From a virus: a stretch of 42,720 nt of DNA. The DNA is taken from the IMG/VR virus record IMGVR_UViG_3300010371_000056, positions 1-42,720 of that record; one strand, given 5' to 3'. Shown in pieces: positions 1 to 42,720 of the stretch. Below the pieces are notes generated by a model. The model was not told where the DNA came from, made no database searches, and saw only the letters and a list, made by a program, of their open reading frames with translations. The stretch's first letter is position 1, and every line of letters begins with the position of its first letter. Both the position numbers and the translations under genes were made by a program.

Positions 1-189
1 GAAGATGCCTTCCACGCCCTGCGAAATTTCATCGACGAGAGGACTGGCTACGAGTCGCGCCCGATCGAGCCGAAAGACGAACTCGCTGGGCTGTACTCAG
101 AGTTTATCGAGCGCAGTAAGGCGCTTGAGCGAATTGGCGAGCGGATCGCGCGCATGCAGATGCGCGATCCCCTCAAGGTTGCGAAGTGA
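1..189 (+). CDS. Unknown early protein, 5' end cut by window edge
   Basis: Frame 1 is open from the first base to a TGA at 187-189 and gives 62 residues of a protein whose start lies outside the window. The visible part is charged and probably helical (for example EFIERSKALERIGERIARM) and shows no motif I recognise. The stop overlaps a possible GTG start of the next ORF (GTGA), the coupling pattern used throughout this window, which supports it as a real gene end. No function can be given. Confidence 0.6.
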   Translation, partial: EDAFHALRNFIDERTGYESRPIEPKDELAGLYSEFIERSKALERIGERIARMQMRDPLKVAK

Positions 190-404
190 CCCACTCCGTT
201 CAGTCCTCGGCCGGCTCTGCGGCCTTGTTGTCTCTATCAACCGACTATGCGCCGGCTTCGATCCGAGCGCAACGGGACACGCATCACAATTCTGGACTGT
301 TGGGTTACACGTGGCAATTGAAGCTGAACGCGGGCAAAACAACTCTCCACTATCACGCTGAACCCACGGTATTTAAAGGCTTTCGGTCTCGCTTAGGAAG
401 CTGA
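186..404 (+). CDS. Hypothetical small protein (weak)
   Basis: A 72-aa frame starting with a GTG that overlaps the previous stop. It has no recognisable domain, no signal peptide and no membrane segment, and the codon choice looks less regular than in neighbouring genes. The main support is the coupled GTGA junction and that it fills the 220-nt space before the next clear gene. It could equally be untranslated spacer. Confidence 0.3.
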   Translation: MTHSVQSSAGSAALLSLSTDYAPASIRAQRDTHHNSGLLGYTWQLKLNAGKTTLHYHAEPTVFKGFRSRLGS

Positions 405-408
405 ACGA

Positions 409-735
409 ATGACCTACCTTCGTTCCCCCGCCGGCGATTGCTTCTACTGTAGCGAGCCCTACGCTGCTCACGATTCCTGCACCGACGCATGTCCCGAGCG
501 ACACCCGCGCGCTTCTCTACTCCCTCAGCGCGACGGGCATTTGACCGGCGGCTCCGAGTCGCCGGTCCTTTCTCGCTACGACACGTGCTTGGAAGTCACC
601 ATCGAGTGCATGCGCGAGGCGTTCATCGAGGCCGAGACGCCGGATCTTCGGCGCGGCGCCTACTACGAATTCTGCCGCCTGGAGCGGCTGCGCCGGCCGG
701 GAGCGCTTCCGATCAAGCGCAAGGAGGCTGCGTGA
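409..735 (+). CDS. Small cysteine-rich (zinc-ribbon-like) phage protein
   Basis: A 108-aa protein preceded by a plausible ribosome-binding site (AGGAAG, 8 nt before the ATG). The N-terminus carries CFYC (residues 11-14) followed by H and two further cysteines (HDSCTDAC), a layout that suggests a small zinc-binding knuckle. The C-terminal half is charged and helical (ECMREAFIEAETPDL). Its stop overlaps the GTG of the next gene. The role is unknown; similar small CxxC proteins are common in phage early regions. Confidence 0.6.
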   Translation: MTYLRSPAGDCFYCSEPYAAHDSCTDACPERHPRASLLPQRDGHLTGGSESPVLSRYDTCLEVTIECMREAFIEAETPDLRRGAYYEFCRLERLRRPGALPIKRKEAA

Positions 736-953
736 GCATCCAGCAGGCGTTTGCCGATGCCGCGCCGTACCTGCGCGAGTTTGAGAGTTCGCTTCGTGGC
801 GGTCGACTCGTGATCTGCGGTCAGTGCTCTCGATTCACCTTCGCTGGCCGACCGGCTGATCTTGGTCACTGCGGGCAGTTCACGGTTGAGGCATGGCCGT
901 TCGTGCCGTTCGCGTGTGAATCATTCGAGCGGCGACAGAGAAAAACAGCATGA
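732..953 (+). CDS. Small zinc-binding-like phage protein
   Basis: A 73-aa protein. I chose the GTG at 732 because it overlaps the previous TGA (GTGA) and begins where the protein-like sequence begins; a longer upstream frame exists but overlaps the previous gene completely. It holds CGQC, then GHCGQF and a distal cysteine (ACESFE), a C-x2-C...C...C pattern typical of small phage and mobile-element zinc-ribbon proteins. The stop overlaps the ATG of the ParB-like gene (ATGA). Function unknown. Confidence 0.6.
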   Translation: MSIQQAFADAAPYLREFESSLRGGRLVICGQCSRFTFAGRPADLGHCGQFTVEAWPFVPFACESFERRQRKTA

Positions 954-1750
954 AATTCCAGACGATCACTCTTCCCGTCAAATCGCTCGAAGTCTGCGCC
1001 CGCACTCGCGTGCGCAAGCAAACGCCCCACGCCGGAAGCGACATCGTCTTGGAATATGCCGAAGCCTACCGCAACGGGCTCATCCTAGAGCCGCTCGATG
1101 TGTTCCGCGAGAAGGGCACCGAGAGATATATCGTCGCCGACGGTGAACACCGGCTGCTGGCTCTACTGCGAGAGAAGATCGCCAAAGTCGAATGTCGCCT
1201 TTACGAAGGAGACGAGATCGACGCTCTGGAATTCGCAATTCGCTGCAATCAGAAGCATGGACTGCGTCGCACGAAAGCCGACATCTATCACGCGTTCGTG
1301 CGTATTCAGGAGACGCCACGGCTCGCGCAGAAGTACCGCACCGACGCCGAGCTTTCTGACCAACTTGGCATCTCGACCCGTACCGTACAGAGTTACCGCG
1401 CCGACTGGCGAGACAGCCCTGGTGGCGGCAAGCGTGTCCAGGAGAAGAAGAGGGCTGCTCAGGAAAGGGCGAAGAAAAACACGCCCAAGTCCCTAAAGGA
1501 TCAGGAGGAGACCATGAAACCTTCATGGTCCCAAGATACTGAAACGCCGAAAGAAAATCTTCCGGAGACTCGCAAATCAGAGACCTCGTCGAAGCGCAAT
1601 GAGCCGCCGAAAGAGAGCGCTGATGCGCCGACGAAGCCGACAGCTCCATCGTGGACGGACGAAGACGAGGCGAGCTATCGGGCGCTGCGCGACGATTGGA
1701 AGTCGGCGACCCCAGCAGCTCGGAAGCGGTTCCAAGCGGAGATGCTGTGA
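950..1750 (+). CDS. ParB-N-domain protein with helix-turn-helix
   Basis: A 266-aa protein. Residues about 1-100 form a ParB/Srx-like N-terminal domain with the signature DGEHR at residues 64-68 (compare DGxHR in ParB-like proteins). Residues about 110-160 contain a helix-turn-helix-like stretch (AELSDQLGISTRTVQSYRA). The C-terminal 100 residues are a charged, low-complexity linker followed by a short helical tail. In the ParB superfamily this domain binds nucleotide (CTPase or nuclease variants). In phages such proteins sit in early DNA modules and are mostly uncharacterised. It overlaps the helicase start (GTGA), suggesting coupled expression. A one-mismatch parS-like site lies 3.1 kb downstream (4871-4886), but a functional link is only inference. 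Confidence 0.8.
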   Translation: MKFQTITLPVKSLEVCARTRVRKQTPHAGSDIVLEYAEAYRNGLILEPLDVFREKGTERYIVADGEHRLLALLREKIAKVECRLYEGDEIDALEFAIRCNQKHGLRRTKADIYHAFVRIQETPRLAQKYRTDAELSDQLGISTRTVQSYRADWRDSPGGGKRVQEKKRAAQERAKKNTPKSLKDQEETMKPSWSQDTETPKENLPETRKSETSSKRNEPPKESADAPTKPTAPSWTDEDEASYRALRDDWKSATPAARKRFQAEML

Positions 1751-3288
1751 CGTTCGATTTACGAACCTATCAGCGCCAGGCGATGGATCTCGCCTATCAG
1801 CGCGTTGCCGAGCAGCATCGCCCGATCATCTGCGCGCCGACAGGATCCGGTAAGACCGTGATCGCCGGTCACATGGCAAAGGAAGCCATGGACGGCGGCA
1901 AGCGCGTGCTTTGGATGACGGGTCGCGAGGAAATCCTGCGTCAGACGTTCGCCACGTTCAACGACATCTGCGGTATCGGCAACGTTGGCATCCTCATGCG
2001 CGATGAAAAGCCATGGTGGTTCTATCCTCCCGTGACGGTCGCGAGCTGGGACACACTCAAGGCTCGCTGGGACAAGGCCGACCTCTGGCAGATCCCAGCT
2101 GACGTTGTGCTCATCGATGAGTGCCATCTTTCACTCAGCGAGAAGATGAGCGCGACGATCATGCCACATTACCAGAACAAGATGGTTGTGGGCCTGACGG
2201 CTACGCCAGCGCGGCGAAGCGGGCGCGGACTCGGAAGTTATTTCACGCGCATCGTTCAGGTTCGTTCGGTCCAGCAGCTCATTGATGAGAAATTCCTGGC
2301 CCCGTGTGAATATTGGGCCGGGTCTCATGTCGATGTCTCGCGCCTGAAGACGGATCGAAAGACCAATGATTTTCAGGAAAATGAACTCGCGGAAGAGGCG
2401 CTTGACGGGAAGCTGATTGGCGATGTCCTTGATAACTGGATGCGGCTCTCGAAGGATCGTCATACGATTATCTTCGCGGTCAACATCGCGCACGCGCAGG
2501 CACTCACCGAGAGATTCCAAGCCGCAAACGTGAGCGCGGATGTCATCCATTCGAAGATGGCGCACGAGACGCGCTCGCAAATCACCAAGCAATTCCGAGA
2601 GCAGCGCATCCAAGTGCTCGTCAACGTTGGCATCGCTACTTATGGCTTCGACTGCCCTACTATCTCGTGTGTCGTCCTTGCGCGTTCGACGAAATCGATC
2701 GTACTTCACCATCAGATGATTGGCCGAGGACTGCGGCCTAAACCGGACGGCGGCTATTGCATGATTCTGGATCATGCGGACAACGTGCGACGCCTTGGCT
2801 GCATCGAGGACGAGATCCGCTGGCGCCTGGGAGAAGAGAAGGAAGCGGCCGTCAACACGACGCGAGACGGAGACCCATCCCGCCAGAAGGCGCCACAAGC
2901 GCCCCCGACGGCATGCGGACAGTGTCAGTACGTTTTCTCTCGGTCTCGCGTGTGTCCGAAATGCGGATGGGAGAAGCCAGCCGCGTCGCATGACATCGAA
3001 ACCATGCAGGCGGATCTCGTGAAAGTGCGTAATGCCCGGGAAGAATTGAAGCTGGAACAGCAAGACAAGCATGCATGGTTCCTGATGGCTCGCGGATGGT
3101 GCGAGGAGCACGGCAAGAAGCCCGGCATGGCGTACTACCGATTCAAGGACAAATTCGGCGAAGAGCCGCCGCGAAACTGGAACACGCTACCGCCTCTGCC
3201 GGCTGACGGCCGCGTAGCGGCGTATATGCAAGCGGGTCTGATTCGCTTCGCGAAGTCGCGCCGCAAAACCGCAGAGGCGCGTCCGTGA
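1747..3288 (+). CDS. SF2 DEAD/DEAH-type helicase
   Basis: A 513-aa superfamily 2 helicase. The start is the GTG at 1747 overlapping the previous stop, which places the conserved RTYQRQAMD Q-motif-like segment right at the N-terminus; the frame is open further upstream but that part overlaps the ParB-like gene. Visible motifs: Walker A APTGSGKT (residues 30-37), DECH box (124-127), GLTATP (motif III-like), and QMIGRGLRP (motif VI, from residue 323). A four-cysteine zinc ribbon follows (C390, C393, C403, C406). The expected role is ATP-driven DNA unwinding or remodelling in phage replication or recombination, consistent with the nearby RusA gene. The stop overlaps the GTG of the next gene. Confidence 0.93.
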   Translation: MTFDLRTYQRQAMDLAYQRVAEQHRPIICAPTGSGKTVIAGHMAKEAMDGGKRVLWMTGREEILRQTFATFNDICGIGNVGILMRDEKPWWFYPPVTVASWDTLKARWDKADLWQIPADVVLIDECHLSLSEKMSATIMPHYQNKMVVGLTATPARRSGRGLGSYFTRIVQVRSVQQLIDEKFLAPCEYWAGSHVDVSRLKTDRKTNDFQENELAEEALDGKLIGDVLDNWMRLSKDRHTIIFAVNIAHAQALTERFQAANVSADVIHSKMAHETRSQITKQFREQRIQVLVNVGIATYGFDCPTISCVVLARSTKSIVLHHQMIGRGLRPKPDGGYCMILDHADNVRRLGCIEDEIRWRLGEEKEAAVNTTRDGDPSRQKAPQAPPTACGQCQYVFSRSRVCPKCGWEKPAASHDIETMQADLVKVRNAREELKLEQQDKHAWFLMARGWCEEHGKKPGMAYYRFKDKFGEEPPRNWNTLPPLPADGRVAAYMQAGLIRFAKSRRKTAEARP

Positions 3289-3503
3289 CGGTCCTTGAGT
3301 TCGGTCGCAATGTTATCTGTGAGGCGTGCGGCCGTGTGTTCTTTGAGAGATTTGTTGCCGCCCCACATTGTTGTCCAAAATGTGAAGAGATCGCCGAAGC
3401 GGGAATGCTCGCTGAGATCGAAGCTGAGGCGCGCTCTAACGGCTTTGAATCATTCGATGCGTGGGCAGCAGCTGGATATCCGACGAAGGCCGCAAATGCC
3501 TAG
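3285..3503 (+). CDS. Small zinc-ribbon protein
   Basis: A 72-aa protein with GTG start coupled to the helicase stop. CEAC and CCPKC (residues about 12-33) make a compact four-cysteine zinc ribbon, followed by a helical tail (AEIEAEARSNGFESFDAW). It directly follows a helicase that itself ends with a zinc ribbon. It might be a DNA-binding accessory protein, but that is inference. Confidence 0.65.
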   Translation: MTVLEFGRNVICEACGRVFFERFVAAPHCCPKCEEIAEAGMLAEIEAEARSNGFESFDAWAAAGYPTKAANA

Positions 3504-3798
3504 GCTCGGACCTCTCGCGAACCCCGAAAACTGGCGTATAGACGACAGCGGGCACATGTTGGTTCACCGCGTGAAGCTCAAGGAGGGCTCATCGGTCTAT
3601 ACGCTCTATGAGATTCGCAGGGTGACATGGGCGACGTCTGTCAAAGGATGCCTTGCGGCGCTGACGAGGTGGTTGCGGGAACGCGAACCGTCCACAGGGC
3701 CGCCGGAGAAGGTCACAGCGGATGTGGCTACGCGTCGGGGGTTAAAACTGCAACCCGAGCGACGCGCGGCGAATACCGGTACTCGGGACAGCGCATGA
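3496..3798 (+). CDS. Hypothetical early phage protein
   Basis: A 100-aa protein from the ATG at 3496, overlapping the previous gene by 8 nt. The frame is open further upstream but that part lies over the zinc-ribbon gene. The sequence resembles short phage proteins with mixed beta strands (NWRIDDSGHMLVHRVKLKEG, YTLYEIRRVTWATS) and a basic C-terminus. No catalytic motif is visible. The stop overlaps the next ATG (ATGA). Confidence 0.5.
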   Translation: MPRLGPLANPENWRIDDSGHMLVHRVKLKEGSSVYTLYEIRRVTWATSVKGCLAALTRWLREREPSTGPPEKVTADVATRRGLKLQPERRAANTGTRDSA

Positions 3799-3971
3799 AA
3801 CACCGGACAAATCGGCGGGTTGAAAGGGCAGCACCGATTGCGCGAAAGGCTACCCAACGTCATGCAAGGCTCCGCCCCGGCATGATGCAACGGGACCTAA
3901 CAGGGGTTCCGTCTGCCCACCACCCCGGCATTGCAGCAAGAAGAGCGACTCTGGTTCCTACTCTGAAGTGA
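3795..3971 (+). CDS. Small basic hypothetical protein
   Basis: A 58-aa arginine-rich frame beginning at an ATG that overlaps the preceding stop (ATGA). It has no recognisable domain; the high arginine and histidine content could reflect nucleic-acid binding or simply a high-GC open frame. The main support is the coupled start and the lack of any better frame here. Confidence 0.35.
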   Translation: MKHRTNRRVERAAPIARKATQRHARLRPGMMQRDLTGVPSAHHPGIAARRATLVPTLK

Positions 3972-3978
3972 CTACGAA

Positions 3979-4278
3979 GTGAGTTACGTGAATTCAGGGC
4001 TCTCACAATCCGAATGGTGGCCATATCCCATCCGCTACGCATGGGCTGCAACCCGTGGCCTTCCGATTCCAGCGCCACCAAAAGCGCCTGACGATCCGCT
4101 CGGACACGCGCCCGCATGGCCGCAGGAGCATCTCGACATCCTCCAAGCCGAATACGCGAATTATCGGGCGGTCGGCCAGACGCGCCAGCTCGCGATTCGA
4201 TTGGGCAGAAGCGAGGCGAGCCTGCGCAAGATGGCGAGCAAGCTCGGGTTAGCGCGGAGAAGGGCCGCATCCACATGA
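3979..4278 (+). CDS. HTH/SANT-like small DNA-binding protein
   Basis: A 99-aa protein starting at GTG 3979. Residues about 45-95 (PQEHLDILQAEYANY, then QTRQLAIRLGRSEASLRKMA) match the pattern of SANT/GcrA-like or HTH domains in phage proteins: tryptophan and acidic start, then LGRS..SLR..ASKLGL. It is likely a DNA-binding regulator of the early module, but the target is unknown. It overlaps the RusA-like gene start (ATGA). Confidence 0.6.
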   Translation: MSYVNSGLSQSEWWPYPIRYAWAATRGLPIPAPPKAPDDPLGHAPAWPQEHLDILQAEYANYRAVGQTRQLAIRLGRSEASLRKMASKLGLARRRAAST

Positions 4279-4664
4279 CGATACGTCTCGTTCTAGAGAT
4301 CGATGAGCCGACACCGAGCAGGAATCGCACGCACGGGGCGCATTGGAGCCGAAATCATGCGATGCGAAAACGCTGGGCGTGGCTCGTGCGCGGGGCGCTC
4401 TGTGAGGCTCGCAGAGCCGCTGAGCGAGGGGACCCCCTACTCACCCTAGGGTTATGGCCCCTCAAACACGCCACGGTACGCGTGGTGCGGCATGGACCTC
4501 GTTTGCTCGATCCCGACAATGCTACGGCGGGACTGAAGTGGTTGCTAGACCAGCTCGTGACTGAGCGCGTTCTGACAGACGACAAGCCTGCGCATCTCAC
4601 CCTTGCGCCGGTGGAGCAGTACTTGAGCAAACCATATCGGACTATTGTCGTGGTGGAGTCCTGA
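4275..4664 (+). CDS. rusA: RusA-type Holliday junction resolvase
   Basis: A 129-aa protein starting at the ATG overlapping the previous stop. It has the RusA signature: LDPDN with D79, D81 and N82, then a helix (GLKWLLDQLV) and the second acidic cluster DDK at 102-104. RusA enzymes (about 120 aa) cleave four-way DNA junctions using these aspartates. An N-terminal SRNRTHGAHWSRN segment resembles the usual P-x-N-x2-W start of the family. With the helicase it forms a replication/recombination set that could resolve branched DNA before packaging. Confidence 0.88.
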   Translation: MTIRLVLEIDEPTPSRNRTHGAHWSRNHAMRKRWAWLVRGALCEARRAAERGDPLLTLGLWPLKHATVRVVRHGPRLLDPDNATAGLKWLLDQLVTERVLTDDKPAHLTLAPVEQYLSKPYRTIVVVES

Positions 4665-4909
4665 TGTTTCCTCCCAAACTCACCGTTGCAATGAAAGAGC
4701 GCATCCGAGAAGTCGGCCGCAAGCGCGAAGAGGCAAAATCTCTAGCCGAGCGTGCCGAGGAATTACTGCGGGAGTTGCCCACTACGAAACAGCTTTCGCA
4801 AGAAGCTGGAGTATGTATACGGCGTGTGCAGGAAATTATCGCGAGTGTTCGCAAATTGCCTAAACGCGAATGTTCCACGGGGAACACTGAGCGTACAATT
4901 CCAACATGA
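4664..4909 (+). CDS. Small helical HTH-like protein
   Basis: An 81-aa protein whose ATG overlaps the RusA stop (TGATG). The first 45 residues form a charged helix (KERIREVGRKREEAKSLAE). Residues about 42-66 (TTKQLSQEAGVCIRRVQEII) look like a helix-turn-helix of the sigma-like or AraC-like type. Near the 3' end the coding sequence contains a parS-like palindrome (4871-4886). Probably a regulator, but no target is visible. Confidence 0.55.
   Translation: MFPPKLTVAMKERIREVGRKREEAKSLAERAEELLRELPTTKQLSQEAGVCIRRVQEIIASVRKLPKRECSTGNTERTIPT
4871..4886. promoter_or_regulatory. parS-like 16-bp near-palindrome
   Basis: TGTTCCACGGGGAACA differs at one base (position 10, G for T) from TGTTCCACGTGGAACA, a form of the chromosomal parS site bound by bacterial ParB. 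It lies inside the end of the HTH-like gene and is the only such site I found by eye. It may recruit host ParB or the phage ParB-domain protein, or may be chance. Confidence 0.4.
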
Positions 4910-5337
4910 GCAACGCGGCGCCACTTGGAATTCGCGACTGCAATCCTTGGAATTTGCAATCGAGCCATATCGAGTGGCTCGGTGAACTTCCGACGCAAGG
5001 CGCTACCGGAGAGCTTGTCTTTGACGCCATGGTGGACGGCATTCGTGCGGGCGTGAGGCTCTGTTACTCCTACCAAGCGGAGGGGTACAACACTCCGACG
5101 AAATTCGTGATGCGGTTTGCACCCGCTTCGGCGGGGAATCCTACGACCAATTACATCCAGAACGTATGCAAGTGGACCGGATTCGCGTTTGACGCCGCGC
5201 TTGATTTTCATGATCCGAAGGTCTTGCGACCCTGGGCGCGGGCGATCTGGCGACAGGAGCAGGGAGCGTGGGCTTCTCAAGCCATTACCGACGATGAATT
5301 AACCGCTGGAATAGAGGCCGCGAAAGTCCCATCGTGA
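4906..5337 (+). CDS. GIRNNNPGN-type phage protein (lysis or virion)
   Basis: A 143-aa protein starting at an ATG that overlaps the previous stop (ATGA). It opens with GIRDCNPWNLQ, matching the GIRNNNPGNI start of a widespread family annotated as phage structural or muramidase-like protein. A W-x-G segment, a run like FDAMVDGIRAGVRLCYSY and TKFVMRFAP follow, as expected for that family. It sits at the head of the lysis-like group. Whether it degrades peptidoglycan or is a virion part is not settled by sequence alone. The usual NNNPGN asparagines are partly replaced (DCNPWN). Confidence 0.65.
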   Translation: MSNAAPLGIRDCNPWNLQSSHIEWLGELPTQGATGELVFDAMVDGIRAGVRLCYSYQAEGYNTPTKFVMRFAPASAGNPTTNYIQNVCKWTGFAFDAALDFHDPKVLRPWARAIWRQEQGAWASQAITDDELTAGIEAAKVPS

Positions 5338-5582
5338 ATACCGTTCTTGATGAGCCGCCGATGAGCTTAAAGGCGTGGTACGTCTACTTTTGGCAAAGGC
5401 GCACCACGGTCGCTGGTTATGCCATTTCCCTCATCGGCGCGCTTGCCACCGCAGGGCATGCTCCCGCTTGGGTTGCCGACCTCATACTCATCGTGAGCGG
5501 CGGAGGGGTGGCCGGCATCGGGCATTTGAACAATTCCCTTCTCAAACGTCAGTCTCAAGAGGCTGAAAAGGCAAATCCATGA
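5334..5582 (+). CDS. Holin-like small membrane protein
   Basis: An 82-aa protein with GTG start overlapping the previous stop. Residues about 28-66 are hydrophobic (VAGYAISLIGALATAG, then WVADLILIVSGGGVAGIG), enough for one or two membrane segments, flanked by a basic and polar C-terminal tail (LLKRQSQEAEKANP). Size, topology and position between possible lytic proteins suggest a holin, but holins share little sequence, so this is inference. Confidence 0.55.
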   Translation: MNTVLDEPPMSLKAWYVYFWQRRTTVAGYAISLIGALATAGHAPAWVADLILIVSGGGVAGIGHLNNSLLKRQSQEAEKANP

Positions 5583-5899
5583 GCACCACCGTCATTACTG
5601 ATCTGCAGCAGCTCGAACAGATCCTGAAGCAGGACCTGCTGCAGACCGCCGGCACGCCCGTCCTCACCTTCTTGCAGTCCATGCAGACCATCGCCGCGAA
5701 GCTGGCCAGCATCGCGCAGCCTTCGGCCGCCGACATCGCCGTCGCCCAGGCGAACTCGGCTGCGGCGTGGGTCGTCCTGCAGGCAGGGATCCTCGGCTCG
5801 CTGCCCAATCTCGGCGCGCAGCTCGTCCTCGCGTTGATCGAGTTCGCGCAGAGCAAAGTACAAGCATTCCTGGCTGCGCCGGCGGCCGCCGCGAAGTAG
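5579..5899 (+). CDS. Alanine-rich hypothetical phage protein
   Basis: A 106-aa helical, alanine- and glutamine-rich protein, ATG overlapping the previous stop. It has amphipathic stretches (LQQLEQILKQDLL; LGAQLVLALIEFAQSKVQAF) but no clear membrane segment or signal peptide. It lies between the holin-like gene and the papain-like gene and is probably co-expressed with them. Function unknown. Confidence 0.55.
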   Translation: MSTTVITDLQQLEQILKQDLLQTAGTPVLTFLQSMQTIAAKLASIAQPSAADIAVAQANSAAAWVVLQAGILGSLPNLGAQLVLALIEFAQSKVQAFLAAPAAAAK

Positions 5900-6759
5900 T
5901 GAGCATGCGGTTCAAGCGAGGGCGCCTCCCCGCGCTTCATACGCGCCGCACGATGCGGCTTGCGCTGGCCATGCATCAGACACTTGCCCCCCTCGGGGTG
6001 CCTCCGAAGGTTAGCGACGATTACGTATCAGCCGTATTCAGGCAGCTGAATCCATCGAATCAACCGCTAGGCGGCCCGTGGGGGATGTTCCTCAACGGGC
6101 CAGACGGTAACTCCGATGACCCTGTGATTGGTGACTGCACGGCCGCAGATTCCGCCCACCAGGTCATGCTGCATTCAGCCAACGGCGGCTCCATCGTGGT
6201 GCCGCCCACCGCAGATGTGGCGGCCTTCTATTCCGCAACGAGCGGCTGGGATCCGAAGAATTCCGAAGCGACCGACCAGGGCGCGCTTGAGGCGAAGGTC
6301 TGCGCCTATCTCATGAAAGCCGGTCTCGCCGGCATCAAGAGCGCTGCCACCTATCCGATCGATCCGACGAACATTGCGCACCTGAAGTGGGTAGTGCAGA
6401 TCTTCGGCGCAGTGCGCTTGGGCATTCTGGTCAATGAGGAATCTGAGCAGCTCTTCTCACGCCTAGAGCCGTGGACGGCGCCCCCAGATCAGAACGATCC
6501 CACCACCGGTGGGCACGACGCTCCGGGCGTGTTTTACGATGAGAAATACCTCTACGTTGTGACATGGGGCGGTGGTCGGCAGCCCAAGGGCCTACAGCCC
6601 GTGGCGTGGGAGCTCGTGGCCGACTGTGGCTTCCTGCTCGAAGCTCATGTCGATGTGTTCCCAGATTTCATCCGCGCTGGAGGTACCGCGCCGAGCGGGT
6701 TTGATCTTGCGGGCATGCTCGCTCTAGCGCAGCAGATCGAGATGCAGGAGGCAGCATGA
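5899..6759 (+). CDS. Papain-fold (C1/C39-like) cysteine peptidase-like protein
   Basis: A 286-aa protein. I chose GTG 5899 (overlapping the previous TAG) over ATG 5905; the frame is open further upstream but inside the previous gene. A papain-like catalytic layout is visible: GDCT with C80, GGHDAPGVFYDE with H206, and VVTWGGG with W223 in the strand that usually follows. Such proteins occur in phage and bacterial genomes as uncharacterised C1/C39-like peptidases. Position in the lysis-like group suggests a role in lysis, entry or host processing, all inference. The ATGA overlap couples it to the next, also papain-fold, gene. Confidence 0.6.
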   Translation: MSMRFKRGRLPALHTRRTMRLALAMHQTLAPLGVPPKVSDDYVSAVFRQLNPSNQPLGGPWGMFLNGPDGNSDDPVIGDCTAADSAHQVMLHSANGGSIVVPPTADVAAFYSATSGWDPKNSEATDQGALEAKVCAYLMKAGLAGIKSAATYPIDPTNIAHLKWVVQIFGAVRLGILVNEESEQLFSRLEPWTAPPDQNDPTTGGHDAPGVFYDEKYLYVVTWGGGRQPKGLQPVAWELVADCGFLLEAHVDVFPDFIRAGGTAPSGFDLAGMLALAQQIEMQEAA

Positions 6760-7247
6760 CTTACCCTCCTGGTCTTACGGTCGGCTACGTTGCAAGCGGC
6801 GAGCCACTCTCCCGGCTCATCGAATGGCGTAGTGCGGGGGGCCCATCACACGCGACCACACTCGTAGCGCCAGGATGGGTGATCGACGCGCGCTTCTGGG
6901 GAGGGGTGCAGGAACGCCCAGTTTCGTACCTCGCTGGTTCAACGGTCAGATGGCTGCGCGTACCCGCTTCGCCCGCTCAGGTGCAGGGCGTCATCGCGTT
7001 CCTCAAGGAGCAAATCGGCAAACCGTACGACTGGCGCGATATTGTCGGTTTCGCAATCCCCCAGGCCTTCACTCGTGACTGGGATGACGGCCGTGCCTGG
7101 ATCTGCAGTGAGCTTCAAGCTGCCGCCGAGGAGAGCCAAGGGATTATCACCACTTCTATGAGCGCGTCTCGCATTGCCCCAAACGATGCGATGCTGCTGA
7201 ACGAAGGCCGTGGCGTGGTCGAACTTCCGGGACCGATTTTCCAATGA
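6756..7247 (+). CDS. Permuted NlpC/P60 (YiiX-like) hydrolase
   Basis: A 163-aa protein starting at ATG 6756 (ATGA overlap). The circularly permuted papain layout is visible: SHATTLV with H32 near the N-terminus, then IGKPYDWRDIVGF, then WICSEL with C117. This order (His first, Cys later) is that of the YaeF/YiiX NlpC/P60 group, which act as amidases or peptidases. It is a candidate endolysin or cell-wall peptidase here, as no lysozyme was recognised elsewhere. No signal peptide is visible, so a holin would be needed for access to the wall. Confidence 0.65.
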   Translation: MTYPPGLTVGYVASGEPLSRLIEWRSAGGPSHATTLVAPGWVIDARFWGGVQERPVSYLAGSTVRWLRVPASPAQVQGVIAFLKEQIGKPYDWRDIVGFAIPQAFTRDWDDGRAWICSELQAAAEESQGIITTSMSASRIAPNDAMLLNEGRGVVELPGPIFQ

Positions 7248-7423
7248 GCGAGATCGTCGATATCGCCGATTTCCGCCAGAAGCGGCCCGAGTACGTCTTT
7301 GAGTGCAAATGTGGCAGCCAGCATTTCTACTTGCAGGTCGATGGGGTGATCGAGTGCCGTAGCTGTAAGCTCATCATCGAACGGATCGAATGGATGTACC
7401 GAGAGAAGCCTCAGGAGTGCTGA
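7244..7423 (+). CDS. Small zinc-ribbon protein (59 aa)
   Basis: ATG 7244 overlaps the previous stop and opens a 59-aa frame ending TGA 7421-7423. Residues 21-41 contain CKC and CRSC (CKCGSQHFYLQVDG then ECRSCKL), a classic short phage zinc ribbon, after an N-terminal MSEIVDIADFRQKRPEYVF. Coupling and the typical motif make it a convincing gene. Confidence 0.7.
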   Translation: MSEIVDIADFRQKRPEYVFECKCGSQHFYLQVDGVIECRSCKLIIERIEWMYREKPQEC

Positions 7424-7426
7424 GGA

Positions 7427-7664
7427 ATGCCGCCGCGCATCGGCGCGGGCGGTAGCCGGACACTCGCTTGAGGAGGCGCAGTTAGCCCTTTGCCAAGCGT
7501 ATGATGATCTACTTCGGCATGGCGTCGATGGTCGCGGACTTCGATGCGTGCTACTGCGACCTGGCTACGGAGACAATATCCAGCAGATCCGCCGGCAAGT
7601 GCGCGAATACGCAACCATGATGCTAAGCGAGAACGTCCAGCTCATCACCGGGGACCAAGAATGA
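7427..7664 (+). pseudogene. Gene-like frame lacking a usable start (possible frameshift)
   Basis: In the frame ending TGA 7662-7664 there is a clearly protein-like run (AQLALCQAYDDLLRHG, IQQIRRQVREYATMM, SENVQLITGDQE). This frame is open from 7350 but has no ATG, GTG, TTG or CTG before the coding-like part. An ATG at 7427 begins a 14-residue frame (MPPRIGAGGSRTLA) in the -1 phase that stops at 7469-7471, exactly before the run, so one base of shift would join them. It could be a sequencing or natural frameshift, or a short product from an internal GTG or the ATG at 7617-7622. Function unknown. Confidence 0.4.
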
Positions 7665-7762
7665 CGACGCCTCAGAACTCGCCGCATACTGAAACCTGCG
7701 GCGGATGCTCGCAGTGCTTGAGGCCGCAATTAGATATCACAGTGCAAATTCCGAAGCTGTGA
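7661..7762 (+). CDS. Very small CxxC protein
   Basis: A 33-aa frame with ATG overlapping the previous stop (ATGA). It contains CGGCSQC, a cysteine cluster seen in many tiny phage zinc-knuckle proteins. The coupled start and cysteine motif are the only support. Confidence 0.4.
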   Translation: MTTPQNSPHTETCGGCSQCLRPQLDITVQIPKL

Positions 7763-7780
7763 CGCGCTAGGGCAAATGCA

Positions 7781-7960
7781 GTGAGAAGCTACGATCCACA
7801 GGCGCGGTTTAATCGCTTCGTATCGGGCGCTGGCGCCATCCGCGCTCTTGAAGCTCTCGCGCGCGTATACGCGCGGCTCACCAGTGCGTCAATCGAGCGC
7901 AACAGTCTGAGAATGGGCGAGAGTCGAGAGTTTGCCGAAGTGGGACGCCGACGCATCTAA
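7781..7960 (+). CDS. Small hypothetical protein (59 aa)
   Basis: A GTG at 7781 opens a 59-aa frame ending TAA 7958-7960. The sequence has regular helical, protein-like composition (YDPQARFNRFVSGAG, IRALEALARVYARLTSA) unlike a random frame. No domain is recognised. It is the last small gene before a 300-nt non-coding stretch. Confidence 0.5.
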   Translation: MRSYDPQARFNRFVSGAGAIRALEALARVYARLTSASIERNSLRMGESREFAEVGRRRI

Positions 7961-7966
7961 GATGTT

Positions 7967-7999
7967 GATTTGACGATGAGAATGGGTCAAATCAAATAT
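7967..7999 (+). promoter_or_regulatory. Promoter-like sequence with overlapping inverted repeat
   Basis: GATTTGAC (7967-7974) and GTCAAATC (7986-7993) form a perfect 8-bp inverted repeat with an 11-nt centre. TTGACG (7970-7975) could be a -35 box, with TCAAAT (7992-7997, spacing 16) or AAATAT (7994-7999, spacing 18) as -10. A repressor bound to the repeat would cover the promoter. Both readings are inferred from pattern only. Confidence 0.35.
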
Positions 8000-8144
8000 C
8001 GCTTTTCTTAATGGTTATTATGCGTAGTTCGCGGTGGAGCGAATCATGCGGTAGCGAGAGAGCGGTGGGACGGAGGGTATGACCGAATCGATTCACGCTC
8101 ACATGGCTATCGTTTCACCCGCTACATAGCCAGGTTTTTGAACC

Positions 8145-8175
8145 CCTCCTAGCCCCCCTTTTGGGGGATCGGAGG
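8145..8175 (+). repeat. GC-rich two-part inverted repeat
   Basis: CCTCC (8145-8149) pairs with GGAGG (8171-8175). Inside it, CCCCC within 8153-8158 pairs with GGGGG (8163-8167) across TTTT; TAG/ATC forms an internal loop. No U-run follows, so it is a poor intrinsic terminator. It may be a transcript-processing or DNA-recognition element. Confidence 0.4.
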
Positions 8176-8232
8176 ACCCAAGACCGGTGCTCAGTGCCCC
8201 ATGACGATACACGCCCAAAATTCAGGGGCGCT

Positions 8233-8257
8233 GTTAGTCTAACGTGTTAGTCTAACG
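8233..8257. promoter_or_regulatory. Tandem palindromes, putative operator
   Basis: GTTAGTCTAAC, a perfect 5+1+5 palindrome, occurs twice as GTTAGTCTAACG at 8233-8244 and 8246-8257, 13 bp apart and ending 3 nt before the ATG at 8261. I found no other copy in the window. Two phased palindromes beside a start codon look like a dimeric repressor operator, or an RNA element occluding the start. Confidence 0.5.
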
Positions 8258-8260
8258 CCC

Positions 8261-8461
8261 ATGAATCCACCCAAATGCCGACTCTGCAAGAAGGAACACT
8301 ACGGACGATGCGTTGATTTTGAATCGGAGCCAGAGGCGGTTGTGGTTCCAAGGTCGAGTCTCGCTACAGCGCACAAGAAACGCGCGACTCGCGGGACCTT
8401 CGACCGGACCGCCTACCAGCGAGAGTACATGCGGCGTCGGCGAGCGAAGGCTTTACGTTGA
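8261..8461 (+). CDS. Small zinc-knuckle phage protein before terminase
   Basis: A 66-aa protein starting MNPPKCRLCKKEHYGRC, giving a C-x2-C...H...C knuckle (residues 6-17) that is common in small phage proteins near the packaging genes. The C-terminus is very basic (YQREYMRRRRAKAL) and probably helical, suggesting DNA or RNA binding. There is no clear Shine-Dalgarno before the ATG; the tandem palindrome occupies that place. Confidence 0.65.
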   Translation: MNPPKCRLCKKEHYGRCVDFESEPEAVVVPRSSLATAHKKRATRGTFDRTAYQREYMRRRRAKALR

Positions 8462-8475
8462 GGTAGTATTCGGCC

Positions 8476-9096
8476 ATGGCAGGACATCCCCGTAAGCGAG
8501 CCCGAGAGCTAGCCGAGCGCATGCGGCTGGAGGAGTTGAACGGCGATTGGATGATCCGGCCGCCGCCGAATCTGACCGATCCGCCGAAGGAACCGACTGC
8601 CAAGGATTTGACCGCCGATTGGTGGCGGCGGCAGGTAAAGGACTTGGAGCGGGTGGCTAGGGAACGCGGGGATGGGATTGAGACTGGGAACGATGCCGTG
8701 CTTGAGAGTCAGGCGCGGGTATTCGGGGCCATGGGTGTACCGACGGATGTCGCGGCGGCGTTGATGGGGATGAGTGAGGGACAGTTCGCGGCGCAGTATG
8801 CGGAGGCTTATGGAGTGGGGTCGGCGGCGATGATTGCGCAGGTGTCGGCGAACTTCCTTCGGATTGCGACCGAGGGGAGTGACCGATACGCGGTAAAGGC
8901 GTGCATTGAGATCATGAACCGCCGTGGAGGAGAGCCCTGGAGACCTCCGGCGCAGAAGATCGAGGTCACCCGTCCTGGTCCTAAGGCCAATCTCATCGAT
9001 AGCAGCCGGTTGAGCTATGAGGACCGGATGGCGCTGCGTGGGATATTGGAACGGGCCGTAAATGGTCCCGAGACTCCTGCGCTTCCTGAGACTTGA
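8476..9096 (+). CDS. terS: Terminase small subunit
   Basis: A 206-aa protein directly before and coupled (TGATG) to the large terminase gene. Basic N-terminus, then residues about 83-120 (VPTDVAAALMGMSEGQF) form an HTH-like DNA-binding region. A helical stretch ending in KACIEIMNRRGGEPW resembles the helix-NRG-W segment seen in many small terminases. Its expected role is to recognise the packaging site and load the large subunit. Codons here are strikingly G-rich (many GGG, GCG) compared with neighbours. Confidence 0.78.
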   Translation: MAGHPRKRARELAERMRLEELNGDWMIRPPPNLTDPPKEPTAKDLTADWWRRQVKDLERVARERGDGIETGNDAVLESQARVFGAMGVPTDVAAALMGMSEGQFAAQYAEAYGVGSAAMIAQVSANFLRIATEGSDRYAVKACIEIMNRRGGEPWRPPAQKIEVTRPGPKANLIDSSRLSYEDRMALRGILERAVNGPETPALPET

Positions 9097-10724
9097 TGGC
9101 CTTCGACCCTGAAACCTTTGATCCTAGGTCTGTCAACGCGCAGGCGCAGCTGCTTGACCTTGATCGGGCTGACCAGCAAGAGAGCCTTTACGAATTTTTC
9201 AAAGCCGCCTGGTTCATCATCGATCCGGCGCCTTGGGTCGATGGCTGGTGTATCGATGCGATCTGTGAGCACTTGCAAGCCGTGGCGGACGGGCAGATAC
9301 GAAATCTCCTGATTAACATCAGCCCGCGCTGCTCAAAGTCCAATCTCTGCTCTGTGGCGTTTCCTGCGTGGGTGTGGGCCCAGCCGAATATTGGACCGAT
9401 CAGCGGGCCGCAGGTGTCGTTTCTGCACACTTCGTATTCAAATCAGTTGGTGCTCAGGGACTCAGTGAAGCGGCGACGGCTGATCGAATCGAACTGGTAT
9501 CAGGCGAGGTGGGGTGACCGATTCAAACTGCTGGCGGATCAGAATACCAAGAGCCGCTTTCAGAACGATAAGGGAGGGGAGAGCCTGATCACCTCGGTAG
9601 AGGGAGCGACGACAGGTGAGGGGGCTATGTGCATCGTCAACGACGACCCAAATAGCGTCGATGATGTCGATTCCCAGGCGTCGATTCAGGCTGTCATTGA
9701 CTGGTGGGATGGGGTGATGCCGACGCGCCTCAATAACCAAAACACGGGCGCGCGCATTGGGATTCAGCAGCGCACCTTTGAGAATGACTGGACGGGGCAC
9801 ATCCTCGAGACGGAACTGGAGGATTGGGTACACCTCATGATTCCCATGAGATATGAGCCGGAGCGCTCCTATCCGACTCTGATCGGGTGGAAGGACCCGC
9901 GCACGAAACCCGGCGAGTTGATGTGGCCGGAAAGGTTCGATGAGCAAGCGACCGCTCGGTTAGAGAAGAGGCTCGGTCCATTTAGGGCTGCCGGGCAGTT
10001 ACAACAGCGCCCAGAGCCCAAGGGCGGCGGCCTCATCAAGCGGGAGTGGTGGAAGCTTTGGGAGGCACAGAACTGGCCGCCCATGGACTATGTCCTAGCA
10101 TGGCTTGATACCGCGTATACCGAAGATGTCATGAACGACCCCTCCGGCATGATCGTCTGGGGGATTTACTCCGGAGACGTCAGTGCTTCGACGACTAGAC
10201 TCGTGGGTCCCGATGGAGAGCCGATCCGTCACGCTTCGACGTATTCGGAGTTTGCCCCGCGGGTCATGTGCATGTACGGGTGGACCGAACGCCTTGAGTT
10301 ACATGAGCTCGTGAAGAAGAGCGCGGAAGTCTGCGCCAAGATGAAGGTCGACACGTTGGTAATCGAGAATAAGGCCTCAGGAATTAGCGTCGCCCAAGAA
10401 CTGCGGCGTCTCTACAGCCGGGAGCGCTTTTCGGTCCAGTTATCTGATCCGGGGCGCCAGGACAAAGTGGCGAGACTCATCAGCGTGCAGCATATATTCG
10501 CGGAGGGGATGGTCTACGGTCCTGACCGTCCGTGGATGGAGAAGATCATCAGCCAGGTCGGACAGTTTCCGAAAGGCAAGCACGATGAATTTGCCGACTG
10601 CACCTCAGGTGCACTCAAGAAACTGCGCGACATGGGCCTGCTTGTCCGCCAGCCCGAGCGGGAAGCAGAGCTTGAGGCCGACCGGCAATATCGCGGGCGA
10701 GAAGAGCCGCTCTATGCGGTCTAG
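9096..10724 (+). CDS. terL: Terminase large subunit
   Basis: A 542-aa packaging motor and nuclease. I chose ATG 9096 (TGATG overlap) over the TTG one codon upstream. N-terminal ATPase: a deviant Walker A SPRCSKS (residues 76-82, K81) and a Walker B-like CIVNDDPNS. C-terminal RNase H-fold nuclease: LAWLDTAY (D338), VIENKASG (E424) and HDEFADC (D497, D501) give the expected acidic triad. The typical phage motif GRCGxGKS/PPRHGKS is replaced by S-P-R-C-S-K-S. It translocates genome into the procapsid through the portal encoded at 11326 and cuts concatemers. Confidence 0.93.
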   Translation: MAFDPETFDPRSVNAQAQLLDLDRADQQESLYEFFKAAWFIIDPAPWVDGWCIDAICEHLQAVADGQIRNLLINISPRCSKSNLCSVAFPAWVWAQPNIGPISGPQVSFLHTSYSNQLVLRDSVKRRRLIESNWYQARWGDRFKLLADQNTKSRFQNDKGGESLITSVEGATTGEGAMCIVNDDPNSVDDVDSQASIQAVIDWWDGVMPTRLNNQNTGARIGIQQRTFENDWTGHILETELEDWVHLMIPMRYEPERSYPTLIGWKDPRTKPGELMWPERFDEQATARLEKRLGPFRAAGQLQQRPEPKGGGLIKREWWKLWEAQNWPPMDYVLAWLDTAYTEDVMNDPSGMIVWGIYSGDVSASTTRLVGPDGEPIRHASTYSEFAPRVMCMYGWTERLELHELVKKSAEVCAKMKVDTLVIENKASGISVAQELRRLYSRERFSVQLSDPGRQDKVARLISVQHIFAEGMVYGPDRPWMEKIISQVGQFPKGKHDEFADCTSGALKKLRDMGLLVRQPEREAELEADRQYRGREEPLYAV

Positions 10725-10733
10725 GGAGGAGGC

Positions 10734-10949
10734 GTGGTTTACTTTTTCCTGATTCTGATCTGGCTCGCTGTTGTCATCTGGGCGCCTTTCTGGCTGAAGC
10801 TGATTGCGTGGATTCTCGCGGCGTGGGAAGTCTCGGCGCGCATTAAGGGTGCCATCCTCATTCGCCGAGCGCGCAAGCTCGCAGAGGCCAAGCTGCGCTT
10901 CGCTCAGGAAGCTACGGCTCCTGGCGCCGGTATCGATAGGTCAAAATGA
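10734..10949 (+). CDS. Small membrane protein after terminase
   Basis: A 71-aa protein with GTG start 10734 and a strong Shine-Dalgarno (GGGAGGAGG). Residues 2-31 are strongly hydrophobic (YFFLILIWLAVVIWAPFWLK), giving one or two membrane segments; the rest is a basic helical cytoplasmic tail. It could be a holin-type or superinfection-related protein; neither is shown by the sequence. Confidence 0.6.
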   Translation: MVYFFLILIWLAVVIWAPFWLKLIAWILAAWEVSARIKGAILIRRARKLAEAKLRFAQEATAPGAGIDRSK

Positions 10950-11218
10950 TCCTCGACTCCAAGACCGCCCAGCCGCGCTGCACCTGCACCGTCGAGCTTC
11001 TTTCGCGCCTCTTTCGACCGTACAACTTCCTCGTGACCGTTACTGGAGAGCCTCCTCACGCATTCGTGCGCCGCTACCGGATCTCGGCCCCTACGGACAA
11101 TGAGGCTGCAACGTGTGCCATGCAGCTTTTCGTGAAGGAATGCATGGCGGATCAGGGTGTGCCCGAGGCCGTCCGCAAGGAAATCGCCTCCATTACTCCC
11201 CGGGCCAAGTTGCAATGA
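10946..11218 (+). CDS. Hypothetical phage protein
   Basis: A 90-aa protein, ATG overlapping the previous stop (ATGA). It shows alternating strands (FLVTVTGEPPHAFVRRYRIS) followed by a helix (NEAATCAMQLFVKECMADQG). The end of the gene (11210-11218) overlaps the promoter-like sequence of the portal leader. No family recognised. Confidence 0.6.
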   Translation: MILDSKTAQPRCTCTVELLSRLFRPYNFLVTVTGEPPHAFVRRYRISAPTDNEAATCAMQLFVKECMADQGVPEAVRKEIASITPRAKLQ

Positions 11219-11239
11219 TGCTACCCCTTGTGAGATAAA
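11210..11239 (+). promoter_or_regulatory. Sigma70-like promoter of the portal operon (copy A)
   Basis: TTGCAA (11210-11215), an 18-nt spacer and GATAAA (11234-11239). Predicted transcription would start about 11246, at the foot of hairpin 1. The same arrangement precedes the capsid and fibre genes (16805-16833, 35672-35699), which supports it being a real late promoter. Confidence 0.5.
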
Positions 11240-11245
11240 ACGCAT

Positions 11246-11318
11246 GGGCTGCCCGGCGCAGCCTTTTCGCCCCTTGGGTCCCCTCTAGCTCCGGCAGCCA
11301 AGAGACCTCCACTAGGAG
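11246..11318 (+). ncRNA. Structured 5' leader, copy A (portal)
   Basis: Hairpin 1: GGCTGC (11247-11252), loop CCGGC, GCAGCC (11258-11263), then TTTTC. Element 2: GGTC (11277-11280) and GACC (11304-11307) enclose exactly 23 nt, inside which TCT/AGA (11284-11286 with 11301-11303) and GCT/AGC (11288-11290 with 11296-11298) pair around a second CCGGC loop. CTCC (11307-11310) can pair with the ribosome-binding site GGAG (11315-11318), 7 nt before the TTG start of the portal gene. Copies B and C repeat this with different but compensating bases. The fold is my manual prediction; translational control is inferred. Confidence 0.6.
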
Positions 11319-11325
11319 TGTCTCT

Positions 11326-13662
11326 TTGTCTGGCCTAGCCGGCAACCTTCGTCTCGTACCGCCGCAATCAGCGGCTCCTGAACCTGCTGATGTAGTCGTT
11401 GAGGTCGAGTCAGGCGGTGACTCGCCTATCGTCGATGACAAGAACAACATCCTACGTATCGAGCACGGTGACGGCTCGATTACAGTCTCACTCGACGGGA
11501 AACCGCTAGGCAATGAGGGCAAGCCCGAGAAGCCGCTCGAGTGGTTCGACAATCTCGCCGAGCGCATCGACAAGGACGAACTCGCGAGCATCACCGAAGA
11601 TTTACTGCGCGGGGTATCTGAGGACCTTCAGTCCCGCAGTGAATGGATCGAGGATCGCGCGCAAGGCGTGCGACTCCTCGGGCTCAAAATCGAGTTGCCC
11701 AACGTTCAAGGTGCCACCGACGGGGCGCCCGTCGAGGGCATGAGTCGGGTACGCCACCCTCTGCTACTTGAAGCGGTGCTCAGATTCCAGGCGAACGCCC
11801 GGGGTGAACTGCTCCCGACAGACGGTCCAGTCAAGATCCGCAACGACTCGACCTCGCCCACATCAATTGACAATGCAGTCGCGAATGCTCTGGAAGTAGA
11901 CCTCAACCACTACCTGACTGCGGTGGCGACCGAGTATTACCCCGACACCGACCGGATGCTATTTCAGGTCGGCTTTGGAGGAGGAGGCTTTAAGAAAGTC
12001 TACAAGTGCCCCCTTCGCATGCGGCCGGTGTCAGAGTCCGTTGATGCTAAGGACTTGATAGTCAATCAATCGGCGACTGACCTGGCAAACGCTCAACGTG
12101 TCACACATCGCGTGACGATGAAGCCCTCTACCGTGAGGCGCATGCAACTCCTCGGGGTCTATCGCGATATCAAGCTAGGCGATGCGGTAGCGTCAACTCA
12201 GAATTCACTCGATGATGAGGAGAAGGCGCAACAGGGCATTACAGTAAACACGCTTGGAAGGCCCGAGGATCGAGAGCGGGAGATCTACGAGATCTACTGC
12301 GAACTCGATATCAAAGGTTTCGAACACAAGATTAACGGTAAGGAGTCGGGGCTCGCAATTCCCTATGTAGTGACGATCGACAAGTCATCGCGCGAGTGTC
12401 TGGCGGTGGTCCGAAACTACGGCAAGGAAGACAAACCCCTTCCCACTGCGCGCAAGCGCTTCGTGCTCTATCCCTTCGTGCCGGGTCTTGGTTTCTATCC
12501 AATCGGGCTGCTGCACATCCTTGGAAACACGACCAACGCGGTCACCGCGGCATGGCGTGAGATGCTCGATAACGGCATGTTCGCGAATTTCCCAGGGTTC
12601 CTCATGCAGGATGGTGGGGGGAGGCAGAACACGAATATCTTCCGAGTACCGCCTGGCGGTGCGGCGCCGATCAAGACCAACGGCGTGGCGATTAGGGAAG
12701 CGGTGATGCCGCTTCCCTACAGCACGCAGGGAATGCCAGCGACGATGCAGCTCGTCGAGAACATGGTAGAGACGGGCCGTCGACTGGGTGGAACCGCTGA
12801 GGTGCAAGTCGGGGAGGGCAGGGCGGATGTGCCAGTCGGGACAGTGCTCGCCCTCATAGAGCAGGCGGTCAAGATGCTGAGCGCCGTGCACAAGCGAATT
12901 CACGCTGCACAAGCCGAGGAATTCCAGCTGCTGAAAGAGCTATTCAAGGAGGATCCGGAGAGTTTCTACCAGCGCGGTTGCAAATCCAAGACTCCGTGGG
13001 ACCGGGAGAGCTTCTTGGCTGCGCTCAACAACTGCGACATGGTTCCGCAGGCCGATCCAAACACAGCCTCTCGTGGCGAGCGCCTGATGAAGGTTCAAGG
13101 ATTGCTGCAACTTTCAGGATCGGCTCCGCAGCTCTACGATCCGATCAAGACGCACACGGCAGCCCTTCAGGCCATGGGGTGGATGGACCCGGAGCTGTTC
13201 TTCATCCCGCCTGAAGCCCGTACGAAGCCTCCCATCCAGTTGCAGCAGGCCCAGGCTGAGATGGAAAATGACAAAGCGCAGGCTGGAGCGAAAGTCACTG
13301 AGGCGAATGCCCGCGCAACCGAGGCGCAGGCAAAGGCGGATGAAATCAAGGCGAAGTCGGAGTCTGGCGCGTTCGCGCCGAAACACGAGACCCCATCTAC
13401 TGCGGCACCGGATTCGCAACTCGATGTAGCCACCGCTCATGCAAAGCTGATGGATGCTCAAACCCGCGCGCGGGAAGTCGCGCAAAAGGGCCTCGCGCAG
13501 GCCGCTCAGCTACACAGTGACTCGCTTGATCGAGAATCGCGGACACGAGATGACGCGATTGACCTTGCGAAGACAGTCATCACCGACCCTGCTGACGCTG
13601 CTGGAGTTGGCCAGAAGGCGACGGGAATTATTCACCAGATCGAAAAAGGTCTTCGTAAGTAA
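11326..13662 (+). CDS. Portal protein
   Basis: A 778-aa protein with TTG start 11326, 7 nt after GGAG; no better start lies nearby and the first residues SGLAGNLRLVP are protein-like. The large size, acidic N-terminus, segment SRVRHPLLLEAVLRFQANARGELLPTDGP (residues about 141-169) and position right after the terminase fit the P22-type/podoviral portal family. Residues about 640-690 are a long charged coiled coil (QAQAEMENDKAQAGAKVTEA). It forms the dodecameric channel at the capsid vertex through which DNA is packaged and ejected. Confidence 0.82.
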   Translation: MSGLAGNLRLVPPQSAAPEPADVVVEVESGGDSPIVDDKNNILRIEHGDGSITVSLDGKPLGNEGKPEKPLEWFDNLAERIDKDELASITEDLLRGVSEDLQSRSEWIEDRAQGVRLLGLKIELPNVQGATDGAPVEGMSRVRHPLLLEAVLRFQANARGELLPTDGPVKIRNDSTSPTSIDNAVANALEVDLNHYLTAVATEYYPDTDRMLFQVGFGGGGFKKVYKCPLRMRPVSESVDAKDLIVNQSATDLANAQRVTHRVTMKPSTVRRMQLLGVYRDIKLGDAVASTQNSLDDEEKAQQGITVNTLGRPEDREREIYEIYCELDIKGFEHKINGKESGLAIPYVVTIDKSSRECLAVVRNYGKEDKPLPTARKRFVLYPFVPGLGFYPIGLLHILGNTTNAVTAAWREMLDNGMFANFPGFLMQDGGGRQNTNIFRVPPGGAAPIKTNGVAIREAVMPLPYSTQGMPATMQLVENMVETGRRLGGTAEVQVGEGRADVPVGTVLALIEQAVKMLSAVHKRIHAAQAEEFQLLKELFKEDPESFYQRGCKSKTPWDRESFLAALNNCDMVPQADPNTASRGERLMKVQGLLQLSGSAPQLYDPIKTHTAALQAMGWMDPELFFIPPEARTKPPIQLQQAQAEMENDKAQAGAKVTEANARATEAQAKADEIKAKSESGAFAPKHETPSTAAPDSQLDVATAHAKLMDAQTRAREVAQKGLAQAAQLHSDSLDRESRTRDDAIDLAKTVITDPADAAGVGQKATGIIHQIEKGLRK

Positions 13663-13674
13663 GTTAGTTACGAA
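13652..13674 (+). repeat. Hairpin at the portal gene end
   Basis: TTCGTAA (13652-13658) and TTACGAA (13668-13674) form a 7-bp stem with a 9-nt loop across the portal stop codon. There is no U-run after it, so it is not a usual terminator. It may protect the 3' end of a processed message. The 82-nt gap to the next gene also contains GGAATATTCC just before ATG 13745. Confidence 0.4.
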
Positions 13675-13744
13675 CCTTGGACGTGTTAGGAAGATTGCGC
13701 AACCATGGTTCTGAGAGTAAATTTCACACCGTGAGGAATATTCC

Positions 13745-14419
13745 ATGAGCGAGATGTCCGAAAAGGCCCGCGCTGCCTTAAAGAGCAAGGCTGAGCGCAT
13801 GACGCGCGCCGATCCTCACGCCCGTGTGGATGCGTCGGGCTACTCCCCGGATGGGCTGCTTGACGGGAACGTTCAGACGGGTCCCCGTCCTCTCTCACGT
13901 CGTCAGTATCGTAGCGGTGGCCACGTATCGGGCGAGGCGTCGACCCCTCGAGCCGACCGCAAGCGTCGTGCCTCTGGCGGTCGGACCGCTCTCACTGCCG
14001 ATTCTTACCAGAATCGCGACATGAAGGATGCTAACGAAGAGCGCGATGGCAGCAAGCATACCGGTGGCATGAAGCATGGTGGTTCAGCGCGTGCCAAAGG
14101 CGGCGCCATCAACGACGGCACGCGGCCTACGGGCGGCCGATTAGCTCGCAAGGGCGGTGGCCGCACGAAGAAAGGAACGAACGTCAACATCATCATTGCC
14201 CCGCAAGGCTCCGGAGCATCTGTTCCTCCCCCCCGCCAGATGCCAGTCCCGACCGCCACCCCTCCCGGTGTTCCTGTTGGTCTGCATCAGGGCGCGCCCC
14301 CTGTTATGCCTGCCGCAGTGCCGATGCGAGCGCGTGGTGGCGGCGTCTATCCGATCGATGTCGGCGCCGGTAGTGGCCTTGGAAGGCTTGAGAAAGCCAA
14401 GCGTGCCGCTCGTTCGTGA
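13745..14419 (+). CDS. Basic glycine-rich virion-type protein
   Basis: A 224-aa protein starting at ATG 13745 after a GAGGA site. The whole chain is basic, low in hydrophobic residues and rich in GG motifs flanked by K/R (YRSGGHVSG, RAKGGAIND, RKGGGRTKKG, RARGGGVYP), with a proline-rich middle (PPPRQMPVPTATPPG). Likely largely disordered. Similar K/R-GG motifs occur in five other virion-type proteins of this window. Position between portal and scaffold suggests a minor virion or assembly protein. Confidence 0.6.
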   Translation: MSEMSEKARAALKSKAERMTRADPHARVDASGYSPDGLLDGNVQTGPRPLSRRQYRSGGHVSGEASTPRADRKRRASGGRTALTADSYQNRDMKDANEERDGSKHTGGMKHGGSARAKGGAINDGTRPTGGRLARKGGGRTKKGTNVNIIIAPQGSGASVPPPRQMPVPTATPPGVPVGLHQGAPPVMPAAVPMRARGGGVYPIDVGAGSGLGRLEKAKRAARS

Positions 14420-14619
14420 GTTCATACGATTCCAGATTTGAGCGCGAACTCCAAAAGCGTATCGGCGAAGAGTTGGTGCGGCTACGAGAGGATTTGGAAC
14501 TCGGGACTGCGATCAAGGACTACGCGCAATACCGTGACTACATTGGCCGCATCGCCTCATTGAAGCGTGTGGCCATAGAATTTTGCCCAGAAGTCCAAGC
14601 ACAGATCGATAAAGGTTAG
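14416..14619 (+). CDS. Small helical protein
   Basis: A 67-aa protein with GTG overlapping the previous stop. It is a highly charged helix (FERELQKRIGEELVRLREDL) followed by YRDYIGRIASLKRVAIEFC. Such short coiled-coil proteins between portal and scaffold are common in related phages, with no established role. Confidence 0.6.
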   Translation: MSSYDSRFERELQKRIGEELVRLREDLELGTAIKDYAQYRDYIGRIASLKRVAIEFCPEVQAQIDKG

Positions 14620-14624
14620 ATTGC

Positions 14625-15068
14625 ATGAAGTCAGCGGCGGTTCAGAAGGTTCGAGAGACGGAATACGACCCAAAACGCGAGATTCTCGACAAACTCGGCG
14701 ATCTTTCAGGCATCGAGATAGCGCAGAACGAGGTACTTCTCGCCATTTACATGCGTCCGGAGAAGACTACCGGCGGCATCGTGCTTCCGCATCAGAACCT
14801 GAAAGAAGATCGCTACCAGGGCAAGTGCGGAATGGTCGTGAAAATGGGTCCCGCCTGTCGCTTCCTTCGCAAGGACGGCGAAACAGGCGCTGAATACGGC
14901 CTCGACATCAAACTTCACGACTGGGTTGTCGTGCGTCCCGCCGATACGTGGGCAGTTGATATCAATTCCGACACCGAGGGACTGCAGATTCAGGACTTCG
15001 TGCAGTGCCGGCTCGCTTACGACGATCAAATTCGCATGCGCGTGACAGATCCGCGCGTGATTTGGTGA
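14625..15068 (+). CDS. GroES-like cochaperonin-fold protein
   Basis: A 147-aa protein. Residues about 36-66 read VLLAIYMRPEKTTGGIVLPH followed by a charged segment and GKCGMVVKMGP. This matches the GroES/Cpn10 pattern of a first strand, a flexible loop ending in GGIVLP, and the strand ending in G-x-V-x2-x-G-P/N. It is longer than host GroES (about 97 aa), with an N-terminal extension and extra residues near the end. Phage cochaperonins (for example T4 gp31) help GroEL fold the major capsid protein, and this gene lies in the head assembly operon. Confidence 0.72.
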   Translation: MKSAAVQKVRETEYDPKREILDKLGDLSGIEIAQNEVLLAIYMRPEKTTGGIVLPHQNLKEDRYQGKCGMVVKMGPACRFLRKDGETGAEYGLDIKLHDWVVVRPADTWAVDINSDTEGLQIQDFVQCRLAYDDQIRMRVTDPRVIW

Positions 15069-15072
15069 AAAA

Positions 15073-16047
15073 ATGGCAGCTGCTACTCAAGAAGTGACCG
15101 TAGATCTCGCTGCATTGGACGAAAAGGCAGCCAAAGAGGCTGAAAAGGGCAGTAAAAAGCCTGAAACTGCAGCTGCTGATCCTGCGGTCGTCGTAGATCC
15201 GGAAATTACGGCTGAGAAGTCTTCTGCGCAGACTCTGACGCCAGAGCAGGGTATCGAGAAGCTGCAAAAGCAGCTCACGGAAGAGCGTCAAGCCCGTGCG
15301 GCCGCGGAGTCGCGCGCTCAGGAGGCAGCTCGGGGCGAGGCAGAGGCTCGCGGGCGTGTTCAGACGACTGAACTTGACCTAGTCAAGAACGCCATTGCCA
15401 CCGTTACGCAGGCGAACGACGCTCTGGAGGCGAAATACGCCGATGCGATGGCCGCGCAGGATTGGCCTACTGCTGCAAAGCTTCAACGTCAGATGGGAGA
15501 CAACTCGGCGAAGCTCACGCAGCTGGAAGCCGGCAAAACACATCTCGAAAAGCAGCCGAAACCCACTCCGCGTGCGCCCACTGATCCGGTGGAAGCGTTG
15601 TGCGCGCAGTTGAGTGGGCCATCTGCTGCTTGGGTGCGTGCGCATCCGGAATTTGCTCGTGACCCGCACAAGTACCGGCAGATGATTGCCGCTCATGAAC
15701 TTGCGAAAGCCAGAGGGCACAAAGAGGACACCGAGGGTTACTTCAAGTCCATCGAAAAGACTCTGGATTTGGCAGAGCCAGTCAACGGTGAACATCGCGT
15801 CAATGGTACTACCAAGCACGCAGAAGAGACCGATCCACTCGAGGATCCCAGCGCCGCAGCGCCCACTGGCGGCCGTCAGAGCGCTCCTGCGGCGGCTCCG
15901 GTGAGCCGTGGAACAACCAATGGGTCTCGCCCCAATACCGTACGACTGAGTGCTGATGAGGTTGAGATGGCAGAGAACATGGGCATGACTCCCGAGGAAT
16001 ACGCCCGGCAAAAGGTGGCCCTTAGGAAGGAAGGTAAGCTGCAATGA
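15073..16047 (+). CDS. Scaffolding protein
   Basis: A 324-aa protein, acidic and alanine/glutamate-rich. There is a long coiled coil at residues about 60-115 (KLQKQLTEERQARAAAESRA), a disordered A/P/T-rich segment at 245-290, and a C-terminal helix RLSADEVEMAENMGMTPEEY ending in basic residues. Such C-termini (LS..E...A...G...EEYAR) are typical of scaffold proteins that bind the capsid protein. Position just before the capsid operon agrees. No protease domain is seen. Confidence 0.72.
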   Translation: MAAATQEVTVDLAALDEKAAKEAEKGSKKPETAAADPAVVVDPEITAEKSSAQTLTPEQGIEKLQKQLTEERQARAAAESRAQEAARGEAEARGRVQTTELDLVKNAIATVTQANDALEAKYADAMAAQDWPTAAKLQRQMGDNSAKLTQLEAGKTHLEKQPKPTPRAPTDPVEALCAQLSGPSAAWVRAHPEFARDPHKYRQMIAAHELAKARGHKEDTEGYFKSIEKTLDLAEPVNGEHRVNGTTKHAEETDPLEDPSAAAPTGGRQSAPAAAPVSRGTTNGSRPNTVRLSADEVEMAENMGMTPEEYARQKVALRKEGKLQ

Positions 16048-16631
16048 GCACTGATGACTCTGTTCCAGCAGCGCCTACCCGTCGCGGTCCCGGACGGCCA
16101 CGCAAGTCTCCAGTGAATACGGTCGCAGAAACCGCAACAGCGGCAGTGGAAGCGTCGGGATCCAATGATCCGCGCATACGGGCAGCGGCTCGTGCCGCGC
16201 AGCTGCGCGATCACTTGGGCGATGGGCTCGGAGAAGGGATTGACGAGTTCTATATCGACCCCGCCATTATTCCGGATGGTTGGTCGTACGAGTGGAAGCG
16301 CGAGACCGTGCTCGGCCAGCCCGATCCGTCTTATCAGGTCACCCTCGCGCAGCGAGGCTGGGAGCCTGTTCCCGCAAGCCGCCACCCTCAACTCGTGCCC
16401 CCCGGTTGGACCGGCGCGCATATCCCGCGCAAGGGATGTGTTCTGATGGAGCGTCCAAAAGAGATCACCGACGAGGTTCGCGCACAGGAAATTCGGCGCG
16501 CTCGTGACCAGGTACGCCAGAAGGAAGCCCAGCTCGGAGCCGCACCTGCCGGCACATTCGAGCGTGACAACAAGGGGAATACCATGGTCAACATCAAGAA
16601 GAGCTACGAATCCATTCCCATTCCGGAGTGA
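16044..16631 (+). CDS. AT-hook containing virion-region protein
   Basis: A 195-aa protein with ATG overlapping the scaffold stop (ATGA). Residues 13-21 (RRGPGRPRK) are a canonical AT-hook, suggesting minor-groove DNA binding. The rest (EFYIDPAIIPDGWSYEWKRE; GWEPVPASRHPQLVPPGW) belongs to a type of conserved phage protein often found beside capsid genes. The role is not established. It may link DNA to the head interior (inference). Confidence 0.6.
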   Translation: MSTDDSVPAAPTRRGPGRPRKSPVNTVAETATAAVEASGSNDPRIRAAARAAQLRDHLGDGLGEGIDEFYIDPAIIPDGWSYEWKRETVLGQPDPSYQVTLAQRGWEPVPASRHPQLVPPGWTGAHIPRKGCVLMERPKEITDEVRAQEIRRARDQVRQKEAQLGAAPAGTFERDNKGNTMVNIKKSYESIPIPE

Positions 16632-16633
16632 AA

Positions 16634-16804
16634 ATGACCGACCAGACCAAATCCGCCGAACCGACTGAAATGAAAGAGCCGACTGCCGAAGAGCGCTTGA
16701 GTGCGCTCGAGCAGGCGCTCGCGTGCCTAGGTGATCATGTGAGCCCTGGCCACCGAAAAACTTTGGAGCCCTATTTCAACTGGAGAAAAAGTGTCGCGTC
16801 ATAG
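16634..16804 (+). CDS. Small acidic helical protein (56 aa)
   Basis: ATG 16634 lies 2 nt after the previous stop and opens a 56-aa frame to TAG 16802-16804. The protein is acidic and then helical (AEERLSALEQALACLGDH) with an aromatic tail (LEPYFNWRKSVAS). Protein-like composition and position right before the capsid promoter support it. Function unknown. Confidence 0.55.
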   Translation: MTDQTKSAEPTEMKEPTAEERLSALEQALACLGDHVSPGHRKTLEPYFNWRKSVAS

Positions 16805-16833
16805 TTGACACGCTGATTTGATCGTGCGATAAG
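16805..16833 (+). promoter_or_regulatory. Sigma70-like promoter of the capsid operon (copy B)
   Basis: A perfect TTGACA (16805-16810), a 17-nt spacer, then GATAAG (16828-16833; ATAA matches). It is the best promoter-like sequence I see in the window. Transcription would begin near 16840-16843, right at hairpin 1 of the leader, matching the arrangement at the portal and fibre genes. Confidence 0.6.
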
Positions 16834-16842
16834 CACACCAAC

Positions 16843-16921
16843 GGGTTGCTCGGCGCAACCTTTTCTCAGAATAGATTCAGGTCCCCCGTAGCCTAGGTGG
16901 CGACGCGACCTCCGGTCGGAG
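16843..16921 (+). ncRNA. Structured 5' leader, copy B (capsid operon)
   Basis: Hairpin 1: GGTTGC (16844-16849), loop TCGGC, GCAACC (16855-16860), then TTTTC. It differs from copy A by one compensating base pair and one loop base. Element 2: GGTC (16880-16883) and GACC (16907-16910) enclose 23 nt with CGT/ACG (16887-16889 with 16903-16905) and GCC/GGC (16891-16893 with 16899-16901) around loop TAGGT. CTCC (16910-16913) can pair across GGTC with GGAG (16918-16921), the ribosome-binding site 9 nt before TTG 16931. Confidence 0.6.
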
Positions 16922-16930
16922 ATCGCTACC

Positions 16931-17548
16931 TTGAGCAACGTGAATGCTCCTTTTGGCTTCCAGCAGCGCCAGGGCACTGGCAGCTCGCCGACATACGAAC
17001 AAGTCACATTCGGCAATGGCGGCATCGACTACAACGCTACCGCCATCTACTTCGGCGACCCGGTAGTCCGCGCAGGTTCCGGCGACGGTACCGTTAAGCA
17101 AGCCGCAGGCTCCGCGGGCGGTAGCACCGTCACGATGGCCGGTATCTTCGTCGGCTGCAAATACCTCTCCACTGCGCAGAAGCGCATCGTCTGGTCGAAC
17201 TACTGGCCTGGCTCGGATGTAGCCCAGGCGAATCAGTCGACCATTGAGGCGTACGTCATCAACGATCCCAACGCCCAGTTCTTGGCGCAGTCCGATTCAA
17301 CCGGCCTCGCGCAGGCAGACGTCGGGTCCAACGTCGATTTTAATATCGGCACTGGAAACGCTGCCAACGGGCTCTCGGGAGCCTTCCTGATCCACACGGG
17401 CGCGACAACTGCCGCCTATCCTTTCAGGCTCGTGAGCTTGGTGCTCTCGCCGCCTGGTGCAAATGGAACCGCAAGTGGCGCGTACAATTACGCGGTCGTG
17501 GCGTTCAACAACGTCGAGACCAAGAACGCCACTGCGGCCAACACCTAA
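16931..17548 (+). CDS. Head decoration-like structural protein
   Basis: A 205-aa protein from TTG 16931, 9 nt after GGAG; a GTG at 16940 is less well spaced. It begins SNVNAPFGFQQRQGTGSSP, a start typical of structural proteins encoded just before the major capsid gene in many podoviruses. The rest is beta-rich (VVRAGSGDGTVKQAAG; GGSTVTMAGIFVGC). Probably a capsid decoration or stabilising protein made in high amount from the strong promoter just upstream. Confidence 0.65.
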   Translation: MSNVNAPFGFQQRQGTGSSPTYEQVTFGNGGIDYNATAIYFGDPVVRAGSGDGTVKQAAGSAGGSTVTMAGIFVGCKYLSTAQKRIVWSNYWPGSDVAQANQSTIEAYVINDPNAQFLAQSDSTGLAQADVGSNVDFNIGTGNAANGLSGAFLIHTGATTAAYPFRLVSLVLSPPGANGTASGAYNYAVVAFNNVETKNATAANT

Positions 17549-17564
17549 GGCAGGAGCAACGTAA

Positions 17565-18479
17565 ATGGCCGTCAATCTGAGTGCAATCAAAGACCTTCTG
17601 CTCCCGGGCCTGCGTGGGATTACCGGAAAATATGAGCAGATACCATCTCAATACGACAAGGTCTTTACCAAGTTCAATTCGAAGCTTGCTCTCGAGCGCA
17701 CCGCCGAGATGCGCTATTTGGGGCTTGCGCAGCTGAAGACCGAAGGCGGTCAGACGCAGTTCGACAACAACGCCGGTGAGCGCTACGTCTACAACCAGGA
17801 GCACGTTGAGATCGCCCTCGGGTATGCGATGACCCGCAAGGCCATCGACGACAGTCTGTACAAGACGCAGTTTCACCCGTCGAACCTGGGCCTTATGGAG
17901 GCTTTCCACCAGGCGAAGGAAATCTATGGGGCGAACATCCTCAATTCGGGATCCACGTACAACGCCTCGGTGGGTGGCGATGGGGTTGCGCTCTTCTCGA
18001 CATCGCACCCGATCGACGGGGGCACGATCGGCAATACGCCATCGACTCAGGTGGACCTGAACGAGGCGACGCTTCTCGGGTCGATGATCAACATTCGCAC
18101 GAACTTCCGCGACCAGGCTGGCCTGAAAATGTTCGCCCGCGGTCGAAAGCTGATCGTTCCGCCGCAGCTCGAGCCGGTCGCCATCCGCCTCACGAAGACG
18201 GAACTGCGGCCGGGAACGGCCGACAATGACGTGAACGCTATCCTCTCCACCGCTGGAGGAATCCCCGAAGGCTACATGGTGATGGACTTCTTGACCTCGC
18301 TCTACGCGTGGTACCTCCTCACCAATATCCCCGGCTTGGCCTACATGGAGCGCATCCCGTTTGAGACGGACATGCAGGTGGACTTCGTCACGGACAACCT
18401 CCTCACGAAGGGGTACGAGCGCTACTCGTTCAATTATTTCAACTGGCGCGCGGCATACGGAAACCTGCCCACTTCCTAA
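17565..18479 (+). CDS. Major capsid protein (HK97 fold, Mu gpT-like)
   Basis: A 304-aa protein, ATG 17565 with AGGAG 8-10 nt upstream. Size and position fit a capsid protein. Motifs such as YAMTRKAIDDSLY, NILNSGSTYNASVGGDGVAL followed by FSTSHP, FARGRKLIVPPQLEPVA and WYLLTNIPGL match Mu gpT-like and related HK97-fold head proteins. It would form the capsid shell around the scaffold at 15073. Folding may depend on the GroES-like protein at 14625. Confidence 0.82.
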   Translation: MAVNLSAIKDLLLPGLRGITGKYEQIPSQYDKVFTKFNSKLALERTAEMRYLGLAQLKTEGGQTQFDNNAGERYVYNQEHVEIALGYAMTRKAIDDSLYKTQFHPSNLGLMEAFHQAKEIYGANILNSGSTYNASVGGDGVALFSTSHPIDGGTIGNTPSTQVDLNEATLLGSMINIRTNFRDQAGLKMFARGRKLIVPPQLEPVAIRLTKTELRPGTADNDVNAILSTAGGIPEGYMVMDFLTSLYAWYLLTNIPGLAYMERIPFETDMQVDFVTDNLLTKGYERYSFNYFNWRAAYGNLPTS

Positions 18480-18490
18480 GGGAGAGATGA

Positions 18491-19087
18491 ATGACCCAGT
18501 ACCTCACCCCGACCAGCGGCCAGGTCTATCCGGATATCCAGACGGACTGGAACAGCTCCGATGGAGCACAGCCGAATGGCAGTCCGCCGAATCCCGGAAC
18601 CGCTGTTTCTGGTCCTTTGCTTGCCGGAACTGTCCCGCAAAGCGATGGTTCGAACAACCTTGCCGGGGTAGGTGGCACCTCCGGCACCGCGAACCGCGGA
18701 TTCGTCAAACAGGCCCAGTCCTGCGTCATTACGCAGGCGACTAACGTCGGTGTTGCTGGAAAGTTTGCCTGTCCTATCGTGATCCCAGCGCAGTCCCAGA
18801 TCACGGCCATCAAACTGATGGTGACGACCGCGTGGACGGGCGGCGCGACGACCCTTGGCATCGGGACGGGCGCTTCTGCAACCGCTCTGACGGCCGCTAG
18901 CGCTGTCGTGACGAGTGGCGCGCTTGGACAGGTGACCGTGACCCCTGGGACTGGCGCCACGCAGATTGGCAATTGGGACAACGTCGGCACGCAGGATATT
19001 CAGATCGTGGTGCAGTCCACGAATACCGGCTCCGGGGTGGGTACGCTCACCGTCGAGTACATTCCGCAGATCAATTTGGCTTCGTAG
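18491..19087 (+). CDS. Beta-rich head-associated structural protein
   Basis: A 198-aa protein right after the capsid gene with a strong ribosome-binding site (GGGAGAG). Polar G/S/T/N-rich N-terminus, then a strand-rich domain (KFACPIVIPAQSQITAIKLM; VTSGALGQVTVTPGTGATQ; DIQIVVQSTN). No cysteine pair or enzyme motif. Likely a head decoration or vertex protein, by position and composition only. Confidence 0.55.
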   Translation: MTQYLTPTSGQVYPDIQTDWNSSDGAQPNGSPPNPGTAVSGPLLAGTVPQSDGSNNLAGVGGTSGTANRGFVKQAQSCVITQATNVGVAGKFACPIVIPAQSQITAIKLMVTTAWTGGATTLGIGTGASATALTAASAVVTSGALGQVTVTPGTGATQIGNWDNVGTQDIQIVVQSTNTGSGVGTLTVEYIPQINLAS

Positions 19088-19104
19088 ACGGAGATCGCAT
19101 CATC

Positions 19105-19434
19105 ATGAAAGGTCGCAAACATCGCGAGAGCGGCGGCGTCAACGAGGCCGAGGCCGACGAGAAGACCAAGCCCGAAGAGCGTACCGACGCCAAGAAGATC
19201 GACTCGGAAGCCGAGGAGCTCAAGAAGGGCGGCCGGGCGAAGCGTAAGCGCGGTGGCAAGACCGAGGTCGGCAAGGTGGAAGGACATGAGGGCATGCACC
19301 ACGCCGGTCGCAAGCCCCGCAAATCAGGCGGCAAAGCAACCTCCGATGCCAATCCCTTCACGAGTGCCCGAAAAGGTGAGGATGCCCCGGGCCGCAAGGT
19401 CATGAAGGGCGAGTGCGGGTTCGGCGAGGATTGA
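19105..19434 (+). CDS. Highly charged K/R-GG protein
   Basis: A 109-aa protein from ATG 19105 with GGAG upstream; the frame extends upstream over the previous gene but the ATG fits the charged composition. It is mostly K, R, E, D and G (KKGGRAKRKRGGKTEVG; RKPRKSGGK), surely disordered. It shares its K/R-GG motifs with the protein at 13745 and with the ejection proteins. It is the last gene before the terminator at 19469-19501. Confidence 0.6.
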   Translation: MKGRKHRESGGVNEAEADEKTKPEERTDAKKIDSEAEELKKGGRAKRKRGGKTEVGKVEGHEGMHHAGRKPRKSGGKATSDANPFTSARKGEDAPGRKVMKGECGFGED

Positions 19435-19468
19435 TAATAGGGCTGATTGGCCCACAGCCATGAGCGAG

Positions 19469-19501
19469 ACGGGCCTGCTTTGTCAGGCCCGTTTTCGTTT
19501 T
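19469..19501 (+). terminator. Intrinsic terminator after the head operon
   Basis: ACGGGCCTG (19469-19477) pairs perfectly with CAGGCCCGT (19484-19492) around a 6-nt loop, followed by a T-run TTTT-CG-TTTT to 19501. GGAG (19502-19505) for the next gene begins immediately after, so downstream expression would need readthrough or an unseen promoter. A weaker hairpin (GGCTG 19441-19445 / CAGCC 19455-19459) and a -10-like GATAAT (19433-19438) precede it. Confidence 0.8.
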
Positions 19502-19512
19502 GGAGTACGTGA

Positions 19513-19866
19513 ATGCGACCAGTAGTTGCGGTATCAACCCTAGCCGGCGCGCCACTTGTGAGGCTCGATGAATGGGCGCTTCCCAAGGTGTCGATTCAGT
19601 GCGTTGTCACAGGCACGGTCAACTATACCGTGCAGTTGAGCTTAGACGACCCGAATAGCTCGACGAATCCGGTGGCGCAAGATTCAATGAACTGGACCAA
19701 CTCGCCCGATACGGCGGCCGTAGGGGCTACGGGGTCAATCGTGACGAGTCTCGGAGGGTACGGCACGTATGCCGATGTCTTCCCTCTCTTCGTACGCGTA
19801 CTCGTAAATAGTGGTTCAGGAAGCGTGACGGCGACGATCGTACAGCCGGGCGCCGTTCCGTACTGA
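19513..19866 (+). CDS. Beta-rich structural protein
   Basis: A 117-aa protein from ATG 19513, 7 nt after GGAG. It is strand-rich and polar (VSIQCVVTGTVNYTVQLSLD; FVRVLVNSGSGSVTATIVQ) and ends PGAVPY, a pattern seen in small structural proteins of many podoviruses. Probably a head or connector-associated protein. Confidence 0.6.
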   Translation: MRPVVAVSTLAGAPLVRLDEWALPKVSIQCVVTGTVNYTVQLSLDDPNSSTNPVAQDSMNWTNSPDTAAVGATGSIVTSLGGYGTYADVFPLFVRVLVNSGSGSVTATIVQPGAVPY

Positions 19867-19874
19867 GGACAGCA

Positions 19875-20129
19875 ATGTCCGTTTCTGTCAACGAGATTAC
19901 CTCGCAAGTCATCGAAGTCCAGACGCCTGGTCCGCAAGGCATTCAGGGACCCGCTGGTTCTGGCTCCTTCACGACGCCGCTTACGGTAGGCCAGCTGCCA
20001 GCATCTGCGCAGGGCACACGGGCGATCGTCACGGACTCGACTACTTCCACGTTCTATGCCGTGGTGAGCGGAGGAGGAACGCTCGTGGTGCCCTGTTTCT
20101 TCGACGGCACTTTCTGGCGGGTAGGATGA
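19875..20129 (+). CDS. Small structural protein with collagen-like stretch
   Basis: An 84-aa protein. Residues 17-29 (TPGPQGIQGPAGS) are a short collagen-like G-x-y stretch, common in phage virion proteins. The C-terminal half (ARAIVTDS-like TRAIVTDSTTSTFYAVVSGG then VPCFFDGTFWRVG) is a small beta domain seen in phage appendages. It is coupled to the next gene (ATGA). Confidence 0.6.
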   Translation: MSVSVNEITSQVIEVQTPGPQGIQGPAGSGSFTTPLTVGQLPASAQGTRAIVTDSTTSTFYAVVSGGGTLVVPCFFDGTFWRVG

Positions 20130-20836
20130 ACGCATTCGGTCCTAATCCCGCAAACACTAGCGGAACGTATGGTTTCGCGCCCTCGATGGGTGAGGCGGTA
20201 CTGTACGCACTGGGACTTTGCGGTATCAGGCGCACAGCTATCACACAACAGCACTTCGAGGACGCAAGGCTCGCCACAAACATAATGCTCGCAGAGGCAA
20301 GTGCTAATGGTGTCAACCTCTGGGCCGTAGACCTGCAGATTGTGCCGCTGGTTCAAGGGCAGGCAACCTATCAAGTCCCGAACAATACAATTGTGTTGCT
20401 GGATGCTTATTACACAATCAGCAGCGGTGCGCAGGAAATAGATCGGATTATGACGCCGATCAGTCGGTCCGAATATGCGAATTATCCGAACAAGCAGCAG
20501 CAGGGTTCGCCAACGGTCTATTGGATGGATCGACTTCTTGCACCGACTGTCACGTTGTGGACGACGCCCGATGGACAGCAAGCGTTCTTCAAATACTATC
20601 GAGTACGCCAGGTCCAGGACTCCAATCTGCAAGGCGGTCAGAGCGTCGAATTGCCGGTGTACTTTCTCGGCTGGTACACATACGAGTTGGCTTCGCGACT
20701 CGCTGATATTTGGGCTCCAGAACGTGGCGCAATCCTTCAGGCCAAGGCCGACAAGGCGTGGGGAATTGCCTCTCGTCAGAATGTCGAGACCGCGCAGGTC
20801 TACGTTTCCCCCATGTTGAACGGATATTACCGGTAA
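20126..20836 (+). CDS. P22 gp4-like tail accessory / head-tail connector protein
   Basis: A 236-aa protein, ATG overlapping the previous stop. It carries the helix pattern of this family at residues about 22-66 (GEAVLYALGLCGIRRTAITQ; ARLATNIMLAEASANGVNLW) and the later segment LADIWAPERGAILQAKADKA. P22 gp4 and relatives bind under the portal and seal packaged DNA. Together with the proteins at 24231 and 25023 it would form the short tail stem. Assignment is by motif memory, not by search. Confidence 0.65.
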   Translation: MNAFGPNPANTSGTYGFAPSMGEAVLYALGLCGIRRTAITQQHFEDARLATNIMLAEASANGVNLWAVDLQIVPLVQGQATYQVPNNTIVLLDAYYTISSGAQEIDRIMTPISRSEYANYPNKQQQGSPTVYWMDRLLAPTVTLWTTPDGQQAFFKYYRVRQVQDSNLQGGQSVELPVYFLGWYTYELASRLADIWAPERGAILQAKADKAWGIASRQNVETAQVYVSPMLNGYYR

Positions 20837-21753
20837 TGGCTTACGCAAGTAGAAGCGGCCGAGCTCGCACCTCACTGAAGCGCCCACAAGCATTCGGTGT
20901 GTGCTTTCGTTGCGGTCGCTGGTACAACCGAGTGGACTTACGGTTCCAGTTCGACTGGCGGGGTACTGCGCTCCAGAATCTCTACATCCTTGTTTGTGAG
21001 CCGTGCTATGACACACCACAAGAGCAGCTGCGCGCGATCCAGCTTCCTGCGGACCCGACGCCCGTCTACTTCCCTTCCGTCGAGCAATTCGCGCTAGACG
21101 AGAACGACTACCGCACGACGCTGCCGGTGCCAGTGGATCCCGTCACCAGCCTACCGATGCCGGCGCAGACTGCGCTACGCGTGACCGAGGACAGTCAGAA
21201 CCGCACCACGCAGCCATTCGGATGTCCCGAGGGTCTCGTCCAGAATGCGGTGATGCCTTACAACGGCGCGGTGCAGAAGGCGTACGCCGTGCCGCTCGCC
21301 ATTCTTTCCGTGACGGCCAACGGGACAGCGACGGTGAGCGTGACGTGTTCAAAACCACACGGACTCAAGACTGACGCGCAAATTTCGGCCGAGGGGCTCG
21401 CTGCTGCGAACGGATTCCATAGCGTCAACGTTGTTACGGCGACGGCTTTCACTTATCTCGTAGCATATGACATCCCAGCCGGGTCACTTCTATCGCCTGC
21501 AACGCGGATAGGCGGACTTTTCAACCAGGACGGGCAGCCGATCTATAACCAGAACGGCGAGCAGATCGGGCTTGAGTGTGGCCCTTCGCCAAGTGCACCA
21601 CGCATCATCACGGCCGATGTCGGGCTGCCGTATGCAACGGCGACGATCACGCCAGTAGGGTGCCGTCCACCCCGCCTGGCACGGGGAGGCTCCCTGCTCA
21701 ACCAAGGAGACCAGCAAATCTATAACCAGGGCGGCGAGCCGATATCGACTTGA
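20836..21753 (+). CDS. Conserved phage structural protein with N-terminal zinc ribbon
   Basis: A 305-aa protein; start ATG 20836 overlaps the previous stop (TAATG). N-terminus: basic RSGRARTSLKRP, then CFRCGRWY (C23, C26) and a second pair CEPCYD near residue 54-57, enclosing WRG, followed by TPQEQLRAIQLPADP. This arrangement is common in podoviral connector-region proteins. The C-terminal half is beta-rich with a repeated FNQDGQPIYNQNGEQI / LNQGDQQIYNQGGEPI unit (two copies at about 255-305), which may be a trimerising or binding segment. Confidence 0.65.
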   Translation: MAYASRSGRARTSLKRPQAFGVCFRCGRWYNRVDLRFQFDWRGTALQNLYILVCEPCYDTPQEQLRAIQLPADPTPVYFPSVEQFALDENDYRTTLPVPVDPVTSLPMPAQTALRVTEDSQNRTTQPFGCPEGLVQNAVMPYNGAVQKAYAVPLAILSVTANGTATVSVTCSKPHGLKTDAQISAEGLAAANGFHSVNVVTATAFTYLVAYDIPAGSLLSPATRIGGLFNQDGQPIYNQNGEQIGLECGPSPSAPRIITADVGLPYATATITPVGCRPPRLARGGSLLNQGDQQIYNQGGEPIST

Positions 21754-21755
21754 TT

Positions 21756-22214
21756 ATGGCCACAGCAACCATACTGCAGCTTCCGCAAGCGAACTCATTG
21801 ACCGGCGCTGAATCCGTCGAGATGGTTCAGAACGGCAGATCTGTGCGTGGGACCTCCGCACAAGTCGCCTCGCTTGGGTCGGATATTTCCCCCACCGGTC
21901 CTATCGGAGTCGTAGCTGCAGTTCCTGCCAATGGCGCGAACAACGACTATGCGCCAACTGGATTTGGACCAACGAGCGGATTTCTTGATCTGACGCCTGC
22001 AGGGGCTGCGAATATCACCGGTCTTACCGCCGGCTACGATGGGCAACTAGTTGTGATCACGAATCTGAGTGCCAATGTGTTGACGCTGAATACTCTCAAT
22101 GGCGCCTCTCAGACGGCCAATCAGTTCCGCATGGTGGCTGACATAATCCTGGGACAGAACAACAGTCAGGCCTTCAAGTATTCAGCAACGATTGGCAAAT
22201 GGGTGGCGCTGTGA
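21756..22214 (+). CDS. Fibre-like virion protein (short)
   Basis: A 152-aa protein; ATG 21756 chosen over the TTG two codons earlier. N-terminal ILQLPQANSLTGAESVEMVQ followed by NGRSVRGTSAQVA is a segment seen at the start of many phage fibre and appendage proteins. The C-terminal domain is a small beta structure (GQLVVITNLSANVLTLNTLN). Its stop overlaps the next, exported gene. Confidence 0.6.
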   Translation: MATATILQLPQANSLTGAESVEMVQNGRSVRGTSAQVASLGSDISPTGPIGVVAAVPANGANNDYAPTGFGPTSGFLDLTPAGAANITGLTAGYDGQLVVITNLSANVLTLNTLNGASQTANQFRMVADIILGQNNSQAFKYSATIGKWVAL

Positions 22215-23491
22215 AAAACATGAGATGGGCGCTCATCGGGCTTCTACTGGCTGTCTCACTGGCACAGTCACAGGCGGTTTACAACTATTTTCCACCTCCA
22301 GGGATTACCTACACCACCGCTGGTGGTATGGCACTCGGTTCAACAACCGCGCAGGGCGCTGGGACTTTCAACGCTCAGGGACTCTACATAAACGGAGTTC
22401 CAGTAGGAACTGGCTCCGGCAGCGTCACGAGCGTTTCGGTGGTGACCGCAAACGGGTTGTCTGGCACCGTCGCCTCACCGGCAACGACGCCAGCGATTAC
22501 GCTTAGCCCCACGTTCACAGGAATTGTCTACAGCACGGGGAGTGCATTTCAGGCTGCAGTAGCGACCAACTTCCCGGTACTGAATCAGAACACGACGGGT
22601 AATGCGGCCACAGCGACTCTCGCCGCGACTGCGACTGCGGCAGCGAGTGCGCCGACTCCGTGCGGATCAGGGCAAGCAGCACAGGGCATCAACGCAAGTT
22701 TCAACGCGATTGGCTGCATTACCCCGTTTTCGGTCGTAAATGAGAGTGCGAATACGGTATTCTCTGGACCCGCTTCCGGTACTGCGGCGCTCCCGGCGTT
22801 CCGCCCGTTGGTTCCGGCTGATCTACCGCTATCTACTCCGATGACGTTTAGCGGCGCCAACACGTTCACGGCAGACAATACTTTCACGGGCGCCACTACG
22901 ATGACTCCGAGTGCCGGTGTCGGACTGGCGGTAAATGGAAATGCGAGCAATGATGCGATCGATATCACTAACGGGGCAGGCCACTACTCCCAGATTACCG
23001 GCAGTTCAACGGCAGGGTCATCTTTTGGTCTTCATGTAGTAGCTGGCACGAACTCGAGCGACGTTGCCTTTAGGGTAACCAACCGCGCGGGGACGTCTAA
23101 TTATTTCTCTGTGGGCGGAGACGGTAGTGTATCCATCACAGATAGCGCTGGCGGCGGTCCTTACCAGGTCGGTTACCTTGGTACGCCCCTAAACAGCCAA
23201 AGCCTGCCGTACACGCTGCTGCCTTCGGATCGCGGTAAAACCGTAGAGTTGAGCGGCTCATCTGGCACAGTGACCATTCCATCGGGCGTTTTCTCAGCCG
23301 GAGACGTGGTCACGATTCTCGCATTCTCCGGCACGACCGCGTACACGATAGCCCCTGCCGGCGGAGTGACACTCTACTGGGCGATCGGCAATCTGACGAC
23401 GGGATCGAGGACGCTTACTTCCGTAGGACTTGCGACGATCCTGTGCGTCAATAGCACGACATTCGTGATCAGCGGCTCAGGCATCACGTGA
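22211..23491 (+). CDS. Fibre-like protein with Sec signal peptide
   Basis: A 426-aa protein. GTG 22211 (GTGA overlap) is preferred to ATG 22199 or 22220 because it gives a classic signal peptide: VKNMRWALIGLLLAVSLAQS then QA before VYNYF. The rest is G/S/T/A/N-rich beta repeat with fibre motifs such as GSVTSVSVVTANGLSGTV, NTVFSGPASGTAALPAFRPL and GANTFTADNTFTGATTM, as in prophage tail fibres. A C-x17-C pair (PCGSGQ ... IGCITP) is present. It lies inside the connector gene string, so it is probably an inserted appendage gene. Export of a fibre before assembly is unusual. Confidence 0.65.
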   Translation: MKNMRWALIGLLLAVSLAQSQAVYNYFPPPGITYTTAGGMALGSTTAQGAGTFNAQGLYINGVPVGTGSGSVTSVSVVTANGLSGTVASPATTPAITLSPTFTGIVYSTGSAFQAAVATNFPVLNQNTTGNAATATLAATATAAASAPTPCGSGQAAQGINASFNAIGCITPFSVVNESANTVFSGPASGTAALPAFRPLVPADLPLSTPMTFSGANTFTADNTFTGATTMTPSAGVGLAVNGNASNDAIDITNGAGHYSQITGSSTAGSSFGLHVVAGTNSSDVAFRVTNRAGTSNYFSVGGDGSVSITDSAGGGPYQVGYLGTPLNSQSLPYTLLPSDRGKTVELSGSSGTVTIPSGVFSAGDVVTILAFSGTTAYTIAPAGGVTLYWAIGNLTTGSRTLTSVGLATILCVNSTTFVISGSGIT

Positions 23492-24231
23492 CCAAGAAAC
23501 TCGCGGTACTGCTCTCGGTACTTCCGAAGGTCGCGCTGGCAGGCGGTGTTCTCAATATCCTGCTCGCTGGCGCAATCGCAACTCTGACGGTCTCAGCGTC
23601 TCCGTCGTCTATCACGTACGCATTCCCGAGCGCGAACCTGACGTCGTCCTCGGCAACCTGCACTGGCGCGGGCGGAGTACCGCCATACTCCTACGCATGG
23701 TCCTGGGCGAGTGGTGGCACGGGCATTATCATCAACTCAGCGTCGAGCTCCTCGACGTCTTTCACCGTCACCGGCGCGACCGTTAATAGCACCTACACTG
23801 GCACCGCGCATTGCACCGCTACCGATATGCGCCCGGTGACATCTCCGTTCTCCGGAGTCGTTAGCATCTCAATGAGCCGTATCCCGTTACTGCCACCGTT
23901 TGTAGGTACAGCGACGATGGTTGCGGGACAGGCAGCTTCGGAGACTGGGTATGACACCAATGCCCAAACCATTGGCTCACTGAGTCCGAGCACCGATTAC
24001 AACGGCAATCCAGTAGCCGGAGTGTTCTGTCACACCGGGTCCCTCACCTTGGAGATCCCTCAATTGCCTCCCAATCAGTTCTACATCACAACGCTTTCGG
24101 TCAACGGGACTCTTTACGCTGAGTCCAGTGCGTCTTTCAGTTACACAGCTCCATACGCGACGTGGACATGGACCAGCGCCGCAAGTTGCCCATTTATCAA
24201 TGGGAGCAGCTACCCGGTGTACTACTACTGA
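23488..24231 (+). CDS. Exported PKD/Ig-like domain protein
   Basis: A 247-aa protein with GTG overlapping the previous stop. N-terminal basic MTKK and a long hydrophobic run (LAVLLSVLPKVALAGGVLN, then ILLAGAIATLTV) suggest a signal peptide or anchor. Residues about 35-120 contain a PKD-like repeat (GGVPPYSYAWSWASGG). The remainder is beta-rich with cysteines. Likely a companion of the exported fibre upstream. It ends TGATG into the adaptor gene. Confidence 0.6.
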   Translation: MTKKLAVLLSVLPKVALAGGVLNILLAGAIATLTVSASPSSITYAFPSANLTSSSATCTGAGGVPPYSYAWSWASGGTGIIINSASSSSTSFTVTGATVNSTYTGTAHCTATDMRPVTSPFSGVVSISMSRIPLLPPFVGTATMVAGQAASETGYDTNAQTIGSLSPSTDYNGNPVAGVFCHTGSLTLEIPQLPPNQFYITTLSVNGTLYAESSASFSYTAPYATWTWTSAASCPFINGSSYPVYYY

Positions 24232-25019
24232 TGTCAACGCCAGGCCTAAATCCACTCTCCTTCAACGCTTGGGTGCAAACCATAGGCACGCTCGCCGTGG
24301 CTCTTACCGAGGAGTCCTCTGGCGTCTATGGATTCGTTGATGGACCCCTTCAGCAGATACTCCCGCAGATCCTTTCCTATGCTGAGGGCAGGATACAGCG
24401 CGACCTCGATATGCTTCAGGCGCGCACGTCGAACACGTATACGCTGGTGTCTGGCAATAATCTGCTTCCAGTCCCGGTGAATGATTTCCTCACCATAGAG
24501 ACGGTCGAGATCACGCAGAATAGCGGCTCTACTGTGGTCAATAGCACTCCACTTACGCCTGTTTCGCGAGAGTTCATCCAGAACTGCTACAGCGGCCTCT
24601 CGCAATCAGATCAACCGCGGTTCTTTGCCATGTACGGGGACAACTTCGCAGATGGTGCTAATTCGTTTGTGAACTTGCTACTCGGTCCGCCGCCGAATTA
24701 CGCCTACGCCGTCCGGATAACGGGAACGATCCGCATGCCGTCGCTGTATCAGTATGCGAGCAATGGACCTGCCGACAGTCAGTACACGTACATCTCCGCG
24801 TACTATCCTGACCTTTTGGTCATGGCGAGCATGATCTTCGTGAGCGCGTTTCAGCGCCAATTCAGTTCCGCAAGCGATGACCCTGCGATGGGTCAGACAT
24901 ACGAGAAGCAGTACCAGGCGCTGCGCCTCGGTGCAATCGCTGAGGAGAATCGGAAGAAACTCGAGGGCTCCGGCTGGTCAAGCTATAGCACTCCGGTTTC
25001 GGCAACCCCGACGCGGTGA
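24231..25019 (+). CDS. Phage adaptor protein (SU10-adaptor-like)
   Basis: A 262-aa protein; ATG 24231 overlaps the previous stop, and an upstream open stretch lies over the previous gene. It shows the pattern of podoviral adaptor proteins: LPQILSYAEGRIQRDLDMLQ, LTPVSREFIQNCYSG, RFFAMYGDN, VRITGTIRMP, YYPDLLVMASMIFVSAFQR, then DDPAMGQTYEKQYQALRLGA and a charged end. Adaptors bind the portal ring and connect it to the tail. With 20126 and 25023 it forms the connector set. Confidence 0.68.
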   Translation: MSTPGLNPLSFNAWVQTIGTLAVALTEESSGVYGFVDGPLQQILPQILSYAEGRIQRDLDMLQARTSNTYTLVSGNNLLPVPVNDFLTIETVEITQNSGSTVVNSTPLTPVSREFIQNCYSGLSQSDQPRFFAMYGDNFADGANSFVNLLLGPPPNYAYAVRITGTIRMPSLYQYASNGPADSQYTYISAYYPDLLVMASMIFVSAFQRQFSSASDDPAMGQTYEKQYQALRLGAIAEENRKKLEGSGWSSYSTPVSATPTR

Positions 25020-25022
25020 TGC

Positions 25023-27074
25023 ATGCCGCACGCTGTTTTCAAACTTGCACCATTCTCTGGGGTGAACACCACGGAGACGCCGGCGCTGAATGAGAATTCA
25101 GGGGTTTCGCAGAGTAACCTGATCCGATTTCAGCCAGATCCTCCGTTCGCAGCCCTTCTGCAGAAACTCGGCGGCTGGTCGCGCTTCTTCGCAACTGCGA
25201 TGGTTGCCGTCGTGCGCGCACTGTGGGCATGGGAGGACATCAATCTCAATTCCTGGCTTGCGCTTGGCACGCAGGCCATTCCTGCGACGACACACTCGCA
25301 GCTAGCAGTAATCACCGGTAGCACTCTCACGGACATTACGCCGTTGCAGGCTAGCAGCCAGTTCACACCGGTTGCGGCGGCTACCACGATCGGTAGTCCC
25401 TTGGTCACGATAACGGATAGCGTCACAACTGGCGTAAACAACAGCTGCAGCGTCTATATTCCCATCCACATCGCCGTCGGTGGCATCGTTCTTTTTGGGC
25501 TTTACCCATGTGATCCTGATGGTCACACCGGCTCGACGACGTACACCGTATATGCCCGCACACAACTTGGGGCGTTAAATCCTGCGATCAATGCGAATTC
25601 CGCGACGCTGCCAGCGCTTTCCACCGTTTCATCATCGAATGTCGTCACCGTATCGCTTCCAAACCACGGCTACGCCGTTGGCGGCACATACCCGCTTCTC
25701 GTCTCGACTACCATAGGAGGACTGACGCTATACGGAAATTTCATTGTCGAAAGCGTTATCGATGCGAATACGTTTGAAGTCATCGCCAGCGCCCCTGCTA
25801 CGTCGACTGCCTCTGGTGTGCCTGTCAATGGCGGCAATGTCATCTATGTGTACAACGGGCTAGGTACGCCGACGACACCGCCTTCAGCGCTGCCGATTGA
25901 GGCCAGCGACTGGATGCTAGCGAACTTCGGCGAGGACTTGATTGCATGCTCGACGAGTTCAACTGACTCCATGGTTCCGTATCAACCGATCTATCTCTGG
26001 ACGCCGGGGCAGCAGCCGACTGCGGCGGTGATTCCGGAGGCGCCCCCGGTAAATGATGGAGTTTTCGTCGCCATGCCGCAGAGGCAGATCGTTGCATGGG
26101 GATCGACGGCGACCGGCATACAGGATCCGCTCCTCATCAACTGGTGCGATGTCGACAATCCGAGCCAGTGGATAGCGCTGGTAACGAACCAGGCGGGATC
26201 GGATCGTATCCCGACCGGCTCAAAGATAGTCTCCTGCGTACAGGGGCCGCAGCAGGCGTTCGTATGGACGGACATCGATGTCTACTCGATGCAGTACGTC
26301 GGGCCACCCTATGTGTATTCCTTCAACCAGTTAGGCACCGGGTGCGGTCTCATCGGGCGAAAGGCTGCTGGCTTCTACAATGGAACGCCCTACTGGATGG
26401 GCTTTGAGCAGTTCTACGTCTACGGCGCTGCTGGCGTCGAAATCCTGCCATGCTCAGTGTGGGATGCCGTGTTCCAGAATCTCTATCCCGGAGCTGCGGC
26501 AGCGTCGAAGATTCGTTTCGCGGTTAACTCCCTGTTCGGCGAAATCCAGTGGTTCTACCCATCTGCGAATGGGGATGGAGAGGTTGATTCGTACGTAAAG
26601 TACAATGTAAATCTAGGTCTCTGGGACTACGGCTCTCTAGGCCGCAGCGCTTGGGTAGACCAGTCTGTGCTCGGACCTCCTATCGGATCTGATCCGGTGT
26701 CGAAACTCCTGTTCCAGCACGAGACGTCGAATGACGCTGATGGAGCGGCGATGCAACCGTTCTTCCAGACCGGCTATTTCACGATTGCGGAGGGAGACTT
26801 CAAGACATTCGTCGACTTGGTGTGGCCGGATATGAGATGGGGAAAATTCAGCGCCGCACAGGATGCGACAGTGCAGATTACGTTCCTGGTGGCAGATTAT
26901 CCCGGTGACACACCGAAGACATTCGGGCCGTATACCGTCACACAGGCGACGCAGTATTTCAACACGAGACTTCGCGGTCGACTCGTCGCAATCAAGATTT
27001 CGAGCAGCGATCTCGGGACGTTCTGGCGTATTGGCGCCCTTCGGTACCGCTATGCGCGGGACGGGAAATTCTAA
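25023..27074 (+). CDS. Tail accessory / packaged DNA stabilisation protein (P22 gp10-like)
   Basis: A 683-aa beta-propeller-type protein. N-terminus NLIRFQPDPPFAALLQKLGG followed by WSRF and VRALWAWEDIN, with LALGTQA, matches large podoviral tail proteins of the gp10/tail-hub type. The middle holds Ig-like or insert strands and a segment with PNDGVFVAMPQRQIVAWGS-like propeller blades. The C-terminal part (RGRLVAIKISSSDLGTFWRI then RYRYARDG) is typical of the family, and is thought to plug the tail and keep DNA inside. Confidence 0.68.
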   Translation: MPHAVFKLAPFSGVNTTETPALNENSGVSQSNLIRFQPDPPFAALLQKLGGWSRFFATAMVAVVRALWAWEDINLNSWLALGTQAIPATTHSQLAVITGSTLTDITPLQASSQFTPVAAATTIGSPLVTITDSVTTGVNNSCSVYIPIHIAVGGIVLFGLYPCDPDGHTGSTTYTVYARTQLGALNPAINANSATLPALSTVSSSNVVTVSLPNHGYAVGGTYPLLVSTTIGGLTLYGNFIVESVIDANTFEVIASAPATSTASGVPVNGGNVIYVYNGLGTPTTPPSALPIEASDWMLANFGEDLIACSTSSTDSMVPYQPIYLWTPGQQPTAAVIPEAPPVNDGVFVAMPQRQIVAWGSTATGIQDPLLINWCDVDNPSQWIALVTNQAGSDRIPTGSKIVSCVQGPQQAFVWTDIDVYSMQYVGPPYVYSFNQLGTGCGLIGRKAAGFYNGTPYWMGFEQFYVYGAAGVEILPCSVWDAVFQNLYPGAAAASKIRFAVNSLFGEIQWFYPSANGDGEVDSYVKYNVNLGLWDYGSLGRSAWVDQSVLGPPIGSDPVSKLLFQHETSNDADGAAMQPFFQTGYFTIAEGDFKTFVDLVWPDMRWGKFSAAQDATVQITFLVADYPGDTPKTFGPYTVTQATQYFNTRLRGRLVAIKISSSDLGTFWRIGALRYRYARDGKF

Positions 27075-27457
27075 TGGTATCTCAACCGCCAACGCCACAA
27101 TCGGGAGCGCCACTTTCCGACCTGCTCACGGCGGTCAAGAATCTCGTCATCGCGCTGAATGGCGCGACGCAGGCGTTCAAGGAGGTCAATGGACTATCCA
27201 CCCTGGAGGGAATCACTGCGCCGACAGTAGTTAAGACCACGCCAGGGCGGGTGGTAAGAGTGAGTATCATCGTTGCCGGAACCGGAACTCCAGGAATGAT
27301 ATATGACTCGGCGAGCTTGACTCAGGTAATGCCGCTGTGGGTAATTCCTCTTAATGCAGCGTCTAATGGTGAGCCGTACGTGGTGAATCTACCGACTGAC
27401 TCAGGAATACTCGTTGTTCCTGCCTCAGGACAGTCGTTATCGGTATCATGGAGCTAG
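27074..27457 (+). CDS. Small virion-type protein
   Basis: A 127-aa protein, ATG overlapping the previous stop (TAATG). It has a helical N-terminal half (LSDLLTAVKNLVIALNGATQ) and a beta domain (VVRVSIIVAGTGTPGMIYDS then LPTDSGILVVPASGQ). The pattern occurs in phage structural proteins near the tail hub. Its end carries the ribosome-binding site of the next gene (GGAG 27450-27453). Confidence 0.6.
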   Translation: MVSQPPTPQSGAPLSDLLTAVKNLVIALNGATQAFKEVNGLSTLEGITAPTVVKTTPGRVVRVSIIVAGTGTPGMIYDSASLTQVMPLWVIPLNAASNGEPYVVNLPTDSGILVVPASGQSLSVSWS

Positions 27458-27459
27458 AA

Positions 27460-28413
27460 ATGCCGCTTCTTCCAGGTAAAGAGAACATCGGGCACAACAT
27501 CGAGGAAATGGAGGAACACGGACACTCTCGAGCCCAGTCGATTGCCGCAGCTCTGAGCGTAGCGCGCAAGCATCGTGAGAGCGGCGGATCGACGGTAACT
27601 CGCTTTCACGTTGGCCCGATCCATGCCTCAGTCTCAGGGCGCACGGACCATCTGCCAATGACCGTTGAGTCTGGTAGCTACGTACTGCCTGCGGACATTG
27701 TTTCTGCTGGCGGCGAGGGGAATACGCTCGCTGGCTTCAAGGTTCTCCGGCGCACCTTCGGCGGTGAGCCTTATGGAGGCGGTCAGTCGCCATATGGCCA
27801 GAGTGAGGGCGTCTACGGGCTACCAGTCGCCTATGCCAAGGGTGGCCGCGTCAAGGCTGCTGGCGTCCTCTTCCGAGATCCTGACGGTAAGGTGCTCCTG
27901 ATGCATCGCACGGACGGCCAGGGATGGGCATTTCCCGGTGGTGGCATCGAGAAGGGCGAGCGGCCAGAGCAGGCGGCGCGGCGTGAGGTGCGTGAAGAGA
28001 CTGGGCACGATCACGATGGCGGCTTATCACCCTTCATGCACAGCAATGGTGATGTTGAATTTACCACCTACTTGGCACATGCTTCGGATGGGTTTAAGCC
28101 AACGCTCAACGATGAGCATGACACGGCCAAATGGGTGAGTCTTGATGAAGCCGAAAAGCTCCCACTGCATCCAGGAGTGCGAACCGCGCTCGAGAAGCTC
28201 AAGCGACGTGTTCGCAAAGCCGCCGGTGGCGAATCTTCAGGTGTGCCCATCGTCGCAGCTGGAGGAGAATGGGTGATAAGTCCTGAGCAGGTAAAGCGAG
28301 TCGGCCATGGTGATATCGACGCTGGGCATCGTGTGCTCGATGCGTTTGTCAAGCGAGTCCGCGAGGAACTCATTGGCACATTGCAGAAACTCCCAGGACC
28401 CAAGCGCGATTGA
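27460..28413 (+). CDS. Virion-type protein with inserted Nudix hydrolase domain
   Basis: A 317-aa protein. Start ATG 27460 is chosen because GGAG lies 6 nt upstream (27450-27453) and because related phage proteins begin MPL; ATG 27448 is the alternative. Residues 1-120 and about 264-317 (GVPIVAAGGEWVISPEQVKR ... DIDAGHRVLDAFVKRVREEL ... LPGPKRD) belong to a conserved phage protein family of unknown role. Between them lies a complete Nudix domain with box G161-x5-E167-x7-R175-E176-V-x-E179-E180-x-G182. Nudix enzymes cleave nucleoside diphosphates linked to another group. K-GG motif AKGGRVKAAG sits at the insertion edge. Confidence 0.78.
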   Translation: MPLLPGKENIGHNIEEMEEHGHSRAQSIAAALSVARKHRESGGSTVTRFHVGPIHASVSGRTDHLPMTVESGSYVLPADIVSAGGEGNTLAGFKVLRRTFGGEPYGGGQSPYGQSEGVYGLPVAYAKGGRVKAAGVLFRDPDGKVLLMHRTDGQGWAFPGGGIEKGERPEQAARREVREETGHDHDGGLSPFMHSNGDVEFTTYLAHASDGFKPTLNDEHDTAKWVSLDEAEKLPLHPGVRTALEKLKRRVRKAAGGESSGVPIVAAGGEWVISPEQVKRVGHGDIDAGHRVLDAFVKRVREELIGTLQKLPGPKRD

Positions 28414-28415
28414 CT

Positions 28416-28910
28416 ATGAACATCTACGACGATCTTCAGATCCGCGTTGCAACCGTCGATGATCTCCAGGAGATCATGAAGCTAGCCATGGAGGTAGCGA
28501 AGGAAAATGCGCTGTTCGACACGACGCCAGAGCACCTCCTCAGGATTGTCTGGCCGTGCCTTACACAACAGTCCGGCATCATCGGCGTGATTGGTAGGCG
28601 CAGCGGAAGCATTGAGGGGATGGTGGTACTTGTCGTCGGCACATTGACCTATAGCGACACTCCTTGCGTGGAGGAGAAGTGTGTATTTGTACGAAAGGAA
28701 TTCAGGGCAGCCAAGGGAGGTCGTGCGCATAAGCTCCTCCAGTTCTCCAAGAGCGTGGCGAACGGTCTGAAGCTGCCGTTGTTGATTGGCGTACTGTCGA
28801 ATTCCGAAACTAAGCAAAAGGTTGCGATGTACCAGAGGGAATTCGGTGAACCAGCAGGATGCTTTTGGGTATGGAATGGCCCTAAAACTGGAGCCGCGAA
28901 GGTAGCCTGA
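28416..28910 (+). CDS. GNAT-like acetyltransferase-fold protein
   Basis: A 164-aa protein; ATG 28416 preferred over TTG 28410. IRVATVDDLQEIMKLAMEVA is a typical GNAT start. A central strand pair (GMVVLVVGTLTYSD) and CVFVRKEFRAAKGGRAHKLL, resembling the acetyl-CoA loop (V.KEFR...GG.A..LL), follow. The usual R/Q-x-x-G-x-G/A motif is only approximate. Proteins of this type occur next to the family encoded at 27460 in related phages. Substrate unknown. Confidence 0.65.
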   Translation: MNIYDDLQIRVATVDDLQEIMKLAMEVAKENALFDTTPEHLLRIVWPCLTQQSGIIGVIGRRSGSIEGMVVLVVGTLTYSDTPCVEEKCVFVRKEFRAAKGGRAHKLLQFSKSVANGLKLPLLIGVLSNSETKQKVAMYQREFGEPAGCFWVWNGPKTGAAKVA

Positions 28911-29111
28911 ATGACCAAGCCAAGACAAGGAGATAAACCGCGCGGGTGGACGATGACACCAGTGCAGACTGGCATTAAGCATCACGTCGATCATGATATT
29001 CCGTTACGGGGAGTCGGCGTGCGTGGATTACATGTTCCGTGGAATTTGCAAGTGCTTACTGAAGCGGAGAATTGCAGTAAGCACAACAAACTGTTGATGG
29101 GTGAGGTGTAG
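28911..29111 (+). CDS. HNH-like small nuclease domain protein (short)
   Basis: A 66-aa protein with ATG immediately after the previous stop. [20 protein letters not shown] followed by [10 protein letters not shown] and a K-H-N-K end is the core of phage HNH proteins (DH-x2-PL...[10 protein letters not shown]...N). The N-terminal cysteine-containing part that many HNH enzymes carry is absent, so it may be a minimal or truncated HNH nuclease. Confidence 0.6.
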
Positions 29112-29113
29112 CC

Positions 29114-32100
29114 GTGGGGGGCAAGACTAGCACGAGCCAGTCAAATGTTTCTGTCCCACCTCAGGTGCTCGCGCAGTACCAGAGCGTTGTCAACTCTGCA
29201 AATCAAACAGCACAGACACCGTTTAGCGCTTATTCTGGAGAATTCGTAGCCCCAGTTACGGCAGAGCAAAACGCTGGAATTGCCGCGACTAATTCTGCCG
29301 CGAACGAGGCACAGCCGTACTACGATGCTGCAACAGGGACGCTTGGAGCGACGCAGGGCGCTACGACGCCTGTTAACACCGCGGCCGAGATAGGTACTGC
29401 GGAAAGTGCCGCTCCGCTGACTGGCAAGCAGATAGACAAGTACCTTTCTCCATATTTGGGAACTGTGCTGAGTAGCACGGAAGCTATACAAAATCAGGAG
29501 AATCAACAGCAGCAAGCGGGACAATTGGGGGATGCGATAACGTCTGGGGCTTTCGGTTCTGATCGAACTGGAATTGCTGCTGCAAATCTCGCACAGCAAC
29601 AGGAATTGGCTAATGCGAATGTCATTAGCGGGATCGCTAATACCGGCTACCAGTCCGCGTTGAGTACCGCGCAGGGGCAGCAGCAAATTGGACTAGCTGG
29701 AGCCAGTCAGTTGGCAAATATAGGACAAACCGCATATGGCGAGGGCGCCAACACGGCATCTGAGTTGGGTGAACTGGGTACCGGTGCGGAGTCGGCTGGA
29801 TTAGCGGGCGCACAGGCGGAAATTCAAGCCGGTACCGTGCAGCAGCAGACTCAGCAAGCGCAAGATACCGCTCTGTACAATCAATTTTTGCAGCAGCAAT
29901 CGTATCCATTTCAAGTTGGGCAATGGCTCGCTGACATCTCCGAGGGAACGGGCAGTCTTTCGGGCTCGACTACGACCACAACGCAGCCCGGCGGCTTCTT
30001 CTCTGACAAGCGTTTGAAGCACGACATCAAGAAGATTGGCGAGACCTACGATGGGCAGACCGTGTACTCATACAAGATGCACGGCGATCCACGCACGCAC
30101 ATCGGACTCATTGCCCAGGATGTGGAGAAGAAGCATCCCGAGGCTGTTGGGCTTGCTGGTGGCTTCAAGGTGGTTGATTACGGTAAGGCCACGAAGGAAG
30201 CCGCTAACAAAGACCACTTTTATACCGGCGGCGTCGTACCGTTCCGTCGTATTCATCGCGATACCGGCGGCGGACTTGCGGGAGTTCTCCAGGCCCAGGA
30301 ACAGATGTACGGCTCGATGCCGGCTAATAGGCAACGGCAGGTCTATACCGGTACCGGTGGAGGCCGGTCTCTCGCTGTAGCGAATGCCCCAGCATCACCG
30401 CCACCATCGGGGGCCAGCGAGCTCGGCCAGACGATGAGTCTCGCTGACAAGGGCTATAAGCTCTACGGTGATATCACGGGTCCTGGTGCGGCTTCTCCTG
30501 CGTCTGCTGAACTTGGATCCTATGCTGGCGGCTTGGCTCCTCAAACGGCGTCTCTAGTCGGCGATGCTGCTACACCGAGCGTTGCGGCTGATTCGGCCAC
30601 TCTGAGCGGAGTAGGCGATTCCGCTCTCGCCTCACAGATGGCTGGCGAAGGACTGGCTGCCGGCGCTGGGAGTGGAGCGGCGACGGGAGCTGCAGCAGCA
30701 GGGGCGGGCGCTGCGGCTGGGGCAGCAGGAGCTGCTGCTGGAACCGCAGCTGCAGGTGTCGGGACTACCGCGGCGGCAGATGCTGCAGCAGCTCTGGCAG
30801 CAGAATACGCTGCAGCAGATGTCGGGATTGCCGCTGCCATGGCTGCGAAGCGCGGGGGCGCTGTGCGCCGTGGCTACGATGCCGGTGGCATGCCGTATTC
30901 AGGCGCTGCAGGGCTTGCAGGCCCCTATGCCGATACTACTGGCGACATGAACATTCCGGATGAGCGGAACACGAACACGCTCAAGGCGGCTCCTGCTGCC
31001 GGCAAGCAGCCGACTGGCCTGCAAGACATGTTGTACATGGGCAATCCTGACGATTGGTCGAGTCTCATGGGCTCGACGTTCAGTAACCAAGCGCTGGCCA
31101 TGGGAGGCGTTGCTGGACGCAAGGGATATGACGATGGCGGTGCGCCGTCAGGCGACGATGGCGCGAACGACGTGCAGAGCGCCCCAGCGGCGACAAGCGA
31201 TGTTCCATCTAGCGGCTTGGCCGGGTGGTGGGAGCGAAACAAGGGAACTGTCTTGCCGATCCTGGCAGGAATCGGGGCTGCTGGTACCGCACGGACTGTG
31301 CACCCTGGCGTAGCGCTCGCCGCCGGTCTTGAGGCAGCGGCGAACGACTACGTGCCCACGCAGGAAGGTCTAGCGAAGGCGCAGCGCGAGCAGGCGCTGG
31401 CAGAGGCGCAACGGCTGCAGAACGTGCCACTCGGCGTCAAGGCGCGTATAGCGCAGTCGATCATGCCTTCTGGCACAGGAAGTCCGGTTGCCGCTCCTGC
31501 AACTGGCGTCGCGCCTCAGCAGCTAGTGCAAACAACGGCTGCCCCCACCAATCCAGCGCCTGCGACCATCGCTAGCACTGCACCTCAGAAACCCGCACAG
31601 CCTTCCGATAGCGGCGCACAGACGGCCGCGGGACTTGCGGCACAGTATCGGTCGCGATTCTTCGTCAATACCGCGCGCACTCCGGAGGAGCAAGCGCAGA
31701 AGGATGAGGCTATCAAGAAGGACTGGGCAGTCGGCGGCCAAATGTTCGAGCAGCAGGCCGACACTGATTTTCAAGCGCGTGTACAACGTGACCAGCAGGC
31801 AAATCGCAATGCGGCTCAGCAGCTAGCGGACATTCAGTACGCTCAGGCCACTGACCAGACCGCCACTCCTGTGGCTCGGGCTGCCGCTCTCGCACGGTAC
31901 AACGCGTTGCGGCAGTGGACGGGAGATGGAACGGCAATTGAGGGTGGCATTGTCAAGAACTCACGGACGAATCAGCCAGAGATTGGCACGATTGCTCAGC
32001 AGGGGTTGACACCGGAACAGGCCGCTAGCCTTAAGATTCAAGAAAGCTCGCCGGTCGATACGGGTGCACCCGCGCGCGAGCCGCTTTCGACCTGGGCCGC

Positions 32101-32947
32101 TCAGCATAATATCAAGTTGCCTTCGACTGCGGTCGGAGCATCTGGAACTGGAACGGGTGCCGCTCCATCGACACCAGCGCGCGCTGCACCGGAAACATCT
32201 ACGCCGTCTAGCTCAGCGCCCAGTATCGACTTCAGTACCGCGCCAAAGGCTCCCGCGTGGGCAAATAATCCGAGCGTCGTGGCGCCGTCCGGGCAAGACC
32301 CAAAAGCATATGCTGCGGCTGAAAACGAACTCATAGCCGAATCGGCTGGAGTGCAGCGGACGCAGCAAGACGTTATCAATACCAATCGGATGCTACACGA
32401 GCTAGCTAATTCCAAGACAGGTCCGGGCATCGCTGAGATGTCTGCGGTTCAGACTGCATTGGGCAATATGACTGGTTCGCAGTTTGTCTCCATGCTCGAC
32501 AACAATCCGAGCGCGTACGCGATGTTGCAAAAGGGTCTCGGGCAACAGGCGCTTAGTGATCGCATTGAGGAACAGCGTACTTCAGGGGCAAGCGTCCGCA
32601 TGGGGGCCCAAGCCGATAACCTGATCCTGCACTACCTTTCGGCTAGCCCTGAGATGCCAAAGGCGGCAGTAGCGGGAATCCTGAACTGGAAACTACAGCA
32701 AGATCAGTGGGAGTTAGGACGCCAGAACGCGATCCCGGCGTACCTCAAGGGCGGATACGACGCTCGCTACTTCAACAATGTCTATCCGAATGTGCGGCCG
32801 CTCTCTGGAACGCTAACGACCACTGCTCCCCCCGGCACGACAGTGGCTAGCGAAAAGCCAGATGCTGGAGGGTTCATTCCTGGGCGTCGTTATCGTGACA
32901 GGAATGGCAATACGGCCGTATATGTAGGAAACGGAAAATGGCAATGA
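29114..32947 (+). CDS. Large internal virion (ejection) protein with embedded S74-like domain
   Basis: A 1277-aa protein, GTG 29114 after GGTGAGGTG. N-terminal 280 residues are Q/A/N/G-rich and helical, as in ejection proteins. Around residue 295 an intramolecular-chaperone (peptidase S74)-like segment occurs: FFSDKRLKHDIKKIGETYDG with D298, then HIGLIAQDVEKKHPEAVG. The domain normally sits at the C-terminus of spikes, but here it lies in the first quarter, as in similar podoviral internal proteins. An alanine/glycine-rich run (about 30645-30850) and GG motifs (KRGGAVRRGYDAGG; RKGYDDGG) follow. The C-terminal part is helical with polar linkers. Likely ejected with DNA to cross the envelope. 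Confidence 0.65.
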   Translation: MGGKTSTSQSNVSVPPQVLAQYQSVVNSANQTAQTPFSAYSGEFVAPVTAEQNAGIAATNSAANEAQPYYDAATGTLGATQGATTPVNTAAEIGTAESAAPLTGKQIDKYLSPYLGTVLSSTEAIQNQENQQQQAGQLGDAITSGAFGSDRTGIAAANLAQQQELANANVISGIANTGYQSALSTAQGQQQIGLAGASQLANIGQTAYGEGANTASELGELGTGAESAGLAGAQAEIQAGTVQQQTQQAQDTALYNQFLQQQSYPFQVGQWLADISEGTGSLSGSTTTTTQPGGFFSDKRLKHDIKKIGETYDGQTVYSYKMHGDPRTHIGLIAQDVEKKHPEAVGLAGGFKVVDYGKATKEAANKDHFYTGGVVPFRRIHRDTGGGLAGVLQAQEQMYGSMPANRQRQVYTGTGGGRSLAVANAPASPPPSGASELGQTMSLADKGYKLYGDITGPGAASPASAELGSYAGGLAPQTASLVGDAATPSVAADSATLSGVGDSALASQMAGEGLAAGAGSGAATGAAAAGAGAAAGAAGAAAGTAAAGVGTTAAADAAAALAAEYAAADVGIAAAMAAKRGGAVRRGYDAGGMPYSGAAGLAGPYADTTGDMNIPDERNTNTLKAAPAAGKQPTGLQDMLYMGNPDDWSSLMGSTFSNQALAMGGVAGRKGYDDGGAPSGDDGANDVQSAPAATSDVPSSGLAGWWERNKGTVLPILAGIGAAGTARTVHPGVALAAGLEAAANDYVPTQEGLAKAQREQALAEAQRLQNVPLGVKARIAQSIMPSGTGSPVAAPATGVAPQQLVQTTAAPTNPAPATIASTAPQKPAQPSDSGAQTAAGLAAQYRSRFFVNTARTPEEQAQKDEAIKKDWAVGGQMFEQQADTDFQARVQRDQQANRNAAQQLADIQYAQATDQTATPVARAAALARYNALRQWTGDGTAIEGGIVKNSRTNQPEIGTIAQQGLTPEQAASLKIQESSPVDTGAPAREPLSTWAAQHNIKLPSTAVGASGTGTGAAPSTPARAAPETSTPSSSAPSIDFSTAPKAPAWANNPSVVAPSGQDPKAYAAAENELIAESAGVQRTQQDVINTNRMLHELANSKTGPGIAEMSAVQTALGNMTGSQFVSMLDNNPSAYAMLQKGLGQQALSDRIEEQRTSGASVRMGAQADNLILHYLSASPEMPKAAVAGILNWKLQQDQWELGRQNAIPAYLKGGYDARYFNNVYPNVRPLSGTLTTTAPPGTTVASEKPDAGGFIPGRRYRDRNGNTAVYVGNGKWQ

Positions 32948-33083
32948 ACTCGCCTTTGATGTGTAGATACAGGCCAATCGCCAGCACCCATGCGAGCCCC
33001 AAAACAACCTCGAATGGCAGCCAGATCAGTCGCGCTACAGCTTTAAATGTCGTGGTCTTCTTGGGCGAGCGAGATAATGCCAT
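32874..33083 (-). CDS. Possible antisense small membrane protein
   Basis: A 69-aa minus-strand frame from ATG (33083-33081), with GGATC 4-5 nt upstream on that strand. It spans the 129-nt non-coding gap and overlaps the 3' end of the gene at 29114 by 74 bp and the start of 33077 by 7 bp. It reads MALSRSPKKTTTFKAVARL followed by a strong membrane segment (WLPFEVVLGLAWVLAIGLYL) and a cysteine/histidine tail. It is the only minus-strand frame I consider protein-like. It may be a regulatory membrane protein, a relic, or chance. Confidence 0.4.
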   Translation of the reverse strand: MALSRSPKKTTTFKAVARLIWLPFEVVLGLAWVLAIGLYLHIKGEFIAIFRFLHIRPYCHSCHDNDAQE

Positions 33084-34882
33084 TTGATCCAAAAACTGCA
33101 GCCCCCATAGAGGATGGCTTCGACCCATCATCGGCCGTTCCGGTTGCTGATGCAAGAGGTGCGTCAAATGGCGCCCGTTCAGACTCATCCTCCGAACCGC
33201 AAGACTTTGATCCGGTTGCCTTTCGTGACGCCATGTTCAATCAGGAGGCGTCTCACGTCTCTACTCCCGTCAAGCTGCTGGCTGGCGTGGGCCAAGGGCT
33301 TGCCGATACGACACGTGGAATCTATCAATTGGGGGCCTCCCTGGGACATGCCATGGGTCTCGTTTCAGATGAAAAAATGGCTCAAATTCAGCAAAACGTC
33401 GATTATCAGCATGAAGCTGAGCAGCCGCTAACGCGTACAACAGCAGGCAAGATCGGCGATGTCGTGGGGACAGCCATACCGGCACTGGCGATGCCCGAGG
33501 CTGGAATCCTCGGCAGTGCCGCAGAAGGAGCAGGCATAGGTGCTATTCAGCCGGTCCCGACTGGCCAATCTCGCGCCCAAAACGTGGTTACTGGGGCGGC
33601 TGGAGGCGCCGGAGGAGCTACTGCTGGGAAACTCATTGGCGGTGTATTGGGAGGTTTTGGAGGCTCTGGTGGGCGGCAGGCCGCAGTGGATCTGCTCGAT
33701 AAGGAAGGTGTTCCCGTAAGTGTCGCGCAGGCCACCGGATCTAAGCTGGCGCAAACAATTGAGCGTGCTTCTGGCATTACGAGCGGCGCGCCTGCAGATT
33801 TCGCAGCCGAGCAAGGGGCTGCTTTCAACAGGGCGGTCCTGCGGCGTATCGGTGTGACGAATCCCGAGGTGACAGCAGCGACGCCTGATGTTCTAGGTCC
33901 CGCAAAAGATGCCATTACAAGCACTATGGATGCCGTGGCCGCGAGAACAAAGCCGACAGTGGATAATATCTTCCTGAGTAATCTTGCGCAGGTTGAACAA
34001 GACGCCACGAGACAATTGCCGGCGAGCGATATTGGTCCAATCACTAAGAACATAAATGACATTCTAGAAAACGCCGCACAGAACAACGGGGCGTTGGATG
34101 GGACCTTCGTTCGTAAATTGAACTCTAACCTAGGAGCGCTTTCACGCAATCCATCCACTGCGCCCATCGCATCTGATCTACAAGAGGCTGTCAACGATGC
34201 GGTGCATAGGTATGCAACGCCCGGCGATGCGGAATTGCTGAACACTGCTCGCAGACAGTTCCGCGCCTTGAAGCAAATCGAGCCGGCAGTCGACCCAGCG
34301 ACCGGAAACATCAGCGTACCGAAGCTGATGACTTCGCTCAATTCAAAGGGCTTTGGTGGTCGCAATCAGACTCTCTACGGCAGAGGCGACCAGAGCCTCA
34401 TCGATCTCGCAAAAGCGGCGAAATCCGTCATTCCTGACAATCTCGGGAATAGTGGTACCGCGGAACGGGCGTTGCCCCTTGCGACCGCTCTTGAAGTGGC
34501 CGCTTCTGGCGAGCCAGTTAAGGCTGCATTGAAGGCAGGCATCGGGACTGTCGGGCTGAACGCGGCTGGAAAAGCAATGCGCAGTCAAGGGGTGATTGGC
34601 AGCTTCTTGAAGTCTGGCATCCCTGGTGCCCGCGCCACTGTTCCAGCAATCTCCAAAGCTGCAGCGCCGATCGGAATCGGTGCTGCCGAATCTCAACCGC
34701 ACGATACTACGCGCCAATACGCCAAGGGCGGCAAGGTAGACCATGAAGTCTTGGTCTCGCGTCTGATGGATCGCTGGCATGCAGCAAGAAAGGCGGCGAA
34801 CAAGACGACTGAGCCGCTGCTGCAGTTCCCCGATGAGACGATCGCCAAGGCGCTCGAGATCGCAGGGAGACCTGCTGCATGA
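33077..34882 (+). CDS. Second internal virion (ejection-type) protein
   Basis: A 601-aa protein. ATG 33077 is preferred to ATG 33047 because MPFDPKTAAPIEDGFDPSSA matches the FDPxTAxP repeats that begin related proteins. Glycine-zipper stretch GAAGGAGGATAGKLIGGVLG and GFGGSGG (about residues 180-205) could insert in membranes. The rest is helical; the C-terminus has YAKGGKVDHEV, the shared K-GG motif, and a final helix. Position after the other large internal protein suggests a joint ejection complex. Confidence 0.62.
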   Translation: MPFDPKTAAPIEDGFDPSSAVPVADARGASNGARSDSSSEPQDFDPVAFRDAMFNQEASHVSTPVKLLAGVGQGLADTTRGIYQLGASLGHAMGLVSDEKMAQIQQNVDYQHEAEQPLTRTTAGKIGDVVGTAIPALAMPEAGILGSAAEGAGIGAIQPVPTGQSRAQNVVTGAAGGAGGATAGKLIGGVLGGFGGSGGRQAAVDLLDKEGVPVSVAQATGSKLAQTIERASGITSGAPADFAAEQGAAFNRAVLRRIGVTNPEVTAATPDVLGPAKDAITSTMDAVAARTKPTVDNIFLSNLAQVEQDATRQLPASDIGPITKNINDILENAAQNNGALDGTFVRKLNSNLGALSRNPSTAPIASDLQEAVNDAVHRYATPGDAELLNTARRQFRALKQIEPAVDPATGNISVPKLMTSLNSKGFGGRNQTLYGRGDQSLIDLAKAAKSVIPDNLGNSGTAERALPLATALEVAASGEPVKAALKAGIGTVGLNAAGKAMRSQGVIGSFLKSGIPGARATVPAISKAAAPIGIGAAESQPHDTTRQYAKGGKVDHEVLVSRLMDRWHAARKAANKTTEPLLQFPDETIAKALEIAGRPAA

Positions 34883-35244
34883 CCGCCACTTACGATCTAT
34901 GCATCCAGCAAAACGCTACCTTCAGTCGCATCTTCGTCTGGACGGCCTATGCCACTGGTCCGAATACCGCGGGCGCTCAGCCACAGCCGGTTGACCTCAC
35001 TGGTTTCACGGCCGCGATGCAGATTCGCGCTTATCCACTCGCCTCTGCTGTGCTCTACGACGCCAGCTCCAATATCACCCTTGGCGGCAACGCCGGAACG
35101 ATCTCTTTGGAGATACCAGCGGCAACTACGGCAGGTTTCACCTGGTGGGCGGCTGTATATGATCTGTTGCTTACCGACCCCTCAGGGAGTGTAACTAGAT
35201 TCTTAAACGGATCAGTGACCGTATCTCCAGGGGTTACGACTTGA
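34879..35244 (+). CDS. Conserved phage virion-type protein
   Basis: A 121-aa protein, ATG overlapping the previous stop. Two-part beta fold: QNATFSRIFVWTAY ... VDLTGFTAAMQIRAYP, then GTISLEIPAATTAG ... VYDLLLTDPSGSVTRFLNG and SVTVSPGVT. This is a frequent phage protein, resembling baseplate/appendage N-terminal domains, found near tail-fibre genes. A role in attaching fibres is inferred. Confidence 0.65.
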   Translation: MTATYDLCIQQNATFSRIFVWTAYATGPNTAGAQPQPVDLTGFTAAMQIRAYPLASAVLYDASSNITLGGNAGTISLEIPAATTAGFTWWAAVYDLLLTDPSGSVTRFLNGSVTVSPGVTT

Positions 35245-35260
35245 AGTCGGAGTGATAGAG

Positions 35261-35662
35261 ATGCCTTTGCTCGAAAATGGAGTTGAAATTGTGAAAGCGC
35301 TGCTGCCACCGAAAGACGCCAATGACGAGGCGGCGCAGAACCGTTGGCGCTGGACCATCTTCTCCGCCATCACAGCTCTCGGCGTAGCACTTACCGCCCA
35401 TATCTTGCTTGCCTGCGGACTTGTCCCAGTGATCTACCCCGGATTCGCGCTTGCAAGCGATACGACCGAAATTCACCATCAGATCAACGTCATCGAAACA
35501 ATCTCGATCAGCAATGAGATTCTCGAGGAGTCGAGCAAGGTCTGCCATGACACCGCTGCTGATCAGCGCTTGAAACTCAATGAGTACATAGCGAAATTGC
35601 AGGGCGAATATAACGTGATAAATCACCAGTATTTGCCCGTACCGGAGTGTAGCGCGCAATGA
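35261..35662 (+). CDS. Small membrane protein with periplasmic helix (spanin/holin-like)
   Basis: A 133-aa protein; ATG 35261 lies 8 nt after GGAG (35249-35252), preferred to GTG 35252. An N-terminal cytoplasmic part (PLLENGVEIVKALLPPKD), one membrane segment (WTIFSAITALGVALTAHILL), and a 90-residue outside helical part with cysteines (NEILEESSKVCHDTAADQRL). The layout resembles inner-membrane spanins or lysis regulators, but no lipoprotein partner gene is seen beside it. Function uncertain. Confidence 0.6.
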   Translation: MPLLENGVEIVKALLPPKDANDEAAQNRWRWTIFSAITALGVALTAHILLACGLVPVIYPGFALASDTTEIHHQINVIETISISNEILEESSKVCHDTAADQRLKLNEYIAKLQGEYNVINHQYLPVPECSAQ

Positions 35663-35671
35663 ACGTTGGGC

Positions 35672-35699
35672 TTGACTAGCCTTCTCATTAGCGCAAGAT
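35672..35699 (+). promoter_or_regulatory. Sigma70-like promoter of the fibre operon (copy C)
   Basis: TTGACT (35672-35677), 16-nt spacer, CAAGAT (35694-35699). Weaker -10 than copies A and B. Predicted start about 35706, just before hairpin 1 of the leader, as in the other two copies; this shared geometry is the main support. Confidence 0.45.
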
Positions 35700-35708
35700 G
35701 CTCGTATA

Positions 35709-35790
35709 GGACCCGCTAGGTGCGGGTTCTGATGATTTTCTAGGTCCCGCATTCCCCGGCGGATATGCAGACCTCCAATTGATTTTGGAG
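35709..35790 (+). ncRNA. Structured 5' leader, copy C (fibre operon)
   Basis: Hairpin 1: GGACCCGC (35709-35716), loop TAGGT, GCGGGTTC (35722-35729), one G-U pair, followed by TGATGATTTTC. Element 2: GGTC (35743-35746) and GACC (35770-35773) enclose 23 nt with GCAT/ATGC (35749-35752 with 35765-35768) and TCC/GGA (35753-35755 with 35761-35763) around loop CCGGC. CTCCAA (35773-35778) can pair with TTGGAG (35785-35790), hiding the ribosome-binding site 8 nt before ATG 35799. Confidence 0.6.
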
Positions 35791-35798
35791 TGCTCTGC

Positions 35799-38700
35799 AT
35801 GAGCAAGATATTCATCCTGAAGCGGCTCGCGTGCGCTTTAGCCCTCATTGGCTTTTGCGGAATCGCCTCTGCGCAGACAGCCTTTCAGACTTGCGCCTTC
35901 AGCGACCCAACGCACTGCTATGGGATCGGACCGGGGACATCAGGACAGGTATACATATCGCAGGGACCGGCCGCGTACCCAGCATTTGGTCAGCTTGACC
36001 TAAGTATTGGTGTCAAGAACATTCTGCCGAGCGCCAATGGCGGTACCGGACTGTCATCGCTTACCCCGAGCGACTGCCTCGCAGCGAACTCAGTGGGTAC
36101 GGCGTTTACCTTCGTGCCATGTGGCAGCGGGGGAATGGTTTACCCAGGAGCAGGAATCGGTGTTTCAACGGGATCGGCGTGGACCACCAGCATCAGTGCG
36201 CTCTCTGGTTTGAATTCGTTTCTTGGAATAACGCTGCCATCGGTGAGCGGCAGTCCGACTACGGGACACCTCGTCTACTGGCAGACTGGCGGCACTAATC
36301 CCGTTCTTGGAGATCTAAACTTCACCGGTTCCGGCAACGCGGTTCTCGCCAACAGTCCGACGTTGATCACGCCGAATATTGGCGCGGCCATTGCATCTGG
36401 ACTCACGTTCTCCGGTATCACGGGCTCTACGCAGTGCCTGCACGTCAATAGCTCGGGCGCTGTTTCCGGGACTGGCTCGGATTGTGGCTCAGGCAGCGGA
36501 GGTACTCCCGGGGGAGCGACCAGTAACATCCAGTACAACAACGCCGGCGCGTTCGCCGGATCAGCTAATTTTACCTTTGATGGGGCCCATACGGTTACTC
36601 TAGGAGATGGAACCGCGGCTGTTGTTACCTCGCCTATCGGTATTAACTTTAATGTGCAAAGCGCATCGTCTTCAGCGACAACCGGAAATGGAGGAATTCT
36701 AACGGTAGCTGGTGGATCGATTTCAAATTCAAGCAACGGTGGCAATGCAGGAACCGTCGTAATAGCAGGCGGTGGAGCAGCTGGCTCCGGCTTCGCTGGT
36801 GGTATAAACCTATGGGCAGGTTCGGATTCAAACGGTCTATCTGGAAGCGGAGGAAACATACAGCTGTCAGCAGGCAGTGGAGCAACTAAAGGAACTATAA
36901 ACTTCCTCCTCCCAGGACAAGGATCGATTGTCACAAAAATGGGAACAGACGGTGGCTGGACTTTTGGCAGCCCAACCGGAGGAGACGAGGGCGTAGGCAC
37001 CATAAACGTAGCTTCCGGTCTATACCTCAATGGCGCTCTGGCTCCGGTAATTTCAGGATCGATCACCACGGGTCACTGCGTGGAGTGGGCATCGGCCACG
37101 ACGCTACAGGACGCTGGCGCAATCTGCGGCTCAGGTGGGTCTGGCATTACGCAGCTCACGGGCGACGTAACCGCTGGTCCTGGGAGCGGATCACAAGTGG
37201 CCACTCTCGCCGCAAGTGGGGTTACCGCTGGCAACTATACGAACCCCAGTATCACCGTAGATGCTAAGGGCCGCATTACTGCCGCAGCGAATGGTTCTGG
37301 AGGGGGCACCGTCACGGACGGGGCGGGCACGACGACCGCCAATGAGCTTGCGGTGTCGACCACGACGGCGCACGCCCTCGGGTATTCGGCGACGCTGCCC
37401 ACGGCGGCTGAGCCGGCGCATACAGGAGACGTGACCAATACTGCCGGCTCTCTGGCAATGACGGTCGGCAAGATCAACGGCGGCACCGTTCCGGCAAGCG
37501 CAACCTTGCTCGGCACGAATAGCTCGAGTCAGCCTGTCGCCGCGACGGCTGCGAATGTTCTGGCACTCATCAACAGCCAGACCTGCAACGCTCAGACCGG
37601 CACGACCTACACCTTCGTCATCGGGGATGCGAATGGTTGCATCACAGGCAGCAATGCCTCGGCGCAGACCTATACCGTGCCGCCCAATTCGAGTGTGGCG
37701 TACTCGACCGGTACGACGCTGACGTTGGTCCAGCTCGGCGCCGGTATTATCACCTTAGGTCCCGGAAGCGGTGTCACGCTGCAATCGCTCAAGTACGGGA
37801 GTTCCACGAGTCAGACCTACGCGATGGCCGGCGCCTATGACTGCCTGAGCTTGCAGAAGACGGCGACGGATACCTGGTTCGTCTCGGGCTGCGCCTACAA
37901 TCCTGGCGGCGGCTCCGGTACGGTCACAAGCGTTGGGTTGTCGGCACCGTCTGTATTTAGCGTCAGCGGTACCCCTGTCACAGGCTCCGGCACGCTGGCG
38001 CTAACCTTCGCCACGGGCCAGACGGCGAACGAGTTCCTTGCCACCCCCAATGGCGCCTCGGGAGCGCTGGGGCTGCGGGCAATCGTTGCGGCCGATCTTC
38101 CTGGCAGTATCACATCGAACACGTCAGGCACGTCGGCGAACATCACCGGCACGTCGAATTCCACGCTGACGACGCTCTCAGCGCTGACGAGCGCGAATGG
38201 ATCAACCGTCCCGGCTACCGCTGGTACGTTGGTCGGCTCCTCGGGCACCTTCACACTGAATGATTGCCTTGAGGTTGGCGCGACGAGCCCGCTCAAAATC
38301 ATCGACACCGGCGCGGCATGCGGCTCGGGCGGCGGCGGAAGTGCTTTCAGCGCTCTGACCTCGGGCACCAACGCCACGGCCGCTATGACCGTGGGCACTG
38401 GCGCAAGTCTTGCGGCGAGCGGCACTGGCTCGATTGCCGCGACATCCCTGACCGCGCTCTCGGGCCTGCCGTCTCAAGCGGCCGACACGATCGTGGCAAA
38501 CGCGACCGGCTCTTCAGCGAGTCCAACCGCAGTGTCGATCTCGGCATTCCAGATGGCGCTGCTTCAGGCCAACACGAAGTTCACCGTCGCCGGCACGGGT
38601 TGCACCCCGGGCACCACGACGGGTGGCCCCACAGCCGGCACGGTCACGCTCGCCACAGGCCCCTGCACGTCGATCGTGATCACCATGAACGGCGCGACGG

Positions 38701-38876
38701 GCCTGACTGCCCCCAACGGCTGGCACTGCAATGTGGAGGACAAGACGCTGCAGGCGGCGGGGACGTGGTTTGGCGAATGGGGCGAGTCATCGAGCACCAC
38801 GACAACGGCGACCATTGCCGTGCCGGCCGCTGCCGCCGCAACGGACGTGCTCTCCTTCAACTGCTCGGGGTACTGA
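35799..38876 (+). CDS. Large tail-fibre-like protein with Sec signal peptide and Cys-pair repeats
   Basis: A 1025-aa protein; ATG 35799 chosen (GGAG 8 nt upstream) over GTG 35790. Signal peptide: MSKIFILKRLACALALIGFC then GIASA before QTAF. Fibre motifs: NGGTGLSSLTPSDCL, GTVTSVGLSAPSVFSVSG, GALGLRAIVAADLP. At least four units with a cysteine pair followed by GSG: C93-C108, C213-C229, C427-C443, C823-C841. A middle part (about 36580-37020) is visibly richer in A+T and glycine repeats (GGNAGTVVIAGGG), suggesting an inserted module. The C-terminal domain is a beta domain with two cysteines. Likely a host-binding fibre whose export allows disulfides. Confidence 0.68.
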   Translation: MSKIFILKRLACALALIGFCGIASAQTAFQTCAFSDPTHCYGIGPGTSGQVYISQGPAAYPAFGQLDLSIGVKNILPSANGGTGLSSLTPSDCLAANSVGTAFTFVPCGSGGMVYPGAGIGVSTGSAWTTSISALSGLNSFLGITLPSVSGSPTTGHLVYWQTGGTNPVLGDLNFTGSGNAVLANSPTLITPNIGAAIASGLTFSGITGSTQCLHVNSSGAVSGTGSDCGSGSGGTPGGATSNIQYNNAGAFAGSANFTFDGAHTVTLGDGTAAVVTSPIGINFNVQSASSSATTGNGGILTVAGGSISNSSNGGNAGTVVIAGGGAAGSGFAGGINLWAGSDSNGLSGSGGNIQLSAGSGATKGTINFLLPGQGSIVTKMGTDGGWTFGSPTGGDEGVGTINVASGLYLNGALAPVISGSITTGHCVEWASATTLQDAGAICGSGGSGITQLTGDVTAGPGSGSQVATLAASGVTAGNYTNPSITVDAKGRITAAANGSGGGTVTDGAGTTTANELAVSTTTAHALGYSATLPTAAEPAHTGDVTNTAGSLAMTVGKINGGTVPASATLLGTNSSSQPVAATAANVLALINSQTCNAQTGTTYTFVIGDANGCITGSNASAQTYTVPPNSSVAYSTGTTLTLVQLGAGIITLGPGSGVTLQSLKYGSSTSQTYAMAGAYDCLSLQKTATDTWFVSGCAYNPGGGSGTVTSVGLSAPSVFSVSGTPVTGSGTLALTFATGQTANEFLATPNGASGALGLRAIVAADLPGSITSNTSGTSANITGTSNSTLTTLSALTSANGSTVPATAGTLVGSSGTFTLNDCLEVGATSPLKIIDTGAACGSGGGGSAFSALTSGTNATAAMTVGTGASLAASGTGSIAATSLTALSGLPSQAADTIVANATGSSASPTAVSISAFQMALLQANTKFTVAGTGCTPGTTTGGPTAGTVTLATGPCTSIVITMNGATGLTAPNGWHCNVEDKTLQAAGTWFGEWGESSSTTTTATIAVPAAAAATDVLSFNCSGY

Positions 38877-41441
38877 ATGCATCGCCGGGACTTCATCGGC
38901 TCGCTGATCGCCGCCGCAGTGAGCGCTGCTGCGCGGGCCAATATCGGCGGCTTGCGCGGTGTGGGTCGTTTGGGCTCGATTGGCGGCAGCGCTCCAACAG
39001 ATAACTTCGCCGTCCGGGCAGGCGCGCCGATGGTCGTATGGGCGCACAACTTCGAGAGCGCAAGCGAGGTAAATCAATGGCGATGGGTTGGCGGTCAAAT
39101 GTCGCCAAACCCATCAGGCAGCCAGGCGCAGTGGGCCTCCGATTCTACTGGGAACTTCCTGCGCATTACGGTCCCGACAGGCGGAAATACTTCAGATGGC
39201 TGGATCAGGCCCATGGGGGCATTCGCGGCAGGTCAACCAGTTGGAACCTCCGGAGGCAATGGCAACGGACTCACGACCGATGATCCTGCCGCGAACGGCA
39301 CCGTGCGCAAGGTCGTATGGAATTCCTCCAACACAGCGGAAGCATACAACTATCGACAATCGTACTTCACCAACCCGGTAATCCAAGTGGCATACCCCTA
39401 CTGGCCATCAATAGGGGATACCGGTGTTTATGACGGAACTGAGTTCTGGCTCCAGGTCAAGGTTCGGATCTCCTCAAGTCGATGGAATACAGGCAATCCG
39501 GGCGGTAAGCTCATTTTTGTCGATGTCACGGCGCAACTCTCCGACCTTCAAGAGGTCGTTGTCCGCTCCGTGAATAATACCGGCTCTGGTACGGTCGTTG
39601 GATATGACTTTTATCAGACTAACCCTCTTCTCATGTATACAAGCCGAGGAAGTTATAACAACTCGACAATTGATGCTACGCAGGGTGGTGGTGACGGCGC
39701 ATTCTCTTCCGGAACCTCCCTTGAGCCCGGCGGCCCTTACGCCACAAGCTGCACATATGGCGGCGCGGATACGGCTGGTAACTGCTGGGAGTTTCCTTCC
39801 GGAGAATGGACAACGCTTCTTTTCCACATGATTCCAGGACAGGATACCTCCAGCTATACAGGAACTCCGCCGGCGGGTAATACTTCGGGATGGCCATTTC
39901 ACGACACAACGATTGAAGTGTGGAAATGTGATGTCGGAGACGTGGGATATACGAAAATCTTCGAGCAATTTTCGCTCGCCTGGTTCTATGACACAGCCCC
40001 GCAGTCCGGGACCAACGGGCCTACGGGGCAATGGCATGCCCCAGCATTTAACGAGGTCTCTTTCAGTGCCTACATGAACGGCGTCAACTCTTCCATCGGA
40101 TGGACGCAGGATTTCTCCGAGGCAATTTTTTCGAAGGACTATATCGCGCCGCCAGGGCAGACCGCACCGACCTGGTGGACCTCTGCTACAGACGGTCAAT
40201 GGACAGCTATTGCCGGTGGTGGCGGTTTCGGATCGAATTATCAAAATGGCAACCGACTGAGTGATGTCGCGCCATCTCCGCCCGTAACAGATTCCGGCAC
40301 AGGGCAGTCTTCGATCATCGAGACATGGTCCGGTGGCACTGTTGATTACGTAAACGCTCGATATTTTCTGGTGGCTAACGGCGGCCATGGGGATTACGCC
40401 GGTAATGAAGGCTACGTCCTCAATCTTAGGACTGCGACCCCCTCGTGGCAGCGCTTCATAGATCCTACGCCTAACGGGTCCATTACCTATAATGATTCCC
40501 CAGGTGCTTCATTCGCAAAGAATTCGGATGGACGCGCTCGTTCGATGCATACCTCGGCGTTTCAGTGCTACGGGGATTACCAGATTTGGTACCCATACTG
40601 CAACTCCTACAGTTCTCCATCTGGCGGTTCTACCCCATATGTAGCTTCGTTCAATACTCTTAACTCAGGAGTCGCGGCGGCGCTTGCCGACAATACGACT
40701 CTCGCTTGGGATGGAACGGTCGGACCGTGGCAGTTCTGGGGCATCATACCGGGAAACTCAGGCATCGATGGAGATGGCTCTACGGGCGCCGCATCCTTTG
40801 GGTGCTCTTGCTTCGACCGTTGGGGACATCGTGTCTACGGCTTCGGCGGCCTCGGATTTGACCGCACTAATACCTACGTCTGGTATATCAACACGCTGGG
40901 TGATGCCGCCGGGACAGGAAATTCGTACCTGCTTAATAGCGGAAACCCTTATGCAGACTTCCGTTGGGCCGTCTGCGTCTTTGATCTTCGTATCATCGTA
41001 GCAGCTGATGGCTCGAACGGACGACTTGTCGTGTTCGACTTAAACAATGTTGGAGGCTCCGGCTGGTATACGGTACCGACTGTGTCAGGGACAGGCTATT
41101 ACGGAGGCGGAGTTAGCGGTCCGTTCCCTGGAGCATTCTATATTCCCAAGACTCGGCAGATTGCTGTCGGAGATCCGCCAAATATCGGGAACAAGGTTTA
41201 CGCTCTTAACGTGCCGACGACTGCGGACGCGTATGGACGCACGATCTACAATCCGTCCGGCGTCTGGACATGGACAAATTCCACTCCCGGGGGCGTCACG
41301 CTTACATTTCCGAACGACACAAAGCCGTATAACCGCTTCAACGGCATCGAAGATATGGGAGATGGTAGGAGCGCGCTCGTCTATGTTGGTGGCGTGAATG
41401 CGCCGACCTATGTATACAAGATTCCTGCGGCGGGCCTATGA
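38877..41441 (+). CDS. Spike-like protein with Tat-type signal and Kelch-like propeller
   Basis: An 854-aa protein, ATG 38877 directly after the previous stop. N-terminus MHRRDFIGSLIAAAVSAAAR has a twin-arginine pattern (RRDFIG) and hydrophobic core as in Tat signals. Residues about 50-430 look like a jelly-roll/LamG-type or polysaccharide-lyase-like beta domain (WAHNFESASEVNQWRWVGG; EFWLQVKVRISSSRW). Residues about 440-854 show propeller/Kelch-like blades (NGGHGDYAGNEGYVLNLR, GHRVYGFGGLG, RLVVFDLNN), similar to exported bacterial galactose-oxidase-like proteins. A receptor- or glycan-binding spike is likely. Enzyme activity cannot be read from the sequence. Confidence 0.6.
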   Translation: MHRRDFIGSLIAAAVSAAARANIGGLRGVGRLGSIGGSAPTDNFAVRAGAPMVVWAHNFESASEVNQWRWVGGQMSPNPSGSQAQWASDSTGNFLRITVPTGGNTSDGWIRPMGAFAAGQPVGTSGGNGNGLTTDDPAANGTVRKVVWNSSNTAEAYNYRQSYFTNPVIQVAYPYWPSIGDTGVYDGTEFWLQVKVRISSSRWNTGNPGGKLIFVDVTAQLSDLQEVVVRSVNNTGSGTVVGYDFYQTNPLLMYTSRGSYNNSTIDATQGGGDGAFSSGTSLEPGGPYATSCTYGGADTAGNCWEFPSGEWTTLLFHMIPGQDTSSYTGTPPAGNTSGWPFHDTTIEVWKCDVGDVGYTKIFEQFSLAWFYDTAPQSGTNGPTGQWHAPAFNEVSFSAYMNGVNSSIGWTQDFSEAIFSKDYIAPPGQTAPTWWTSATDGQWTAIAGGGGFGSNYQNGNRLSDVAPSPPVTDSGTGQSSIIETWSGGTVDYVNARYFLVANGGHGDYAGNEGYVLNLRTATPSWQRFIDPTPNGSITYNDSPGASFAKNSDGRARSMHTSAFQCYGDYQIWYPYCNSYSSPSGGSTPYVASFNTLNSGVAAALADNTTLAWDGTVGPWQFWGIIPGNSGIDGDGSTGAASFGCSCFDRWGHRVYGFGGLGFDRTNTYVWYINTLGDAAGTGNSYLLNSGNPYADFRWAVCVFDLRIIVAADGSNGRLVVFDLNNVGGSGWYTVPTVSGTGYYGGGVSGPFPGAFYIPKTRQIAVGDPPNIGNKVYALNVPTTADAYGRTIYNPSGVWTWTNSTPGGVTLTFPNDTKPYNRFNGIEDMGDGRSALVYVGGVNAPTYVYKIPAAGL

Positions 41442-42370
41442 AACGAGTAGCAACTATTTTCGCTGCGATCATCCTGTGCGTGTCTGCCACGTCATCATGG
41501 GCAGCTATCTCCTTAGTGCAGAAGCTCCCTTCTATTGTCATATCCGGAAACGTCACTTCGGCACAATCCGCAGCGCTGACTGCAAATCCTACTATCGGGA
41601 ACACGCTAACCGTTACTGGAGCGACTTTCAGCGTTTCCAGTGTTAGCGCGGTTACGGTTTCAGACACCGCGGGAAACACTTGGACAGTTGATGAGTTTAG
41701 ACAATTCAATCCAACCGCTGGAAACTTCATACAAAGCTTCATCGCCCGGGCTCCGATTACGGTTACTGGGTCCAGTTTCAAGATTACGGTATCGACCGGC
41801 ATCGCCAATTCCCAAATATCATTTCAAGTAAGTGAGTGGAGCGGCGGTGCGTTGACCTTGGATAATAGCGCGTCAAATGACGAGGGTCAGGGCACGACCG
41901 CAACGGGGGTGTTAGGAAGTGCCTTAAGCACGAGTGGAGAACTTCTGCTCGGTTCTTTTGCGGCAGGCGGCTCGAAAACGTCTATGGGAGTATCCACGCC
42001 GGCTGCGATTACCGGACCTGCGCTGACGACGGCCGCGACTTCCTTGGGCGTAAGTCAGGACGATTCGACAATCATCGGCGCGGAATATACCTACGCAATT
42101 GCTTCTTCAACCAGCGCGCCGACATTCACGTGGACATACACGTCAGATACAGGGGGCTCGTTTGTGTCCTACGTGGGCACCATCGCCACCTACAAGGCTA
42201 GCGGTGGCGGGAGTTCCTGCACGAATTCAGGCATTACCTCATCAGGCACCATCGCGGTACCCAATGGGACGAGTGGCTCATATCAGGGGAAGAGTGGAGC
42301 GTTCGTGACGCCCGACTGCGGGTCGGTGCAGTACAAACAGCCGGCCGTTGGTAACTTTGGCGTCAACTGA
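41438..42370 (+). CDS. Exported beta-rich spike-like protein
   Basis: A 310-aa protein, ATG overlapping the previous stop. Signal peptide MKRVATIFAAIILCVSATSS then WA before AISLVQ. The mature part is S/T/G-rich beta sandwich (VTVSDTAGNTWTVDEFRQF; SFQVSEWSGGALTLDNSAS; GELLLGSFAAGGSKTSM), a pattern of repeat adhesins, and ends in a short C-terminal domain with a cysteine pair. It is the third consecutive exported large gene and the last of the virion module. No enzyme motif seen. Confidence 0.62.
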   Translation: MKRVATIFAAIILCVSATSSWAAISLVQKLPSIVISGNVTSAQSAALTANPTIGNTLTVTGATFSVSSVSAVTVSDTAGNTWTVDEFRQFNPTAGNFIQSFIARAPITVTGSSFKITVSTGIANSQISFQVSEWSGGALTLDNSASNDEGQGTTATGVLGSALSTSGELLLGSFAAGGSKTSMGVSTPAAITGPALTTAATSLGVSQDDSTIIGAEYTYAIASSTSAPTFTWTYTSDTGGSFVSYVGTIATYKASGGGSSCTNSGITSSGTIAVPNGTSGSYQGKSGAFVTPDCGSVQYKQPAVGNFGVN

Positions 42371-42662
42371 CAGCTCGCCAGCATCCTCTGCCCAACCAAA
42401 CCTAGGCCATAGTCTCGCGCGCAGAATCGAAGCAGCGCTCGGCCTGGAGAGGGGCTGGATGGACAAAGAACATGTACAGGGGACGGCCCACGCGGCCGGC
42501 AATCAGGGGCTGTCATCGCGCACGCTTGAGCTTGCCCGCCGGATCGACACGTTGCCGCAGTCGGCTCAGGATCACATCGAGCGCATGGTTGAGTCGATCG
42601 CAGGCCTTGTGAGTGATGACCATCCTCCAAGACCGCGGGGACGGCGCCGGCGGTCCGGATGA
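42348..42662 (+). pseudogene. C-terminal part of a phage repressor-like (XRE) protein
   Basis: Open frame of 104 codons from TTG 42348. NLGHSLARRIEAALGLERGW followed by MDKEH is the end of the XRE/CI-like helix-turn-helix domain in many phage repressors (G...ARRIE.ALGL..GWMD..H). The preceding helices that should contact DNA are missing, their place being taken by the end of the upstream spike gene. The C-terminus is short and basic (RPRGRRRRSG), without a LexA-like peptidase. A product might start at ATG 42459 (GGAG upstream). Probably a remnant, or a gene restarted after a deletion. Confidence 0.55.
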
Positions 42663-42720
42663 GTTACCAGAGCTACGTTTTCTCAAGAGGTATGCGTTGG
42701 TAATAGGGAATTGAGGCTGC

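Follow-up and report, generated by a model that had tools for sequence, protein, structure and literature searches.

Why would a phage place the same promoter and structured leader in front of several of its virion genes? In tailed phages, control of late genes is usually placed at transcription, and the original prediction for this locus was of a phage-encoded RNA control element, copied before the portal, capsid and fibre operons, that balances virion protein synthesis. The window, that is, the whole stretch of DNA analysed, is an entire IMG/VR virus record (linear, 42,720 bases). We find that its three copies are one conserved 5'-leader element, and a control element of late virion genes is supported by homologs, covarying stems and a predicted transcript start at the first hairpin. 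A competing hairpin over the ribosome-binding site (RBS) and start codon speaks for an ON/OFF switch in translation, not for a balancer of stoichiometry.

Three leader copies in one phage genome

The pattern GGTCCC-N{10,30}-GACCTCC matches exactly three times in the 42.7-kb record, always on the + strand, and the reversed pattern has 0 matches; for the AGGTCCC...GACCTCC form, the expectation is 0.00 (100 shuffles). These matches mark copies A (11210-11328), B (16805-16933) and C (35672-35801), each of which is recovered by the covariance model R2 described below (A, 11245-11328, E = 6.7e-13; B, 16842-16933, E = 3.6e-16; C, 35709-35801, E = 4.6e-10). The leader consists of a sigma-70-type promoter, hairpin 1, a linker, a helix P_I (GGTC/GACC) that encloses hairpin 2 and a competing helix P_II that covers the RBS and usually the start codon. 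The predicted shared order of elements was confirmed, as were the CTCC facing GGAG in all three copies and the interval of 23 nt between GGTC and GACC (11281-11303, 16884-16906 and 35747-35769), which is not fixed at that length in relatives. The loops follow Y-M-G-G-Y as predicted, with hairpin 2, the inner hairpin, carrying the same motif as hairpin 1 (hairpin 1/hairpin 2: CCGGC/CCGGC in A, TCGGC/TAGGT in B and TAGGT/CCGGC in C). P_II, an extended alternative hairpin in which the GAC strand and CTCC pair with the RBS/start-codon region, goes beyond what had been predicted.

Copy A opens with a promoter (11210-11239, +; TTGCAA at 11210-11215, 18 nt, GATAAA at 11234-11239) recognised by sequence and promoter scoring. 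Hairpin 1 follows at 11246-11264 (+; loop CCGGC, 11253-11257), as judged by the R2 match and covariation, and then P_I (11276-11308, +), whose strands GGGTC (11276-11280) and GACCT (11304-11308) enclose hairpin 2 (GCT-CCGGC-AGC, +; loop at 11291-11295). P_II (11300-11328, +) pairs AAGAGAC-CTCC with GGAG-(T)-GTCTCTT in the MFE structure, with further support from the swap test, and takes in both the RBS GGAG (11315-11318, +) and the start codon TTG (11326-11328, +). The copy was thus placed correctly at the outset, but its proposed end at 11318 falls short of the real one, which is the start codon. The gene behind it (11326-13662, +) encodes the portal, as expected (PHROG 1216 portal, E = 5e-28).

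Copy B has the promoter TTGACA-17-GATAAG (16805-16833, +; sequence and promoter scoring), hairpin 1 at 16842-16861 (+; loop TCGGC, 16850-16854; R2 match) and P_I (AGGTC/GACCT; 16879-16911, +) with hairpin 2 (loop TAGGT, 16893-16897). Its competing hairpin (16896-16933, +), seen in the MFE structure and conserved in position among relatives, lies over the RBS GGAG (16918-16921) and ends just short of the start codon TTG (16931-16933). Assignment of this copy to the capsid operon needs refinement: it first precedes a gene of 205 aa (16931-17548, +), and the major capsid protein gene comes next (17565-18479, +; PHROG 371 major head protein, E = 2.6e-11), whose product shares 81% identity with the capsid protein annotated in MW202675.1. 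We modelled the 205-aa protein with AlphaFold2 from an alignment of 23 relatives (mean pLDDT 80.8). The top structural match was the TW1 capsid-stabilizing protein (probability 0.93, E = 0.009, TM 0.34-0.42), with chains of the Sf11 capsid ranking next; the TM-scores are weak, and from this fold match the protein encoded directly 5' of the capsid gene is likely a decoration or cement protein.

In copy C the promoter is weaker by sequence and promoter scoring (35672-35700, +; TTGACT, with a -10 near 35694-35700). Hairpin 1 (35710-35728, +; loop TAGGT, 35717-35721; R2 match) and P_I (AGGTC/GACCT; 35742-35774, +), with hairpin 2 (loop CCGGC, 35756-35760), precede a P_II that pairs ATGCAGA...CTCCAA with TTGGAG...TCTGCAT (35765-35801, +; MFE), and both the RBS (35787-35790, +) and the ATG (35799-35801, +) lie under it. 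The copy stands before the ATG at 35799, and the gene it precedes (1025 aa; 35799-38876, +) is fibre-like by content and not firmly assigned, matching PHROG 21978 (unknown function). The protein also has a signal-peptide-like N-terminus (MSKIFILKRLACALALIGFCGIASAQ), which is unusual for a virion fibre.

Two other genes of the region deserve mention. Between portal and capsid genes, 14625-15068 (+) encodes a GroES/Cpn10-like protein (E = 0.0017, below cut-off), and in named distant relatives the corresponding place is taken by a gene annotated as co-chaperonin GroES. Just 5' of the probable terminase small subunit gene, 8261-8461 (+) encodes a 66-aa protein with a CxxC motif and an arginine/lysine-rich C-terminus, for which no convincing family match was found.

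Distribution among related phages

Related loci were collected with the portal and two capsid proteins as queries, giving 61, 80 and 80 loci, respectively; two of the last 80 duplicated earlier ones, leaving 78. A first covariance model (R1), which combined the window with five relatives, detected the leader in many further loci, and refined models were made for the window's group including hairpin 1 (R2) and for a second group (R3). The element was present in 135 of 158 related IMG/VR capsid loci (64/80 and 71/78, E<0.01), counts that are not numbers of independent lineages, as some loci are truncated or identical in sequence, and that include sequences used to build R2 and R3. R2 matched 35 loci of the first capsid set and R3 another 29, while R3 accounted for the 71 of 78 in the second. 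Each of these loci has one match, on the coding (+) strand and before the decoration gene upstream of the capsid gene; some loci have an extra gene in front of the capsid gene. The further matches that the original prediction called for in related phages thus exist, many of them upstream of late genes.

R3 also matched a GenBank phage genome from Manatee Spring (MW202675.1, E = 9e-17), in which a tRNA-like stretch and a terminator-like hairpin, both read by eye, lie just upstream of the leader. Loci from six named but more distantly related phages (L288-L293, L377 and L378) had no match to either R2 or R3. No cultured phage with the element was found among the genomes compared. Among whole records, 30/38 had a match at E<1e-4. 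The usual copy number was one, and most relatives have their single copy before the decoration-capsid pair; the three copies of the window are therefore unusual and make it the richest record found. Other positions were seen as well: ahead of a late gene of 175 aa, where promoter, hairpin 1 and P_I are all complete (L311, record G010), upstream of the portal (L026), before an 83-aa gene preceding the portal (L023; weak, E = 0.013) and before the terminase large subunit (L024). Because of these extra or different positions, the leader behaves as a modular unit set in front of several late operons.

A broad pattern scan of IMG/VR returned 63 stretches, five of them strong with R1 (E<1e-4), including three on contigs already collected; the remaining stretches look like chance. 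One contig of 90,582 bases (L261, IMGVR_UViG_3300010965_000005) has two copies of the element on opposite strands with equal scores, which looks like an inverted assembly duplication and not two real copies. The sole capsid-gene relative in the genome collection (L379, JAIYCA010000241.1) lies on a 9.3-kb contig from a Planctomycetaceae metagenome bin, and its assignment to that host is doubtful.

Promoter and predicted transcript start

TTGACA-like and TATAAT-like hexamers lie upstream of most leaders, with a mean best score of 8.5 compared to 6.9 for shuffled sequences (87 leaders). Across the 52 leaders with the best-scoring promoters, the gap between the -10 box and hairpin 1 has a median of 8 nt (quartiles 7 and 9), and the transcript is therefore predicted to begin at hairpin 1. 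This consensus argument from promoter spacing agrees, as a prediction, with the mRNA 5' end that had been proposed near the first hairpin.

Conserved structure and covariation

The element is almost certainly a conserved structured RNA. Hairpin 1 is paired in 99.3% of cells, with double-sided changes at 5/6 pairs, and the whole structure has a covariation score of 0.467 compared to 0.153 in shuffles. We ranked pairs against a home-made null in which substitutions were redistributed on a FastTree tree (150 simulations): five hairpin-1 pairs and one hairpin-2 pair topped the list with E = 0, and in the second group the top pairs were again in hairpin 1 but below significance (best E = 0.47). A swap test, comparing the duplex energy of each leader's own arms with that of arms from other phages (representatives <72% identity), gave z of -10.5 for hairpin 1 in group 1, the window's group, -10.1 in group 2 and -15.8 in both together. 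For P_II the values were -6.3, -3.1 and -7.1, respectively, and -7.5 for its arms near the start codon.

P_I yielded z of 0.2 (group 1), -2.8 (group 2) and -3.2 (both). Within the window's group this helix varies so little that no covariation can be seen, and compensatory changes occur elsewhere (GCTC/GAGC in L096, GTTTCC/GGAAAC in L251 and L281, and AGTC/GGCT in L230 and others), so that support for this helix comes mainly from across groups. The covariation above background that the original prediction required is therefore strong in hairpin 1 and P_II and weaker in P_I. The arms covary freely and use G-U pairs, which disfavours a DNA operator palindrome. Outside the stems, conservation in alignment A4 is mostly confined to the two pentaloops and the GGTC/GACC strand, while the linker between hairpin 1 and P_I is variable (about 10-20 nt).

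The loops of both hairpins are mostly YNGGY pentaloops, a consensus that was partly guided, because the parser favoured NGG loops, and that also stands out in a plain MAFFT alignment. Exceptions are matched between the two hairpins, with CCGTT in both (L251 and L281) or GCGAT in both (L114, hand-assigned). Loop cores of hairpins 1 and 2 agreed in 79/92 compared to 74.3 in shuffles (31/5000), a modest statistic that rests on two independent lineages. This co-change fits, modestly, a single binder reading both loops better than pairing between the loops. Kissing of the loops through the self-complementary CCGG was rejected as a general rule, since TAGGT, CAGGT, CCGTT and GCGAT are not complementary to their partners. 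Taken together, the comparative data support the element, its hairpins, P_II, the shared strand and the conserved loops.

Two predicted, mutually exclusive folds

P_I and P_II exclude each other because both use one GACC strand, which in P_II belongs to the 5' arm (11304-11307 in copy A). Over 82 leaders, the mean MFE is -31.8 kcal/mol compared to -25.6 with P_I forced. In the free ensemble the RBS is unpaired with a value of 0.13 and the start codon with 0.34, rising to 0.27 and 0.55 when P_I is forced; the gain from P_I is thus clearer at the start codon than at the RBS, where a small residual hairpin persists. Seven of the 82 leaders already have P_I in the MFE structure, with P_II weak or absent, and these seven lineages may regulate differently.

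A probable translational switch and its alternatives

We propose the following model. A sigma-70-type promoter would start the mRNA at hairpin 1, as its spacing suggests, and the leader would fold in two mutually exclusive ways. In P_II, predicted to be the more stable state, its 3' part would pair with the RBS and usually the start codon, and translation would be off. In P_I, the GACC strand would instead pair upstream with GGTC around hairpin 2 and release the start codon. Hairpins 1 and 2 would present YNGGY to one trans-acting factor, most likely phage-encoded, whose binding would hold P_I and turn translation on. Host-transcribed late genes would thus remain locked until enough of the factor had built up. 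That the element is a translational switch at all we regard as probable. The full model, with default OFF and a trans-acting activator, we favour with somewhat better than even confidence; in it, the binding of a protein, what that factor is and which way control runs are inferred. We prefer activation to repression because the loops belong to the fold that is incompatible with P_II.

The sites at which the element occurs also bear on an opposite reading, in which the two YNGGY hairpins are bound by a virion protein, for instance that of the decoration or capsid gene, which thereby represses translation of its own message, as at a coat-protein operator. The most constant site is before the decoration-capsid pair, the downstream gene probably encodes a capsid decoration protein, both hairpins share one loop motif and hairpin 2 adjoins the RBS. 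Capsids can need large matched amounts of decoration and capsid proteins, as in phage GP4, whose capsid holds 540 copies of each (PMC9698820). By the architecture, however, binding at hairpin 2/P_I would open the start site, a repressor would make the separate default-OFF hairpin P_II redundant, and the element also stands before terminase, portal and fibre-like genes; we consider such autogenous control unlikely. Slightly more doubtful is a kinetic timer without any factor, in which P_I would form first (ON) and P_II later (OFF), limiting output per transcript, with the 5' hairpin mainly stabilising the message. P_I does lie 5' and is predicted in the nascent RNA (mean probability 0.62), P_II is more stable and hairpin 1 coincides with the predicted 5' end, a position from which a hairpin can protect mRNA, but a timer leaves the conserved YNGGY in both loops and the matched changes in L251, L281 and L114 unexplained.

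Two further readings appeal to known RNA devices. In the first, the leader would be an RNA antiterminator like HK022 put, making host RNA polymerase read through the late operons. Two hairpins that open long operons directly after a sigma-70-type promoter would suit it; it is nonetheless very improbable, as a put-only role does not predict a covarying RBS/start-codon hairpin or conserved loop sequences, the linker between the hairpins is variable and the Rfam search was without match. The exchange of P_I and P_II could also serve a small-molecule riboswitch or RNA thermometer, and a bistable layout with SD sequestration resembles translational riboswitches. We rate this the least probable of the readings: alignment A4 has no large conserved junction or pocket, and a simple hairpin in duplicate is more usual where a protein binds.

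Returning to an activator-dependent switch, gene content gave no clear candidate for the factor, because about ten late-gene protein families, too many to choose from, are common to all 11 other element-bearing genomes compared and undetected in the two distant phages. A 59-aa zinc-ribbon-like ORF (7244-7423, +; CxC...CxxC; Pfam Zn_ribbon_CSL, E = 0.0015, below cut-off), which we take to be Com-like in size and cysteine layout, was rejected, its only homolog being in one close relative (G005). A broader scheme, to which we give a little less than even credence, is a late regulon run at translation and not at transcription, in which a mobile promoter-leader cassette, copied before terminase, portal, decoration-capsid and fibre-like genes, would hold virion mRNAs made by the host polymerase in the closed fold, and one phage factor reading the twin YNGGY hairpins would shift every leader to the open one.

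Comparison with known systems

The original claim that no described family fits is supported: Rfam 15 had no match in the window at gathering scores, with only a chance-level CPEB3 hit on the other strand in the copy B region (E = 0.49), and the literature searched, mostly outside subscription journals, held no description of the element. No tRNA was found in the window. Several known RNAs share parts of the layout. The Two-AYGGAY RNA motif in Rfam also has two hairpins sharing one terminal-loop motif, whereas the element has a YNGGY loop, a hairpin competing for the RBS and a place before late phage genes. In single-stranded RNA phages such as MS2, a coat-protein operator hairpin at the RBS controls virion-related gene expression; the element differs in occurring in dsDNA phages and in having two hairpins with an alternative fold and no known binder. 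As in translational riboswitches, there are two mutually exclusive helices of which one sequesters the SD, with weaker comparative support for P_I than for P_II.

HK022 putL lies just downstream of its promoter and comprises two stem-loops in about 70 nt (PMC9378689). The element resembles put in being a phage leader with two stem-loops downstream of a promoter, but it has a linker between the hairpins, conserved loops and a sequestered RBS and start codon. The compact V-shaped fold of two adjacent stem-loops, about 70 nt long, is not seen in the element, where a linker separates hairpin 1 from P_I.

Closest in anatomy is Mu mom, where Com binds a loop-motif hairpin beside a translation-inhibition hairpin that holds the start codon, and the start signals are exposed (PMC6483171). 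In both systems a loop-bearing hairpin adjoins one that sequesters the start codon (PMC6483171); in the element the latter is P_II, which is predicted and covarying and is weak or absent in 7/82 leaders. Mu has one short site and one accessory gene, whereas the element has two same-loop hairpins plus an exclusive helix, its own promoter and several virion operons, and the loop motifs are YNGGY and CC(N)2-3GAG (Mu), respectively. By this anatomy the element may work like com/mom, and we do not claim membership because no Com homolog is shown and the loop motif differs. A leader so widespread and covarying, if it does compete for the RBS of the capsid operon, would count as a new RNA family and as a way of timing late genes by translation in a large group of environmental phages. 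Its twin hairpins suggest themselves as bait for a new phage RNA-binding protein, and a portable translational switch for laboratory use might be made from it. We rate the element as a new RNA family of an already known regulatory kind.
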